From contig JAMXDE010000003.1 in the NCBI GenBank assembly GCA_026770025.1, positions 1,426,001 through 1,490,000 on the forward strand: a DNA stretch of 64,000 nucleotides, in the 5' to 3' direction. The stretch is from Craspedostauros australis. Taxonomy: Eukaryota > Bacillariophyta > Bacillariophyceae > Mastogloiales > Achnanthaceae. The notes below the pieces were generated by a model. The model saw only the letters and a program-made list of their open reading frames with translations. It made no database searches and was not told the origin of the DNA. The first letter of the stretch is position 1, and every line of letters starts with the position of its first letter. Shown here in pieces: positions 1-64,000 of this stretch. Position numbers and translations under genes: made by a program.

Positions 1-1218
1 AACATGCCCTACACGATCTTCTACCGGCCAAGCACGTGGGAGGCGGAGGGCGAGTGGCTCCAGATCGCATCTGGGAACAACGGAGAACGCGATGCAATGA
101 GCTTCACGGATATTCTCCCATTTGATGCGCCTCTATTCGCATCGCCAGACAATGGTGGCGTCATGTCGTTCCGCATCGACATGGCTAATCATCTGCTATC
201 CAACGCAGCCCAGTTTCCAGCCCCCATGCCGGAATTGTTGTATTCCTGCCCGAATTGTCCGTTTGAGGTGTTCCATGGGCAAGGTAGCTTGGTCGTCGGA
301 GATAATCCACCCAACTACAGGCCTGGTCAATTCATGCTGGTTGGAGCGAGGCTCGAGTTCTGTGACGCCTCTGGCAGTCAGGCGCCCACTGAGACAGTCG
401 CTCCGACCGCAACCATATCAGCATCGCCAACAGCCGTGCCATCTGCCGCTCTCACACAGTCACCGACCGCTAGTTGTCGCGACGGAAAGCTTGCGAGCCT
501 GCCCACAACTTTCGTTTTCGATTTCGCAGCATCAATACGGCATGACATTGAAGTTCTGGACAGCATCGACATCACGGGCATGCGGCTTGTCTTGCCACGT
601 ATGGACAACCAGTCCTTCGCAATCTTCTACCGTCCAGGAACATGGAATGGGACAGGCGCTTGGACGGAACTTGCGTCGGGAACAATCGAAGCCAGAGGAG
701 CCTCGGAGTTCACGGACTCGATTCCATTCGATCCACCTCTATCGCTGTCGGAAAGCGACGAAGTGGTCGCCCTCCGTGTTGATACAGAAACAAGTACGGG
801 AGACAGCTACGCCCGCAACCTTGACGCAATCTCGTCAGATTTTTTTGAATGCGACAGCTGTCCATTCATCATGTATCCAGGCATGGCAAGTGCAGAGGTT
901 GGGGAAAACCCAGATCCACTGTACACTGATATATTTGAGTACTTCATGGGATCGTTGGAATTCTGCAACGCCAACACCCAGATGCCATCATCCGCGCCAT
1001 CCGCATCACGGTCCACAACACCATCCACAGCACCATCCACAGCACCGTCAAGTCCTCCAACCAACAAAGCGAGTGAGGTCCCTTCGATGACTGTCACCTC
1101 TGCTCCGACCAGCTCGCCCACCTCTTCGTCTTCTCCGCCAAAGGCTCCATCCGCGCTCGTCGCGATGATTGTGGCTGTGTCGTCTCTTGTGCTTGCGTTC
1201 CTTCTTGCCGAGCTGTAG
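1..1218 (+). CDS. Cell-surface protein with two repeated domains, 5' partial
   Basis: The reading frame is already open at base 1, so the true start lies outside the window. About 405 residues are visible. A domain of roughly 125 residues occurs twice: both copies share an IFYRPxTW motif, a 'DxxPFDxPL' segment, a CxxCPF pair of cysteines and an LEFC end. The copies are joined by Thr/Ser/Pro-rich linkers, and a second PS-rich stalk with repeated 'STAPS' units precedes a C-terminal hydrophobic stretch (SALVAMIVAVSSLVLAFLL) with almost nothing after it. That layout suggests an extracellular protein held by a C-terminal membrane or GPI anchor. PSxPS stalks are common in diatom surface proteins. 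I do not recognise the repeated domain and assign no activity. Confidence 0.7.
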   Translation, partial: NMPYTIFYRPSTWEAEGEWLQIASGNNGERDAMSFTDILPFDAPLFASPDNGGVMSFRIDMANHLLSNAAQFPAPMPELLYSCPNCPFEVFHGQGSLVVGDNPPNYRPGQFMLVGARLEFCDASGSQAPTETVAPTATISASPTAVPSAALTQSPTASCRDGKLASLPTTFVFDFAASIRHDIEVLDSIDITGMRLVLPRMDNQSFAIFYRPGTWNGTGAWTELASGTIEARGASEFTDSIPFDPPLSLSESDEVVALRVDTETSTGDSYARNLDAISSDFFECDSCPFIMYPGMASAEVGENPDPLYTDIFEYFMGSLEFCNANTQMPSSAPSASRSTTPSTAPSTAPSSPPTNKASEVPSMTVTSAPTSSPTSSSSPPKAPSALVAMIVAVSSLVLAFLLAEL

Positions 1219-1738
1219 CCGAGGAGGTACTGTAGTCCAAGCTGAATAGTCTATGGGTATAGCCACCCCATTATATGTATTCTATAATATAGTCTTATAT
1301 TGTCTCTGTAAAAGGTTGGATACAACGCACTTCGATTGCATTGTGCTTGCGGACGAGTAGTTCGTATGTGTGTGATCTCGAAGCGCGACAACAGAGAATT
1401 GAAGCTACAATGGTATCTTGTGCGCAACATCAACATTTGTCTTGGCGTTCAGTCATGGATACTCGTTGAGTCGTGCTTGGTTCCTGATTGGCGAATCCAA
1501 CCAAGACATCGAAGCGGACATGAAAAGCTGGAAGGTCATGGATGTGCGCATCATGCCGGCTGGGGGGTGGTGTTGGCATCGATGTTTGTGGAGACTGCTC
1601 TGCTCGTCATGACAACACCAAAGCAACATCGCATCGCATTGCATCGCACGACGTCCCGCCATCCCAGTCCATTGCAGAGCATCGCAGAGCAATGAAAGAG
1701 ATATAGAGCAAAACAGAAGCAGTCGCGGCATCAGCAGG
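1219..1738. other. Intergenic, no gene seen
   Basis: This lies between two co-directional genes. The first 100 bases are AT-rich with TATAATATAG-like runs, as expected for a 3' untranslated region. The last 120 bases carry several ATCGCA/CATTGCA words just before the next start codon. I see no RNA gene or conserved ORF. Confidence 0.5.
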
Positions 1739-3430
1739 ATGAAACCGAAGCAGAAGGAGAGGTGCAACCTGCGGCTGATGGTGCTGCTGTGTTTGCTGGC
1801 TGCTTGCTCCTTCTCGTTTCTGTCTGCCATTTACATCCATCGGATACCTCTGTCCCCATCTCTATCTTCATCGTCATCGGTATCCTCGGCTGTCGGACAT
1901 GACAACCCCTTGCGATCTGGTGATGTGCATGACAGTGGGCGTGGCCATCTAACTGCCGACCTCAAACAACATGGGCGGAATACGAATCCACGACTGAAAG
2001 CAGGTGCAGGCGCAGGTGCAGGTGGAATGGCTGCCACTCATAACAATAAGAAGCGGCAGCAGCATAAGAAGAATCATCGTCCGTCGCAGACAATCAACGG
2101 AAGGCGGGCTGAGCAACAGAAGAGGAGAGATAACAAGAAACAAAGACCAATTCAGACGTTGCAATGGTGGCAGCAACAGCAGGATGTGAGTCTGGCTTCC
2201 ATGGATCCCAACAGAACGGACGCACTTCCATTGCTGGCCGCCTGCAACAGCGTCACGCCACCGGATCCCATCACAGTCAAATACGCCAACGAAGCATCCA
2301 GCGTGGATTACGTTGCATGCTGTGGACTCGGTCATCGGCTGTCCAAAATGGCGCAGGCCAACTATCTTGCAGATCAGCTCAACTACAGCCTGCGCGTGCA
2401 CTGGGATTGGTGCAGCCAGCCACCCGACCCGCGCATCCGCAAGCGACGTGGATTGATGCAGCCCTTTCATCACTTCTTCGGCACGCAGCCGCTGCACGAA
2501 TTCAAGAACGTCACATCCATCTCATTCTACTTGCGCATCAACAACGAAACGCCGGGATTCAGGAAGTTTGTGCGCGATGGAAGTTCTCACTGTGAATGTT
2601 CGCAGCATGCCCTCGATACGAATGCCGAGTTCTACGCTCGATTGCGACGGCGATTCCGGTACAACGACAAGGTGGACGCCTTCTATTCCGACGTGCGGCG
2701 GTCGCACAACGCCACGGCCGTGATCGGATTGCACGTGCGTGCGGGCAACGGGGAATCCGGTGATTTCGTCAAGAAGAAACGATCCATCGACAACGTCACC
2801 GAATGGTCCAGCCACGTGCAACGGCGCATCTTGGACTTGATGCACGGCGACGTGGCAACGCAACAGCTCGACATGACATCGCCTATCGTCTTTGTCGCGA
2901 CCGACACCATCTCGATCGTGCGGGAGCTGCGCACGGCCTTGCAGCCACACGATATTCCCGTCGTGACGTACACGCAGCGTCGATTGCAGAATGGCACGGG
3001 CGTGGCGTTCGGACAGGGCGCCAACGAGCAGTTCTTGCAAGCGCCGTCGTCGTCGTGCCTGCAGCATATGCAAGACGGGTTGATGGACATGATGATCTTG
3101 AGCCATGCCGATGTCGTCATTTCGGGGCGTCCTTCCAGCTTCACGCAGAGTCTGCCCATGGCGTTGGCGTCGACCGCGTACTGCGAATTCGATTGGAATG
3201 CCACGCAGATGCATTGTTTCACGAACGCTCTGCAATGGTGTTGCGAAGGCAGTACCGAGTTTCACATGGGCGGCATGACACAAAAGTACGAGTACTTGCG
3301 TATGCCGGATCTGTGGCGCACGGAATTGAACATCCAACGACGCCCGGTGGCTGGTGAAGATAGAGGAGAGAGCGATTGCACGGTGGGGCAAACGTGTCCG
3401 ATTCTTCCGTACGATTCGACGGGGATGTGA
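1739..3430 (+). CDS. Type II membrane glycosyltransferase, fucosyltransferase-like
   Basis: The 563-residue single-exon protein has a short basic N-terminus, then one membrane segment at about residues 11-31 (LRLMVLLCLLAACSFSFLSA), a basic Gln-rich stem, and a lumenal domain from about residue 165. This is the layout of Golgi type II glycosyltransferases. In the domain I see CCGLGHRLSKM, then IGLHVRAGNGESGDF, and near the end ISGRPSSFTQSLPMAL. The H-V-R-x-G pattern and the late S/G-R-P-S-S-F block resemble the GT-B fold of alpha-1,6 and O-fucosyltransferases (NodZ/FUT8/POFUT group), where the Arg binds GDP-fucose. Several N-glycosylation sequons are present. The broad class is fairly secure; the sugar donor is inference. 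Confidence 0.65.
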   Translation: MKPKQKERCNLRLMVLLCLLAACSFSFLSAIYIHRIPLSPSLSSSSSVSSAVGHDNPLRSGDVHDSGRGHLTADLKQHGRNTNPRLKAGAGAGAGGMAATHNNKKRQQHKKNHRPSQTINGRRAEQQKRRDNKKQRPIQTLQWWQQQQDVSLASMDPNRTDALPLLAACNSVTPPDPITVKYANEASSVDYVACCGLGHRLSKMAQANYLADQLNYSLRVHWDWCSQPPDPRIRKRRGLMQPFHHFFGTQPLHEFKNVTSISFYLRINNETPGFRKFVRDGSSHCECSQHALDTNAEFYARLRRRFRYNDKVDAFYSDVRRSHNATAVIGLHVRAGNGESGDFVKKKRSIDNVTEWSSHVQRRILDLMHGDVATQQLDMTSPIVFVATDTISIVRELRTALQPHDIPVVTYTQRRLQNGTGVAFGQGANEQFLQAPSSSCLQHMQDGLMDMMILSHADVVISGRPSSFTQSLPMALASTAYCEFDWNATQMHCFTNALQWCCEGSTEFHMGGMTQKYEYLRMPDLWRTELNIQRRPVAGEDRGESDCTVGQTCPILPYDSTGM

Positions 3431-3881
3431 TCAAAGGTGATGCAATGGGCAGCGTCAGTCATACTCTGGAGAAGCACTCACCAAGGTGTTTACCATTCAA
3501 CAAGACATTGAACTTATGCACATGGGTACGCGGAGTCCGTACGTATCGAACAAAGAAAACGATTGCACTATGGCGTCTCTCTATTGGTAGAGAGAGTACA
3601 AGTAGAAGGCTCCATCCCCTCCGTGCAAGTACGAACATGATAGTGTATAATGGTGTACGGTTAGTTTCTGTTTCTGTTCTGACTGCCCCAGGAATGCTGT
3701 GTACTTGTACTTACTACTCTACTCGTAGTACGAGTATACTTACAACACAATGGAAGGTGAAGCCTCTCTATATGTGCAGCGCGCTTCTTTGTCGTCGTCT
3801 TCTCTTGCTCAGGATGGATGGTGACAAGATCCCACATCACACGCTCGTGGCATCGCGCTATCTTTCTCTGTCTGTGTGTGT
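3431..3881. other. Convergent intergenic region
   Basis: This is the shared 3' region of the glycosyltransferase (+) and the lipocalin-like gene (-). It contains short inverted words around 3706-3750 built from TACTCGTA/TACGAGTA. No gene is supported. Confidence 0.45.
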
Positions 3882-4583
3882 CTAGGCACGATCTTCGCCA
3901 AGACGCTCTTCTGTTGTATCGATCAAATGGAAGTACCCAATCGGGGACGTCGTGTCCGTCATCTCGTCGCCGCCGCAAAAGATCTTGCCGCTGATTGCCA
4001 ATTTCTCTCCCACCATCGTGCGTTCTCCAACGAAGACGCGCTCCACTTGGAATGGAAACGTCCCGATCCGAAGCCTTGAGGCGTGCTCCATGCCGCCTTG
4101 GAATTCCTGCGTCATGGACATGGCGAAACTGTCCTTCGCATCGCCGGATTGCGTGTACCAGATGCCGTTGGCGGCCTGGAATTTGGGTCCATCGGTGCTG
4201 CCGACTTCGACGGTGCCATCGCCCCTCAGGAAGACCTCCGTGAGTATCGAATGGTCCTCCTCCAGCTGTTCCAGTTGGTAGAAGCGGCCGGACAGAATGT
4301 CTTCAGCCGATGTTGAGGCCGACAGATGATCGATGGGCACAGATGCCACCTGCAGGTGGTTGGCAATGCTGCCGTACGCATTGGCGTTGAAGTTGGCATT
4401 GCGGCTGCTGGCTGCGAATGCTGACGATGACGACGGCGACGGCGATATCGTAGAGGCATGGGACAATACCGAGAAAGCGTGGCAGTCATCAGTCAACGTC
4501 AGCACCGCAGCGGCGAAAGTTGACAGAAATCGGGTCATGCTGGTCTTGGTGGCACCGTTCGATCTTCTGTTGCTCTTCATCAT
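3882..4583 (-). CDS. Plastid-targeted lipocalin-like protein
   Basis: The 233-residue single-exon protein starts with a basic stretch and a hydrophobic segment (FLSTFAAAVLTL), then 'DCHAFSVLS'. A cleavage site immediately followed by Phe in an A-F-S context is the ASAFAP-type signal that directs stramenopile proteins into secondary plastids. A Ser/Ala-rich transit peptide follows. The mature part alternates polar and hydrophobic residues in short strands (for example VFLRGDGTVEVG, FAMSMTQEFQGG, EKLAISGKIFC), like a small beta-barrel of the lipocalin or chromophore-lyase type. A second Met at residue 16 (MTRFLSTF) may be the true start. Targeting is well supported; the fold is an inference and the ligand is unknown. 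Confidence 0.6.
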   Translation of the reverse strand: MMKSNRRSNGATKTSMTRFLSTFAAAVLTLTDDCHAFSVLSHASTISPSPSSSSAFAASSRNANFNANAYGSIANHLQVASVPIDHLSASTSAEDILSGRFYQLEQLEEDHSILTEVFLRGDGTVEVGSTDGPKFQAANGIWYTQSGDAKDSFAMSMTQEFQGGMEHASRLRIGTFPFQVERVFVGERTMVGEKLAISGKIFCGGDEMTDTTSPIGYFHLIDTTEERLGEDRA

Positions 4584-5348
4584 CTTGTTTCGTGTATTGG
4601 TGTTGGTGTGTATTGGGAGCGTGTGGAGGTTGAGGGTCTGTTGTCTTTTGGTGCTTGAATTGTGTCTCTTCTTCAGAGTTGTGTCCTCGCTCTCTTTCCG
4701 CTGCTGATTGTCGATCGTTCATCGTTGTTTGTTGATCGTTGATTTCGTTGATTTCATTGATGCGAGGTCTTCCTTGATCTTCGCCTTCACGGTTCCGTTT
4801 GATTTGGTTTGTTCCTCGTCTTCGTTCTTTGTTGCGTTGTGTCGTTCTCGTGACACCCTCGCAGAACTTCACCACGGTGCAGAACTTTGGATCGTCTGAC
4901 CGTGCATCCACTTAGCGTCATACCACGTCAACTTCAACCAACACGTTTATTTCCATCCGGCAAACAGAACATTCGCACACGTGTTCATGTCACACCTCGT
5001 GTTGATGTCATGACGGAACTTCCGACACTTCAATCACATGGTGGATGCAATTCAGTCGTGGAGACGAATCTTGTCCATTTGTGACCTCTTCATTCACGAA
5101 CAAAACGAATCATCTCTCTCTAGAAAACTGGAAGATAGAGCACGCCATCGCCATCGCCATCGCAAAGATGGCAATACCAAAGCTCGTACTCGTGGAGACA
5201 ATCATTGGCTTCGGTAAGGATAACCTTCAACATTCATGTTTACCAACCCACACTCGGTCTCCCTTCACTGTTCGTATGTTCGTATAATAGCGGTGTTCGT
5301 TTGCAGTATCGCAACTGGTGGTCGAGTCGTCGTATCCCTTCGTGACGA
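4584..5348. other. Intergenic, upstream of the lipocalin-like gene
   Basis: This region holds the promoter side of the minus-strand plastid protein and the 3' end of the minus-strand transporter. The first 150 bases are T/G-rich on the plus strand with repeated GTTGATCGTTGATTTCGTTG words. A short (CGCCAT)n run sits near 5146-5163. No gene is seen. Confidence 0.4.
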
Positions 5349-7259
5349 TCAGCGGATGAAACGTTTGTGCGTCCGCCTCGACAATTCGAAGGGCGACACG
5401 ATGGCTGTCAAACACAGCAAAGCGACGATGATGTGCGTCAGTTGGAAGCATCCATCTCCGATGCACGACGAGCTTTCCATTGCGTTAGAGTGCACGCGAT
5501 GTCGTTCGTAGATGTACTCGGAAAGGAACTTGGTAAACATCAGCGTCCCAAATCCGATGGTGCAACCATCGAACCAAAGGTAGATGGTGCCCAGGTTGGC
5601 TTTGCCGAACACGTCACCAACGACCAACACCATCAGAGGCCATACGGTGCCGAACGCGATACCGGCCAGGGCAACACCGAAAATGAAACCGATGGGGCCC
5701 AGACCGGGAATGGCAAGGATCCCGTGTGCCACTGCTGCAAGGAATGCCGCCAACGACAAGAACGATGGGCGAGAATGCCATCCGAACCAATCGAGATCAC
5801 CGTCGCTGCTGCTGTTGTTATTATCGACAGACGCCATCTCTGTCAACAACCCTGCGATGACACGCGATGCCGACTGTGCAACGCTGAAGACGGAAGTGGC
5901 GATGGGTGTCAAATCGTCGGGCAGCCTGCGAGATTCGACGATGGCACTGACATTGCTGGTCAGGAGGGTCCCGCTGCCCACCACAATGACAGTGCAATGG
6001 AACATGAGCCATAGCTCCGGAGTTTGCAAAGCCTGGAGGAGGTTCAAATTTACCTTCTTGTCCGAGCTGATGATGCTGTTGTCATCGTTGTTGTCGCCAT
6101 CGTGCACGGTTGTCTGTAGATCCGTGATTTCTGTGGATGTATGTTTGAGCAGGGCTGTATGTTCTGACAATAGCTGCTGCTGTTTGATGTTGCTTTCGGT
6201 GGAGTCTTCGATGTCGTCCATGCCACTGGCGCAATCGTCGTACTCGTGCGATGCCGCTTCTGCTTTTGGTTTTGATCCGGCCATGCAGGTCGATACGACG
6301 AAGGCCGGTCCGACCCATAGAAAGAAGATAGCGACTGCCACGCTGAATCCGTAATTGTCAAGGACTCCATCACTCGTGTTGGACAAAATTGTGATGCCAG
6401 CTTCGTCAACATCGGCTTTTCTGCTGTCGTCTTGAGTGATCAGCGAGCTCGTCACGAGGACGCTCACAGCCAACACAACGAGCCCAGCGTACATGACATT
6501 CACGCGAGCGGCCGTGAAGGTCCCCACGATCTGCATCGGTCCCTCCAGAACCTGACGCGAAGGAATGATCCACAAAGCCGGCACCGTCGTGAGGAAGGAA
6601 AGGGTGGAAGCCACAACGATGAATCCAATGTTGGATTGATCCAATGCAGTCAACGCGCCCGCACGAGCGTGGCTGTTGCGTTGCCGCCTCACTGCTTCAA
6701 AGATGGCGGTGTAGACTCCAGCACCGATGCCGGTGTATCCCTTCGCGATTCCGATGAGGGTGCCTTCCTGACTGGGTTTGCTGAGCACGGCGACGATTTT
6801 GAAGGAGCTCCCGACCGTCGTCATGGCGCCGAGGTATACCAACATTCCGAGAATGGACAGCTCGATGACGAGGTCGGACTTGCTGTCATCCGCATCGTAC
6901 GGCGCCCTCGCCATGAGCCAGAATCGCCATGACGCCACAAGGCACAGAGATGTACCAAAGAGGAATGCGAATCGTATGCCCAAGTGATCCACCACTAGCC
7001 CAGGCATCCAAGTGAGCAGGCCGGCGCAAAAGATCGCCGAGCTGATGGTGTTGATCTGATCCTGCGTCAGATGATGCAGCAGCCTGATGTCGTTGGTGAA
7101 GAGACCGAAGCCGAAGATTACTCCGCCCGACGTCATTGAAGTCATCATGGCGAACGCGATCGGCGCGATGCGTGAGACAGTCGTCGCCGATTGCATGGCT
7201 TGTTCGGACTGCGTCATGGTGAGGGTGCGTGTTGTTACGATGGACAGTGCTACAAGCAA
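5349..7259 (-). CDS. Nodulin-like major facilitator transporter
   Basis: This is a 636-residue single-exon membrane protein with about 12 membrane helices in two groups of six, separated by a long acidic cytosolic loop (about residues 315-405). The first half shows FGFGLFTNDIR, then GLVVDHLGIRFAFLFGT, an MFS-type loop between helices 2 and 3, and later EGTLIGIAKGYTGIGAGVY. The last segment matches the 'RGTVVGILKGYVGLSGA' signature of nodulin-like/Fungal-type MFS transporters. The second half has ESRRLPDDLTPIATSVFSVAQSASRVIAGLL, again typical. The transported substrate cannot be read from sequence. An internal Met at residue 15 (MTQSEQAM) is an alternative start. Confidence 0.8.
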   Translation of the reverse strand: MLVALSIVTTRTLTMTQSEQAMQSATTVSRIAPIAFAMMTSMTSGGVIFGFGLFTNDIRLLHHLTQDQINTISSAIFCAGLLTWMPGLVVDHLGIRFAFLFGTSLCLVASWRFWLMARAPYDADDSKSDLVIELSILGMLVYLGAMTTVGSSFKIVAVLSKPSQEGTLIGIAKGYTGIGAGVYTAIFEAVRRQRNSHARAGALTALDQSNIGFIVVASTLSFLTTVPALWIIPSRQVLEGPMQIVGTFTAARVNVMYAGLVVLAVSVLVTSSLITQDDSRKADVDEAGITILSNTSDGVLDNYGFSVAVAIFFLWVGPAFVVSTCMAGSKPKAEAASHEYDDCASGMDDIEDSTESNIKQQQLLSEHTALLKHTSTEITDLQTTVHDGDNNDDNSIISSDKKVNLNLLQALQTPELWLMFHCTVIVVGSGTLLTSNVSAIVESRRLPDDLTPIATSVFSVAQSASRVIAGLLTEMASVDNNNSSSDGDLDWFGWHSRPSFLSLAAFLAAVAHGILAIPGLGPIGFIFGVALAGIAFGTVWPLMVLVVGDVFGKANLGTIYLWFDGCTIGFGTLMFTKFLSEYIYERHRVHSNAMESSSCIGDGCFQLTHIIVALLCLTAIVSPFELSRRTHKRFIR

Positions 7260-7972
7260 GAAAGAGTCGCTTGTATTGTATTATACAATATGTGCCAATA
7301 CAATATGAGACCAATCCAGTCGATGCAAGGTTTGTGGTTGGTGCTCGTATTAGTGCGCTCGTTGGTCCTGTCTCTGAAGGAAGGCACAAACAAACGAGAG
7401 GCCCTCGTTATCTCCCAGGCGGCTCCATGCGTGGCGTCCCATCATTCATCTCACTCTGGTGATTTTGTGACTTGTGTGAGCAAACGGTGCTTCGACGCAG
7501 TACGATCTAGACAAATCACGTGCGTAGCTATGAGTTTAATCAAGATAGTCGATGATCTCGTTGTTCAGTTCGGGGCGAAGCGTTTGCACCTCTTCGGTTC
7601 GTCGTTTGGTTCATTTTGGTTCACGAACCGTATCTTTTTGAGTCTTGAATCATTCGGAAGATTGCGTTCGGATTCTGGTGCCTGTGCCAAACCACATCAC
7701 CAAGATCAGCGAAGGTGCGAAAGTCCTCCGTTGGTCAAGGGCAAAAGAGGGATGGAGAGGAGCACTTTGGTGGGCAGGGTGCACACCAACACAGCATGCA
7801 TCACAGTACGTAGAGCCGAGCCCAGCCGAGCAAACCAGGGCAAAGGAGAAACGAATCTTCGCGCCATAGATTGTCATAGTGCCATTCATCACTCCGCACA
7901 TCACGGACTTTCGCTGCTGCACCTTCGAGTTGTTGTTGTTGCTGGACCACATCGCACTCAAACGGATTCACG
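7260..7972. other. Divergent intergenic region between transporter and channel genes
   Basis: The minus-strand transporter and the plus-strand channel start from opposite sides, so both promoters should lie here. A TATTATACAATATG stretch occurs near 7278. No ORF here has family support. Confidence 0.4.
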
Positions 7973-10900
7973 ATGGAGGCGACATCGGAGACTGCGCCGC
8001 TGGTCGTCGACAGGTGAGTTGCCAGTGCAATCAAGTGCAGCAGAGTGGAGAAGCTTGGATACGTGCAGGCGTCGCTTGCAGCACTTCCGAATGCTGGGCG
8101 AACCGCCGCGTACATTGCTCCTTTCGCGGGATGGCGGTTAGCGCGCTCTTCGACTGCCGACTGCGTAGGTGGAGGAGGAAGGAGGCAGGAGGCAGGAGCC
8201 CCTGAAGATACTACATTTCACATTGCACTTTGCGCGTTGCCTGACCTTTGCGTCTTCGCTTGACACTCATCCAATGCATCGCATCGCGTTACTTCGCTCT
8301 CTCTCTTTCTGTCTCTCTCTCTTTCGATGCAATTGTGTGGCTCTCCCCACACAGAGCCCCGGCTGCTGCGTATGGCGATCCGCCGAAGGCGATGACGTTC
8401 CCACGTCGCATGGCCCTTTACCTCGCCCAGTTCGGCTGGTACATGCCGAAGGACATCAAAACCAACGCCTCGTTGGAGGATGCCTGGGCGTACTTCGAGC
8501 ACATCACCCTGCCTCGCTACTTCCATGACACCGACACCAGCGACCGCGATGGCTTCCCAAGGGCAGAACCGGGTGAGACCGAAAAGGAGACCAAGCTCTA
8601 CCCCGTCCTCAAGACGCCGGAAACGGATCTGGCCGATTTCGGGGTGGGAGTCGGCGTCTACTTCCTCACCCTTCGCGTGCTCGCCATCATCATGTTCATT
8701 GCAGGATTGTTCAGCATCCCCAACATCATCTTCTTCTGGAGCGACGCCTACAACGCGGAGCACGAATTCTCGAATTACGAGGTGCTGCGCACAAGCGCGG
8801 TTTGCAGCGCCCACAGTTGGGAGGCATGCCCAACCTGCACCAAGGCGGAGCTCGACTACTTTCCCGCCACCTTCGAACGCTACGCCGAGTTCGAAACACC
8901 GGACGGAGAAAAGCTGACGTTCATGGAGATCAACAACTGCCAGGTCAACGAAGGCGTCGGCATCTGCGCTTTCGCCACCATGATCTTCGTGTGCATCGCC
9001 ATGTTCGTGCTGGCCAAGTACACGCGTGCCAAGGAAGCGGAATTCGACGCCGCCCAGCAGACAACCACCGACTACTCCGTCGAGGTCTCCAACCCACCCG
9101 GAGATGCCAAGGATATCGAAGAATGGAGGACCTTCTTCGAAAAGTTCGGACGCGTCACATCCGTCACAGTCGCTCTGGACAACGAAGAGCTGCTCAAGAA
9201 GCTCATGCAACGCCGCAGCCTCGTGCTCGCGCTGGAGCAGCTGCAGCCGCCGGGAACCGAGGAGACCTTTGATCGCAACAATTTGCAGAAGGCCTACGAT
9301 GAAGCATTGCCGGTGGCATGGTACATGAAGCTGATGGGAAGCTCGGACGGACCGGCGATCAAAAAGCAGATCGAAGCCATCGACGAGCTGGTGCAAACGG
9401 ATCTCTCCCTTCGCGACTATCAAGTCTCCAACGTCTTCGTCATCTTCGAGGAGGAAAGCTCCCAGCAGAAGGCCCTGGAAGCGATTCAGGTTTCCGGCTG
9501 GGACATGATCCGCAAGGACAATTCCAGCCTCCCATCGGAATACGTCTTCCGCGAGGGCTGCGTGCTGCACGTCGTCGAGCCACCGGAGCCATCGAGCGTG
9601 CGTTGGCAGGATCTCGACGAAACCGTCACGACGCAGACCCTCCAGCGACTGGTCACCCTCTTCTTCACCATCATCTGCATCATCATCGGTTGCGCCATCG
9701 TCATCTTCTTTCGCTATCGTTACGGCGTCATCATCGCTGCCTTTGCAGTTTCGGTAAGTCCATATTTTCGGGGCAGTCAATGCGTAGCTACTGTGCACGA
9801 AGGCGTGCATGCGTATTGTCTTGCTTGACAGGCACACTGCGCTGGTCACAGGGTAGAAAAAGGCGTCCCAGAATTCTGCTTGTGTAGTCACAGGCACCGC
9901 TCGAACTCACATTCATATTCGCAACATGCGCTGCTATCCTCGACTTCCCGCACTTTCTGCATCGCCACGGACGTCAACAACGGCGATACCGACGTTGGCA
10001 TCTTTGACATCCACAGGGAGTCAACTCATGTGCGCCATACGTCTGCATGTTCCTTGTTTCCTTCGAGTCGCATGCATCGGAAGGCAGCCGTCAGGCGTCG
10101 TTGTACTACAAGATCACGGCATTCCTTTGGATCACGACTGCGATGCTCACATCCATCATCACCCCTTTCGTCGAAACGCTGAAGACCGAGAGTGATTCGC
10201 TCGTCCCCGCCATGTACTCTATCTTCATCACCGAGATGTTCGTCGGTCCCGCAACCCAGCTGCTGGATATCTACGGTAACTTCCAAAAGCACATCCTGGC
10301 ACCGCGCGCAAAGAGCCAATCGCTGATGTCATCCTACTTCCAGGGCACCATCTACAATCTCTCCGAGCGATACACCAACATCACCAACATCCTCTTCCTC
10401 ACGTTCTACTACGCGATCCTGTTCCCAGCCGGTTTCTTCTTCGCATCCGCTACGCTCGGCATCGTGTACTGGACGGACAAGTACTGCATCCTCCGCGTCT
10501 GGAAGCCAGCTCCAGCCATTGGCAATCACGTCGCCAACATGAGCCGCATCTACTTCTTCAGTACTGCATTGATTTTCTACGCAGTAATGTCGTCGTACGG
10601 CTTCGCTTCTTTCCCATTCGACAATGCCTGCGGAGGAACGGACCCCATTCCAGACGCGTACATTGGATCCTTCGCCGCCGAGAGAGGCAGTGGCGGCACC
10701 GCCGACATTGAACTCACCGCAGACCACAAGGTCTACCGGCACTGCAATCAGGATATGCTACAGTACGAGCCGACTGCCTTCCCACCATTGCCGTCCAAGC
10801 AAATCGACCCATGGATGACGAGAGGCCAGGAAAAGTTCATGTGGATTTACGCCTACACCGTCCTGGTCATTGCAGCCACTGTGATTGGCATCATCTTGAA

Positions 10901-11364
10901 GCGTTCCTTTGAGATTGTCCGCAGCATGTTCGTCAGTCCCTTCAAGGTAAGTTCTGTTTTGCTCCGTTGTGGTGATGGTGCTTGCATCGTACGCGCATTA
11001 CATCTTGTCAACCTCGCATCGTGTTTCCTAATATTCGATACGCCACTCTCTCTCTCTCTCTCTCTCTGCCTGTGTATGCGTATGCGTATGTGTATCTCTG
11101 TACACTGACATCTCTCAGGGTCACATCAAAACCTGTGAGTCCAAGAAGTTTGATGCGGACATGGGCGCGTACCTCCCGCAAGGCAAGCTCCCCAACGACC
11201 TGTTCCCAGTTCTCTTTTGCGACGTGAGCAACATCGATGAAGAGCTAATCCCATGGGTGGATCCAGAGAACTCCTACGATCACCACAACGCGATCTATGA
11301 CATTGAGGGTCTCGCGGAGAAGCCAGTGTTCAGCATCATTGGCCACTACCCGGCGGAGAAATAG
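7973..11364 (+). CDS. OSCA/CSC1 (TMEM63-like) mechanosensitive cation channel, four exons
   Basis: I join exons 7973-8013, 8355-9753, 10017-10946 and 11119-11364, giving 871 residues in frame with GT-AG introns. Exon 1 encodes only 13 residues and splits an Arg codon (AG|A). After an early membrane helix the protein has a cytosolic domain with VSNPPGDAKDIEEWRTFFEKFG, then VRWQDL before helices, as in the RNA-binding-like domain of OSCA/CSC1 proteins. The later part has ESHASEGSRQASLYYKI and then SERYTNITNILFLTFYYAILFP followed by VYWTDKYCILRVW, the hallmark pore-region block of DUF221. The family forms dimeric osmo- or stretch-gated calcium-permeable channels in plasma or endomembranes. The acceptor at 10016 is the least certain join. 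Confidence 0.82.
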
Positions 11365-12173
11365 GCAGTATTTCGTGCTAGAGATGTCGAATGCGGCATT
11401 CACAGAATCGTCGCGTTCTTCAGTTCGCCACAGACGCAGGCGTTGCACCGCCATCCACTCGTGCGAAGCAAATGTCTCCAATGGCACGTGCAATCGTAGT
11501 ATAGTATAGTAAGTACATAGTCTTAGGTCCAACATATTTGTTCAACACTCTCCTCCGGTTCTGTTACTCTGTTTGGAGCTCTGCTGATAGAGAGCGGGGT
11601 TTGAAATTGCCGCTGTATTCTTCAACAACCTTCCCAGTTCCCAACGAGCGCCCCGAGCCCATCGGGCATCATGATTTCACTTGCTGACGACAGGCAACGG
11701 ATCATCGCGTCCGCAGAAGCCGGTGGCTTGACTGTGTTCATACTGCACGTTTGTTGGTAGAGTACGTACCTATGGTATTCCTGCCATAGCTCCCACACAA
11801 ATGATACTTCAGTCCAAGCGGCAGAAGGCTTTGCGTTGTAAATTGTACCGTGTCTGGTCTCTCTATCTCCCATCCCCCCTCTCCAGAGAGAGTAGACCAA
11901 ACCTCGTACAAGTCGAAGATACCATTTGATGCTGGATGTTCGTCCATCATCTGTGCTCAGCCCACACCATTCACTCGTTCGTTCGTGTGAAACATAATTC
12001 GTCCAGAAAACAATCCGCACCTGCGTCAGATCACCCAGCATCAGCGCCCAACAGCACCATTAGCATCAGCATCCACCATTCCATTGGACGACAGACTAGG
12101 AAATACGCAGCACTCTTCAGAGTAAAAGCAATCAGCAAAGCCAGGGAGGCAGAGAAAGACAGCGATCACCACG
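11365..12173. other. Intergenic, no gene seen
   Basis: This is the 3' region of the channel gene and the upstream side of the broken methyltransferase. I see no conserved ORF, RNA gene or long repeat. Confidence 0.4.
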
Positions 12174-13329
12174 ATGTCAGCCAGCAGGACATCACCAACT
12201 GCGCCAGCTGTTGCACTGGCGCAACCTCAGAATGATCCATAGTTGATAGCACCGCTGCTGATGTTGAAGAAGATGCAGCAGATGTTCGAGGCGTGCGTGA
12301 CGGCTAACGAGGCCGTTATTCAGCGGCTTGTGCTTCAGAATCACATCCTCAGAAGATTCTGAGCACCGGGGCATCGCCGTTGATGGCGGCGGCGTAACAC
12401 GATCACATCAAGCTGTGCCAGTGGCTGCTGGATGAGGGAACGCCATGAAACGCGGTGGAACGACGTGGCCAGTGCGCCGGAAATTAAGCCACGGATGCGG
12501 AGCACTGGGATATCGCCAAAATGATCGTGGAAACGGGGCACGCAGTCCGAGCTCATCCTTGGAGCGCTGCAAAGAGAATCACAGCAGCACATCACCCAGC
12601 CGACACGTCAGGGTCCCGACGAATCAAGAGCCGTCCACCAAGCCGGATTACGCCTCGTGGCACAAGCTCACTTACACCGAGAACAGGCAGGCGTTGCTGG
12701 ACAGCGATGCGGACGCTGTCATGATGGAATGGGAGCGTCCCATCAAGAAGGTTCATGCGCGGATCGTCGCCAACGAACAACCGGGCAAGCGCGTCATGAA
12801 CATCGGCTTCGGCATGGGCATCATTGATGCCTTCTTGCAGGAGTACGCACCATCGCAGCACATCATAGTGGAGGCGTGTCCTGATGTCTACCAGAATATG
12901 CTGCAAGATGGTTAGGACAAGAAGCCGAGCGCACATCTCTGCTTTGGAACGTGACAGACGGTGCTGCTGCAGTTGATCGCAAAGAACGTCACTTTCGATG
13001 CCATAGTCTTTGATGCCTACGGCGAGCACGCGTGCGATATGGAAGACTTTCACGTGGACTGCGTACCTCAGCTGCGGGCGAAGTCGCGTGGGACCTACTC
13101 CTTCTTCAATGGTTTGGCGCCTGGCAACTTTTTCTTTCAGGGGATCGCATGCAATGGGGTCAAGCTGCGGTTTGAAAAGATCGGGTCGGAGACGGGGTAC
13201 CTCACTTGTCAGACACAGGTTCCAGACACTAAGGTTTGGGAAGGAGTGCGACGGCCATACTGGAACAACCGTGGCACACACTACCTGCAGAGGATAACTT
13301 GGAATCAGCACTTCAAGGGTCGCAAATGA
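12174..13329 (+). pseudogene. Broken RMT2-type arginine N-methyltransferase
   Basis: Across about 385 codons, close to the length of fungal Rmt2, the three frames together read like the ankyrin-plus-methyltransferase RMT2/GAMT family. The ankyrin part shows LCQWLLDEGTP, AGN and WDIAKMIVETG, then ELILGAL. The catalytic part shows DSDADAVMMEWERPI, VMNIGFGMGIID (the SAM-binding glycine motif), IIVEACPDVY, FDAIVFDAYGEH and YSFFNGL. The gene is interrupted by in-frame stops at 12240 (TAG), 12395 (TAA), 12446 (TGA), 12485 (TAA), 12913 (TAG) and 12952 (TGA), plus frame changes near 12360, 12548 and between 12560 and 12640. Several stops stand where Trp is expected. All three stop codons are used, so recoding does not explain it. 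Neighbouring genes are intact. Confidence 0.75.
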
Positions 13330-15427
13330 AGAGTGGAGGGTGGCGGCATGGAGGTGAATTTCAACCAGACCAAGAGGAAGAAGGTGTGATGAATGACTCC
13401 AAGCTTCGTTTCAAGTCAAACCAGAGTGGAGTTCTCCACCAGTATATTGATTCGATTCAATCCATTGACATTGAATGCAATGCGAGTTGGTTGACTTGAT
13501 CATCAATCCAATATGCAGTAGACTACATAGAGTCAATCATCGTTGGTTTGACTATTATACCCAACACTACGCCTGTACTGTACCTAAACACGCTTCTTTG
13601 TTGTCGATTGCACACGTTTGAATCATATCCCACTATTGTTGCATTATTACAAATTGACAATTATTGCCGCAGCCTTCCAATCGAATTCAGAAACGCCTTG
13701 CTGTGCACAAGATGACATGTCACGACAAAGTGTGAAGTCACACGAACGAAACTAGTGATTGAACGGTTCTCATGTTCCCGCGAAACGACATGCACAGGTG
13801 TTTGGACTCTCGGAACATGGCGAACTCATCAAACCAACCAGTGAGCGCATCCGTGTGAATCATGAAGATTGAGATGATCGCAGGAGGAAGCGTGGTGCGT
13901 CAGCGGGTGTGTGGTGCAACCGTTCTTGATTTGATCGGCTGCATCTCTCCGAATGGAGTAGTTGTGAATCACACGTAGAGTTATGGAGTCGAGGAACTGG
14001 TCCGTGGTGATACACATCCAGAGGAAGGAACCTTGCGGTGGCGACGAAGAGAATGAGACACGACAACCAATAGAGATGGCGCAGCAGTGAAGCCGCATGT
14101 CTGATACCGGAGCCGATCTCGAAGCATCTTCTTCTGCCATGTCACGGTACTCCGAAATATCATCGCAAGGCCACGGCTTGCGCCTGGTATTCCTCGCGTC
14201 CATCTTCGTCAAAAGGCCGAGAAGCAAGAACAAGATCGTGTCAAGACCACAGCCTCTATCACGAATCCCTATAAGTCGATGAATTCAAACAGGGGAGGAT
14301 GATAGATACCCTATGTTCTGGTGAATCGGTATGAGCGGGAGCGTTCCAAACGTGATCTTCCCTCTGTGCCATTTCCTCTGCTTCGTTGTTACTTTTGTGC
14401 CAACTCCGATGGTGCCTGTCCAAGGGTAGAGAAAGAATGCACATGCCAAGGTCACTTGTGCCTTCTTCCTTGTGATGCGATCCAACTCATGGTGGCGCAC
14501 GTTGCATTGTTCGCAGGTCCTATTGGGCACATAAAGATATGCACATGGAGAAACGCACATGAAGAAACGTATAATACATGAAGAAACCCAGAACGTGCCT
14601 TTCGCACTGATGATTTGGACTCATCGATGTGCGTAGGGCCACATGATCACGAGCCAGAGGGGAAAGAAGGGTGGCATCTTGCCCAGCTTCCGCATAGTGT
14701 GTGTGATGACAAGACCTCGCTATCGATCAGAGCAGTCTGGGGTGAGCATTGACATCAGACATGTCGTCTCTGAAATTCGAAACCGGTTGCAACGCGTTAA
14801 ATTCCAAGGATGCTCGTGGCATTCGTTCTCCGTCTGAGATTTGCGTCGTCACTTGAACTTGATGTCCGGTTTGACACGCGCCAGCAAGAAATCTCGTCAT
14901 GTTCCGCTGAGTTTCGTTCTCCGTCATAAACTCGGTCATAGTGGAATAGTTCTTTCCGGATGCGAAGCCACAGTCCGTGCCACCATGAGAATGCGGCTGT
15001 TCACAAATTGCACAGAGTGGAGACAGATCGATCAATCGCAAACGAAGCGAAGATCACGATGCTGGCAACGAACACAGAAAGCGTTGGTGGAGAAACAACA
15101 GGGGCGTCACTTGTCATCCCAATTCACCCATGGGCTATTCACGCACTCAACAGCCCAACAGCCCAAAAGCGCACAATCGCAATTCAGGTTGTTCCCGCTC
15201 TCGCGCCAAAGAGTGTTCGATCATAGCACCAGAGCGTTGAGCGGATTTACGTCTTCATTTTCCCTCTCATTCATCGGCTGGCCTATTTGATGCCCATTCC
15301 AAATCCAAGCACTGTGCTCATAATTCGCCAACACTGACCAGCAACCGGGCCACCATCACCATCATCATCACCGCCACCACGAACAGCAACGCAACAGCGC
15401 AAGAGATCAAGGATTGATCCCATCAAC
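13330..15427. other. 2.1-kb region without a supported gene
   Basis: Only short overlapping ORFs occur on both strands and none shows a motif or a sensible hydrophobic pattern. The last 100 bases before 15428 are rich in CACCATCACC-type triplet repeats and form the leader of the next gene. Confidence 0.4.
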
Positions 15428-18190
15428 ATGGCGCCCAACAATTTAGAAGAAACAAAGCAGGGTAGTCTCCGCGACCTGGACCCCTCCTTCGACGAGCCTC
15501 AGGATGAGCAGTCAATCTCAGCACAGATCATTCAGCATGTGCCAGCACCTATCACGCACACCACAGTTAACGTGCCCGCAGCCGTCCCCAAAACACTGAC
15601 CGATACAACGACGGTGGAAGACTTGAGGAGCTTCGTTGCCGCCGATGCTGAGGCCGCCACCGGCTCAGCGTCATCCGGGCCCACGATGTACTGGTCACCC
15701 TTCGATGAGCCATCCCAAGACTGCAAGGTCTCGCTGCCTCTCGTCTACTGCGATCAGACGGCATCCAACCGTCCCTTGAAGTCCATCGAGAGTTACTTGC
15801 AGAGCACATGTCTCCCGTACTACGGCAACACGCACACCATGACATCCATCACCGGGTCAACCTCAACAGCTCGCTGCGCCGAGGCGCGTAAGATTGTGGG
15901 AGAGGCCGTGAATGCCAACATCGAAGGCGGGAGCAGTGACGATCTCGTCCTGTTTGCGTAAGTTGTTGTGATTGTCTTGCATCTATCCACCTATCTATCC
16001 ATGCTGGAGTTGATTGTTCGCGTTACAACCCATTCTGGCTTGAAGCGGAAGGTGCAGGTCACGATCACAGGCTTGCCCAAGTGGAGGGCGAACATAAAAG
16101 AGAAGCAGAGCTTGTTGCAGATTGTTGACCATCTTCGTTGTGGCGCTCTCACACCTGTTGGATTCGTATCTGCGCACCATGCGTGCTTCAAATCATTCCC
16201 CTCCTTCCTTCATTCCTTCTCTTGCCGACCTTCATTGCGTACCTGCCCACTTGTATAACGCGATGTTACCATTCGCAGTGGAAGTGGGGCAACAGGTGCC
16301 GTGGATCTTTTGCTTGATTGCCTAGGATTGCACGAGTATAAGAAAGCTGCATCCTCTGGTGCGAATCAAATGCAGAACCACAAGCGCAAGCAGAAGAACA
16401 ACAGCAGCCGCAACAATGCAGCGATCCCGATGCAAGTTGGTGCAGACTGCCCGATTGTCTTCATCGGGCCATTCGAGCATCATTCCAACCTTCTTCCATG
16501 GCGTGAATCGGGTGCTCATATCATCATCGTACCCGGAGATCGGGGCCAGATCGATATGGTTGCATTGGAGCAGTTGCTGCAGGAGCATAAAAATCACAAG
16601 GCCCTCAAGATCGGTACCTTCACGGCAGCATCCAACATATCCGGAATCGTAACGGATACCAACGCCGTGACGGCCATGCTTCACAAGTACGGAGCTCTTT
16701 CGTTTTGGGATTACTCCACAGCCGCTCCGTACCTGCACATGAACATGAACCCGACCGATGACGAAAGGTTCGCATCCAGGCCTGCTGCTGTGGCCAAGGA
16801 TGCCATCTTCTTTGCCCCGCACAAGACGATCGGGGGCATCGGCACTCCAGGCGTTCTCATCTTGAAGAAAGCCCTGCTCCAGCCGAGCCGCGGGCCAAGA
16901 CGAACCGGAGGAGGTACTGTGTTTTACGTCACTCCCACTGGCCATCACTACCTCCCCAACCCCATCGAGAAGTACGAGGGTGGGACGCCAAACGTGGTCG
17001 GGATCTGGAGGGTGGGCCTTGCCATGCTCCTGAAACACCAAGTTGAGACCAAGTACGAGCAGCTCGCCGCTGAGCAGAACGCGGCTGGCGTCGTCAGTGC
17101 CGTCCCTGCCACCGTGGCGAAGTACGAGTTCGCCACGTTCAACAAGGTCGCCGCAGAACTTCGCAAGATCCCGAACGTGGTGCTCGTCAATGACAGCCTC
17201 GACCCGTCCGTGAAGCATCTTCCCATCTTCTCCTTCCTCATCAAGTGCGGGCCGCGCTTCCTGCACTACAACTTCGTGTCAGCTCTGCTGAACGATGTAT
17301 TTGGCATCCAGTCCCGTGGAGGTTGCCAGTGCGCAGGACCGTACGCCCAGGAGCTCCTCGGGATGCCAAACGGCCATGGCATGGGACGCATCTGCTGCCC
17401 TGTCGACACGGACGATCCAGTTGAAGCGGCCTTGATATCTGCCGACGGAGGGGCCGAGCTGCTGCGACCAGGATTCACAAGGCTGTCGCTGCCTTTCAAG
17501 GGATTGTCGTCGGTCCAGGTGGACTACGTCATCCAAGCCATCCAATGGGTTGCCCATCACGGATGGATGTTCCTGCCACAGTACCGATGCAATCTTCGAA
17601 CCGGCATCTGGCGACACGCCAGCGGCGATGTGATGCAAGGTGGCAACAGCTCGACCCACACCTTGGCTGACTTCACGATGGGAGCGTCCACGCAAACGCA
17701 GGCAAAGGGGTGCGATTGTTCGCCATCGTCACCACCATCCTGGTCCGATGTGCTCAAGCAAACCATGGGGATGGCAGACCGTCTTCTTGCCATGGCAAGG
17801 CGTGATTCCGTTCGGCTCTCGGAGTACGCGAAGCTCTCCAAGGGACTTGAGGTTGGCGACGGTGGCGCCAACCAAACGCTGGATCCGGCCTTCGAGCACT
17901 TGCGATGGTACGTCCATCCCGATGAAGTCATCGATTGCATCACCGAAGGGTTGGATGAAGTGCCGGGATCGGCGGACCCTTCCCATCTGCGTGGTGCGTT
18001 GAAACCAGCCGTGTGGCTTTACAGAGGCGCTGCTAGCCAGTCGACGCAGAAGGGGGAGGCTGTCGATGAGCCAATTCCATCCGTTGATCATTCGATTTCA
18101 TCCCAAGGCCCCGTCGCACACAAGCATGCTAGCATTGCCAGAAACCAGCCGGAGGAAGTGGAGGCCAAGTGCGCATGTTCCATCATGTGA
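15428..18190 (+). CDS. Class V aminotransferase / cysteine desulfurase-like protein with a C-terminal CaaX box
   Basis: Exons 15428-15957 and 16279-18190 join in frame (phase 2) to give 813 residues. The PLP-dependent fold is plain: YCDQTASNRPL near residue 101, AGSGATGAVD across the splice site, FIGPFEHHSNLLPWRE, then the Schiff-base Lys (about residue 359) in FFAPHKTIGG. GTPNVVGIWRVGLAM and a Cys-containing RGGCQCAGPYAQ follow. This matches NifS/CsdA-like and molybdenum-cofactor-sulfurase-like enzymes that remove sulfur or act on cysteine. The last 250 residues are an extra, poorly conserved extension. The protein ends CACSIM, a CaaX-type box (C-S-I-M) that would predict farnesylation and membrane attachment. 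The real substrate is unknown. Confidence 0.82.
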
Positions 18191-18394
18191 TTTGCACGTT
18201 GGCCAAGCAGTCTGTCTCGCCTTCATCTTCGATCGTCTGTTCTCTGATCCTTTCCATCCTTGTCTTTCGCACCATTTTCTATGAGAATGAATATGCTCGG
18301 TGCAACCCCATAAAATACTCGTACTCTATTCCATTCTAATCTAAATCTATTCTATGCATGCTATTCTATGATTGTAATACTAGTAGAGCATATA

Positions 18395-18600
18395 TATCAG
18401 CACAAAATCGAATAGTGCTAAGTACGTTACTCCCGTAGCCCCCACTATCTATAAATTTCACTTGTGTTCGGATCAGCAATCGCATCGCCTGTAGCTCAAC
18501 GGTAGAGCACCAGTAATTCTAACTGAGGTTCCGGGTTCGAATCCCGGCATGGTACTTTGCTTTTGCTCACCCCTTGTGATTTTTCGATAGTGCTCTAATA
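18395..18600 (+). repeat. 206-bp repeat, copy 1, containing a tRNA-like sequence
   Basis: The segment is base-for-base identical to 18852-19057 as far as I can read, 457 bp downstream. Its two ends are imperfect inverted repeats: TATCAGCACAAAATCGAA at the left against TATTAGAGCACTATCGAA (reverse complement of the right end), 13 of 18 matching. I see no flanking target duplication. The identity suggests a recent duplication or ongoing homogenisation. Confidence 0.85.
18485..18555 (+). tRNA. tRNA-like gene, anticodon ambiguous (TTC or TCT), copy 1
   Basis: A box (TAGCTCAACGG) and B box (GGTTCGAATCC) are perfect. The D stem GCTC/GAGC and T stem CCGGG/CCCGG pair fully. The anticodon stem CCAGT/ACTGA has one mismatch, and the acceptor stem TCGCCTG/CATGGTA pairs at only four of seven positions. 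With a 7-base loop AATTCTA the anticodon would be TTC (Glu), but position 33 would be A rather than the near-universal U. Shifting to respect U33 gives TCT (Arg) with a poor stem. A TTTT Pol III stop follows. It may be a decayed tRNA, a tRNA-derived short element or an edited tRNA. Confidence 0.55.
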
Positions 18601-18851
18601 GATTAACAGTCGCAGCTAGTTCTACATCGCTGAGTTAGGACAACCTTGCACAACACGCCTTCGTGGGCGCGTTGCGATCACCGGATTTCGACCCAGTCTC
18701 ACACTTGTCTGCTACGGCAGCACTCCCACTTCGTCTGGCAGTATTAGCCACCCAGCAATGAGGGTGCCCCGAGATGGGGAGACGCGGGAGAAAACGAATA
18801 ATCGTCATAGTGCTCATGAGCAGGTGGTCCGACGGTCGTAGCGTAGGGGAG
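18601..18851. other. 251-bp spacer between the two identical repeats
   Basis: The spacer is not repeated elsewhere in the window. It includes a strong near-perfect hairpin around 18650-18680 (CAACACGCC then GGGCGCGTTG). I tested it by eye for 5S rRNA and found no match. Its role is unknown. Confidence 0.4.
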
Positions 18852-19057
18852 TATCAGCACAAAATCGAATAGTGCTAAGTACGTTACTCCCGTAGCCCCC
18901 ACTATCTATAAATTTCACTTGTGTTCGGATCAGCAATCGCATCGCCTGTAGCTCAACGGTAGAGCACCAGTAATTCTAACTGAGGTTCCGGGTTCGAATC
19001 CCGGCATGGTACTTTGCTTTTGCTCACCCCTTGTGATTTTTCGATAGTGCTCTAATA
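18852..19057 (+). repeat. 206-bp repeat, copy 2, containing a tRNA-like sequence
   Basis: Identical to 18395-18600. Flanking bases differ from those of copy 1 on both sides, which fixes the repeat limits. Confidence 0.85.
18942..19012 (+). tRNA. tRNA-like gene, anticodon ambiguous (TTC or TCT), copy 2
   Basis: Same sequence and same reservations as the copy at 18485: intact A and B boxes and D and T stems, a weak acceptor stem and no U33 in the simplest fold. Confidence 0.55.
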
Positions 19058-19787
19058 ATATAGTTTCGATCCGTGCTCAGTTCTGGATTGGTTCCGCATG
19101 ATGCCACAGCGAAGTGATGTAGTACGTACGTACGACTGGGGGGGTTCGTGTTTGACGCACGTGGCGAGGAATTTCGTGGTGTTCGTGGTTTCAGATTCAG
19201 TCAAGGACACGCTTACGCAACTTGACAGGTGTCAACACAACAGCGAATGAAAATAATTGTTCCCCAACCTTAGCTTCTGTTCGACTCCACGCAACGCAAC
19301 CTTGACACCTTCATTTAAGGCATAGCGAATTCACATCAATGACACGGACAACGTGTGCCCAATCGTCACCCAACTCCCACCCAATCGCTATCTGTGTATT
19401 GACTGACGCACTTGAGACGTTTTGTGGTCCACCAGAAAAGCTGCAACATCAAAAAGCGACAGGAATGAAAACCACCGAGTTGATGTCCCATCCCCTGTTG
19501 GAAACTGTTCTATTTTTGCTGTTGGCTGCAACGTGACGATGTGTGCCGAACCATCCACGCATCAGTCCACGCTCGCACACGAAATGCGCGTTCGAGTGCA
19601 ACAGAGGAATCCACTGCCATCACTCTGCGACCAGCGAAACTGCCGCAATTGTGAACATGGCTCCAAATTCCAACAAACGAAAGAGAAGCACGACAGGAAG
19701 GACGGATTCTGTCGTGTTACGTCGCGTTGTGTCGTGTTGTCGTGTGCAGATACGATTGCCATCAGTGGAACGAGACACAAAACGCCG

Positions 19788-19829
19788 ACACATCAAGAAA
19801 TACACACATCAAGAAATACACACATCAAA
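19788..19829. repeat. Tandem repeat, 16-bp unit
   Basis: The unit ACACATCAAGAAATAC is repeated about 2.6 times, followed by related ACACATCAA words to about 19866. Confidence 0.7.
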
Positions 19830-19938
19830 CTCTCCACACATCAATACTCTGCACATTGACACATCAGCCCATCAGCTGACATACCACACAGAGAAAACTA
19901 AAGAAACCGTAGTGAATCAGCCGCCTTCGGATCACAGA

Positions 19939-19986
19939 ACCATCGACACAACCATCGACACAACCATCGACACAACCATCGACATA
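19939..19986. repeat. Tandem repeat, 12-bp unit, four copies
   Basis: ACCATCGACACA is repeated four times, the last with one change. It lies 80 bp upstream of the next start codon and is probably in its leader. Confidence 0.8.
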
Positions 19987-20066
19987 AACATCAATACGGA
20001 CGCAACAACAGCGCAAACGCAACATCATCAGGATCTCATTCGTCTTCTCCAGAGCATCTACTCACC

Positions 20067-21212
20067 ATGAGCAGATTTCGGTTCGTCAGCAATCCGCAAG
20101 GTGTTCCTCTCGTGCGCGAGAATAGAGAAGGCCAAAGCAGTCACCGCCATGAAGGGACCTCCTCAAGGCAGCTCACGACATCGCCAGGCCGCTGCTCATT
20201 CTCTTCCGTTGATTCATCCTCATCCGCTGTCGGCGATGGGAGAAGCCAGCGACGCCACACTTACCAAGCCGGAGGTCTGGAAGCAACGGCAGCAGCAGCA
20301 ACCATGGGAACATCCAAGTCCATGACCACCTTCACCTCGAGACGGCGGACCGTGCGTCGCATGTCCAAGAGCGGTGGACTGCTTTCGAAGAGCAAGAAGG
20401 GCTCGAGTCGCGATCTTCTGTCAGTGGCAACGCTGGAATCGTTGTCGGAAGTGTCATCGACCGACTTCTCATCAAGCACGGAAGCGTTCGACAGTCAGTC
20501 ACAGTACCACGAGCTGCGCAGTTCCTCGATGCCCTCCGTCATCGAAACGATGCCAGCATCCACAACGACGACGGCAATGACTACGAGACGACGCGAACCT
20601 GTGCCAGTCCATAGCAATGCGATGCGACATGAATCCACTGCCAGCTTCGATCATGCAATCAGCAACATGACCGCGGTGCACATGCAAGCGATGATCTGTC
20701 TGCTCACGCTCAACAGATCGATCAACTCCTTGTTTGATGGAATCACGGCCATCCTGGAGCATTGCTCAGGCCTCATGCTTTCGATTCTGTTCGACGAGAA
20801 AACGATGGAACGCTTCATCGTCAAGGGACTTCCGTCCTACCTCAGCGAGGGAGATGAACATCCAACGAAAGAGAGGCGCATGCAGACATCGTGTTCGCCA
20901 TCATTCGCAGCTGCGGACGCAAACACACCAATGCCACGGCTGGTACTCAACGCAGAATCCTCCATGTCGGGCGGTAGCTGGGGGCACTTCGCGGACTTTG
21001 AAGAGGAGCACATGAAGTCACTGTCGAGTCTGCAGTCTCTGCTGGATCATGGGAAAGGTTTGCAGACGCTGAAGGAGGTAGATGAATCTCCGGCAACCGG
21101 TGACGACATCAACCAGCACCATCCGAACAGCAACAACAACATCACCAATGTACACAACTTCCACGACGACACCAGCGAGGACAGTAGTGAGGACGATGAC
21201 AACTTCTTCTAG
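20067..21212 (+). CDS. Ser-rich protein of unknown function
   Basis: This is a 381-residue single-exon ORF. The first 190 residues are Ser/Thr/Arg-rich and probably disordered, with basic patches (SRRRTVRRMSKS, LLSKSKKGSSRD) that could be nuclear-localisation or phosphorylation regions. The middle, about residues 200-270, is predicted helical and more ordered (AMICLLTLNRSINSLFDGITAILEHCSGLMLSILFDEKTMERF). The tail is Asn/Asp/Glu-rich and ends SSEDDDNFF. I recognise no domain. The stop codon TAG runs straight into an (AG)n tract. The start follows the CACCATG context seen in neighbouring genes. Confidence 0.6.
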   Translation: MSRFRFVSNPQGVPLVRENREGQSSHRHEGTSSRQLTTSPGRCSFSSVDSSSSAVGDGRSQRRHTYQAGGLEATAAAATMGTSKSMTTFTSRRRTVRRMSKSGGLLSKSKKGSSRDLLSVATLESLSEVSSTDFSSSTEAFDSQSQYHELRSSSMPSVIETMPASTTTTAMTTRRREPVPVHSNAMRHESTASFDHAISNMTAVHMQAMICLLTLNRSINSLFDGITAILEHCSGLMLSILFDEKTMERFIVKGLPSYLSEGDEHPTKERRMQTSCSPSFAAADANTPMPRLVLNAESSMSGGSWGHFADFEEEHMKSLSSLQSLLDHGKGLQTLKEVDESPATGDDINQHHPNSNNNITNVHNFHDDTSEDSSEDDDNFF

Positions 21213-21229
21213 AGAGAGAGAGAGAGAGC
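21211..21229. repeat. (GA)n microsatellite beginning in the stop codon
   Basis: About nine GA units begin inside the TAG stop of the preceding gene. Confidence 0.85.
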
Positions 21230-21792
21230 GTCATCGAGCACAGTTGAAGGCGGAGTCGCTGTTCCGCGATGTACAAAGGAACCGGAGTTCGTGCGCATCA
21301 TTCGCATCAAATCGTCGACGAGAATACAAGCAACACCGACGTGGTTGGTCTCGCTTCCGTTGCGGCCAATGCTTTAGGATTTATAGAGAGCGCATAGCAA
21401 GTCTGCAATAGGCACCTCCTTTCTCCCAATTCCTGTCGATCAGTTGCAGTTTGTCATTCTACCATCGGGGTTGCGACCATGTGTAAATAGGACTCACGTT
21501 CTTTCTTCCCTGCAGTGTGTAAGAATGCCAACCACGAAGGCGATGGGGTCCATTACTTCGCTTCTAGCCCTCGAGCGTCCCCGATAGTCGTACCTTTCCT
21601 CGTCGATGATTGCAACGGGAACCCATGGACTGGAACTCCTGCGGTTGCGGTTCGGTTTGTTCTACAACGCTCTCGTCGCCATCGCCGCTCTGTGTCGAGG
21701 ACTGCGGAGCTCTCTGGCTCGTGCTCCGTTGTGTCCAATGCACTGACACGGCATCGGTTCTCTGCCACACACTCTGCGTTACTCCGCGAGTG
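21230..21792. other. Convergent intergenic region
   Basis: Shared 3' region of the Ser-rich protein gene (+) and the small secreted-protein gene (-). No gene is supported. Confidence 0.4.
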
Positions 21793-22626
21793 CTATGGTT
21801 CCTTCACACATTTGCAGTCTTTGCACGAGTAGTGATACCACGACAGTCCCATCTGGTACTGGCATCCCGATCCCTCACACCCCTGCGGCGACTGCCAGTG
21901 GCACATGCATTCTTGTTGGAACAGGAACGGGTGATGAGGCACATTGAAAACAAGAAGAGTGGTTTGATTTAGTTGCGTGGTTGTGCTGATGAGAGTTTCG
22001 GGAAGCAACCCACGTCGCCATTCCATCCTCTCCACACGAGGTGTTGATCAGCGCAGACCATGATGCGCATGTTCGTGCGCGCATTCATTCTTTTGCTTCC
22101 GTTCGGAACATGCCGATCAATTCACACGACAAGAGGACTGGTGTAGCAGCGGAGTGTGCAAACAGGGAAATTGCAACGAGGACGTACCTCCGGTCGTGGC
22201 GGTGATGTCGCCTGTGGTTGGTGGGCAGAACTGAAGGTGGGGATGGAGTAAAACAATAATATATAACAGAATAATAGAATAGTACAGTAATAGGCAACAA
22301 GCCGAAGAAATGGAATGCCCATCATTCCATACCACAGCGATGGAACGGACGGATTTGCACAAAGGGTGAGGAACGTGCCGAATTGCAGAACTCTCCATCA
22401 GAGACTGCATCATGGTTGGAGAGGACCTCCCGCGCAACTGATTCTCATAGGCGGACACCACAACGGAAGAAGAAGCGAAAGTACGGCAAACACCATGAGT
22501 GCCAACGCAACTCACCCCTTCTGGAAGCTTCGGCGCTTCGCTTGGTGCGCGTCCCGCTTCGACGTGGACGAACGAGCACAGCAGCGCGACAATGAGTGGA
22601 AGAAGGGAAACAGAGATGGACTTCAT
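21793..22626 (-). CDS. Small secreted cysteine-rich protein, three exons
   Basis: I propose exons (reverse order) 22333-22626, 22188-22230 and 21793-21911, which join in frame to 151 residues. The protein opens with a clear signal peptide (MKSISVSLLPLIVALLCSFVHVEAG). The short last exon is cysteine-rich: ECMCHW, GCEGSGC, and SCKDCKC before the stop. The 43-nt middle exon gives FCPPTTGD. Each donor and acceptor is GT-AG on the minus strand (gtatgg, gtacgt; ends in cag and aag). The spacing of cysteines suggests a disulfide-stabilised extracellular peptide, but I recognise no family. The exon model rests on frame and splice sites only, and the end of exon 1 could be elsewhere. Confidence 0.5.
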
Positions 22627-23660
22627 GGCGACGATGGTGACGATGGTGACGATGGCGGTGATGATGGTTGACAACAGTGATGGACATGGCAACTGTCGCC
22701 TCGTACAAGCCACGAGCACGCGCTGTTGCGTCGCAAAGATCCTCTTGCCTGCAAGGTGGTGAGAAAGGAGCACCAGTCGTCGGTGGAGGAGTTCGCAGAA
22801 CAGCCGATCGCGCTGAACGAGGTACTCCTCATGTTCCAAATCTCGTTTGATGGAATACTGTCCCGTGACTGAAATCTAGTCGTGTCTCGTGGTCATGTGT
22901 GTTGGCATGTTGTTTTTACAGTCCGTGACTGCGCGCATCAAACAAGAACAAAAGGTGTAAAACTGCCCAATCAGATCGTGGTTTGCGTTCTCTTTTGTTG
23001 TTCTTTGGCTGGTCGGAGTAGCGAAGGATCTTTCGCCACAACGCCAGTTGTGCACAAACGCGTCCACACAGACGGTTTGGCGACAGCCGTTGTCACCACG
23101 CGCGATGCGAATTCCGACAAATGGCGATTTCTGGAGCAGAAGGACAACCGTTGGTTTGCTGGGCCGCCGAGCAATACCGCGTTCCTCGCGGTAGCGCGGA
23201 GGCTGCGTTTTCTCTGTTCACTTCCGAGGCCACTGCCCCATTCACAGTTCTTGGTCTCTCTCCATCCCTTGTTCCTTCCTCTGTGCCTCGTCCTCTCCGT
23301 TTCTCTTTCTGTCTCGAGGTGTGGTGACAAGAGGGGGAGCGAAAGGAGGGCGTCGTACCTGCCCTTCTCGTGTTTGCACGCTGGCTACTGTATCGATCCC
23401 GAGTACGTTGCTGCAATTGACACTGACGAAGATCAGCCTCACAATTCGGCGAGGAATACGACTCGGGGCCATCACTGCCAACGACGCCGCCAACAACAGA
23501 GCTTTCATCATTGGAATCGTCGCGATCTGAATCTGGATCTGATTCTCGAGAAGACTTTCAACCGCACCGGAATCAAAAAGGCCGTCAGCATCGACCGTTC
23601 AAGACGAAGAGCCAAGCATTTGGATCCTTCCAGTTCATCACATTGGTGCATACAGCAGCC
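22627..23660. other. Divergent intergenic region, about 1 kb
   Basis: It separates the secreted protein (-) from the membrane protein (+). It starts with GATGGTGAC-type triplet repeats at 22630-22670. A plus-strand frame open from 22882 to 23664 has no family features, and I treat it as chance. The last 150 bases are open in the frame of the downstream gene from an ATG at 23511. Confidence 0.4.
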
Positions 23661-25880
23661 ATGAGCGGAATGGTTGCCGATATCATTCGGCCCGTCGTGG
23701 AGACAGTGCAAGAGGTGCAGCACTCCATCGATGAGAGCGTCGTCAAGCTTAGCAATGCGCCTGCGCCGGAATACTGGGTGAGTTGAGTTGGGAATTCACG
23801 CTGCGCAATACGAGTACAGCAACATCGCATCACGTTGCATTGCATCACAGATTGATGCGTCTTCCACCTCGGTTGCCTGCGCGTAAGGATGCCCATGTGT
23901 TGTATTGTGTGCTGTGCTGTGATGTGCGCATGTATGTGTGTTGTACTTCCAACAACCGGCTCTCTGAGCACGCAACATGATCAAGCTCACCAACAATCAT
24001 ACGTACTGCTCTCAACTTTGCGTGACGACACATGCTAACGCGTCCCTCAGGTATCCTTCATGATCGGCGGCGTGCTGGCCGCGATCGGCATCGTCCAAAC
24101 CGTCCGCAACTTTCAACAGAAGCGCAACGCCGATCGTGATGCGTCGGAACGCTCAGCCGTGACCATCAACGACGGTCCTGTCCTTGCCGTCCTCAAGTTC
24201 TCAGCGCAGAGCTTTCTCTACCTCGGCGCATTGCAGCTGATGCGTGGGATGGCGCTTGGCGACATCCTGGCTTTGGTATTATGTGGTGATATGGTCGGCC
24301 TCTTCCTGGGATGGTTTGGCCACGAGCCTACCAGGGATGCGGTTGTCGTTACCGATGACAACGCCAGCAGCACCGATCACAGCACAACCAAGAACACTTC
24401 GTCCAGCCACTCTCCCAAGGATTCGAAGTACGAATGGCCGATGGCCGTCGGGGTGTTCATCGCTCAGTGCGTTTTCATCGTGGTGGTGGTCGTGGACGTG
24501 TTGGATAGCAGCAACGCTGGCAGCGCCGATTGCCGTGGCGAAGCAACTTCGTGCGCAGTTGTGGACAAGTTCGGGTCATGGGGAATGTACGGATTGGGCA
24601 CGATCTTGACGTGCGTCTTCGTGCTGATCCTCAACACCAGATTCACCCGATCCAAACAGGATGAAACGAGCTGGCGGGCCGCACTTCCGGAAAACAGCAA
24701 GGCCAACATGATTGTGACCTGGAATGACCCAGTCACGAGGAAGGTCCGGCATCAACCCATCACGTCTGGAGATGTGAGGACGTGGCTGCCTTTCGCCGTG
24801 TCCTACTGGGTTCATGGAGCCGGGTTTCACATTTTGGTGCATGCGCTGCCACTCCAGGTGGCGTTGCAGAGCAGCTTCACATCGGTGATGTTCCGTGTCA
24901 TCAGCATGATGTACCTGCTCGATCTGTATCACATACCGGGGTACACGTTGAGGATGATGCACAAGAGAGGGACACCGTCGACCGTCGCAGACAAGGCCAC
25001 CATCATCGAAGTTGCTGCTGCTGCTGCTGTCGGAGGTGATCATGAACAGCACATGAGCCGCGGGATATTCACTGATGAGTCTTCTGAGGCATCCCAACCA
25101 GCATCACCAATCGTGAAGTCACGCATCCTTGATGAATCGAAGCTGCTTCCAGAAGTTGCGAAGAACGGCGAGAACAGTAGAGGCTTGACATCGACGCAGC
25201 CATCACATTCGATCGACAGTGCAAACCTATGGCACCACAAACTCAACGAGGCGTCTCGTGGTATCGCCGCCAACTCACACACCGACATGATTCAGGCCGA
25301 AATCGTTCACAGCCCTTGCAAATCGAAAGATGCGCCCAGTTACATCCTGCGCAAGGCATTGCAATCCTCTATCAAGACGCTGGAGGGAGACGACGAGCTT
25401 GCGGAAGGCAAGGGCAAGGGGGGTGACGTCCCATCGCCTGATATCGCTGATTGGCAGGAAAGCACTGATGCAGCATCCAAGGATGTGTCGCCGCTGTCGT
25501 TGGCGGCTGGACTATCCAACGAAATCAAGGTCATTGAGTTCGAACGGCACGACAGCGATTCTTCATCCGCTGATGGAGGCGACGAGAACAACGACAACAT
25601 CGACGATGGTGATGAGAACAACAATGACATCAGCCACGACCGCAGCATCGCCAACGCTGACGCGGACATTCGTGGTTTGGAGGATGCTGAGGGTATTCCG
25701 CCATCGAAAGGCAGCAACTTGTTGCATTCGTCTCATGGCAGCATCGCCGAGAAGATCACCGCTAGCGACAGCGACAACGGAAGTGTCGCGTCCGATGAGG
25801 GCAAGGAGATCGTCTACTTCTTTCCTGCAGCGATCAATCCCAAAGCGAGGTTTGGAAAGGCGCACAAGAACGAAATCTGA
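23661..25880 (+). CDS. Multi-pass membrane protein of unknown function with acidic tail
   Basis: Exons 23661-23777 and 24051-25880 join in phase 0 to 648 residues (…PAPEYW then VSFMIGGV…). There are about six membrane segments in the first half: around VSFMIGGVLAAIGIV, FLYLGALQLMRGMALGDILALVLCG, GVFIAQCVFIVVVVVDVLD, GMYGLGTILTCVFVLIL, FAVSYWVHGAGFHILVHAL and VMFRVISMMYLLDLY. The second half (about residues 350-648) is hydrophilic, Ser/Asp/Asn-rich and likely disordered, with runs such as DGGDENNDNIDDGDEN. No transporter signature is visible. An in-frame upstream ATG at 23511 could add 50 residues; I prefer 23661 because the added part is very polar and unlike the rest. Confidence 0.7.
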
Positions 25881-26635
25881 GCCTGCGATGCTTGGCTGTT
25901 TGTCTGTTTAACGTCGGATGATGTGGAATCAAGGCAAAGCAAAGCGGAGCAACAAGCAGACAACAGAGACGGACCAAAGGATGGGGAGACTCGCAATGCA
26001 TACCTACGTACAGGCGATAAAGGAGAGGCAAGCGTTGGCGGGCCGTTCCCTACGTGACACAACACTAAAATAGAGTTGTTACACTTAGAATACGATAACT
26101 ATATCCCATAGACATCAGTATCGATGCTGTCCCAAGCATGCTATACTCCAGAGTACTCTTCTCAATTAGCATTCGACGGAGTGCTTGAAGGCACGATCAG
26201 TGTCGTTGCTAGGTACGAGTAGCAGTGCGGTTGGTTCTGCCGTTCGTCCAATTGGTAGACTCCGCCATCAGTGCGATGCCGGGCATTCATCCAGCAGATC
26301 AGTCCTCCCCCTCCCTTCTTCCTTTCCTTCTATGTTGCTCTCTCTAGATTAATAGCAGTGACCCTCCCTGCAATCGTGGCACACTCAGCAAATGTATCGA
26401 ACACGACTCCAGCGCAACGCGCTCAGTTTTTCATGGCGCGGAGGCAATTCTGTGCGACGCGCCATCGTGCAAGAGGACGATGTTGCCGTTTCTGCTGAGA
26501 TTCCCCACAATTTCACAAATTCGTCCATTGCGCTGCGAGGGGCAACTCAAAGGTGATACCAGTGTCGAAGAAGCGTCAATCATCGAGCAAGGTATCAAAG
26601 CAAGGAACCAAAAAGGAACCAAAAAAAGGAGCACC
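25881..26635. other. Intergenic
   Basis: 3' region of the preceding gene and leader of the next. The frame of the downstream gene is open from an ATG at 26480, giving a possible 52-residue longer N-terminus. No RNA gene is seen. Confidence 0.4.
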
Positions 26636-27898
26636 ATGACGACGAACATGGAGACCGATCCCGAGAGCGGAAGTGCTGATCGCGATGTCACCAAGCAACC
26701 TGAACCTGAGTACGTCATGATGAGCAAACAAGGAACTCCTCCTCCGCCAAGTACTGCAGGCACTCCAGGTGACGGCATGGGCAGAGCTAACCTCGCAGAG
26801 GGTGCTGTGTGGAAAGTTCCTGCGTCCCAATTCAGAACAACCACATTCGCTCTTGAGTTTTCAGGACGCCCGGACAATCTACCAGATCAAATCGATGCTT
26901 TCCTTTGGGGTAAGCTCGCTTATCACGTCACATCAGCATTCAAGGCACACAACGCACCTGCAGATTCCCTCAATCGATGGTTATTGGGCATCGCTGGCTT
27001 TCTGATCCTCTCTATCTTCATCGCAGGTTTTCTCGGGCAAGTCTTCAAAGGGGTGGCCTTGATCATCGTGCTGGTTCTCAACCTTACTTTCTTGATTCTC
27101 ATCATCGTTCGTTTTTTTCGACAGTGGGAAGCAATGAGAACCAAACATGAATGCTTGAACGCTGTGGTGGAGCAGGAGCTCGTGCAGCCTTTTCGCGATG
27201 CCGGATACTCCATCAAATGCATCCAACACAAGGTAGACTCTTCCTTTCACGAAAGTTCCTTCGTCATCCGCTCCATCTCGTCACAAGCATCGCCAGCACC
27301 ACCGGAACCGCCAGCCACAGACGCCCATTTGCCAATGACACTGTTCGAGACAGAATCTCCACCCATCCACGTTGGTGGCTACGCTCCTTGGGGCATGGCA
27401 AGCATCCATGAGGTTCCTTTTCATGAACCTTCCAACGCTGATGGCAAAGAGGATGACACCAAACGAACATCGATGCTGGGCTTCACTGAAGAACAGTCGG
27501 AGATCATCTGGGGCGCCATCCGCGCAACCTATATGAAACGCACCCTGGAGCACTACGAGAGCAAGTTGTTCCTCTACAATTCTCTCTTCCTCATGTTCAT
27601 TGTCATTTTCATATGTGCTCGCTTCGTGGCCCCTCTCTTTGGGTGGGAGGACAAGGGCGATGTCACATTCGTCATCCTGGTTGGATTCGTGGTTCTGTAC
27701 CATCTGTACGAGGCATGCGTGGAGAAGCCGAGGAGCTTGGTCGCCATCCAGGAAACCACAAACGACACTGTGAATGGCATGATGATGGATCGATGCGGGT
27801 GCAAAGTGGAATACGACATCCAGAAGAACACTTGTCTATGGCGTGACACCCATTCCATCCGGATTGTTCCAGCGAAAGATCTTGGCGGCATCTGTTGA
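26636..27898 (+). CDS. Four-helix membrane protein of unknown function
   Basis: I choose the ATG at 26636 (MTTNMETDPESG), preceded by GCACC; the frame is open further up to 26480. The protein is 420 residues. After a polar, Pro-rich N-terminus there are two close membrane helices (about residues 115-165, WLLGIAGFLILSIFIAGFLG and LIIVLVLNLTFLILIIVRFF), a long soluble loop with ECLNAVVEQELVQPFRDAGY, and two more helices (LYNSLFLMFIVIFICARF and VTFVILVGFVVLYHLY). The end is soluble with scattered cysteines. Paired hairpins around soluble domains suggest an endomembrane protein. I recognise no family. Confidence 0.65.
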   Translation: MTTNMETDPESGSADRDVTKQPEPEYVMMSKQGTPPPPSTAGTPGDGMGRANLAEGAVWKVPASQFRTTTFALEFSGRPDNLPDQIDAFLWGKLAYHVTSAFKAHNAPADSLNRWLLGIAGFLILSIFIAGFLGQVFKGVALIIVLVLNLTFLILIIVRFFRQWEAMRTKHECLNAVVEQELVQPFRDAGYSIKCIQHKVDSSFHESSFVIRSISSQASPAPPEPPATDAHLPMTLFETESPPIHVGGYAPWGMASIHEVPFHEPSNADGKEDDTKRTSMLGFTEEQSEIIWGAIRATYMKRTLEHYESKLFLYNSLFLMFIVIFICARFVAPLFGWEDKGDVTFVILVGFVVLYHLYEACVEKPRSLVAIQETTNDTVNGMMMDRCGCKVEYDIQKNTCLWRDTHSIRIVPAKDLGGIC

Positions 27899-28664
27899 AC
27901 ATGGAGCGTGTGGGCTTGGGCATCTATCACATGGTAGAAATGGTAAAATAGTGGAGGAAGAACGTTTCGGCGGCTTCTGCATTTACCAAGGTGAACATGG
28001 AGGCAGAAGTACGTGTTTTGATCAGCATGTGTAGGGCATGGTACGAGTACGAGTACGAATGGCTTCCGCCAGATGAGAGAACTACATCGACTGTACTTTG
28101 CTTTCCAGCTGTGCTCTCAGAAGTGTGTGGTTGCTGTTGTGGTGGTGGTCGCACACCTTTCATGGTCTGCCATCAGTCTCCATCCCTCTCTGGAGGACGG
28201 CATGATGCAGCGCTCCAGGAGCGTGTGTCCACACAGATACAGAGACGCGAACTGCTCGAAAATAGCTCATGGCTCTGGATTGGATTGTGTAGACTCTGTT
28301 TGGTATCCTGTTTGACACAACCGACCAAACGCGAAACTTGAACACAAATCTGAAACAGAATACAAATGGCAACGCGATTTTGTGGCCTTTGGGTCATGGC
28401 GGAGGGAGGAGAAACGGCGTGTGGATCGGATCCAAATGGTGGCACCATGTGGAGTTTGGCACCATCACAACACCTGATTGCGAAAGGTCTGGGCGACCGC
28501 AGTTGTTCCTTCACAAAGACTGCGCAAAAGTCCGATCCACAAGTGTCCGGTTTGTATAGTACGCAAAGAGAGAGAGAGAAACGAGATCATATCATATCAT
28601 AGCTCGTATTATATAATACTGTACTCATACCAGGAGCTATCGCAGAACAGAGCAGACAACCATC
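27899..28664. other. Intergenic
   Basis: Contains a GTACGAGTACGAGTACGA run at about 28039-28056, and an (AG)n tract near 28565 followed by ATCATATCATATCATA and TATTATATAATA just before the next gene. That last stretch is a plausible core promoter or leader. Confidence 0.4.
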
Positions 28665-30030
28665 ATGTCGTCCATCACCATCGCATCCTCCGCCACCAAG
28701 GCAGGCATCGCGGCTGCCATGCCCATGGCGCCAGGCATGCTCGCCAAGGCCTTCGTTGTGTCCGGAGTGTTGGGCTACACGCACCCAGCGATGCCAGACA
28801 CCACCAAGATGGAGAACAAGGTCTACCACGCCTGGATCACCCAGGTGGCATCCCCCATCCGCTTCTTCATCAGCGGCAATCTCGGCAACGTCGCATTCGC
28901 CTCGCTGGAGCCTCTGATTGGCAAGTCCCTGCTGACCCTGCCGCTCCTGAAGGGCGTCGTGGACAAGTTCGGCAAGGAGTCCCTGGCCTTCACCATCGGC
29001 TACGTCCTCGAGATCGTCGTGCAGCACATTCTGCATGCCGTGCTGGTCTACGGCCTTTACACCATCAACACCACGCCACGCTACATGCTCACCTTGCTGG
29101 GAGAAGCCGCCATCTACGGGGCCTCCCTGTTCGGATCGACCTACTTCAACATGCAGCTGCTGGAGACCCTCAAGCTGGATCGCGCGTTGGCGTTCGCCAT
29201 CACCATGGCCGCCTTTGCCATCATCAACTACTACACCATCGGCACGTGGGTGCGATGGGTCATGGAGTGGACCCCGGAGAAGGACGCCGCACCACAAGCC
29301 AGCAGCAACGGCAACAAAAAGAAGCAGAAGGTCAGTAAGCCACAACCGCCGAAGGTCACAACATCCAGCACCGTCGCAACCGTCAAGCCTCCTCCGCCAC
29401 CAGCACCGCCAGCTGTTGTGCCCGTGAAGAAGGTCACCAACGACAAGAAGAAGGCCAGCGGCAAGAAGACTGGCGTGGTCGCCAAGAAGAATGAGGGGCT
29501 TGGATCAGGGAAGGCGCTCGGTCTCGTCGGTGCCACGTTGCTCGCGGGTGGATACGCGCTCGCGGAGACCGTCTTTGGTAGGTCGATTGAATGCGGCGCT
29601 TTGTGCTGTATGCTGTGCCGTGTTACGTACTATATGACAGTCCTATGCATTGGTTTTGTGATGGGATCGTCTGGTATTCATCGTTCTCTCACATCAACGC
29701 ACCGTTTTCCATTCGCACCTCCTTTGTGTCCTCCTTTTGTCGTACCGTCCTGCTCGACGCAATCCTCCATATCTCCCATTCCGAACCATTCACACGATAG
29801 CGGGCAACGGAAGTGACGCAGGCAGCAAACCTGCCCCAAAGGAAAAGGCGAAGCCAGCACCGCCTGCTCTGAAAGCAGCACCAAAGAAGAAGGTCACCGC
29901 ATCCGCCAATTCGAAGGATAACACCGAATCTCGCGCCCAGAAACTCGCCAAGGAGATCAAGGGGATGGTCAAGGAGTCCACGGAGCTGTACGGAAACGAG
30001 CTGGACGGCGAAGCTCCAACCAAGGAATGA
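28665..30030 (+). CDS. GtrA-like four-helix membrane protein with Lys/Pro/Ala-rich tail
   Basis: Exons 28665-29577 and 29801-30030 join in phase 1 to 380 residues. The first 205 residues hold four membrane helices: IRFFISGNLGNVAFASLEPL, SLAFTIGYVLEIVVQHILHA, MLTLLGEAAIYGASLFGSTY and ALAFAITMAAFAIINYYTIG. This resembles the GtrA fold, in which a helix starts with R-F and two helix pairs are repeated; GtrA proteins flip lipid-linked sugars. After that comes a long basic Pro/Ala/Lys tail (PPPPPAPPA, KKKASGKKTG, PKEKAKPAPPALKAAPKKK) with one more hydrophobic stretch (LGLVGATLLAGGYALAETVF) ending at the intron. The family call is tentative; the topology is clear. Codon use is strongly GC-biased, as in highly expressed genes. 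Confidence 0.6.
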
Positions 30031-30047
30031 AGAGAGAGAGAGAGAGA
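30031..30047. repeat. (GA)n tract directly after the stop codon
   Basis: AGAGAGAGAGAGAGAGA follows TGA immediately. Confidence 0.85.
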
Positions 30048-30460
30048 ATTCCCACCTCCACGCATGCTTTTGGAAGAGTATGTATGATGCAAATCGCCGC
30101 CATGAATAGATGCAACGCATCTGTTGGTGCACCCAGCAAATCGGTGCACTCTTGCAGAGTACTCGTGCGTCTGGCAGCGAGGCGTTCATTGGGCAGCAAA
30201 CATGAGATCCCAAACGATTAGAGCTGTCAACAAAGTACTATTCTATTATATGATTTCATACGCGATAACGAAGTAACAATCCGATACACACACAGAAACG
30301 AAGACCACGCATCTCGTACCACAGGAGACAACGTATGTACTATGGTATCGTCGGGCATGCTCCTGAGGAATGAACGAAGCAACGTGGACCCCAGCATCTA
30401 CACTTGCGAACGGCCGCTACGAGCACGGCAATATGACTCGTTTGACCTCGACACCACAAT
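30048..30460. other. Intergenic
   Basis: 3' region of the GtrA-like gene and leader of the GT61 gene. Nothing further seen. Confidence 0.4.
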
Positions 30461-32170
30461 TTGCCCAACACACACAACAACACAACGGAAAATAACGGTC
30501 ATGTTATTGACGTTCATGGACTGACACGCAAAGATGTGCAGATCATGTTGGAGCCATCATCACATCATCACATGACAAGTCCTCCCATGCGCACTTCCGA
30601 TCACCACGGCATCCATGACCAGCAGCAGCAGCACCAGCAGAGGGACCCGCTCATAGTGCGCATGCACGCACGATCAGATCGAGCGGCAGCTTTCCCCGAT
30701 GGCATTGCAGACATCGGCAGAACACCAATGAAGCAACGCCGGGTTGGGCTGGTGGTGCTCTTCGGCCTCATCCTGGTCCTCTCTTCCTTTTCCATCTTCG
30801 TCTCCGTGAAGTTGGCGATCACCGACCATGCGCACCAGGATGGGTGGCTGAACGAAATGATCTTGGATCAGTCGATGGATGGATCCACAGAACATCCATC
30901 GAATCCAATTCTCGGTCAGCCGCCACCGATCAGAGTTCAGGTGCAAACGCAGGCACCGTCGCAATCACTGCCACAGCCACAGCCACAAATCATGAACCTC
31001 TCTCAAGACTTCACATTTTTTCCCCACTTCATGACGCAGCAGCAACAGCATCCATCATTTGCAGATCCAAAACACTCCAACTGCACCAGTACCAGCCCCG
31101 ATCTTCCAGGAATTCACGCCCCCCAAGAGTTTCCCACATCCTATGCCCCGCAATCCTTTCTTCGACAAGTGCATGGTGACTTCGAGGCTGCTTGGAACGC
31201 AAGTGGCCAGTATGCGCATGCTACCATCGCAACGGCTGCATGCTACATCACGAATCCATGCCCGTTGAACCACTTCCCTCACTTCCTGCAGCACATCGTG
31301 CAGTGCTGGTCGCTATGGGAGACGTTCCCTGATTCGGAGCATGCGCTGATCCTGGATCCTGGGAGGCTGGCCGGTGTCCTCAAGGCGTCCTCGTTTGGTC
31401 GGGGCATTGTGAAAATGCTGGAATCGGAACACATCGTCATCAATGAAACCACAACAGATGGCTACGAACAGAATTACTCGTCGAGTTTGGATCAGCTGCT
31501 CATCGTCATGACGAAACAAACAAGATGGTTCGAGATGGAAAAGAGCGAACATCTCCAAAGCTTCAGGCAGAAGATGATGGAAAGCATCCCGATACAGAAG
31601 AATGCAACAGTCCATTGCTCCGCAGCCATGCATGTCAATGATCCAGCGCAGCAGATGCAACTGCAGCATCTCAACCGAACGCGCGAGCCACTTCCGCGCA
31701 TTGCGATCCTCAACCGGAAGGGACACAGGCGGCTGCTGGATTCGAATACGATTTCCAATATACTGATGGATCGATTGGCGCTGACCTACAGACCGCCGGT
31801 GTTGTACTTTGAAGCATTTTCATTCGAACAGCAGGCCGAAGCCTTCACCAACGTGGACATCATCATTTCGCCGCATGGCGCGCAGTCCACCGGCATTTTC
31901 TTCATGCCTCGATGCGGGTCCCTCATCGAGATCTTCCCACCAGGACTTGACTCGAGACCTTGGTTTGGAACGATGGCGGCTCTGTCAGGACTGAACTACT
32001 CCTACGTCTACGTTGGCAAGCGCATGAAAAAGGAGACCGAAAAGATCATGCTCAAACCAGAGCTCAGATCCAAAGCACGCAAGCAACTGGTTTGTGCCCC
32101 GGTGGAAACAATCGTCGCGACGGTGATGGAGCAGATCGATCATTGGCGACGGTGCTGCGGACTCTCATAA
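30461..32170 (+). CDS. GT61-family (DUF563) type II glycosyltransferase
   Basis: This is a 569-residue single-exon protein. A membrane anchor lies at about residues 92-113 (VGLVVLFGLILVLSSFSIFVSVKL) after a His/Gln-rich cytosolic part, followed by a Gln/Pro-rich stem and a lumenal domain. The domain has NHFPHFLQHIVQCW near residue 270, RIAILNRKGHRRLLD, and the diagnostic late block FTNVDIIISPHGAQSTGIFFM followed by GSLIEIFPP. This D-x-x-x-x-P-H-G-A motif is characteristic of GT61 enzymes (plant xylosyl- and arabinosyltransferases, animal EOGT/POMGNT2). It probably modifies N-glycans or secreted glycoproteins in the Golgi. The start among several Met codons is uncertain. Confidence 0.82.
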   Translation: MPNTHNNTTENNGHVIDVHGLTRKDVQIMLEPSSHHHMTSPPMRTSDHHGIHDQQQQHQQRDPLIVRMHARSDRAAAFPDGIADIGRTPMKQRRVGLVVLFGLILVLSSFSIFVSVKLAITDHAHQDGWLNEMILDQSMDGSTEHPSNPILGQPPPIRVQVQTQAPSQSLPQPQPQIMNLSQDFTFFPHFMTQQQQHPSFADPKHSNCTSTSPDLPGIHAPQEFPTSYAPQSFLRQVHGDFEAAWNASGQYAHATIATAACYITNPCPLNHFPHFLQHIVQCWSLWETFPDSEHALILDPGRLAGVLKASSFGRGIVKMLESEHIVINETTTDGYEQNYSSSLDQLLIVMTKQTRWFEMEKSEHLQSFRQKMMESIPIQKNATVHCSAAMHVNDPAQQMQLQHLNRTREPLPRIAILNRKGHRRLLDSNTISNILMDRLALTYRPPVLYFEAFSFEQQAEAFTNVDIIISPHGAQSTGIFFMPRCGSLIEIFPPGLDSRPWFGTMAALSGLNYSYVYVGKRMKKETEKIMLKPELRSKARKQLVCAPVETIVATVMEQIDHWRRCCGLS

Positions 32171-32903
32171 TCACTGTGCCAAATGTGACAGTTGAGTTTG
32201 ATTCTTCTTATTCTCTCATTCACTCTGTTGCGTCGTGCGGATGGTAATGGTGGAGTTGCCCGATGTTGGATGACGTGGATCGAATTCAGGCAGGTTGCGA
32301 GGAGCTGCGGCAAATCATGATACATTAAATAATGGTAAATCCACTGACACAACCTGACACGATGCGACACACCTGCTGGACAGAATGTCACCATGTTTTT
32401 GTCAATTCAAACTACAAGAATGAAAAGGCCTTCGGGCATGTTCGCATTCTCATGTCCTTTCCTCCTCTGCTTTGTAAGTGTTCGTCGCCCGAGATTTGTC
32501 CCGTACCTGTCACCACGCAGAACTCACATCCTTCACTCTGCTTGAAGTACCTCCCACGACCACAATTATCGTCACTTGCTCCAAAGCAGCCTTGAGGGGA
32601 GGTTCTGAGCGAACATCGCCGGTCGCGACATCGCCACCAACATCAGCAGGAACAGGAACCGCATCGACACAAACGTGACCACATCATCCGTGCGGTCCCT
32701 CATCTTCACCAAGGCAGCAAAAGCAAGAATCCTGTCTCCTTCACCACCCTCCCTGCCATCACATGAAGCCTCTCTCCCTCTCTTCCTCATCCTCATTGGT
32801 TCTGTTCATCCACTTTTCACACCATCACTATCAACCCCAATTGCATTCGTTCCATCATTGACCAGTCTTCTCAAGCACCAGCCCCGTACAAACAGCATCG
32901 AAC
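32171..32903. other. Intergenic
   Basis: Leader of the LRR gene and trailer of the GT61 gene. The 200 bases before 32904 are C/T-rich on the plus strand. No gene is supported. Confidence 0.4.
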
Positions 32904-35900
32904 ATGGTGCGGTTGCATGCGAGTGCTTCCTCCTCCTCCGACGACGACGGCGACGATGATGACAGTGGGAACTTCACAAACATCTCCGATGCACGAATAC
33001 AACCGGACCATGGTGGAACTGAAGGCGACATCGAATCCAGCACAGATCAGCTCCGAAGGCAGGATCTGAGATCCGACAAAGATCATGAACTTCAGGAGGA
33101 TCACGACAGCACGACCGCCGTCTCCACCATCTCGCCTGCCTCTTACCATGATGATACGAGCGGTTTCACCACCGCCGACAGCAACTTCCGCCCGAACCTC
33201 GCATCGTTTGGACAAGCAATGAGCGACCGCAGGCTGGTTCCGAGGCAGATGCGCCCTTTTGCGCATGCTGCTGAGAAGTTTCCAGCCCCTGTCGCAGTCA
33301 TGGAGGCTGATTCGACTCATAGCAAAGACAATGCAAAGAGCACAAAGCAAATCCCGTCCACGATGCTCACCACAAGAGGCAACTCTTTGGAGCAGCAGCA
33401 CAAGAAGGAATCGATCATTGCGGACGCACTTCGCCACGACGTGGCGAGAATACAGCACGATGATGTCCGAACGGGGCGAGTGAGGTTTACGGGCATTCAG
33501 CTGCAGCAGGTGGCATCGAAGACGCGAGCCACGTTCGACATTGAAAGTACTGATGGCACCCAGCTACTTTGTCCCGAACGGGAGGATACGAAGGAGAGCG
33601 GCAAATCCAACTCCGTCCAACTCAAGCCATCAATCGTGATGCATCCTGGTGCAATTCGTGTTATCGGGCGTGACGGAGATGCCTCGTCGGGGCCAGAGAT
33701 TGACGATGGCAGGCTCATGGAGGCAGATCCGACGGGCAGAATCCGGCTCGATGCGCCTGACAGCGAGGACGACGATACCGAGTATTCCACGACACTTCGT
33801 GACACGGGAACTATTTCGACGCTCTCGACGCACCCTGGGGGCAACGCCGACCCCAGCAACGGCAATCAAGAAATTGCGGTGATCAATGCCGATGTTGAGG
33901 CTGACCGTGGGGCGGTAACATCAGAACGGTTGCCTGTCGTGGCCGATCTTGCGCCTGACACGGATAAGATTGTGCAGCAGGCAATTGAGGAAGACAGAGC
34001 GCAACAGGATGTTGAACATCTGGTGCTCGTCGAGTCCGAACCAATCGATGAGGCGGGAGAAACACGGCGTGCCCGCAACCTCCGATGCGGTCTTGTCGCT
34101 CTTTGCTTGATCGTTGTCGTCACTGCAATCACCCTTGGGGTGATACTGTCAAAGGGCGACGGTGGAGGCGACACGGCAAACGGGGAACCGCTGATCGCCG
34201 ACAGGACCGACGCTCCCACGATGAGTGTGCAGCCCAGCAGCATGCCCTCTGCTACTCCCACTATCCCACCATCATTGTCGCCAAGTACCGCGCCCAGTGA
34301 ACAACCAACGCTCTCCAACTATGATGCGTTGGTGCAAAGATTGGTCGCGGCGACAAACGGGAGCCTGTCAGTGTTTCATGATATGCTGAGTCCTCAATCA
34401 CGCGCAGCACATTGGCTGTTGGAGGATACATTCTTCGCCATCGCAGATGCTGCCGTTGGTGACACAACTGGCAACAACACCAGCAGTATGTCCATCACAG
34501 ACACTGTCGCTGACAATGGGACTCCTTCAGTTTTGGCCTTCGAGTGGAATGAAACATCGACGAAACTTGTTGTGGAGAGATACGCCGCCGTCGTATTCTA
34601 CTACGCTCTTGGCGGAGAGATGTGGGACGACCAGCTCAACTTTCTTTCGAACGCATCGATTTGCGATTGGACAAAAAGTGTCATTACTCGCACTTCCACT
34701 CGCTTTGGCGTCATGGAAGTGGAGCATATCTATGGTATCGCATGCACCAGCAGCACGCATCCGCAACGGATTAATTTCGGCTGTAAGTTGCCAGGCTGAA
34801 TCTGCTGTCGCCATTTCCAAACGAGGAACGTTGCCTTCTGCTTCGCCTGTGATCTGCTGCTTGCGCTTGCTCTTGTGCTTCCTCATTACAACATACCACG
34901 CCAAACTGCGCTCACTCGAATGCTTCCGCTCCCGATAAATGTCATCTCGTTGTCCCAACTTGACTACTCCACGCATCAACAGCTCATCATGAGGACATGC
35001 TCACTGGCAGATTGCCCACAGAGATTGGACTATTTCAGGAAGCGTACAGTTTCACACGTAAGTGTCTGGTGGACGGGTCACACAGGGCTCCTGGGTTGGG
35101 CCGCAACGGGCCATGTGAAGTTTTGCAATGTCCTCATGACAACCATCTCAACCCGTTGCTCGCTGCATCTTGGTGCATCTTCACTGAACCTTTCCAGTCG
35201 AATCGCAACCGCGGATCCGAGGGACCATTCCGACAGAATTAGGAAATCTCAAAGAGCTGTACAGGCTGAATCTATGTAAGTTTCGAGGCTTTCTCCCCGG
35301 GCAAACTGGATATTGGCTTGGCAGTTGGCTCTCTTGCGCTCCTACTCCCCATCTGTCCAAGTTGTTTAATGTGGCACATTGTACATTCCATTTTGCTGGT
35401 GGATTCCATTGTTGGTACAAATGATTCCCCTCGAATTTCAAAATGAAACTCAGTCTCACACACCGACACTCCATTTGTATCGCAGCGCTGGAACGGTTGG
35501 AAGGCACAATCCCTACGGAAGTGGCTACGTTGCCATCCCTTGAGAGTCTGATATTGTGTAAGTAGATGGCGAGTGCACTCTGCTTGTTGCAGTATCTATT
35601 GGTGAATATGCCGTCTCGAAGCTTGCAGTGCTGCTTGCTCGTTTGCAAAACTCACTTGCGACAATGAATTCGCCGTACCTTTTGCAGTCACTTTACCCAT
35701 GTTTTTTTTTCTCACACGTTCCAACCTTGCAAATTGAGATACTGTTACACGCAGCCAATACAATGTTATCAGGTCAGATCTCATTCAATGAAAACGACTT
35801 CACATCGCTCAGATATCTCTACCTAGGTAAGCACCACACAAGAGGCACTCGTTGGCATTCCTTGATTCCTCAGAGGCAAGGCGCAACTCTCCCTCCCTCT

Positions 35901-37831
35901 CACACACCGATCGAGATCTTCTTCATCCCACCTTGTTTCAAACCTCATTCCATTCTTACCACATTATGCAAAGATGACACAGCCTGGGATTCGATCATCC
36001 CACGAGGCATCGAATACTTGACCCAATTGAGGCATCTTTCGATGCGTAAGTAAACGTGCGACTTGCTGTCATCTCCGAGGTCTGCTGTGCGATGGCTGTC
36101 ATCGACTTTCATACAAGCAATGCTCATTGTCGATTTCAACACACTGCCTTGGACGTTACTGAAGGTGGAGATGTTCTCAGCCTCCGATCTCATGACACAC
36201 CCATCACTCAATGGCGTTACATCTTCATCAATGTTTGTATTGCGTTCGCGTCTCAAACCACTTGCACCACATTCACTCTTTCCTATTGTCTGTATCACTC
36301 GCTGACTCCGATCGACTCTCTTCGAATAAAGTCAACACTGCGATGCGCGGCATAATTCCAACAGAAATTGGGAAACTGACATCATTGGAGAGGCTGGTGC
36401 TGGGTGAGCATATGAATGGATACACTCTTGAATGCGAATCAGTTTTGACTTCCTGATCTGCTTTGCCTCAATTGTGCTCTAGTATGCGGAGTATGCTGTT
36501 TGGAATATGCAGCAACCACAAGAACCTCACTGTTAGTGTTGCTCGGTCATCTCCTTCTCTTATTATCCGGTCACCATCATCATGAACATACAACGTCCTG
36601 GGTGGCGTACTCCTCACGTGCCGTCGCGATTTATGCATCAGGTGCATGTCGCATCCTAGGTTCAATTCCCACAGAGATTGGGGAGATGACTTCATTGAAG
36701 CATCTCGATTTTGGTGAGTGGTGACAATGTTCTTGGAGTTGGTGTCAGGATTGGTATACCGTGTGAGCCTTTCCTCAAGCGAGGCTCATTTTGGCCTCAA
36801 GGTCGGCCAAGTTTGGGAAGTCCACTCACGAAGTATTTGCTGCGATGCCGCTTGTGGCTTAAAAGCATCCGAACCTAACTCGCAACCTCCTCGTTCTCCC
36901 GACTTTCTGTCGATACCTCATGCTACCCTCTCATCGAATCTTCTCGATCTTGATGAGGCAGAATACAGTTACTTTCTCAGCGGGAAGCTTCCAAGCGAGC
37001 TTGGTCGGTTGGTAGCATTGACTCATTTGAACGTTGGTAAGTATTTGGCACATGCTATTTTGTATTGGAAGTGGTGATATCTCGCTGGTCTTAGACTTCG
37101 AGCAACAGCAACAGCTGTTGTCGTTGCTGCTGCTGCTGATGGTGGCGGTTGCCCAATTTGCGCCATGCTTCTCACTTCATGTCCCCGTCTTTTCCACCAA
37201 CGCCGGGTGTGCAATACCTTGCTCCTTTTCCACGGTTTTCATCTCAAGCCTGCACCGACATTGATGGTATGATACCAGACACTCTCACTAATCTCACGCA
37301 ACTGAGAGACTTCGATATCAGTAAGTGGCCATTGTCATTACGAGGCTGTGTATTCGAGTATATGATTGAGCCATTTTGGTATGCGTCAGTGAAAAACGTG
37401 AGGAGAGCGCCGACATGCATATGCCTACGTACGAGCGTAATCGATTGGCCGTATTCATTGATCCCAATGCTGATTCTGTGGTTGCTTGTTGCCATTACTC
37501 ATACTCTGCTCCTTTGATTCCACAAAATCCGGCGATGAACCCTTCGTCTCCTCAAGGTGGCTCTTCTCTGACTGGGGGGATACCGCAGGACTTCTGCTCA
37601 CAAACCTCTGACGTGCCTGGGACCTTTGCGGATCTGGAAATCGCAAATTGTGGCGCAAAGAAGAGAGAGGAGTTCGCCGTGGTCACCTTCCCACCAAACA
37701 TCAACTGCACTCAACTCGATGAAACTGATCCCACCAATGTGTTGAACTGTTGCGGGTGCGCTTCGAATGATGTGGGTGAGGTGGTACGAGATTGTAGCAA
37801 CTCCCGATCATGCTATAGCAGGCTTACATAA
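32904..37831 (+). CDS. Membrane-anchored LRR receptor-like protein, 11 exons
   Basis: My model joins 32904-34782, 34983-35057, 35198-35275, 35486-35557, 35755-35826, 35983-36045, 36332-36403, 36642-36713, 36962-37036, 37249-37320 and 37557-37831 to 934 residues. All ten introns are phase 1. Exon 1 encodes an acidic cytosolic region, one membrane helix near residues 395-415 (CGLVALCLIVVVTAITLGVIL), a PSxPS stalk, and a cap domain with VVERYAAVVFYYALGGEMW and two Cys. Each of the nine internal exons (63-78 nt) encodes a single plant-type LRR, for example GTIPTELGNLKELYRLNL and GIIPTEIGKLTSLERLVL. The last exon has the Cys-rich cap (CCGC). There is no kinase domain. This is the architecture of the expanded diatom LRR family, probably an extracellular sensor or adhesion protein. 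Confidence 0.85.
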
Positions 37832-38152
37832 TCCGCGTGGAAGACTTCAAAGGGGAACCGGCGAGAAGAAAGATCATGCGGGAGAGACCGGAGGGAGGAG
37901 CATGATGGGGTGAAGTCTTTCTGCGAGCTTCTTGGGGAAGGGGAACAGCAGGTCGTTGATTTGACTTGCTCGCCGGATGCGACACGCACTGAAGTACCCT
38001 GGGGAGAGGTATGGTGTTCCCAATACAGAAGCGCGCGGTTGGGTTGAGTCGGGTTCGAAATTTACACATGCCTTTGATCCGAAGATGAAACTGCAGTTGT
38101 ACAAATACCAGGCGAAGAAGGTATCTAAGCTATTGTTGCATGTGCTTACGGG
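37832..38152. other. Convergent intergenic region
   Basis: Shared 3' region of the LRR gene (+) and the next gene (-). Nothing further seen. Confidence 0.4.
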
Positions 38153-39694
38153 CTACAATTGCTGCGCCATCAATGCCTCTTCTTGTGCAGTGGTGGATGG
38201 GCCCTGGTCTTGTTGCAGATCCTTTTGGTCCTGCTGTTGCCCATCACGATCATAATCTGGTTGTTGTTGTTGCTGCTGCTGTGCGATGATCTGCTGCACG
38301 GCGTCCGACACCATCCCGGCTCCCCACGCTGTCGCGTTCCATGCCATGCCGATGGTTTCCACAGGATGGCAGATGCGGTCGACAGCCATCCCCGCAGCCT
38401 TTTTCCCGACCTCCGGCCATCCACCTTGGCGCTCGACCTGATGCTGCACGACGCGGATGCTCTGCTTTGCAACCAACTTCCCCGTCAGCAGGGACAGCCG
38501 CGTGGTCTGCCAGGCCTGCGCCGCGCCGCTTTCTAGGTGTTCCAGGATGGGAGCCTGCGAGTTGTGCAAGTGATTGTAGACGTTCTGCAGGATGGAGTCC
38601 GTGATCACGATGCCGCCTCCCACAACCGCTGTACCGAAGGCGACGGGCCACATGGTGATTCCCAGAGCTGCTGTGAGCAAGGGCTTCTGCATGGCATTCT
38701 CTTTGCCCCAGCGGAAGGCATTTTCTACATGCGGACCCAGCGGTGGCCACAGGATGCGGATGCGTTTGCCTTTCTTATTTTTTGTGTTCTTCGTGTTGGC
38801 ATTGCTGTCGTTGGTATTGGTGCTGGCATCGTTGGTGTCGTTGCTGCTGTCAATGCCGTTCTGTGATCTCGCTGCATCCATTGCGGGTGTGGCCCTGTCC
38901 GACTGGGAACCTTGCTCCAGTATTTCAAAGCGAGGCGACGATCGATCTGCGTTGCTGCCAAGTTGCTGGTGCTCCACAAATCCCTGCAGCTGATGGTGCG
39001 CTGACTGCAACGATATCAAGAAGAGCCGCGCCGAAATGACAGCAACATCGGCAATCTCGCTGGCATCGCCATGATCGACGGACCGGAAGGCTTCTTCGAC
39101 ATCACGCAGGAGATAGGTCGCCGCTTGGAGCAGCCGCTGCATGTCATTGGGTTGGAGCTTCAGAAGCTGTTCCTGTTGCTGCTGCCACTGTTCTTCGGAA
39201 GGTCCTGTGTGGTTGCTCCAGGAAGCAGCCTCATTATTTCCGCCCGTCGTCGGTGCATCCACACTCAAGTCGGCAGCCTGTCTCCCTGAGCTTGACGATG
39301 GCGGCACCAAGGCTGTTTGCAGATCTTGCACGCAGGCCTGCGCCAGCATCTCGCGCTCCTCGTTGGACTGCTGCTCCAGCTCGTTGGCCATGTCCCCGAT
39401 GACATCTGCAATCTCCTGGCACTTTCTCAACACGACGGATCCAAGCTGCCTCGAATCGTTGCTGTCCTCCAGCTGAGTGATGAGGTCATCAACCTCCGTC
39501 AACCACGCACCCATGGTATCGACGACCGCGACTGCCAGCTCTCCCGAGTCCTGCTGATTGAGGGGTTGGAGCTGCCGCTCGGCGACAACGCCGGTGGAGG
39601 ACGCATCCAAAGGCTTCCTCATCAGCACGCGGGCGTCAGAATCTGGGATGGATCTGGTCGATGCCAGCACGTCAAAGTCTTCTTCATTGAACAT
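38153..39694 (-). CDS. Large soluble/membrane-associated protein of unknown function
   Basis: The 513-residue single-exon protein begins MFNEEDFDVLAST. The N-terminal 100 residues look helical and acidic (WLTEVDDLITQLED, CQEIADVIGDMANELEQQ). A Ser/Gln-rich linker and a second helical part (MQRLLQAATYLLRDVEEAFRSV) follow, then a Asn/Thr/Lys linker. A more conserved-looking segment (about residues 318-460) starts IRILWPPLGPHVENAFRWGKE and includes a glycine-rich hydrophobic stretch ITMWPVAFGTAVVGGGIVIT that may be a membrane helix or hairpin. The tail is a (Gln)n run from a CAG/CAA repeat. I recognise no domain; the 'WPPLGPHV' block would be the best query. Confidence 0.65.
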   Translation of the reverse strand: MFNEEDFDVLASTRSIPDSDARVLMRKPLDASSTGVVAERQLQPLNQQDSGELAVAVVDTMGAWLTEVDDLITQLEDSNDSRQLGSVVLRKCQEIADVIGDMANELEQQSNEEREMLAQACVQDLQTALVPPSSSSGRQAADLSVDAPTTGGNNEAASWSNHTGPSEEQWQQQQEQLLKLQPNDMQRLLQAATYLLRDVEEAFRSVDHGDASEIADVAVISARLFLISLQSAHHQLQGFVEHQQLGSNADRSSPRFEILEQGSQSDRATPAMDAARSQNGIDSSNDTNDASTNTNDSNANTKNTKNKKGKRIRILWPPLGPHVENAFRWGKENAMQKPLLTAALGITMWPVAFGTAVVGGGIVITDSILQNVYNHLHNSQAPILEHLESGAAQAWQTTRLSLLTGKLVAKQSIRVVQHQVERQGGWPEVGKKAAGMAVDRICHPVETIGMAWNATAWGAGMVSDAVQQIIAQQQQQQQPDYDRDGQQQDQKDLQQDQGPSTTAQEEALMAQQL

Positions 39695-40562
39695 CGTTGG
39701 GCACTTGTATTCGCAGCGGTCTGTATCTCTTTTTGTGTGATGAAGTCAGAGCTTGTCGGTGAGATTGGATGAATGGCAAATGTAGGTCGTGTCGCAGAGT
39801 ACTGTGCGACCATCAACACCATGACCAACATCAACATCATCTCCGACATCATCGTCACATGCGTGATGATCATTGTCGACGTGACGAATTCCAAACGCTT
39901 CTTCGTGCTTCGTCTTGATTCGTGTCCTGTTCTCTTCCGTTTCGCTTTTTCTTGTTTTCGTTTTGTTGGCAACCGCACTCGTTCTTGTCGATTTGACTAT
40001 ACCGACTACAAGCTCGACGGCGCAAAGTGACGTGTCACAGTGCGACACGAGACGGAACCTCGGACATAACGACAGTGCGGTCGGCGAAATATCACGACCA
40101 CAACAAGCAACAACAGGAACTCTTCGTCACAAATTCGGCTGATGTGGCAGAAAGACGCAAAACACGCAAGCAACGAACCAGTTTGTCAGAGGTTGAAATC
40201 AACGTCCGAGTTCATGTGGTGCAGGCAATCCGTGATGAAGCGCCTCTCACGTTCTCGAACGAGCGTGATTACCTCCCGGACATGTGTGTGCGTTGTTTGG
40301 GTGTTGATGGTGGTGACGAAGTTGATGTTGACATGTGGGTTGATTTCGGTGAAGTGATCATTGGGCGTGATGCGGTGCCATGCGCTTTGGTTGCGGAATG
40401 GAGAAGTCAAAAGGCCGTCGTTCAATTCCTTTCTCTCTCCTTTCTCGATCATTGGTGGCATGCATACCAAAAGCTCTTTCGTTGCGTAGCTTCAAGGTGT
40501 CCATCTTCAGGATGTTTGGATGCATGACGACTTTGGCATGAATCGGCACTATTCCCACAGAA
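39695..40562. other. Divergent intergenic region
   Basis: 868 bp between the start of the minus-strand gene and the cyclin start, so a bidirectional promoter may lie here. An ORF across 40027-40527 has no family support. Confidence 0.4.
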
Positions 40563-41840
40563 ATGGCAACAAGGAAGACGACGTCGACGCCTGCATCCGC
40601 AGACACAATACGAGCAATCACAATGCCAGCACCGTCGACGCTTGAGACTGCTATCTGTAAAACACCACAGATGACTCCACACAAAACATCTCCCAGCGAC
40701 AACGCAGGTCCGCAGATGCAAACAAACACCATGGTGGTCAACGATGGCGCGCAGCAACAACAGCACCAACCTTGTGCCGACGATCCCCTTCCATCCGTGG
40801 ATCAGTGCCGAGCCATTCTGGAGCACTGTCTGTGGAGGGAAGCCCGCTTGCATGCATCCTCGTGCCGCCACGATGACAACCGGACATGCGACTCAAGTCC
40901 GCCGCTGCATGAGCATCCCTACGCTTCGGAGTATCGCCAAGAGATGATCTCTTGGCTGTTCCGTGATTTGCGGTCGCTCTACGATCTCTCCATGGACTGT
41001 GTGGAACAGACCATGCGATGCATCGATCGATTTCACAATCTCGCGACGAGAAATCAACGCAACCAACGATACAGCCAGCTGCGCGTCTACCATCAGATGA
41101 TCGTCATCGCCTGCATTTACATTTGCCAGAAGCTGTCGCACTCCAAGCATGCGCTGCATTCCAGCAATGATATGATCCGCATACTGCTGCAACAAGAGCA
41201 TGCATCATCGGCATCTGCCGCAATGTCGTTTCCATCATCCATCTTCAACTCGGCCAATTTGGAACGCATGGAGTTGACGATCTGCGAGGTGTTGGAATGG
41301 AGACTGATGCACCCCAGCACCACCATGTCCATATCCTACCATCTCATCCAGTGTTTCATCACGACCAACACGAAGGAAAATGATGACGCAACCGCTGATG
41401 CAGAAAAAGTTGCACGACAACGCGATTGCCAAGTCCTCATGGCGGTCGTAGAACGACAGTTCGAGTTGTATCATGGACACGAATCTGCAGTGCAGCACAG
41501 CTACCACAGACCAAGCCAGCTCGCGAATGCGGCCGTGTGCAATGCATTCCGATTGCTGTCCTTGAAGGATCGCGAAAGCTCGGATGCGATTACGTCATCG
41601 GCCGCGGATTGTCCCATTGCGAAACGCTTGTGGGTTATGCTTTTGGAGGATGACGGCGACATGCTGGCGTGCTACGACAGTACACAAATTGCGATGGCTG
41701 TGACCGCCAATGGAGACATTATTGGACAAGAGAAGGGTGATGCCAAGACGTCGCCGACATGCGTCGTACAGACGGCGACATCGACAGTGCGTGCATCCGC
41801 CCAACGAGTGTCAAGCAAAGCGGCAGCAATACTACTATAA
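40563..41840 (+). CDS. Diatom-type cyclin (single N-terminal cyclin box)
   Basis: The 425-residue single-exon protein has a Thr/Pro/Gln-rich N-terminus, then a cyclin box at about residues 115-250. Visible landmarks are YASEYRQEMISWLFRDLRSLYDLS (helix 1, with the W-L core), VEQTMRCIDRFHNLAT (matching the 'A...LDRYL' helix 2), YHQMIVIACIYICQKLSH (matching 'LLGVACLLIASK') and LERMELTICEVLEWRLMHPS (matching 'E..IL..L.W.L..PT'). This order and spacing fit the dsCYC group expanded in diatoms, thought to link nutrient or light signals to the cell cycle. The C-terminal cyclin fold is weak or absent. Partner kinase is unknown. Confidence 0.85.
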   Translation: MATRKTTSTPASADTIRAITMPAPSTLETAICKTPQMTPHKTSPSDNAGPQMQTNTMVVNDGAQQQQHQPCADDPLPSVDQCRAILEHCLWREARLHASSCRHDDNRTCDSSPPLHEHPYASEYRQEMISWLFRDLRSLYDLSMDCVEQTMRCIDRFHNLATRNQRNQRYSQLRVYHQMIVIACIYICQKLSHSKHALHSSNDMIRILLQQEHASSASAAMSFPSSIFNSANLERMELTICEVLEWRLMHPSTTMSISYHLIQCFITTNTKENDDATADAEKVARQRDCQVLMAVVERQFELYHGHESAVQHSYHRPSQLANAAVCNAFRLLSLKDRESSDAITSSAADCPIAKRLWVMLLEDDGDMLACYDSTQIAMAVTANGDIIGQEKGDAKTSPTCVVQTATSTVRASAQRVSSKAAAILL

Positions 41841-42161
41841 CAGAACACACCAGAATAACTAGTCGAGTTCTGTCAAGTCATCTCAATAGGCTCAGCGCCT
41901 CCATTCTTGACGCACCCGCGTTCCGTTTCCAGAGAACGGAAAGAAAGAACTTGTGAGGTTGAAATTGAGATTGGAAGAAACGAAGTTGAACTGCTATTTT
42001 GGATTGATTCGGAAGCACTCCAAGACCTCGGGTGCTTTCTACTGTTTGTCGCGACCTTTGTTCCTTCGTGCTTGGTGCAATGTGCATGCGATCTGCTCTA
42101 GCTCGTACCCTTTGGAGTAAAATGAAAGAACGAACGAACGAACGAGCAGCAGACCCAATCT
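41841..42161. other. Convergent intergenic region
   Basis: Shared 3' region of the cyclin (+) and PAF-AH-like (-) genes. A short GAACGAACGAACGA run occurs near 42130. Confidence 0.4.
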
Positions 42162-43355
42162 TCACTTCTTCACTGCCTTCTTCAAGAACGTCAGCGTCAG
42201 ATCCATCATCTTTTCGAATACTGCGCCTTCGTCAGCTTTGCCGATAACCCCGCGCAACAGTCTCGACAACGTGAAGGAATCCACCCAAAAAATGATATCG
42301 CAGAAATTCTGATGCCCCGTGTCGGGAAGTACATGCAACGCATCCTCGTTGCCCGTCAACCTCTTCGTCAGCGTCCGCGTGGATTGAAACAGCTTCTCAT
42401 ATCCTTGGAATTGTTGCGAATCGATGAGTATGCTGGGCATGGAGTTGGGCAAGTGCTTGGGTTTGGCGGTGGACACGTCGTCTTCAAATGCTTCGGGCGG
42501 GAATGCGAATTCGATGCCGGCCGATTTGCTGACATCGATGTGGAACCATCCATCCAACAGCACGGCGGCACAAAAGCGTGACGGATCCATGGTGATGGCA
42601 CGCATGGACGTCGCGGAACCGTACGAGAAGCCGGCAACGACGAGCCGGTCATGGTCGACGGCCTCGCGGATAGTATGGAAGAGGCTTGCCGCATCATCCG
42701 CATCGTTCACCAGCATGCGATCGCAAACACCCAGGACTTCTTTGGCACGCTGTTCCACTTGATTGGTGCGGAAGGACGGATCGTAGTTCTGCATCGACGG
42801 GCCATGTACGTAGTACTTGCGCGTTCCATCGGCCATCGGGACGTTGCACGAGCTGCCATCGGCATGGTGCAGGCAGGCGACGATGTAACCCTGTTTGGCC
42901 CAGGCCGAGCACATCGCGAAATTCTCCTGTCCCGTGCCCGTCAGTCCATGGGAGAAGACGATGAGCGGGAGTTTGGCATCGGCCGATGATGCCAAGGATG
43001 GTGCGCGGAACTCTGCCTCCTTGTACACACCAGGGATGCGCAGCCATCCCATGGGCAATATCAGCGACATGAGGAACAACACTGGCCGCAGCACCATATT
43101 GAACACCGGAGTGTCCTCCTTTGCCAATGCCATGTGCGCGTATCCCAGAAGGAAGGGGCGCACGCCACCTTCGCAGTCTTCAAACCAGCGAATGGGTTTG
43201 GCAGTTCTCTTGGGACGATTGGCAGCCTCGCTGGTTGGATCGGCAGCAGGGTAGAAGACGCGGAACGGAGGCAGACCGTCGGTTGGCGGGACGTAGAGGT
43301 AGCCAACAGCTTCGGCTGGTCCAGCGGAAATCAAGCTCTTGGGGACGCCGATCAT
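42162..43355 (-). CDS. Platelet-activating-factor acetylhydrolase-like alpha/beta hydrolase
   Basis: I use the Met at 43355 (MIGVPKSLIS), giving 397 residues. The frame is open to a Met at 43505, which would add a Ser/Pro/His-rich 50-residue leader. The fold starts with VGYLYV and FRVFYPA, as in PAF-AH isoform II and plasma PAF-AH. The oxyanion region is VFSHGLTGTGQENF. The nucleophile elbow is GFSYGSA (Ser of GxSxG). The acidic residue is probably the Asp in AVLLDGW, and the base the His in DTGHQNFCD. Known relatives cleave short acyl chains from oxidised or ether phospholipids. A hydrophobic stretch (VLFLMSLILPMGWL) may bind membrane. It is divergent with the phosphoglycerate mutase gene. 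Confidence 0.85.
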   Translation of the reverse strand: MIGVPKSLISAGPAEAVGYLYVPPTDGLPPFRVFYPAADPTSEAANRPKRTAKPIRWFEDCEGGVRPFLLGYAHMALAKEDTPVFNMVLRPVLFLMSLILPMGWLRIPGVYKEAEFRAPSLASSADAKLPLIVFSHGLTGTGQENFAMCSAWAKQGYIVACLHHADGSSCNVPMADGTRKYYVHGPSMQNYDPSFRTNQVEQRAKEVLGVCDRMLVNDADDAASLFHTIREAVDHDRLVVAGFSYGSATSMRAITMDPSRFCAAVLLDGWFHIDVSKSAGIEFAFPPEAFEDDVSTAKPKHLPNSMPSILIDSQQFQGYEKLFQSTRTLTKRLTGNEDALHVLPDTGHQNFCDIIFWVDSFTLSRLLRGVIGKADEGAVFEKMMDLTLTFLKKAVKK

Positions 43356-43505
43356 GGTGGACGTGGCAGCTTTGTCTCGAGTGAAACCGGACGGGCAAGC
43401 GAAATGTGAAGATGGTGGAGCGGAATGGAGTGGAATGGAATGGAGTGCTTGACGAGGAGCAGTAGATGGAGTGGAGTAGTCGTAAGTGGATGCAATGGAA
43501 GCCAC

Positions 43506-44094
43506 TCACATCGGAATGACCAACATGAGCATGAACATGAGCATCATCAACGCGAGCAACTGCGCATGTGATACAACAAGGTTGAAAAGAACACAAACGA
43601 ATCAGAGAAGCGGGGTTGGGTGAAGGTTTGGTCGTGCCGTGATGTCGTTGGGCCATCGGAGGGAATCGCGTGATGGTTGTGGGCGCGCTGGAGATCAACC
43701 AAGACGTCATTTTTCCACACATCACTCGCACGTATTTTCGGAATCAAGCATGACTCGATCGACTATTTTTAAACGACCAATATATAGACCGTCCTCCCAT
43801 AATTACGAAACCAATTATGAGTCTGACACACGCCCGTTCAGAAGTATCTTTTTGGTGGTTCTCGTTCGTATCCCAAGGTGCGGACGACGCCTCGTGAGGG
43901 CAGACCATCCCCAACAGAACACACACGTCGCCACAGCGTAGATTCGGGAGACGACGTCGCACAAGCACATCAACATTCTGGAAGCCACCTGGATCCGGGT
44001 GGAGCAGAGGACACGACGCACCCCAGCACCCATTGCCCATTGCCCATTGCCCATTGCTCATTTCTCATAGCAACGAAGAAAGAAGCGTTTCATC
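43506..44094. other. Divergent intergenic region between PAF-AH-like and PGAM genes
   Basis: A candidate bidirectional promoter. It contains TATTTTTAAACG and AATATATAG near 43763-43790, and a fourfold CCCATTG tandem repeat (44029-44056) that ends 38 bp before the PGAM start codon. Confidence 0.45.
44029..44056. repeat. CCCATTG x4 tandem repeat in the PGAM leader
   Basis: Four perfect 7-bp units. Confidence 0.85.
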
Positions 44095-45293
44095 ATGTTT
44101 GCCGTTTCCAGATCTGCCTTCTCCATCGCCTCCAAGGCGACCTTCCGTCGCAGGTACGTTGAGCGTATCCGTGCTCTCATTGATGTTGATGTTGATCTCG
44201 GGTGCCACGCTGGGTATCTATGGATCGATTGGTTCGGCCACGAGCGGTTCGGCAGATGAAATGGGGTAGTGGGCGCATCCTTAGATGCATGAATGCATCC
44301 AAGGGTGATTGATGCATCGACGACGCCTTTGGCGGCGTCCTTTGACACTCTGATGCATCATATGATGCAAGATGCATCCCATTCGGCACATGTACCATAA
44401 TCATCAAATTACTCGGCTCGACTCTGCGCCAGAGAATTCTCTCACATGAAACTGCGACAACTTCGACATCTGACTACTCTAACCTACCATACACTCCACG
44501 CAGCTTCGCTGCCATCCAAGCCGCTGACAAGCACACCCTGGTGCTCGTGAGACACGGAGAGTCCACTTGGAACTTGGAGAACAAATTCACGGGATGGTAC
44601 GACTGCCCGCTCAGCCCCAAGGGAACCGAGGAGGTCATCGAGGCCGGAAAGCTCATCAAGGCCGAGGGCATCGTCGCTGATGTTGCGCACACCTCCCTCC
44701 TCAAGCGCGCCATCCGCACCCTGTGGCACGTCCTGGAGCAGACCGACCTCATGTGGATCCCGGTCCAGAACGCGTGGCAGCTCAACGAGCGTCATTACGG
44801 CAGCCTGCAGGGACTCGACAAGCAGGAGACCGTCGACAAGTACGGCAAGGACCAGGTCCTCATCTGGCGCCGATCCTACGACGTCCCACCACCCACCGTC
44901 GACAAGACCAGCGAGCACCACCCGGCCAGCGACCCGCGATACTCCGCCTTCGAATTCGACGAGAACTTCACCGAATCCCTCGCCACCACGCTGGACCGCG
45001 TCGTGCCGTACTTCGAGGAGGAGATCGCACCGCAGCTCAAGGAGGGCAAGACCGTCCTCGTCACGGCCCACGGCAACTCCCTGCGCGCTCTCGTCAAGTA
45101 CCTCGACAACATCGGTGAGGATGTCATATCCGACCTCAACATCCCCACCGGTGTGCCGCTCGTCTACGAATTGGATGAAAACCTCAAGCCCATGCCAGCC
45201 AGCGAGGCCATCGCACCGCTCCAAGGGCGTTACCTTGGGGATCAGGAAGGAATCCGCGCACGCATTGAGGGAGTCAAGAACCAGACCAAGTAA
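44095..45293 (+). CDS. 2,3-bisphosphoglycerate-dependent phosphoglycerate mutase with organelle presequence
   Basis: Exons 44095-44153 and 44504-45293 join in phase 2 (AG|C, Ser20) to 282 residues. The catalytic domain is a full-length d[15 protein letters not shown] (phospho-acceptor His37), [26 protein letters not shown], and [14 protein letters not shown] with the second active-site His. It converts 3-phosphoglycerate to 2-phosphoglycerate. Exon 1 encodes a basic, hydroxylated, acid-free leader ([19 protein letters not shown]) typical of mitochondrial presequences and without a signal peptide. Diatoms are known to run the payoff half of glycolysis in mitochondria, so a mitochondrial location is likely. 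The exon boundary lies close to the presequence junction. Confidence 0.9.
44281..44380. promoter_or_regulatory. ATGCAT-rich segment with hairpin inside the PGAM intron
   Basis: Five ATGCAT palindromes occur within 93 bp (44285, 44293, 44312, 44353, 44372), mostly as GATGCATC. Between them is a near-perfect hairpin, GACGACGCC-TTT-GGCGGCGTC (44318-44338). The density is unlike the rest of the window. A transcription-factor or splicing role is only inference. Confidence 0.4.
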
Positions 45294-45697
45294 GCATGTG
45301 CGCATGCATACGCGTACGTGTGATATACACGTCGCATCCATCGCATCAGTCGGCGTGAAGAATGCTTGAAACGAAATGAAGTTTAATGAAACGAAACGAA
45401 AACAATCGGACATGAAATGGTCGTGCAGCGTGAATAGATTTGACTGGAGTACTGCTGTGCACTCTATTGTTGTGTATGTGTGTGTTGCTCTCCAGTATTA
45501 CATATGCATGCATCCACAGAGAGACAAGAGGTGGCCGTATGGCGCAACGGCGAAGAGTCAGATGGGTTGCCCAGTTCTCCGCCATGCCTCAACTCCTCCA
45601 ATTTTTGTGAATATATTCGTGACTCGTGCTAGTTTCAGTCACGAATTGAAGGATGCGAGTCGTTGCGAGAAATTGATCGAGATTGTTCTTTGAGACC
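45294..45697. other. Intergenic, left flank of the transposon
   Basis: 3' region of the PGAM gene. No gene is seen. Confidence 0.4.
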
Positions 45698-45700
45698 AAT

Positions 45701-45734
45701 AGAGAGGTTTCGCATTGTTTCGTATTCCACTCAG
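45701..45734 (+). repeat. Left terminal inverted repeat
   Basis: It begins AGAGAGGTTTCGCATT and ends CCACTCAG. Relative to the right end it has 10 extra bases, GTTTCGTATT, a 9-of-10 copy of the preceding GTTTCGCATT. Confidence 0.85.
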
Positions 45735-46081
45735 AGGCCCCCACTGCCATGTCACATACGACATGGACGCTCGAGTGACGGAAACTGCACAGGACTGGTG
45801 CGTGACAGAATACTGCTTGGATTACGTGGAGTCAATAACCGTTCGCGCCATCTCTAGGGTATCTAATTTAGACATGTTCGCTTTCACTTCTCCGGAAGAG
45901 CGTCACATTTTGGTCATGAGTGTCACAACACATCATCTGTTTCTGTTTTGATGTTGCATGATGAGTTCTCTCCATGCTTCCCTCCATGCTATACTCGCTG
46001 CTCCTTCGATCCTTCTGTGTTCATCACACCTTCGCACACGCAGCTCCTCCACACGTTCGATTATTACTTACCATCGTTGCC

Positions 46082-47296
46082 ATGGTCAATCGTAATTGGA
46101 ATACTGTTCCCGAGCGGCAGGCATTGCAAGAAGCAATCGCTCGATTTGAGGCTGCCATCACTCAACTTGCAGACATCGACGTCCAACGTCTGGATTATGC
46201 AGGCGTCGTCATTTTGGTTCAGCACTATAGCAACATCGTCGCATTGGGCCGTCATGTGCTACAAATGCAGCAACTTTACCTCGTTCCATTGGGACCTCCT
46301 CCCATGTTCACCAACAGGAACATTGCCATCGCGGAACTGGACAACCGCGAAAGTGTTCGTCACTTTCGTTTCCGTGCGTGTGATCTCCAACGTCTGGCTG
46401 ACCGTCTCTGGCCCAAATTCCAGGCAGTGTCCGGTGAGGCAGATCCTGCATGCATTCAAGTGCGAAATCGATACACAGTATCGTACGAGATGGGATTGCT
46501 CGTCATGCTATTCCGTCTGGCACATCGCGGACGGCTGTGTGACATGGAACAAAGATTCAGCATGGACAGTGTCCGTATTTCCAGCATTGCCTCCACTTTC
46601 TACTCCTACTTCTATGACATTGGCAAACCGTACCTGAGCGACATCGGTTTGTTTCATACTCGATTCCCCGACTATGCGGAGAACAATCACCGTCTCACCC
46701 ACGGCTTGGTGGACGATGTGTTCGCTTATGTCGACGGCACGTTTTGGGAAACCTGTCGTCCCAAGGAGAATCAAGAGGACCTCTACTCAGGCTATAAACG
46801 CGGTCATGGGCTACACTATCAAGGAATTGTTGCACCAGATGGGTTGCTCATTCACTACTTTGGGCCGATTGCAGGTGCTCGCAGTGACGGGTACATGTTC
46901 CAGCAAAGCAAAATCGAACAGCGATTGGAGGCTCTCATGCCATTGGATGAGAACAATCCTCCATATCGTCTCTACGGTGATGCAGCATATCCTACTACAC
47001 CATACATATTCGCTGCATACAAGGACACTGTTCCAGGGTCCTCCGAGGCACAGTGCAACAAGGACATGGCGTCAGGACGCATCTGTGTTGAATGGGCATT
47101 CAAGGAGATCACGAAGAATTTTCCCTTGGTGAGCGTTCGCAACGCCAACAAAACACTGCTGAATCCTCTCACACTCATTCATTTTGTTGCTGCGTTCCTC
47201 GCCAACATTCATTGCACCATGAATGGCAATCAGCAGTCTGCACGGTACCAATCGCACAAGCTGACATTCGAAGAATACATCGACCTGATCCCATGA
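46082..47296 (+). CDS. PIF/Harbinger-type DDE transposase (DDE_Tnp_4)
   Basis: I start at the Met at 46082 (MVNRNWNTVPERQ), giving 404 residues; the frame is open to a Met at 45974, but the added part is hydrophobic and unlikely in a nuclear protein. A helical N-terminal part (to about residue 110) precedes a helix-turn-helix-like stretch (YEMGLLVMLFRLAHRGRLCD, MEQRFSMDSVRISSIASTF). The catalytic core then shows FAYVDGTFW (Asp218), GIVAPDGLIIH-like sequence, PIAGARSDGYMF, YRLYGDAAYP (Asp300) and RICVEWAFKEI (Glu337), the D-D-E triad and spacing of the family. The ORF has no internal stops, so the enzyme could be active. Confidence 0.88.
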   Translation: MVNRNWNTVPERQALQEAIARFEAAITQLADIDVQRLDYAGVVILVQHYSNIVALGRHVLQMQQLYLVPLGPPPMFTNRNIAIAELDNRESVRHFRFRACDLQRLADRLWPKFQAVSGEADPACIQVRNRYTVSYEMGLLVMLFRLAHRGRLCDMEQRFSMDSVRISSIASTFYSYFYDIGKPYLSDIGLFHTRFPDYAENNHRLTHGLVDDVFAYVDGTFWETCRPKENQEDLYSGYKRGHGLHYQGIVAPDGLLIHYFGPIAGARSDGYMFQQSKIEQRLEALMPLDENNPPYRLYGDAAYPTTPYIFAAYKDTVPGSSEAQCNKDMASGRICVEWAFKEITKNFPLVSVRNANKTLLNPLTLIHFVAAFLANIHCTMNGNQQSARYQSHKLTFEEYIDLIP

Positions 47297-47721
47297 TCAT
47301 ACACACAGTTAGAATTAATGAGGTACATATACATGTAATACGTATTCGACTAACTATTATGTATTACTCATGGCGCGCGGGCATTTGTGTTGTGTGGGTT
47401 GTGCTGCGTGCGGTGAGCGAATGCTGGGAATAGTTTTCTGATGGAATGCATGTCAACGCGGAAAGAAGCATGCAGCTGTGCGCACAAGGGATTCAGTGCA
47501 TCGGCTTCTCTACTTGGTGTCGCTTTGTATGCTGTGGCGGAGTGTCTCGTGCGTGGAGAGAGGAATGAATGGATGGATGCATGCATTGAAGGATAGATCG
47601 GCGAATTGGATCGGCGAAAGTATCGACGAATGGGTGGGTTGATGTGTTGCGAAATGTGAGGGGTTGCGGGAAAGAAGGTATGGAATGTGGAAATATGCAG
47701 AGACGAAAGAATGGGTGAGTA
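47297..47721. other. Region between the two convergent transposon genes
   Basis: 3' regions of the two element genes. It contains GGATGGATGCATGCATTG-type words. No gene is seen. Confidence 0.4.
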
Positions 47722-48019
47722 TCATTTTCCCGCGTCGTCGTTGCCGTTGCGGCTGTTGCTGTTCTCGCCGTCGCCGTCGTCGTCGTTGTTGTTGTTCTTG
47801 TTGTTGTTGTGGTTGGTGTCGGTGTCGGTGTCGTGGTTCTGGTGGTGTCGAGCTTCGGAAATGGCGTTGACAAGAGACCTGACATCGGATGAGAGTTGCA
47901 TTTGCGACTCGCGCAACTGCGAGGTCTCGCGCTGCATCCGGTTCCTATCCTCCTCCAGATGGCGGTTCATGTTGAGCATCAGTTGGTGCTGATTCAACAT
48001 GACCTGGAGGAGATTGCTG

Positions 48020-48051
<32 letters not shown>

Positions 48052-49353
48052 GTTGGTGGTGGTGGTGGTGTTGCCATCGTTGGAAGCCGCTGCCCCCACA
48101 GTTGGAGCGAGTGGAGAAGCGGCGAGCGATGCTGGAATCGGAGAATTTTCTCCGCGTTCCGCACGAATCGGAGGCGTGGCCGTAGCGAGCCATGCCTGAA
48201 ACTGACGCTGAGTTTCGTCGAGCTTCTCCAGGAGACCGACTGTGCATTGGATCTGCTGCTTGGCATTTCGCACTTGATTCGAGGAAGTCGCCACCTCCAC
48301 AGACGACAAACTCGAGGTTGTGTCGTCGCCGTTGCTTGCCACCACATTCTGTTGCCGCGCCGTTTCCGCTGCTCCACGCGCAGCCACATTCTGTTTCCGC
48401 GCCGTTGCTGCTGCTCCAGCTTGTGTCTGCGTTTGAGGAGGGCGCAGTCCTAGCATGCGATACTGCTGCCTTGCAGTGATCCTCTTGCGCCCAGCAATTC
48501 TTGTCTGCGATGCAATGGCATCGTCGATGTACTCCTGGCGCTCCTGCTGCAGGGCAGTGAGGTCGTCCAGCCACAATTTCACACTCTCAGCCATGCCGCT
48601 CCTGCGAGGATGGGTGTGATTGTACAGAGCTGTGAACTTCATGAGATTTTCGAATCTCCCCTTCAGCCCTTTCTCTTGTGGGACAGTGGGGAAGACTGTC
48701 GAATTCTCAATGTGCACCGCATTGCGGATCGCACTCCATGCCACTCCGATTGGCGGTATCCAAGGCTTTTTCAGAGTCCTGGTGACGACGTCAATGAGGA
48801 TTCGGTCGCATGGCTGGGGGTTCACGAGCCATGGGAAGTGGTCCACCTTCCCCTTGAGAATGTAGTACATGGGAGGGAAGAATTTTCGTCTGGATTTGCG
48901 GACGATGGGAGAGGTTGGCGTGTTGCCATCACTGGCTGTCGCCACCGCAGACGATATGGAAGGCGCAGGTGCCTTCTTGCGACGGTACGCCCGCTTCTTG
49001 TTGTTGTTGCTGCTGCTGCTGCTGCTGCTGTTGCTTGGTGGTGATGGTTCTGCCGGAGGCTGATGGGTGACAGATGGCGAAGCGCGAGGCTTGCCAGAGT
49101 TGGCCATCGCGTCGACGTCGTTGCCGTTGCTCGCGTCGAAGACAGCACCAACGTTGGCTTGAGGCTGCGCCAGCGTGAACCTGAAAGTGCAGTGTTCAAA
49201 GCCAGGTGGGAGCTTCTCGTCCTTGGCTAACACAGGTGGTGGAAAGGCGAAGGTTGCGGGTGCGCCGGTCGTTCCACTTGGCGTGACCTTGCTGTCGCTG
49301 CTGGTCTCCGACGGGGCGATAGATGGAGCCGCGGGAGGAGGGGAGCCGTCCAT
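47722..49353 (-). CDS. Transposon-encoded Myb/SANT-like DNA-binding protein (putative)
   Basis: This 543-residue ORF is intact. The N-terminal third is low-complexity (Ser/Pro/Asn) with a basic patch, NNNKKRAYRRKKAPAP. A folded segment at about residues 165-270 reads PPMYYILKGKVDHFPWLV, then VAWSAIRNAVH and GLKGRFENLMKFTALYN; the W-to-F/W spacing and 'GRFENL' end resemble the third helix of a Myb/SANT or trihelix domain. A Gln-rich coiled-coil region (LNQHQLMLNMNRHLEEDRNRMQRETSQL) and an Asn/Asp tail follow. Harbinger elements use such a partner to bind the ends and import the transposase. The assignment rests on position in the element and on this weak motif. Confidence 0.65.
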
Positions 49354-49743
49354 GACGAATAGAGGGAAGCAGAATATGCGTCAGAAACGACACAGGTGGT
49401 GGTATGTGGTGGGAATGTTGATGTCTCGTGCAAGGTGTTGGTCGATGTGGAGCATCGAGGTGTAGTCATGAGGTGGGTTGTGACGGATGATTGTCTTGGA
49501 ATGAGAGAATCGAGATGAGAGAATCGAGCGATGGTGATGTGACAGTGATGTGACAGTGATGTGATGGCGATGTGATGGATGATGTTTTTCTCTTTGTTGT
49601 TCCAAAACGAACGCAAAAGTCTACGATGGCGGCCAACGTAGACGGATGTGGAGGACAAGAAGGACTAAACTAGAACGAAATAACACAACATGATTGGCCA
49701 AAGTCTATTATCCATGTGGAAGTGACACTTTTGCCGGGACTCT

Positions 49744-49800
49744 CTGAGTGGAAATGATTTCCATTTCTGCGCCAGAAATGGAAATCAATTCCACTGAGCG
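49744..49800. repeat. Subterminal near-perfect palindrome inside the transposon
   Basis: The arms CTGAGTGGAAATGATTTCC and its inverted partner differ at only one or two bases around a CGCC centre. The arm tip CTGAGTGGAA is the same word as the inner end of the terminal repeats, so this may be an extra transposase or Myb-partner binding site. Confidence 0.7.
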
Positions 49801-49867
49801 AGGGGGTGATTTCTTGCCACCCCCGGATAAATGTCTCTATCAGGTTATGACTCCCTCGCGGGAATGG

Positions 49868-49891
49868 CTGAGTGGAATGCGAAACCTCTCT
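49868..49891 (-). repeat. Right terminal inverted repeat
   Basis: 24 bp, reverse complement AGAGAGGTTTCGCATT followed by CCACTCAG, matching the left end without the 10-base insertion. It is followed by the target duplication AAT. Confidence 0.85.
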
Positions 49892-50038
49892 AATCTGCAC
49901 ATCACCAAGGAACATTCATCGTCATCATCATGGAAGCAGAGACCATCAGCTGGTGATACTCACAATTATCACTCCAATCACAATACTACGTTCACGCCCA
50001 AATACACGTCAATTTCAGGACAGTGTATTGCATCCACC

Positions 50039-51061
50039 ATGGCCAGCTCGTGTTCCCGACGGGTCTTTCCCGAGGCGGTCGTAGAATCGGTGCAAAGGCA
50101 GTTGGAACAGCGAGCAACCGCTGCGGCTCCATCTTCACGTATGCTGCTGGCCCCCACCGTCAACCCAACTGCCTTGAATGATGCGGCGGTACGTATGTAC
50201 GAGTACATATGGATAGCGCAAGTGCGCACTCATTGGTTTGCATTGCATGGACTGTCATTGTCGTCCTGCACCCTCACAATTCTCCGTTCCATTGCGTTGC
50301 ATTGCATCCTTCTATTCATTCCGGTACCAAACAGATGGTCCAATTGAGAATCACGAAGGACTCCGTTTCTGAAATTGATGTGTTGCGAAGTCGCGAGATG
50401 ATCCGAGAACAGACTGGGAAATACGGGAGTAAGTGGACGTCGACCCGCAGTTTGCCACAGTATGCTGTGTTGCGTTATGCTGCGCTGTGTTGCGTCTCAA
50501 CGAAAGCACAACTAACGCTGCGTAACTCGGCTCTGCATTTTCTGCGCTGCGCTGCGCAACGCACAATCTCTCTCTCTAGGCATTTGCTTCGTCGTTCGCC
50601 GACCAGGATGATTCTTGTGTCGGGAGCACGCACTTACCTTGAGCGCGCTTGCTGCCGACACAAATTCATTGGAGGGTTTCGGACTGTTCGGTGTTGTCAA
50701 GGAGACGGGCATCGACGATGAAGGTCTCATGGAGTTCTCCCAGAAGTATTTTCTTGACGCGCCGCTCTTTTGCGATAAATCGTTCGCATTCTATCAGGCG
50801 CTGGGTGATCGACGTGCCACAGACTTGCCGGCACTGTGGAGCATGATGACGGGCGTCTTCAGTTGGATAAGTCGGATTCAGGAGAAGAATATCAGCGGGA
50901 ATACGAAAGGAGAAGGTTTACTGAAAGGCGGTTTGATACTGTTCGATACGAAAGGCAAGCCCAGGTACTCCTACCAAGAAGAGACTGGTGAAGACTTGCC
51001 GGTGGCAGATATCGTGGCTGCATTGGAAGTGCTGAAAATTGGGGTGGACGCTGATAAATAG
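50039..51061 (+). CDS. Selenoprotein U (peroxiredoxin-like 2 family), UGA read as selenocysteine
   Basis: Exons 50039-50188, 50335-50428 and 50580-51061 join in frame to 241 residues provided the UGA at 50609-50611 is decoded. Around it the sequence reads ICFVVRRPG-UGA-FLCREHALTLSAL. This is the PRXL2/FAM213 active site, RRPG(C/U)FLCREE, so Sec92 forms a UxxC redox pair with Cys95. The downstream part continues the thioredoxin-like fold: GVVKETGIDDEGLMEF, APLFCDKSFAFYQALGD, KGGLILFDTKG and ETGEDLPVADIVAAL. SelU with Sec is known in fish, birds and some protists. The protein is probably a thiol/selenol peroxidase or redox regulator. Translating it with an ordinary stop would lose everything after residue 91. 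Confidence 0.85.
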
Positions 51062-51462
51062 AAAGAAGAGGGAAAGAGAAAGGCTGAGCATTCGCACGAC
51101 TGCGTATGATATTGCAGAGCGATTGTCAAGACGAGCAACCAAGTGAACTCCTCTCAAGCGACGCCTCCACGGAACGATTATCTGTCTGATGCCGCAGTTG
51201 TAGCGAGGCACAGAACATCACAAGCAATCCCAAAGAACGCAGCAAGACAAAGAAATGCAGAAAACGCAATGGTATGAACTGATGGAATGACTGAATCGAG
51301 GATGTCAGATTCACGAAAGAATCAATTACGCCATGCGGTTTCGTCACATCTCTCGTTAGAGTGCTGTCGTTACTACTATACCTTAATGTATTATGATTCA
51401 AGAGCATGTTAATACAAGCACTCCATTGCGTCCTATTTCCAACCGAAAAGAACGGTGTAGTT
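51062..51462. other. Convergent intergenic region, 3' region of SelU
   Basis: It should hold the SelU 3' UTR, and therefore its SECIS, plus the trailer of the minus-strand pseudouridine synthase gene. No other gene is seen. Confidence 0.5.
51099..51198 (+). promoter_or_regulatory. Candidate SECIS element of the SelU mRNA
   Basis: It starts 38 bp after the stop codon. ACTGCG (51099) pairs with CGCAGT (51193). Next come ATGA (51106) and TGAT (51187), the two strands of the SECIS quartet. A second helix of CAGA/TCTG and GATTGT/ACGATT follows, topped by a loop that opens CAAG with an unpaired AA at 51128. The order fits a SECIS, but the 5' spacing from ATGA to AA (18 nt) is longer than usual and helix II has internal mismatches, so this is only a candidate. 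Confidence 0.4.
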
Positions 51463-52842
51463 TCAAAAAGGTGGATCGACTTGAAAGATCATGGGTGCGC
51501 CTGAGATGGGATGATTGATGCACAGCCTGTGCGCATGCAAACACAAGGGAATGTCCAAATCCTCCGACCTGTAGATCTCATCACCCAAGATTGGATATCC
51601 CAACACTTGCGCGCAATGCACTCGCAGTTGGTGCGTCCGTCCCGTCCATGGTTTCAGTTCGATGCGCGTCATGGGATCGTTGCCGCTGGTGTGCCGTCGC
51701 AATACGCGGTACGTGGTCTGGCTGGTCTTTTTGGATTCTCGAAAGAACTTGTGATCCGGCGAGAATGCTGGCGTTTCCTTGTCCAAGTCGGCCGTCGCGA
51801 CGTTGTAGACGCGCATGTAGGGTGGATTGTTGGGATCGCGTTCCATCGTGACATCGATCTCGCCTTCCGCGTATCGATCGTCCAAGTGTCCTGGAAGGAG
51901 CGCGTGATAGATCTTGATGACGTTCCGCTGTTTGAAATCCAAGTGCAGTTGGCACAAGGCCTGGCGCGTCAGCGCGTAGACGATGATGCCGCTCGTCGCC
52001 ATATCCAACCGATGCACGATCATCTGATCAACGGAATCCAGATCGGTGGGTTGCAGAGCGTCGTACAGCAGGTTCGCCAAGGAAGGATTGCGCCGTGGGC
52101 CAGGGACGCTGAGGATGCCGCTAGGTTTGTTAGTGACGCAGATGTGCTCGTCGCAGTACAGAATCTCCATCAGATTTGGATCCAGTGGTTGGCTCGCGCG
52201 ATGCTCGGCACGTATCTTCTGGATGAGCTGCCTCTGCTGTCGTTCGGAGAGTTCGGAATATCGTTTGAGGAGTTCGTGCGACGATTTGGAGAGATTCATG
52301 GATTGGAGCTCTTCTATGCTGATGGAACTGAGGTCGACATCATTGTCGTTGGGGGAGGCGGGTTTGCGACCCGCAGGAAGGTTGGTTTTGTAGTTCGGCG
52401 CCTGCTTCACGCTCTTCGGAGCAGAGAAGATTTGCATCGGCAGAGCAGAACCGCTCCATTCAACGTGCTTGTATTGGATGCGTCGATTCGGAATGGTGTA
52501 GTCCTGGCATTTGCTCGCGAGAATTTCGTGTTTGTCGTCAATGCGAGACGAGGTGGGAGCACGCAGATCGCATTCAGCGCTGGTGTCCGCAGATGAGTCT
52601 GGGTAGTCACGCTGGTGCTGATGATGTATTTGGTTTTGCCGCTGCTGTTCAATGATGGACGGCGTTGGTGTCACTGCTCCTGTGGTGCTGAGTGCCTCAC
52701 AAAAGAGCGCGGTGCGTCCATCACGAAATGATGGCAGTGTCAATAGCGACAGTAGATGCAATGTCGACGACAGGAGCACCAATGCCGACAGAGTTGGCAT
52801 AGAAGGTCGCTTCATTTTTCTTCGAAAGCAAAACGCTCTCAT
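51463..52842 (-). CDS. RluA-family RNA pseudouridine synthase with N-terminal targeting region
   Basis: The protein is 459 residues in one exon. The catalytic domain (about residues 225-459) has EILYCDEHICVTNKPSGILSVPG, then VDQMIVHRLDMATSGIIVYAL with the catalytic Asp in HRLD, then a KIYHALLPG strand, and RIELKPWTGRTHQLRVHCAQVLGYPILGDEIY, the full RluA/RsuA signature. It isomerises uridines in rRNA, tRNA or mRNA. The N-terminus has a basic start and a long hydrophobic segment (LSALVLLSSTLHLLSLL), so it enters the secretory route, and in this lineage that usually means a plastid protein; the expected Phe motif is not clear. A second Met at 52815 may be the start. No S4 domain is seen. Confidence 0.85.
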   Translation of the reverse strand: MRAFCFRRKMKRPSMPTLSALVLLSSTLHLLSLLTLPSFRDGRTALFCEALSTTGAVTPTPSIIEQQRQNQIHHQHQRDYPDSSADTSAECDLRAPTSSRIDDKHEILASKCQDYTIPNRRIQYKHVEWSGSALPMQIFSAPKSVKQAPNYKTNLPAGRKPASPNDNDVDLSSISIEELQSMNLSKSSHELLKRYSELSERQQRQLIQKIRAEHRASQPLDPNLMEILYCDEHICVTNKPSGILSVPGPRRNPSLANLLYDALQPTDLDSVDQMIVHRLDMATSGIIVYALTRQALCQLHLDFKQRNVIKIYHALLPGHLDDRYAEGEIDVTMERDPNNPPYMRVYNVATADLDKETPAFSPDHKFFRESKKTSQTTYRVLRRHTSGNDPMTRIELKPWTGRTHQLRVHCAQVLGYPILGDEIYRSEDLDIPLCLHAHRLCINHPISGAPMIFQVDPPF

Positions 52843-53406
52843 CTCTTGTCATTCTTCCTTCCTTCCCTCGCGTTTCCTTCTGACAGCGTGTCAGAGTGGT
52901 CGATAGAGACTTCGAGGATGTTGGATTGCTAGACGCGATGGACGCGATGGACGCGATGGATGAGTGGGTGAGTGGATGAACCCACGGAAGTGCACTTTGT
53001 TTGTCGCAAACTGTTGGTGATGGGTCGGCAGCGACCACCAACACAGAGACACTTTGGGATCAGTCAGTCGTGGTTACCTACGTTCATTCTTGTGCGTCCG
53101 TCGTCAGTGTTTTCCCGCCATCTCCCACCAACCAAACTCATCATGGGTGCCTCGCAGTCGGCAAGTGCGCGTGTTTTCGAATGGTGTTTGCTTTTGTCTT
53201 CCTTGGCACACCGCAAGTGCTGGGACATCACATGATCCCATCGTCAGCCATCGCCATCACATCATCAACTTCATCATCAACTTCATCATCGTTTTCTTTG
53301 CCTTTCGTGAACAATTTCGAACGCAGATATAATATTATACAGCATTGAGATTCGCTCCCAGTCCACCACTTTAATATAATTGGACAGATTACCGCAACAC
53401 TTCACC
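52843..53406. other. Divergent intergenic region
   Basis: Possible bidirectional promoter. It contains GACGCGATG x3 (52932-52958), runs of ATCATCAACTTC near 53260-53290, and an AT-rich TATAATATTATAC stretch 70 bp before the next start. Confidence 0.4.
52932..52958. repeat. GACGCGATG x3 tandem repeat
   Basis: Three perfect 9-bp units. Confidence 0.8.
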
Positions 53407-53949
53407 ATGGGACGATCCAAACGAAAAGAGGAAGAAGAGAGTTCCTCTTCTTCCTCGTCAGATGACGATGACAGCAGCGATAGCAGCTCCTCCTCGTCCG
53501 AAGAGGAAAGCCGCGAGAAGAAATCGCGCAAAAAGAAAAAGCCATCGCACAAGAAACGAAGGCGGGACAATGACGACAGCGATAGCGATGACAGCGACGA
53601 CGATGAGGTCGCCAAAAAGAAGTCAAGCCGCAAATCGAAACGACGAAAACGATCATCTTCCAAGCGACGACGGCCATCGCGCGATGATAGCGACAGCGAT
53701 AGCGACAGCGACAGCAGCGAAGAGGAAGCACGCAAGAAACGTCGCAAGAAGAAGAAGAAGTCAAAGAAACCGAAAAAGAAGAGCAGCAAAAAGACCAAGA
53801 AACGAAAGAGCGACGGCGACGACGATGTTCGCCGCAGCGTGATCACAGGCAAGAAGCTCAAATTGAAGATCAACAAGACGGCGGAAGATCTGGCGCATGA
53901 AAAGGCGAGGCAAGAGTTGCTGGAATTCATGAACTCGTCCTACAAATAG
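53407..53949 (+). CDS. Ser/Asp/Lys-rich nuclear or nucleolar protein of unknown function
   Basis: I use the Met at 53407 (CACCATGG context; MGRSKRKEEE), giving 180 residues; the frame is open to 53380. Alternating blocks of (Ser/Asp/Glu)n and (Lys/Arg)n make up 150 residues, typical of nucleolar and splicing-related proteins such as Nopp140- or SR-like factors, with many potential casein-kinase-2 sites. The only ordered-looking part is the C-terminus: VITGKKLKLKINKTAEDLAHEKARQELLEFMNSSYK is not low-complexity in its second half, is helical, and is the part likely to be conserved. No enzymatic function is suggested. Confidence 0.65.
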   Translation: MGRSKRKEEEESSSSSSSDDDDSSDSSSSSSEEESREKKSRKKKKPSHKKRRRDNDDSDSDDSDDDEVAKKKSSRKSKRRKRSSSKRRRPSRDDSDSDSDSDSSEEEARKKRRKKKKKSKKPKKKSSKKTKKRKSDGDDDVRRSVITGKKLKLKINKTAEDLAHEKARQELLEFMNSSYK

Positions 53950-54052
53950 AAAGTGTTTTGGTACGGTATCTCTACTTCAACCGCATGTAGCGCGCGCATG
54001 GTATTGAAGTGTTCCAGAGCACGCTCTAGAGAGCACTACAATCTATTCCATG

Positions 54053-55330
54053 CTAATTACTGTTATCGTTCAATGCCACGCACGTAACCGTGGATTCGTG
54101 CCCATGGTATTGTCGGACGACGTCGCCGGCGGTGCCAAGATTCCACAGCTTGGCAGTCTTGTCGCTGCTGGCGGTGACGAGGTAGCTGGAGTCCTCACAG
54201 AATGCGGCATCCCAGACCCATTTGGAATGCCGCTTGAGATCGTGCTCCAGCATCCACGTGGACGTGTTCCATAGCTTGGCGGAGCCATCGCTGCTGGTGG
54301 TGCAGAGGATGTCGCGGCTTGGTGCAAGGCGAGCGTGCAGGCAGTAAGTGCCGATGGGGTGAGCGCGGAATTGGGTGAGCAGCTTGAGTTGGGGTGAATT
54401 GGAAGTCGCTGTTGATGATGGTGTCGCTGCATCGTGCTGTGGCAGTGTTTGATCTCGATCTTCCTGTTCGTGGTCAGCGCTGTCGTGGTTGACGTTGTCA
54501 CTCTCTCCTTCGTCGTCAGCGTCATCATTAACATCCTTTGTGCTGCGGTTGCCAGTGTTGTTGTCGCCAACATCACCATCATCACCATAGCCATTATCAT
54601 CATTGCCGTCAACATTGGCAGCAGCACTCTTGTTGTCTAGATCCACATCCAACTGATCCTGCCTTCTTTTGGAGGCATCGCCGTCGACAGGCGCATCTGG
54701 AGACACAATCGGAGACTCGTCCATCACCGTCACCGGCGTGTTGGGATCCCAAGCAAAGACCATGCCATGATTGTTGGCTGCCACCAACGTCTTGGAATCC
54801 GCCGATATATCCACGGCCTGAATCGCGGACGTCAAGGTCCCCGAATCGCCGGGCTGCATAGCGACGATGCTGCCATTCTCGGCCGCATCTCGCCCCAAAT
54901 CCCAAATCTTGACCATCCCGTTGGAATCGCCCGAGATGATCTCATCGCGATCTTCGCGCAACGTGACGGACCGCACGGGTCCCTTGCAATCCATGCTGCG
55001 CGAGTAGGAGGATCCGCGCAGATCCCACAGCTTGATCGTGCCGTCCTCCGATCCGCTGTACAGGTAACGCGCATCCATCTGAAACCCGATCGACGTGACG
55101 GCGTCCTTGTGCCCCTTCAATGTCAGAACGGGCTGCGGGTTCTGGCTGTCGACGTCGAAGATCTCGATGTTGGGATTGCCCGCAGCGGCGATGCACTGCT
55201 TGCCCGACGTGATCTCCAACTTGTTGATGGGAGAATCGGGGAAGGGGATGACGCGGACGCAGGCACCGGAAGGGGCATCCCAGAATCGGATCTTGTGGTC
55301 GTAGCCGCCCGTTGCCAGGATCACGCTCAT
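54053..55330 (-). CDS. LST8: LST8, WD40 subunit of the TOR kinase complexes
   Basis: The 425-residue single-exon protein opens MSVILATGGYDHKIRFWDAPSG, the signature start of LST8, then INKLEITSGKQCIAAAGNPNIEIFDV, VLTLKGHKDAVTSIGF, GSEDGTIKLWDLR, VRSVTLREDRDEIISGDSNG and later repeats ending SSDKTAKLWNLGT. Seven WD blades are present. LST8 binds the TOR kinase domain and stabilises it in TORC1 and TORC2. Between the fifth and sixth blades there is an insertion of about 105 residues (around residues 220-325), very rich in Asp, Asn and Glu, that ordinary LST8 (about 310-325 residues) lacks; it explains the extra length. Blade spacing elsewhere is normal, so the protein should fold. Confidence 0.92.
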   Translation of the reverse strand: MSVILATGGYDHKIRFWDAPSGACVRVIPFPDSPINKLEITSGKQCIAAAGNPNIEIFDVDSQNPQPVLTLKGHKDAVTSIGFQMDARYLYSGSEDGTIKLWDLRGSSYSRSMDCKGPVRSVTLREDRDEIISGDSNGMVKIWDLGRDAAENGSIVAMQPGDSGTLTSAIQAVDISADSKTLVAANNHGMVFAWDPNTPVTVMDESPIVSPDAPVDGDASKRRQDQLDVDLDNKSAAANVDGNDDNGYGDDGDVGDNNTGNRSTKDVNDDADDEGESDNVNHDSADHEQEDRDQTLPQHDAATPSSTATSNSPQLKLLTQFRAHPIGTYCLHARLAPSRDILCTTSSDGSAKLWNTSTWMLEHDLKRHSKWVWDAAFCEDSSYLVTASSDKTAKLWNLGTAGDVVRQYHGHESTVTCVALNDNSN

Positions 55331-56224
55331 TTTGGGCTGTACGTTTTTGTAATTCTACAAGTACGACCACCTCTGTTCTTCTGTTCTATTCTACTTCCTC
55401 TTTGCCACTATGGATGGTTTGATGTGTGGTGCGAGGTATTGCATGAGTGGAGGTTTCTTCCATCTACTGTAACTGGACAGGTACGGAGTCTACAGAGGAA
55501 AGAGCACATCACCGCGGGCGTCTCCGCTTGTGCCTGCGCCCATCACCGTTCTTTTCGCGCCGCCGCGTGCGCAAAATGGTGCGCGTTTGAAACACGAACA
55601 CGAGTCTTGGATCCACCTTCAGTCTCATTCGGATGAATCAATATCTGTACCAGACCATCGCAGTCGTGCATGTGATTGCGGTCTGCCCACCAACGCACGA
55701 GCTTTGTCATGTGGGACGGATGACCGCAGAGTTCAAAACCGCGGCAACAAGGAATGACGTGAAGCCATCAAAACCAACACATCAAGAACGGAAGGTAGCC
55801 ATCAGCCAAGTCGGCAGGCAACGTGGGGCCACCCATCCATCTCCTCTCTTGTGGACAATGCTGCAACGCCACCAACAGAGATCCAACCCCAAGCAGATCC
55901 GTTCTGCGTCATCAGTTGCGTGACCCACCACCATCCCTCCTGTGGGAAGATTCACATCAGCCCATCTCATTTGTGCTTGCAACGGCTCGTTCTTCTATTG
56001 CTACTGCTACTGCTACTGCTACTGCTATTGCAATCCAACAAATAGTAACGTAGACTAGAGTAGTGTACTCCATTCTTCTCTCGTCCATACTCACTCGTCC
56101 ATACTCACTCGTACGTATTCAAAGAACATTGGAATACACAGAATACAGAGAGCGCCCAACCCTGAAGCAGCCACGAGCAACCACGAGCAACCACAAGGGA
56201 TCATACTCATATTCCTCTGGCACC
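55331..56224. other. Divergent intergenic region between LST8 and PNPase genes
   Basis: Candidate bidirectional promoter. It includes the CTACTG tandem repeat at 55995-56030 and a repeated TCGTCCATACTCAC word near 56084-56110. No gene is supported. Confidence 0.4.
55995..56030. repeat. CTACTG/CTATTG hexamer repeat
   Basis: Six 6-bp units, the outer two being CTATTG. Confidence 0.8.
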
Positions 56225-59002
56225 ATGAGACTGCTGGTGCTCACAACGACGGTCGTCTTGACAGCGGCATTCTCTCCGAACGGCAACTCCTTCCGCAGAT
56301 TACGAAAGCCAGCGCTGGTGGTCGGCAGATCGGCACAGACCACGCCACCAACCGTGCTTGCGGCAGAGACTGACTTCTTCTCCATCGAGACCACGAACAC
56401 TGGCCCATCCGGCGGTGCTGTCCACACCCTCACCATTCGCAGTCTGCCAGGGCAGAAGCAGACCGACGATTCGCCAGCCGCGACTGCCGAAGATGCCAAA
56501 CCATCTGAATTCGTGCCAGAAGAGACCATCGTCATTGAAACGGGAAAGCTCGGACGACAGGCGGCCGGCGCCATCACCTTGACGCGCGGCGAGACCGTCC
56601 TGTACGCCACGGCCGCCCGCGATTCCGAACCCAAGGAGGGCATCGACTTCCTACCCCTTAGCGTCGAGCATCAGGAACGCTTCTCGTCGGCCGGAACGAC
56701 GTCCGGATCCTACAACAAACGCGACGGACGCCCCGCCGAACACGAAATCCTCACGTGCCGACTGATCGATCGCCCGCTGCGACCCTTGATCGCGGGAGGG
56801 TGGAGGCATGAGACGCAGTTACTGAGCTGGGTGCTGTCGTACGACGGAATCCGATCGTGCGATCCGTTGGCCATCACGGCCAGCGCCACCGCGCTCTATC
56901 TCTCCGACGTGCCGCTCACGAAGCCCGTGGGCGCCGTCATGGTGGGATACTACAAGGCCACCGACGAATACGTTCTCAATCCCACCAACCAGCAGATGGA
57001 GACCAGCGACCTGCAGCTCGTCGTCGCCGGAACGAAGGACGCCGTGCTGATGATCGAGGGTGCCTCCAACTTCCTGCCCGAGGACACCATGATCAAGGCC
57101 GTCACCTTCGGCCACAACGCCATCCAGGCCATCTGCGAAGCCGTCCAGGAATTCGGCAACACGGTCGGCATCAAAAAGAAGATGGACACGATCGAAGCAC
57201 CCATCGAGGGACTTCAGGAACGCGTCAATGAGATCATGACAGACCACATCGATGAAATGTACGCCGGCGGCGGCACCAAAACGACCCAGGGTCCCATCAT
57301 GAGAAAGCTGCAAAGGGCCATGGTCGAAGAGCTCGAGGAGGAATTCCCCGATCAAGAGAAAGCCCTCATGGGCGCCTTCAAGGATCTGCTGTGCCGCCGC
57401 ATGTTCGTGCGTGCCAAAACGGTGGGCGTGCGATGCGACGGGCGCAAGTTCGACGAGATTCGACATCTCGACATGGAGGCCGGCATGTTGCCGCGAGTGC
57501 ATGGTTCTGCCTTGTTCACGCGCGGTGAAACTCAGGCCTTGGCCACCGCGACCTTGGGTGGTTCCAGCATGAAGCAGAAGATTGACAAGCTGGATGGAAT
57601 GGAGCAGAAGCGATTTTACTTGCAGTACACCTTCCCGCCCAGTTGTGTCGGAGAAACGGGCCGCGTGGGAATGCCGGGACGTCGTGAGGTTGGCCACGGC
57701 AACTTGGCGGAACGGTAAGTTAGAGACGATGTGGACGTTGAGTTCACTTGGCGTGTTTCAACAGTACGCCCTTTCGCGAGCCATGCCCTGAGTTATATGC
57801 CTTGCAGGTGCGCACAGTCAGTTGCTTGTTCGCATTCCCGGAACTAACCACGATGGTGATCCTCATGGCTCTACTTTACTCTATTCTGCACTGTACAACT
57901 CTCTCACGGCCTGAAACACAGCGCGCTCATCCCGGGACTCCCAAGCGAAAAAGACTTCCCCTACTCAATTCGTGTGGAATCGCTGGTCACCGAATCTCAC
58001 GGCTCCAGCTCCATGGCGAGCGTCTGCGGCGGCTGCCTCGCCCTCATGGATGCCGGTGTGCCCATCAAGAGTCCAATCGCCGGCATCGCCATGGGTATGC
58101 TCCTGGATGACAAGAGTGGCGTGTCCGATGATGATGCCATCATCCTTTCCGACATTCTGGGAACCGAAGACGCTCTCGGAACCATGGACTTCAAGGTTGC
58201 CGGTGACCGCGAGGGTATCACCACCTTCCAGCTCGACATCAAGTGCGAAGGTCTGACGTTGGCCACCATGGAACGTGCCTTGGAGCAGGCCCGCGTTGGA
58301 CGCATCCACATCCTGGATGCCATGGAGAAGGTCCTCCCATCTGCGCGCGACGAGCTGCCCGACACCGTCCCCAAGATGGTCTCGTTCAATGTGCCATTCG
58401 AAACAATCGGTAAGATCATTGGACCTGGCGGCAAGCAAATCCGTCAGATCATCGAGGACTTCGAACTCGAGGCATGCGACGTGACGGATGACGGAATGGT
58501 CCAGATCTGCTCCTTCAACACCACCAGGGCCAACGAGGCCAAGGACTTCGTCAAGGCCCTCACCAGCGGTGGTGGCGGCGGTGGAGGGCGTGGCGGACGA
58601 AGAGAGGAACGCCCCAAGTACGTCGGTCCACCGGCCGAGGAAGGCAAGATCTACAAGGGCAAGATCACGGGCATCCACGATTTTGGCGTCTTCCTGGAGA
58701 TCCTGCCCGGTGCCGAGGACGGCTCCACGCCAGGACTCGAGGGACTGTGCCACATCTCCGAGCTGGACAAGCAACGCATTCGCAACTGCGGCGGCTTCGT
58801 GAAGAGCCTGGGCGTCGAAGAGCTGGATGTGATGTACATCGGTCTGAACAACAAGGGCAAGATTTCGTTGAGTCGCAAGGCCGTGATGGAAGGTCGCAAG
58901 ATCACCCCGAAGGCCGAGGAGAAGACCGAGCCGCCAGCCACCATGCCGGAGGGTGAGATGGATGCTATCGCCGCCGCCATCGAAGATGTGATGGGATCAT
59001 AA
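56225..59002 (+). CDS. pnp: Plastid polyribonucleotide nucleotidyltransferase (PNPase)
   Basis: Exons 56225-57714 and 57922-59002 join in phase 2 (CG|C) to 856 residues. The N-terminus is a signal peptide (MRLLVLTTTVVLTAAF) with cleavage at AAFSP, the stramenopile plastid-entry motif, then a basic transit peptide. Domains in order: RNase PH 1 (GKLGRQAAGAITLTRGET, NKRDGRPAEHEILTCRLIDR), a helical linker, RNase PH 2 (VRCDGRKFDEIRHLD, HGSALFTRGETQALATATL, then SHGSSSMASVCGGCLALMDAG), a KH domain with GPGG (about residue 668), and an S1 domain (GKIYKGKITGIHDFGVFLEI … GLCHISELD). It degrades and polyadenylates plastid RNA. The intron falls in the second RNase PH core. Confidence 0.95.
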
Positions 59003-59864
59003 ACGAGAATAGGAATACTCTATGTAGTACTTTACGAAAGTGGCGTATAGTATGTTGTTGTGCACGTAGTCGTACACACTCTAGAGGACACTCCGGAGTG
59101 GAGTATCCTCGTTGCCTTTCCCTGTCATGATGCTCGGATAGAGTAGGTCGTGCCCGTTTGGGACTCTGCAACGATCTCGGGGGTTGCGTGACGCCAGAAG
59201 TTGTCGCAGAACGACTAATCTGCATTTTATCTAGAGTAGAGAGATTTGGAACCGTAGCCTGATCTACTGACACGACACGCGATTTGTTGGCAGTTTTGTC
59301 TTCGCGTGTGACGTTCTTGCGACCGTTTTGTTCGAATCATGAGTGAGTCGTGAGATTTAATTGATCCAATAAGAAGCGGTTTCAACATCATGGACGTTAA
59401 CACCCGGTTAATGGAGACATGTCTGCGATACATCGTATTTATGATGTGCATCGTTCTGTGCGCGAACAGCATTGGTGAGGGGTGACCCTGTGGCTTCGCG
59501 GAGGAGGTTGCGAGACACGGCACTTTGCCGTGTCGTGTTCGGCTGCACCGCGTTGCGTTGTGACCGAAATTCCCACGAACAAGGCAAGAAAAAGACCAGC
59601 AACAGCAACGGCAACGGCAACAACAACAGCGAAGACCGCGAAAGATCGATCGAAGCCACATCCACCCAAGCGCAGATCGAGATTGAAGGATCTCTCTCTG
59701 GAGTGAAAGCACCAACGCAGCCCATCGATCGATTGAACCGGTCATTGATCACAGCAACGTACACCGCAGAGTGCATTGTCTGATCGCAGCATATAGTATT
59801 GTAATAGTTCAGAAGAAGGCAAAGAGCAAGGCAAGAGCAGCCAAACGAACAGTCAAGCAAGAAG
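59003..59864. other. Intergenic
   Basis: 3' region of PNPase and leader of the TM9 gene. CAACAGCAACGGCAACGGCA-like triplet runs occur near 59600. Overlapping ORFs show no family features. Confidence 0.4.
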
Positions 59865-62093
59865 ATGCGTGGATTCTCATCGCTGTTTCTCGCCGCGGTG
59901 CTGGCATTGTCATCACCGGCAGGCACCGCCGCCGCCGCCACCAAGGCCGCAGCAACGCAGAAGGTGGACAAGCGCCCGCTGGCCGTGAACTCCAACAAGC
60001 TGATGGAGACGACGGCCCAGAAGCTGGACGACGGAAAGCGCCTCAACCGCAAGGAACGCAAGGAGGTGTCGAAGGCCGAGCTCGAGCAGTACAAGCAGAT
60101 GCGCATGAAGGGAGCCGACGAGATCTCCAACACCGAGAGCGCCATGATGCTGCGCGAGTACCGCCTCCGCAACAAGAAGAAGCGCGGCCTCATCCGCAAG
60201 CGCGAGGTGTCGCTGGCCAACGTCCTCTTCCCCGGCGTCTCTCCGGAGATCTACAACTTCGGAGAGCTCGTTTGGATCAATGCGGGTCTAGTTGAGTCCC
60301 GCAACACTCAAGTCCCGTACGAGTACTACCACCTTCCTCACTGCTCCCAACCAGAGGAGGGCACCATCAGGAAGAAGCAGCGTCAACGCAGAAACCTCGG
60401 AAGCCGCCTGCAGGGATACGACCTCAAGCCAGCCCCCTTCGACGTCAAGGTGGCCGTCAACACCGAGTGCTCCGTCATGTGCACTGTCAACGTGCAGGGA
60501 AAGCAGCTCAAGTTCATGCGCAAGCTCATCGAGCGCAAGTACCGCGTTCAGCTGCAGCTCGACACCCTCCCGGTGCTCATGCGCAGCAAGAACTACAACT
60601 ACGCCATCCGCGGTTACCCCCTGGGTTTCAAGTCTCCGCCCGTGGGAGGAGGCCCGTCCAAGGATATCTACCTGTACAACCACTTGAAGTTCTCCGTCAC
60701 CTACAATGACGACGTCGAGGGCGGCGGGTACCACATCACAGGATTCGACGTCCACCCCGTCAGCATCAAGCACGACATGCCGGCGGGAAAGACGCAGGTT
60801 GACAAGCGCGACAAGATCACCAGCTGCAGCGGCATGTCTGTGGAGAACGACTCCTCCAAATACCTCGCCCTCGAGGACAACGGCAGCCCTGTGCCAATCG
60901 TGTACTCGTACGACATCACATGGGTCAGGAACGACAAGCTCACCTGGTCAGACCGTTGGGATGTCTACCTCGTCGGCTCTCCCGATGACGGCATCCACTA
61001 CTACTCCATCGTCAACTCCCTCATGATCATCCTCTTCATGACCGGTGCCATCTCCACCATCATGGTCCGCACCCTGCGCAAGGATATCGCCGGATACAAC
61101 GAGATCCAGTCCATCGAGGATGCGCAGGAGGAGACCGGCTGGAAGCTGGTGCACGGCGACGTGTTCCGCAAGCCAGAGACATCTCCCATGATCCTCTCCA
61201 TCGCGGTCGGAACCGGTGCCCAGATCGGCGCAGCCTTCATCCTTGCCATGCTCTGTGCCATCTTCAAGCTCACCAACTCCCTCAAGAAGGGACAGGTGCT
61301 GACATCCATGATCCTCCTCTACGTGCTCTGTGGATCTGTTGCAGGATACGTGTCTGCCAGAATCTACAAGTTCACCGAGGCCACCGCGTGGAAGACGAAT
61401 GCCATCCTGACGGCCACTGCGCTGCCAGGAGCCATCGTGGCCATCTTCACCGTCCTCAACATGTTCCTCAGCGTCGCCGGTGCCGCCACCGCGGTCTCCT
61501 TCCTCACCATCATCGTGCTTTTCTTGCTCTGGGTGTGCGTGTCGTCGCCGCTCGTCTTCCTGGGATCGTACATCGGCCTCAAGGCCAAGACCATCGAGGT
61601 CCCAACCAAGACCACCCAGATCGCTCGCATCGTCCCGGAGGCTCCATGGCACATGAACCCAGCTCTCACTGCCCTGATGGGAGGCATCCTTCCATTCGGC
61701 AGCGTGTGCATCGAGCTGGCCTTCATCATGAGCGCCCTTTGGTTGCACCAGATCTACTACGTCATGGGATTCCTCCTTGCCGTCATCGCCATCCTCGCAG
61801 CCACCTGTGCCCAGGTCAGCATCGTGCTGTGCTACCTCCAGCTCTGCGCCGAGGACCACCGCTGGTGGTGGCGTTCGTTCTGGAACTGCGCATCCGCCGG
61901 TTTCTACCTGTACGTCTACAGCCTCTGGTTCCTGTCCAGCCGTCTGGACTTGGTCGGCACGCTTCCAGTCGTCATCTACCTCACGTACATGGGAATGATC
62001 TCCATCTTCTTCGGCCTCTTCTGCGGAGCCGTGGGATTCCTGTCCAGCTTGTGGTTCACAAAGGCCATCTACAACGCCCTCAAGGTCGACTAA
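59865..62093 (+). CDS. Transmembrane 9 superfamily protein (nonaspanin, EMP70-like)
   Basis: The 742-residue single-exon protein has a signal peptide (MRGFSSLFLAAVLALSSPAGTA), a lumenal domain and nine C-terminal membrane helices. Family landmarks include LVWINAGLVESRNTQVPYEYYHLPHC, NHLKFSVTYNDD, ITGFDVHPVSIKH, SYDITWVRNDKLTWSDRWDVYL, HYYSIVNSLMIILFMTG, GWKLVHGDVFRKP and a G-A-x-I-G-A helix start. The last residues, KAIYNALKVD, follow the family's K-x-D/E-type Golgi retention end. TM9 proteins act in sorting and Golgi retention of membrane proteins and in cell adhesion. The lumenal N-terminal extension (residues 25-130) is more basic and Lys/Arg-rich than usual. Codon use is strongly biased, so expression is probably high. 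Confidence 0.93.
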   Translation: MRGFSSLFLAAVLALSSPAGTAAAATKAAATQKVDKRPLAVNSNKLMETTAQKLDDGKRLNRKERKEVSKAELEQYKQMRMKGADEISNTESAMMLREYRLRNKKKRGLIRKREVSLANVLFPGVSPEIYNFGELVWINAGLVESRNTQVPYEYYHLPHCSQPEEGTIRKKQRQRRNLGSRLQGYDLKPAPFDVKVAVNTECSVMCTVNVQGKQLKFMRKLIERKYRVQLQLDTLPVLMRSKNYNYAIRGYPLGFKSPPVGGGPSKDIYLYNHLKFSVTYNDDVEGGGYHITGFDVHPVSIKHDMPAGKTQVDKRDKITSCSGMSVENDSSKYLALEDNGSPVPIVYSYDITWVRNDKLTWSDRWDVYLVGSPDDGIHYYSIVNSLMIILFMTGAISTIMVRTLRKDIAGYNEIQSIEDAQEETGWKLVHGDVFRKPETSPMILSIAVGTGAQIGAAFILAMLCAIFKLTNSLKKGQVLTSMILLYVLCGSVAGYVSARIYKFTEATAWKTNAILTATALPGAIVAIFTVLNMFLSVAGAATAVSFLTIIVLFLLWVCVSSPLVFLGSYIGLKAKTIEVPTKTTQIARIVPEAPWHMNPALTALMGGILPFGSVCIELAFIMSALWLHQIYYVMGFLLAVIAILAATCAQVSIVLCYLQLCAEDHRWWWRSFWNCASAGFYLYVYSLWFLSSRLDLVGTLPVVIYLTYMGMISIFFGLFCGAVGFLSSLWFTKAIYNALKVD

Positions 62094-63712
62094 GTCCTGC
62101 GTTAGGCAGAGAGAGAGAGAGAGACAAAGAAAGAGCAAACGATACGACAAATACAAACACTCCACTCTCTAGAATAAAATCCAACACAAACAAATTCAGT
62201 ATGGTAGAATCACATCCCTGGATATTGGTGGAACGCGATTGTGGTTTCCAGAGAGTGTCGTCACCGTTGGAAGTGATCAAAACACCTTGACCGGAGCGTC
62301 GGAGCACTTCTACGAATATGTGCTTGAACTTGTATAGTAGTACCATGAGCGCTGGACGTGATCACAGGACGTCTCGCTTCAATGATCAACATGTCAACAA
62401 TTCTGGAGAATCGAATGTTCTTGTGATTTCCAAAGATCTCTACTGGAGGGTTGGCACTTCCACAAGAGCCACAGTACTGCTTCAGTCTACCTAATGCGCC
62501 TCTCTGCCAATAGAGAGAGAATCACAGCAGTATGTATAGTACAGTTGTATGTATTGTACAACAGATGGCTCTCAAAGATATCCTGATTCGGTTGGCCGAG
62601 GTTGTACGGTACTCTCACATGCAATGCTGGGAAGACAGAACCATCCATCACCTCGTCATCAACACCCCTCCCACATCGCACAGGGACCTGGACGGGAAGA
62701 TGCAGGGTTGCTGTTCCTTCATGTTTCTACTCCGACGTTTGTCGGCATGGAGCATGACCGCATGATGATGATTCACAATGTTATTCACAGCTTTGGCGCA
62801 ATGGTTTCCGCACATGATTGCTTCCTCCGATGCGGCCTCCAATGGTGTCAACCCTCCGTCATCTGTGTCTTGTGTAGATTGTGAAGCAACCTCTTTGCTG
62901 CTCCATTGGTGGGTAATACTCTTGCAAGCACTATTTGCACCTGCAACTATTGTCATCTGCGTTGCTATCGACAGAGCAGAAGAGAGCGTCGCCGACACAC
63001 GCGAACCCCATTCCTCGAAGTGCACCGTCTCGCGCTTCCGCCTTTGCGTCAGGCACCCATGCAAGATTGGTGTTGCGAATCTTCCCATTTGCATTCCAAT
63101 GGTGCTCCGACGTTGCACGATTGCTGCGTTCGGAAGATCGGTTTCGCCAGGTGGAGTGCGCGAGCATTGGAGGGATGCGTTATGTTGCGAAACATTGCTG
63201 AACACACATGACGAAATTCGGCAAAAATAACGTCTGGATAACCACCAACGACACGCACACCGTGTCACAGAGCATTTCGAATTATTCATTCTTATTCATC
63301 ATCACAAAATTTCGGCAGTGAACTCAACGTAGGTGGTTTGCTGTTGGTATTGCTGTTGGAGGGAACGGGAACGACGCGCACAGTGATGTGAGTGGAATCA
63401 ACATGGTTGGTGCTTCTCTTTGGGGATCACCAATTTCCTTGCGGGCGTTCACACAAACAAGCGTGAGGCAGGTTGCAGGTTGCTGACCAGATCGAAGCGC
63501 TGGAGCAAGCAAGAACACAAACAGGCAAGCAAGAAAGACAAGCAAGAAAGTCAAGCAAGCAAGAAAGCGGGCAGAGAGGGACAACAGTGTTTGTGCACAA
63601 TCCAGAACAACGACAGCACATCCCACGCCTCTACCAATACCAATACCAATACCAATAGAGAGAGAGAGAGAGAGAGAGCAACAGAACAGGCTCGCACCAA
63701 CAGAAGACGACC
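62094..63712. other. 1.6-kb intergenic region with GA tracts
   Basis: It begins with an (AG)n tract at 62107-62124, just after the TM9 stop, and ends with another at 63657-63679, just before the next start. A minus-strand frame at 62648-63289 (213 codons) and an overlapping plus-strand frame at 62778-63230 are open, but neither shows a motif; I consider both doubtful. AAGCAAGCAAGAAAG-type repeats lie at 63520-63580, and CAATAC x4 at 63636-63657. Confidence 0.4.
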
Positions 63713-64000
63713 ATGGCCAACTACGAGTACGGGAGCGACGATTCGTCGGTGGAACTCCCACCACCACCACCCAGCATCCCTCCGTACGAGGAGCAGCTGA
63801 AGGTGTTCCAGGGAATGGCCGAGTTCGACAACGCCAAAGGCAACAAGGATGATCTCAGCGTCGAGATGGACGTCGACGACAGCGGCAGCGTGGAGGTGAT
63901 GCCCAGCATGGCCGTCAACAACCGCGGAATGGGAGACGACTTCAGCCAGGAGAACGAAGACGGCGATGGCGATGACGAGAACGAGGACGACATGAGCGAC
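63713..64000 (+). CDS. Acidic protein of unknown function, 3' partial
   Basis: The ORF starts at CCATGG (63713) and is still open at the window edge, giving 96 residues. The visible part is acidic (YEYGSDDSSVELPPPPP, then VEMDVDDSGSVEV and a GDGDDENEDD run) and probably a disordered N-terminal region. No domain is seen. The start is preceded by a GA tract and a purine-rich leader. Confidence 0.6.
   Translation, partial: MANYEYGSDDSSVELPPPPPSIPPYEEQLKVFQGMAEFDNAKGNKDDLSVEMDVDDSGSVEVMPSMAVNNRGMGDDFSQENEDGDGDDENEDDMSD

Follow-up and report, generated by a model that had tools for sequence, protein, structure and literature searches.

An in-frame UGA at the catalytic position of a SelU gene, probably read as selenocysteine and followed by a stable hairpin

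We describe here a gene of the PRXL2/SelU family in which an in-frame UGA takes the place of the catalytic cysteine of its relatives and is followed directly by an unusually stable hairpin, and for these two reasons the stop is probably read as selenocysteine (Sec). The gene lies in a 64,000-nucleotide stretch of DNA, which we call the window, and it is most likely a Sec-encoding SelU whose UGA codon 92 stands for Sec, whose hairpin resembles a selenocysteine redefinition element (SRE), and whose SECIS element is either divergent or situated outside the examined stretch.

Sec forms of SelU are already established, so our main claim adds one gene to a known family. Two such genes are given for the diatom T. 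pseudonana and one for each of two Ostreococcus species (PMC2375036), over half of 36 algal genomes have a Sec-SELENOU (PMC7539508), Sec forms of SelU1-3 occur in invertebrates (PMC3473315), and all Sec forms of a vertebrate survey fall in SelU1 (PMC3316567). Like the SELENOU/SelU/PRXL2 proteins of diatoms, green algae, fish and invertebrates, our gene belongs to the PF13911 family and carries UGA at the catalytic residue; unlike them it has no confident SECIS and has a hairpin after the UGA. It is this hairpin, and the combination of a strong local element with a missing or poor SECIS, that is less ordinary here.

Gene structure and protein family

Three exons on the forward strand, joined through canonical GT-AG introns, form a frame of 241 codons from ATG 50039, and the lone stop within it is a TGA at codon 92. 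The features of the locus are as follows.

50039 to 50188, + strand: SelU exon 1, with the frame, the likelier start ATG 50039 and a GTACGT donor
50335 to 50428, + strand: SelU exon 2, with an ACAG acceptor and a GTAAGT donor
50580 to 51064, + strand: SelU exon 3, with the UGA, the U-x-x-C motif, the Pfam AhpC-TSA_2 match and the TAG stop at 51062-51064
50609 to 50611, + strand: in-frame TGA, the predicted Sec codon (residue 92), matching in alignment the first Cys of the RRFGCVVC motif of PDB 9us9
50615 to 50663, + strand: stem-loop of 20 pairs beginning 3 nt after the TGA, a candidate SRE-like recoding element
51260 to 51340, + strand: weak SECIS-like candidate in the 3' flank, with CTGA at 51279-51282 and GA at 51315-51316
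51463 to 52848, - strand: ORF of an RluA-family pseudouridine synthase, convergent with SelU

An earlier note on this DNA had proposed that splicing at 50428/50580 brings RRPG, the TGA at 50609 and FLCRE into one frame with a single stop at residue 92, and both proposals are borne out. Intron 1 (50189-50334) runs from GTACGT to ACAG; the boundaries of intron 2 are equally canonical (50428|50429 GTAAGT, CTCTCTAG|50580) and the join is in frame, giving the peptide SICFVVRRPG-UGA-FLCREHAL. Across the 241 codons and two introns there is no frameshift or second lesion. Another ATG lies upstream at 49847 in frame with exon 1, and ATG 50039 is the likelier start because the codon usage of the extension looks non-coding (-0.137 bits/codon). 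The window contains a single instance of the pattern RRPG-TGA-x-L-C-R-(D/E), and 100 shuffles contain none.

The motif RRPG(C/U)FLCRE is what we take to be the signature of SelU1/PRXL2A, and the C/U-x-x-C redox motif after RRPG is presumably a feature of the PRXL2/SelU family. The membership in this family that had been claimed from the motif is supported by Pfam: the joined protein matches PF13911 (AhpC-TSA_2, a thioredoxin-like domain) with an E value of 7.9e-14 and 52.4 bits, the cut-off being 27. All of the match falls after the TGA, beginning 13 residues beyond it, and the downstream part alone gives 2.4e-14. NCBIfam returned only a weak SelL-related match (0.0046), far below cut-off. Among solved structures two matches were found at E up to 1, both to prostamide/prostaglandin F synthase (9us9, 2.6e-07; 9usa, 4.6e-06). 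In the alignment with 9us9 the TGA residue falls on the first cysteine of the CxxC (RRPG-U-F-L-C versus RRFG-C-V-V-C), which agrees with the catalytic position assigned to it in the earlier note. The synthase thus shares with our protein a detectable homology and a CxxC aligned with its U-x-x-C; it differs in being a Cys form, and the similarity is distant only. In 9usa both motif cysteines are Ser, which probably reflects a designed catalytic mutant. This enzyme is called SelU3 in PMC3473315. A single-sequence AlphaFold2 model of exon 3 was unusable (mean pLDDT 36).

Codon usage is coding-like downstream of the TGA and roughly neutral upstream of it, and in both parts it exceeds that of the introns. 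With scores built from the codon statistics of 11 window ORFs, the part after the TGA reaches +0.085 bits/codon in the SelU frame and only -0.32 and -0.36 when read in the alternative frames; the exons before the TGA give +0.022, which is about neutral (exon 1 alone -0.015), and the introns and the 3' flank lie between -0.17 and -0.35 in all three frames. A general reassignment of UGA was rejected: TGA is the terminal codon in 6 of the 12 Pfam-matched window ORFs checked, some of which may be exon ends in stop-to-stop frames and not proven gene ends, and therefore UGA is not a general sense codon here.

The hairpin behind the UGA

An inverted-repeat search located a pair of 17-nt arms (50615-50631 and 50647-50663) with 88% complementarity, and the stem that they form consists of 9 uninterrupted pairs followed by 4, 3 and 4 pairs. 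The hairpin has an energy of -28.5 kcal/mol (z -5.84), and none of 200 dinucleotide shuffles was as stable. For a coding segment such as this one, synonymous recoding makes a fairer null model, and under it the -28.9 observed for a 64-nt window was reached by 2 of 2000 within-gene synonymous permutations (z -3.99) and, likewise, by 2 of 2000 draws from the window codon usage (z -3.77). An equally stable 64-nt window follows 4 of the 2291 TGA triplets on both strands, the SelU TGA counted in; the same stability is found in 4 of 1785 overlapping windows in ten other ORFs and in 18 of 6394 along the forward strand. A wobble position is involved in 11 of the 20 pairs. In three wider contexts, two of them with intron sequence, the mean pair probability is 0.95-0.96 and that of the lowest single pair 0.65-0.68. 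Since the window length was picked after the repeat had been seen, and since simple 9-bp helices are frequent within 0-9 nt downstream of a TGA (135/2291), we consider the hairpin as moderate evidence, with p about 0.002.

The hairpin, which the earlier note had not mentioned and which adds to its Sec reading, is placed where an SRE would be, and its SRE role is putative. The survey by Howard et al. 2005 is said to be one of SRE-type elements. It may include one in SelU; none of the titles and abstract openings returned by our literature searches reports such an element for SelU. SREs sit downstream of UGA-Sec codons, and the one in SELENON matters for inhibiting termination and for stimulating Sec insertion (PMC8704476). 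Like the SREs of SELENON and SELENOT described there, the structure reported here is an RNA fold just 3' of the codon; it differs from them in belonging to another gene and in beginning 3 nt after the UGA.

Search for a SECIS element

The Sec reading of the earlier note holds up with respect to the family, to the TGA at the first cysteine and to the intact frame on both sides, and it falls short with respect to the SECIS: neither Rfam nor our home-made scans gave a convincing element. Rfam contained no SECIS match at the gathering threshold in the whole window, and none at E up to 10 in 49900-52500 (2601 bases), 51062-51480 (419 bases) or 51255-51350 (96 bases); at that E value it gave unrelated families alone, each below its gathering score.

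PMC2375036 gives the SECISearch spacing as NTGA, 10-13 nt, AA or CC, 15-39 nt and GA, and quotes an energy threshold of -12.6. Our home-made scan took this spacing, allowed 9 nt as well and applied stem rules of our own; it yields 47 candidates per 128 kb of strand, and two of them, 51279 and 52728, lie between the TGA and 54000. Candidate 51279 has NTGA-AA-GA spacings of 11 and 19 nt. Its helix I is interrupted and counts 11 pairs, its upper stem has 8 bp (-4.4), and an AA sits in its 12-nt apical loop. Its total of -12.0 is just short of -12.6 and becomes -15.7 with longer flanks. Its quartet is CUGA, with C where A or G precedes UGA. The segment 51260-51345 (86 nt) is somewhat more stable than its shuffled versions (z -1.95; only 2 of 200 match it), and the fold of lowest energy around the site differs from the SECIS-like one and beats it by 6.4 kcal/mol. 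Chance alone should give about 0.15 such candidates per 0.4 kb, and we treat this one, which is at about chance level, as a lead and not as a finding. Taken as a whole, the 3' flank shows no excess of structure (z +1.22, with 88 of 100 shuffles as stable). The first home-made scan gave no candidate in 51063-52062, and a differently anchored one gave none from the SelU stop to 51462.

Several other candidates were rejected. The one at 51143 was seen in one scan only and was absent from three others. Those at 51511, 51515, 51751, 51848, 51983 and 52728 are antisense to the pseudouridine synthase ORF; the candidates of this region occur at background frequency and most have long unpaired or branched parts. 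The stops of the two convergent genes are separated by 398 nt, and therefore their 3'UTRs may overlap. Candidates 50730 and 51024 have NGGA instead of NTGA, begin in the coding region and appear only in the wide scan, which is unselective (400 candidates per 128 kb of strand). The candidate that ranked first in the window in the spacing-based scan, 49744, belongs to a near-perfect hairpin upstream of the gene and is not a SECIS core because its UGA is Watson-Crick paired. This hairpin (49740-49802; 30-nt arms, 90% complementary, 3-nt loop) stands about 240 nt before the likely SelU start, and no second copy of it was found in the window.

Search for relatives

Relatives were sought in non-eukaryotic collections, with a single-sequence query that reaches close relatives only. 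A peptide-pattern search returned 3 stretches in viral contigs and 68 in prokaryote genomes, none of which was confirmed by tblastn. The degenerate RRPG-TGA-xLCR pattern was present in 3 stretches of viral contigs and 44 of prokaryote contigs; when the exon 3 protein was compared with all 47 by tblastn, the best E value was 1.7 over 10 aligned residues, so these stretches look like chance occurrences, and the three viral ones, translated around the motif, contain several further stops. As the motif recurs by chance, the evidence is provided by the surrounding gene and not by the motif alone. A tblastn search of phages and plasmids gave no match.

Proposed mechanism and alternative explanations

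We propose that the product of the gene would be selenoprotein U, a PRXL2/FAM213-like redox protein of presumed thioredoxin fold with the catalytic motif U-x-x-C, and that the ribosome would read UGA codon 92 as Sec. The stem-loop 3 nt past the UGA may disfavour termination in an SRE-like manner, and Sec would be delivered through a SECIS in the 3'UTR, which might correspond to the weak candidate near 51279 or lie beyond the examined stretch; divergent or unrecognised as it may be, this SECIS would recruit the Sec machinery. Against a Sec-encoding SelU stand the lack of an Rfam SECIS, the weakness of candidate 51279, the near-neutral codon usage upstream and the fact that no relative, with or without the TGA, was found in the collections searched.

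It is unlikely, in our estimation, that the UGA is recoded mainly by the hairpin with no canonical SECIS, be it by a readthrough of the SPS1-UGA kind, then in a second selenoprotein family, or by a divergent SECIS combined with a strong SRE. That a UGA formerly used for Sec is now read, with the help of the hairpin and with no SECIS, by a near-cognate tRNA (Cys, Trp or Arg) we consider very improbable, even if such readthrough would fit both the strong hairpin at the UGA and the lack of a convincing SECIS. There is precedent for it in PMC4561486: the insect SPS1-UGA gene combines a strong local structure (HRE) with the lack of a SECIS, its translation being deduced there, and the SRE of SEPN1 still yields Sec-independent readthrough when there is no SECIS. 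The same text gives Arg at the SPS1 site in other lineages, so the SPS1-UGA residue need not be redox, while Trp or Arg at our catalytic residue 92 should abolish the redox motif. The likeness to the HRE is limited to a strong structure at the UGA and no SECIS, because, according to that source, the HRE forms a clover of three stems that overlaps the UGA and is accompanied by the hexanucleotide GGG-UG(C/U), whereas in SelU a simple hairpin stands behind the UGA, the hexanucleotide is absent and UUCUUG follows the UGA. The absence of a SECIS is, moreover, only as good as the home-made scans and Rfam.

The same absence would fit a pseudogene or a dying allele, in which a Cys codon TGC or TGT of a gene otherwise coding for a Cys-form PRXL2 protein has become TGA by mutation or sequencing error, or a former Sec gene has lost its SECIS; a single base change is enough for the former, the TGA is known from a single assembly, and in the invertebrate survey PMC3473315 a missing SECIS is taken as a sign of an inactive copy. 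The frame that is otherwise free of lesions over its codons and introns, the coding-like codon usage after the TGA and a stable hairpin just behind it, unexpected for a random lesion, make such decay quite improbable. The UGA could hardly be a true terminator with a separate exon 3 protein, devoid of the active site, starting downstream: the Pfam match is indeed entirely downstream of the TGA and an in-frame ATG is present at 50729, but this ATG is about 27 residues inside the match, so a protein started there would lack part of the domain, and neither RRPG-x-FLC nor the frame of exons 1 and 2 would serve any use, although both are intact.

If the Sec-encoding SelU is what we have, it provides one more gene in a family with a patchy Sec/Cys distribution, and automatic annotation may mis-start a gene of this kind. 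Should the hairpin be an SRE, SelU, probably in an alga or another protist, gains such an element; should no SECIS exist, the gene becomes a test case for UGA recoding by local structure alone.

Context of the window

The window is eukaryotic in character, with spliceosomal-type introns and a GC content of 52-57% per 4-kb block, and its ORFs include those of an EMP70 protein, a polynucleotide phosphorylase, a WD40 protein and a DDE transposase. A class-V aminotransferase ORF occupies 16259-18190; its best NCBIfam match is a SufS-type cysteine desulfurase (2.1e-20), and it has a weak match to the selenocysteine lyase SclA (2.4e-07), both far below cut-off. A direct repeat of 206 bp is present in two identical copies (18395-18600 and 18852-19057), each with a tRNA-like RF00005 match of 35.4 bits that was rejected by ARAGORN, and it resembles a tRNA-derived SINE or the outcome of a recent duplication. 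The transposase ORF, of the DDE_Tnp_4 type, lies at 45965-47296 and is presumably Harbinger-like.
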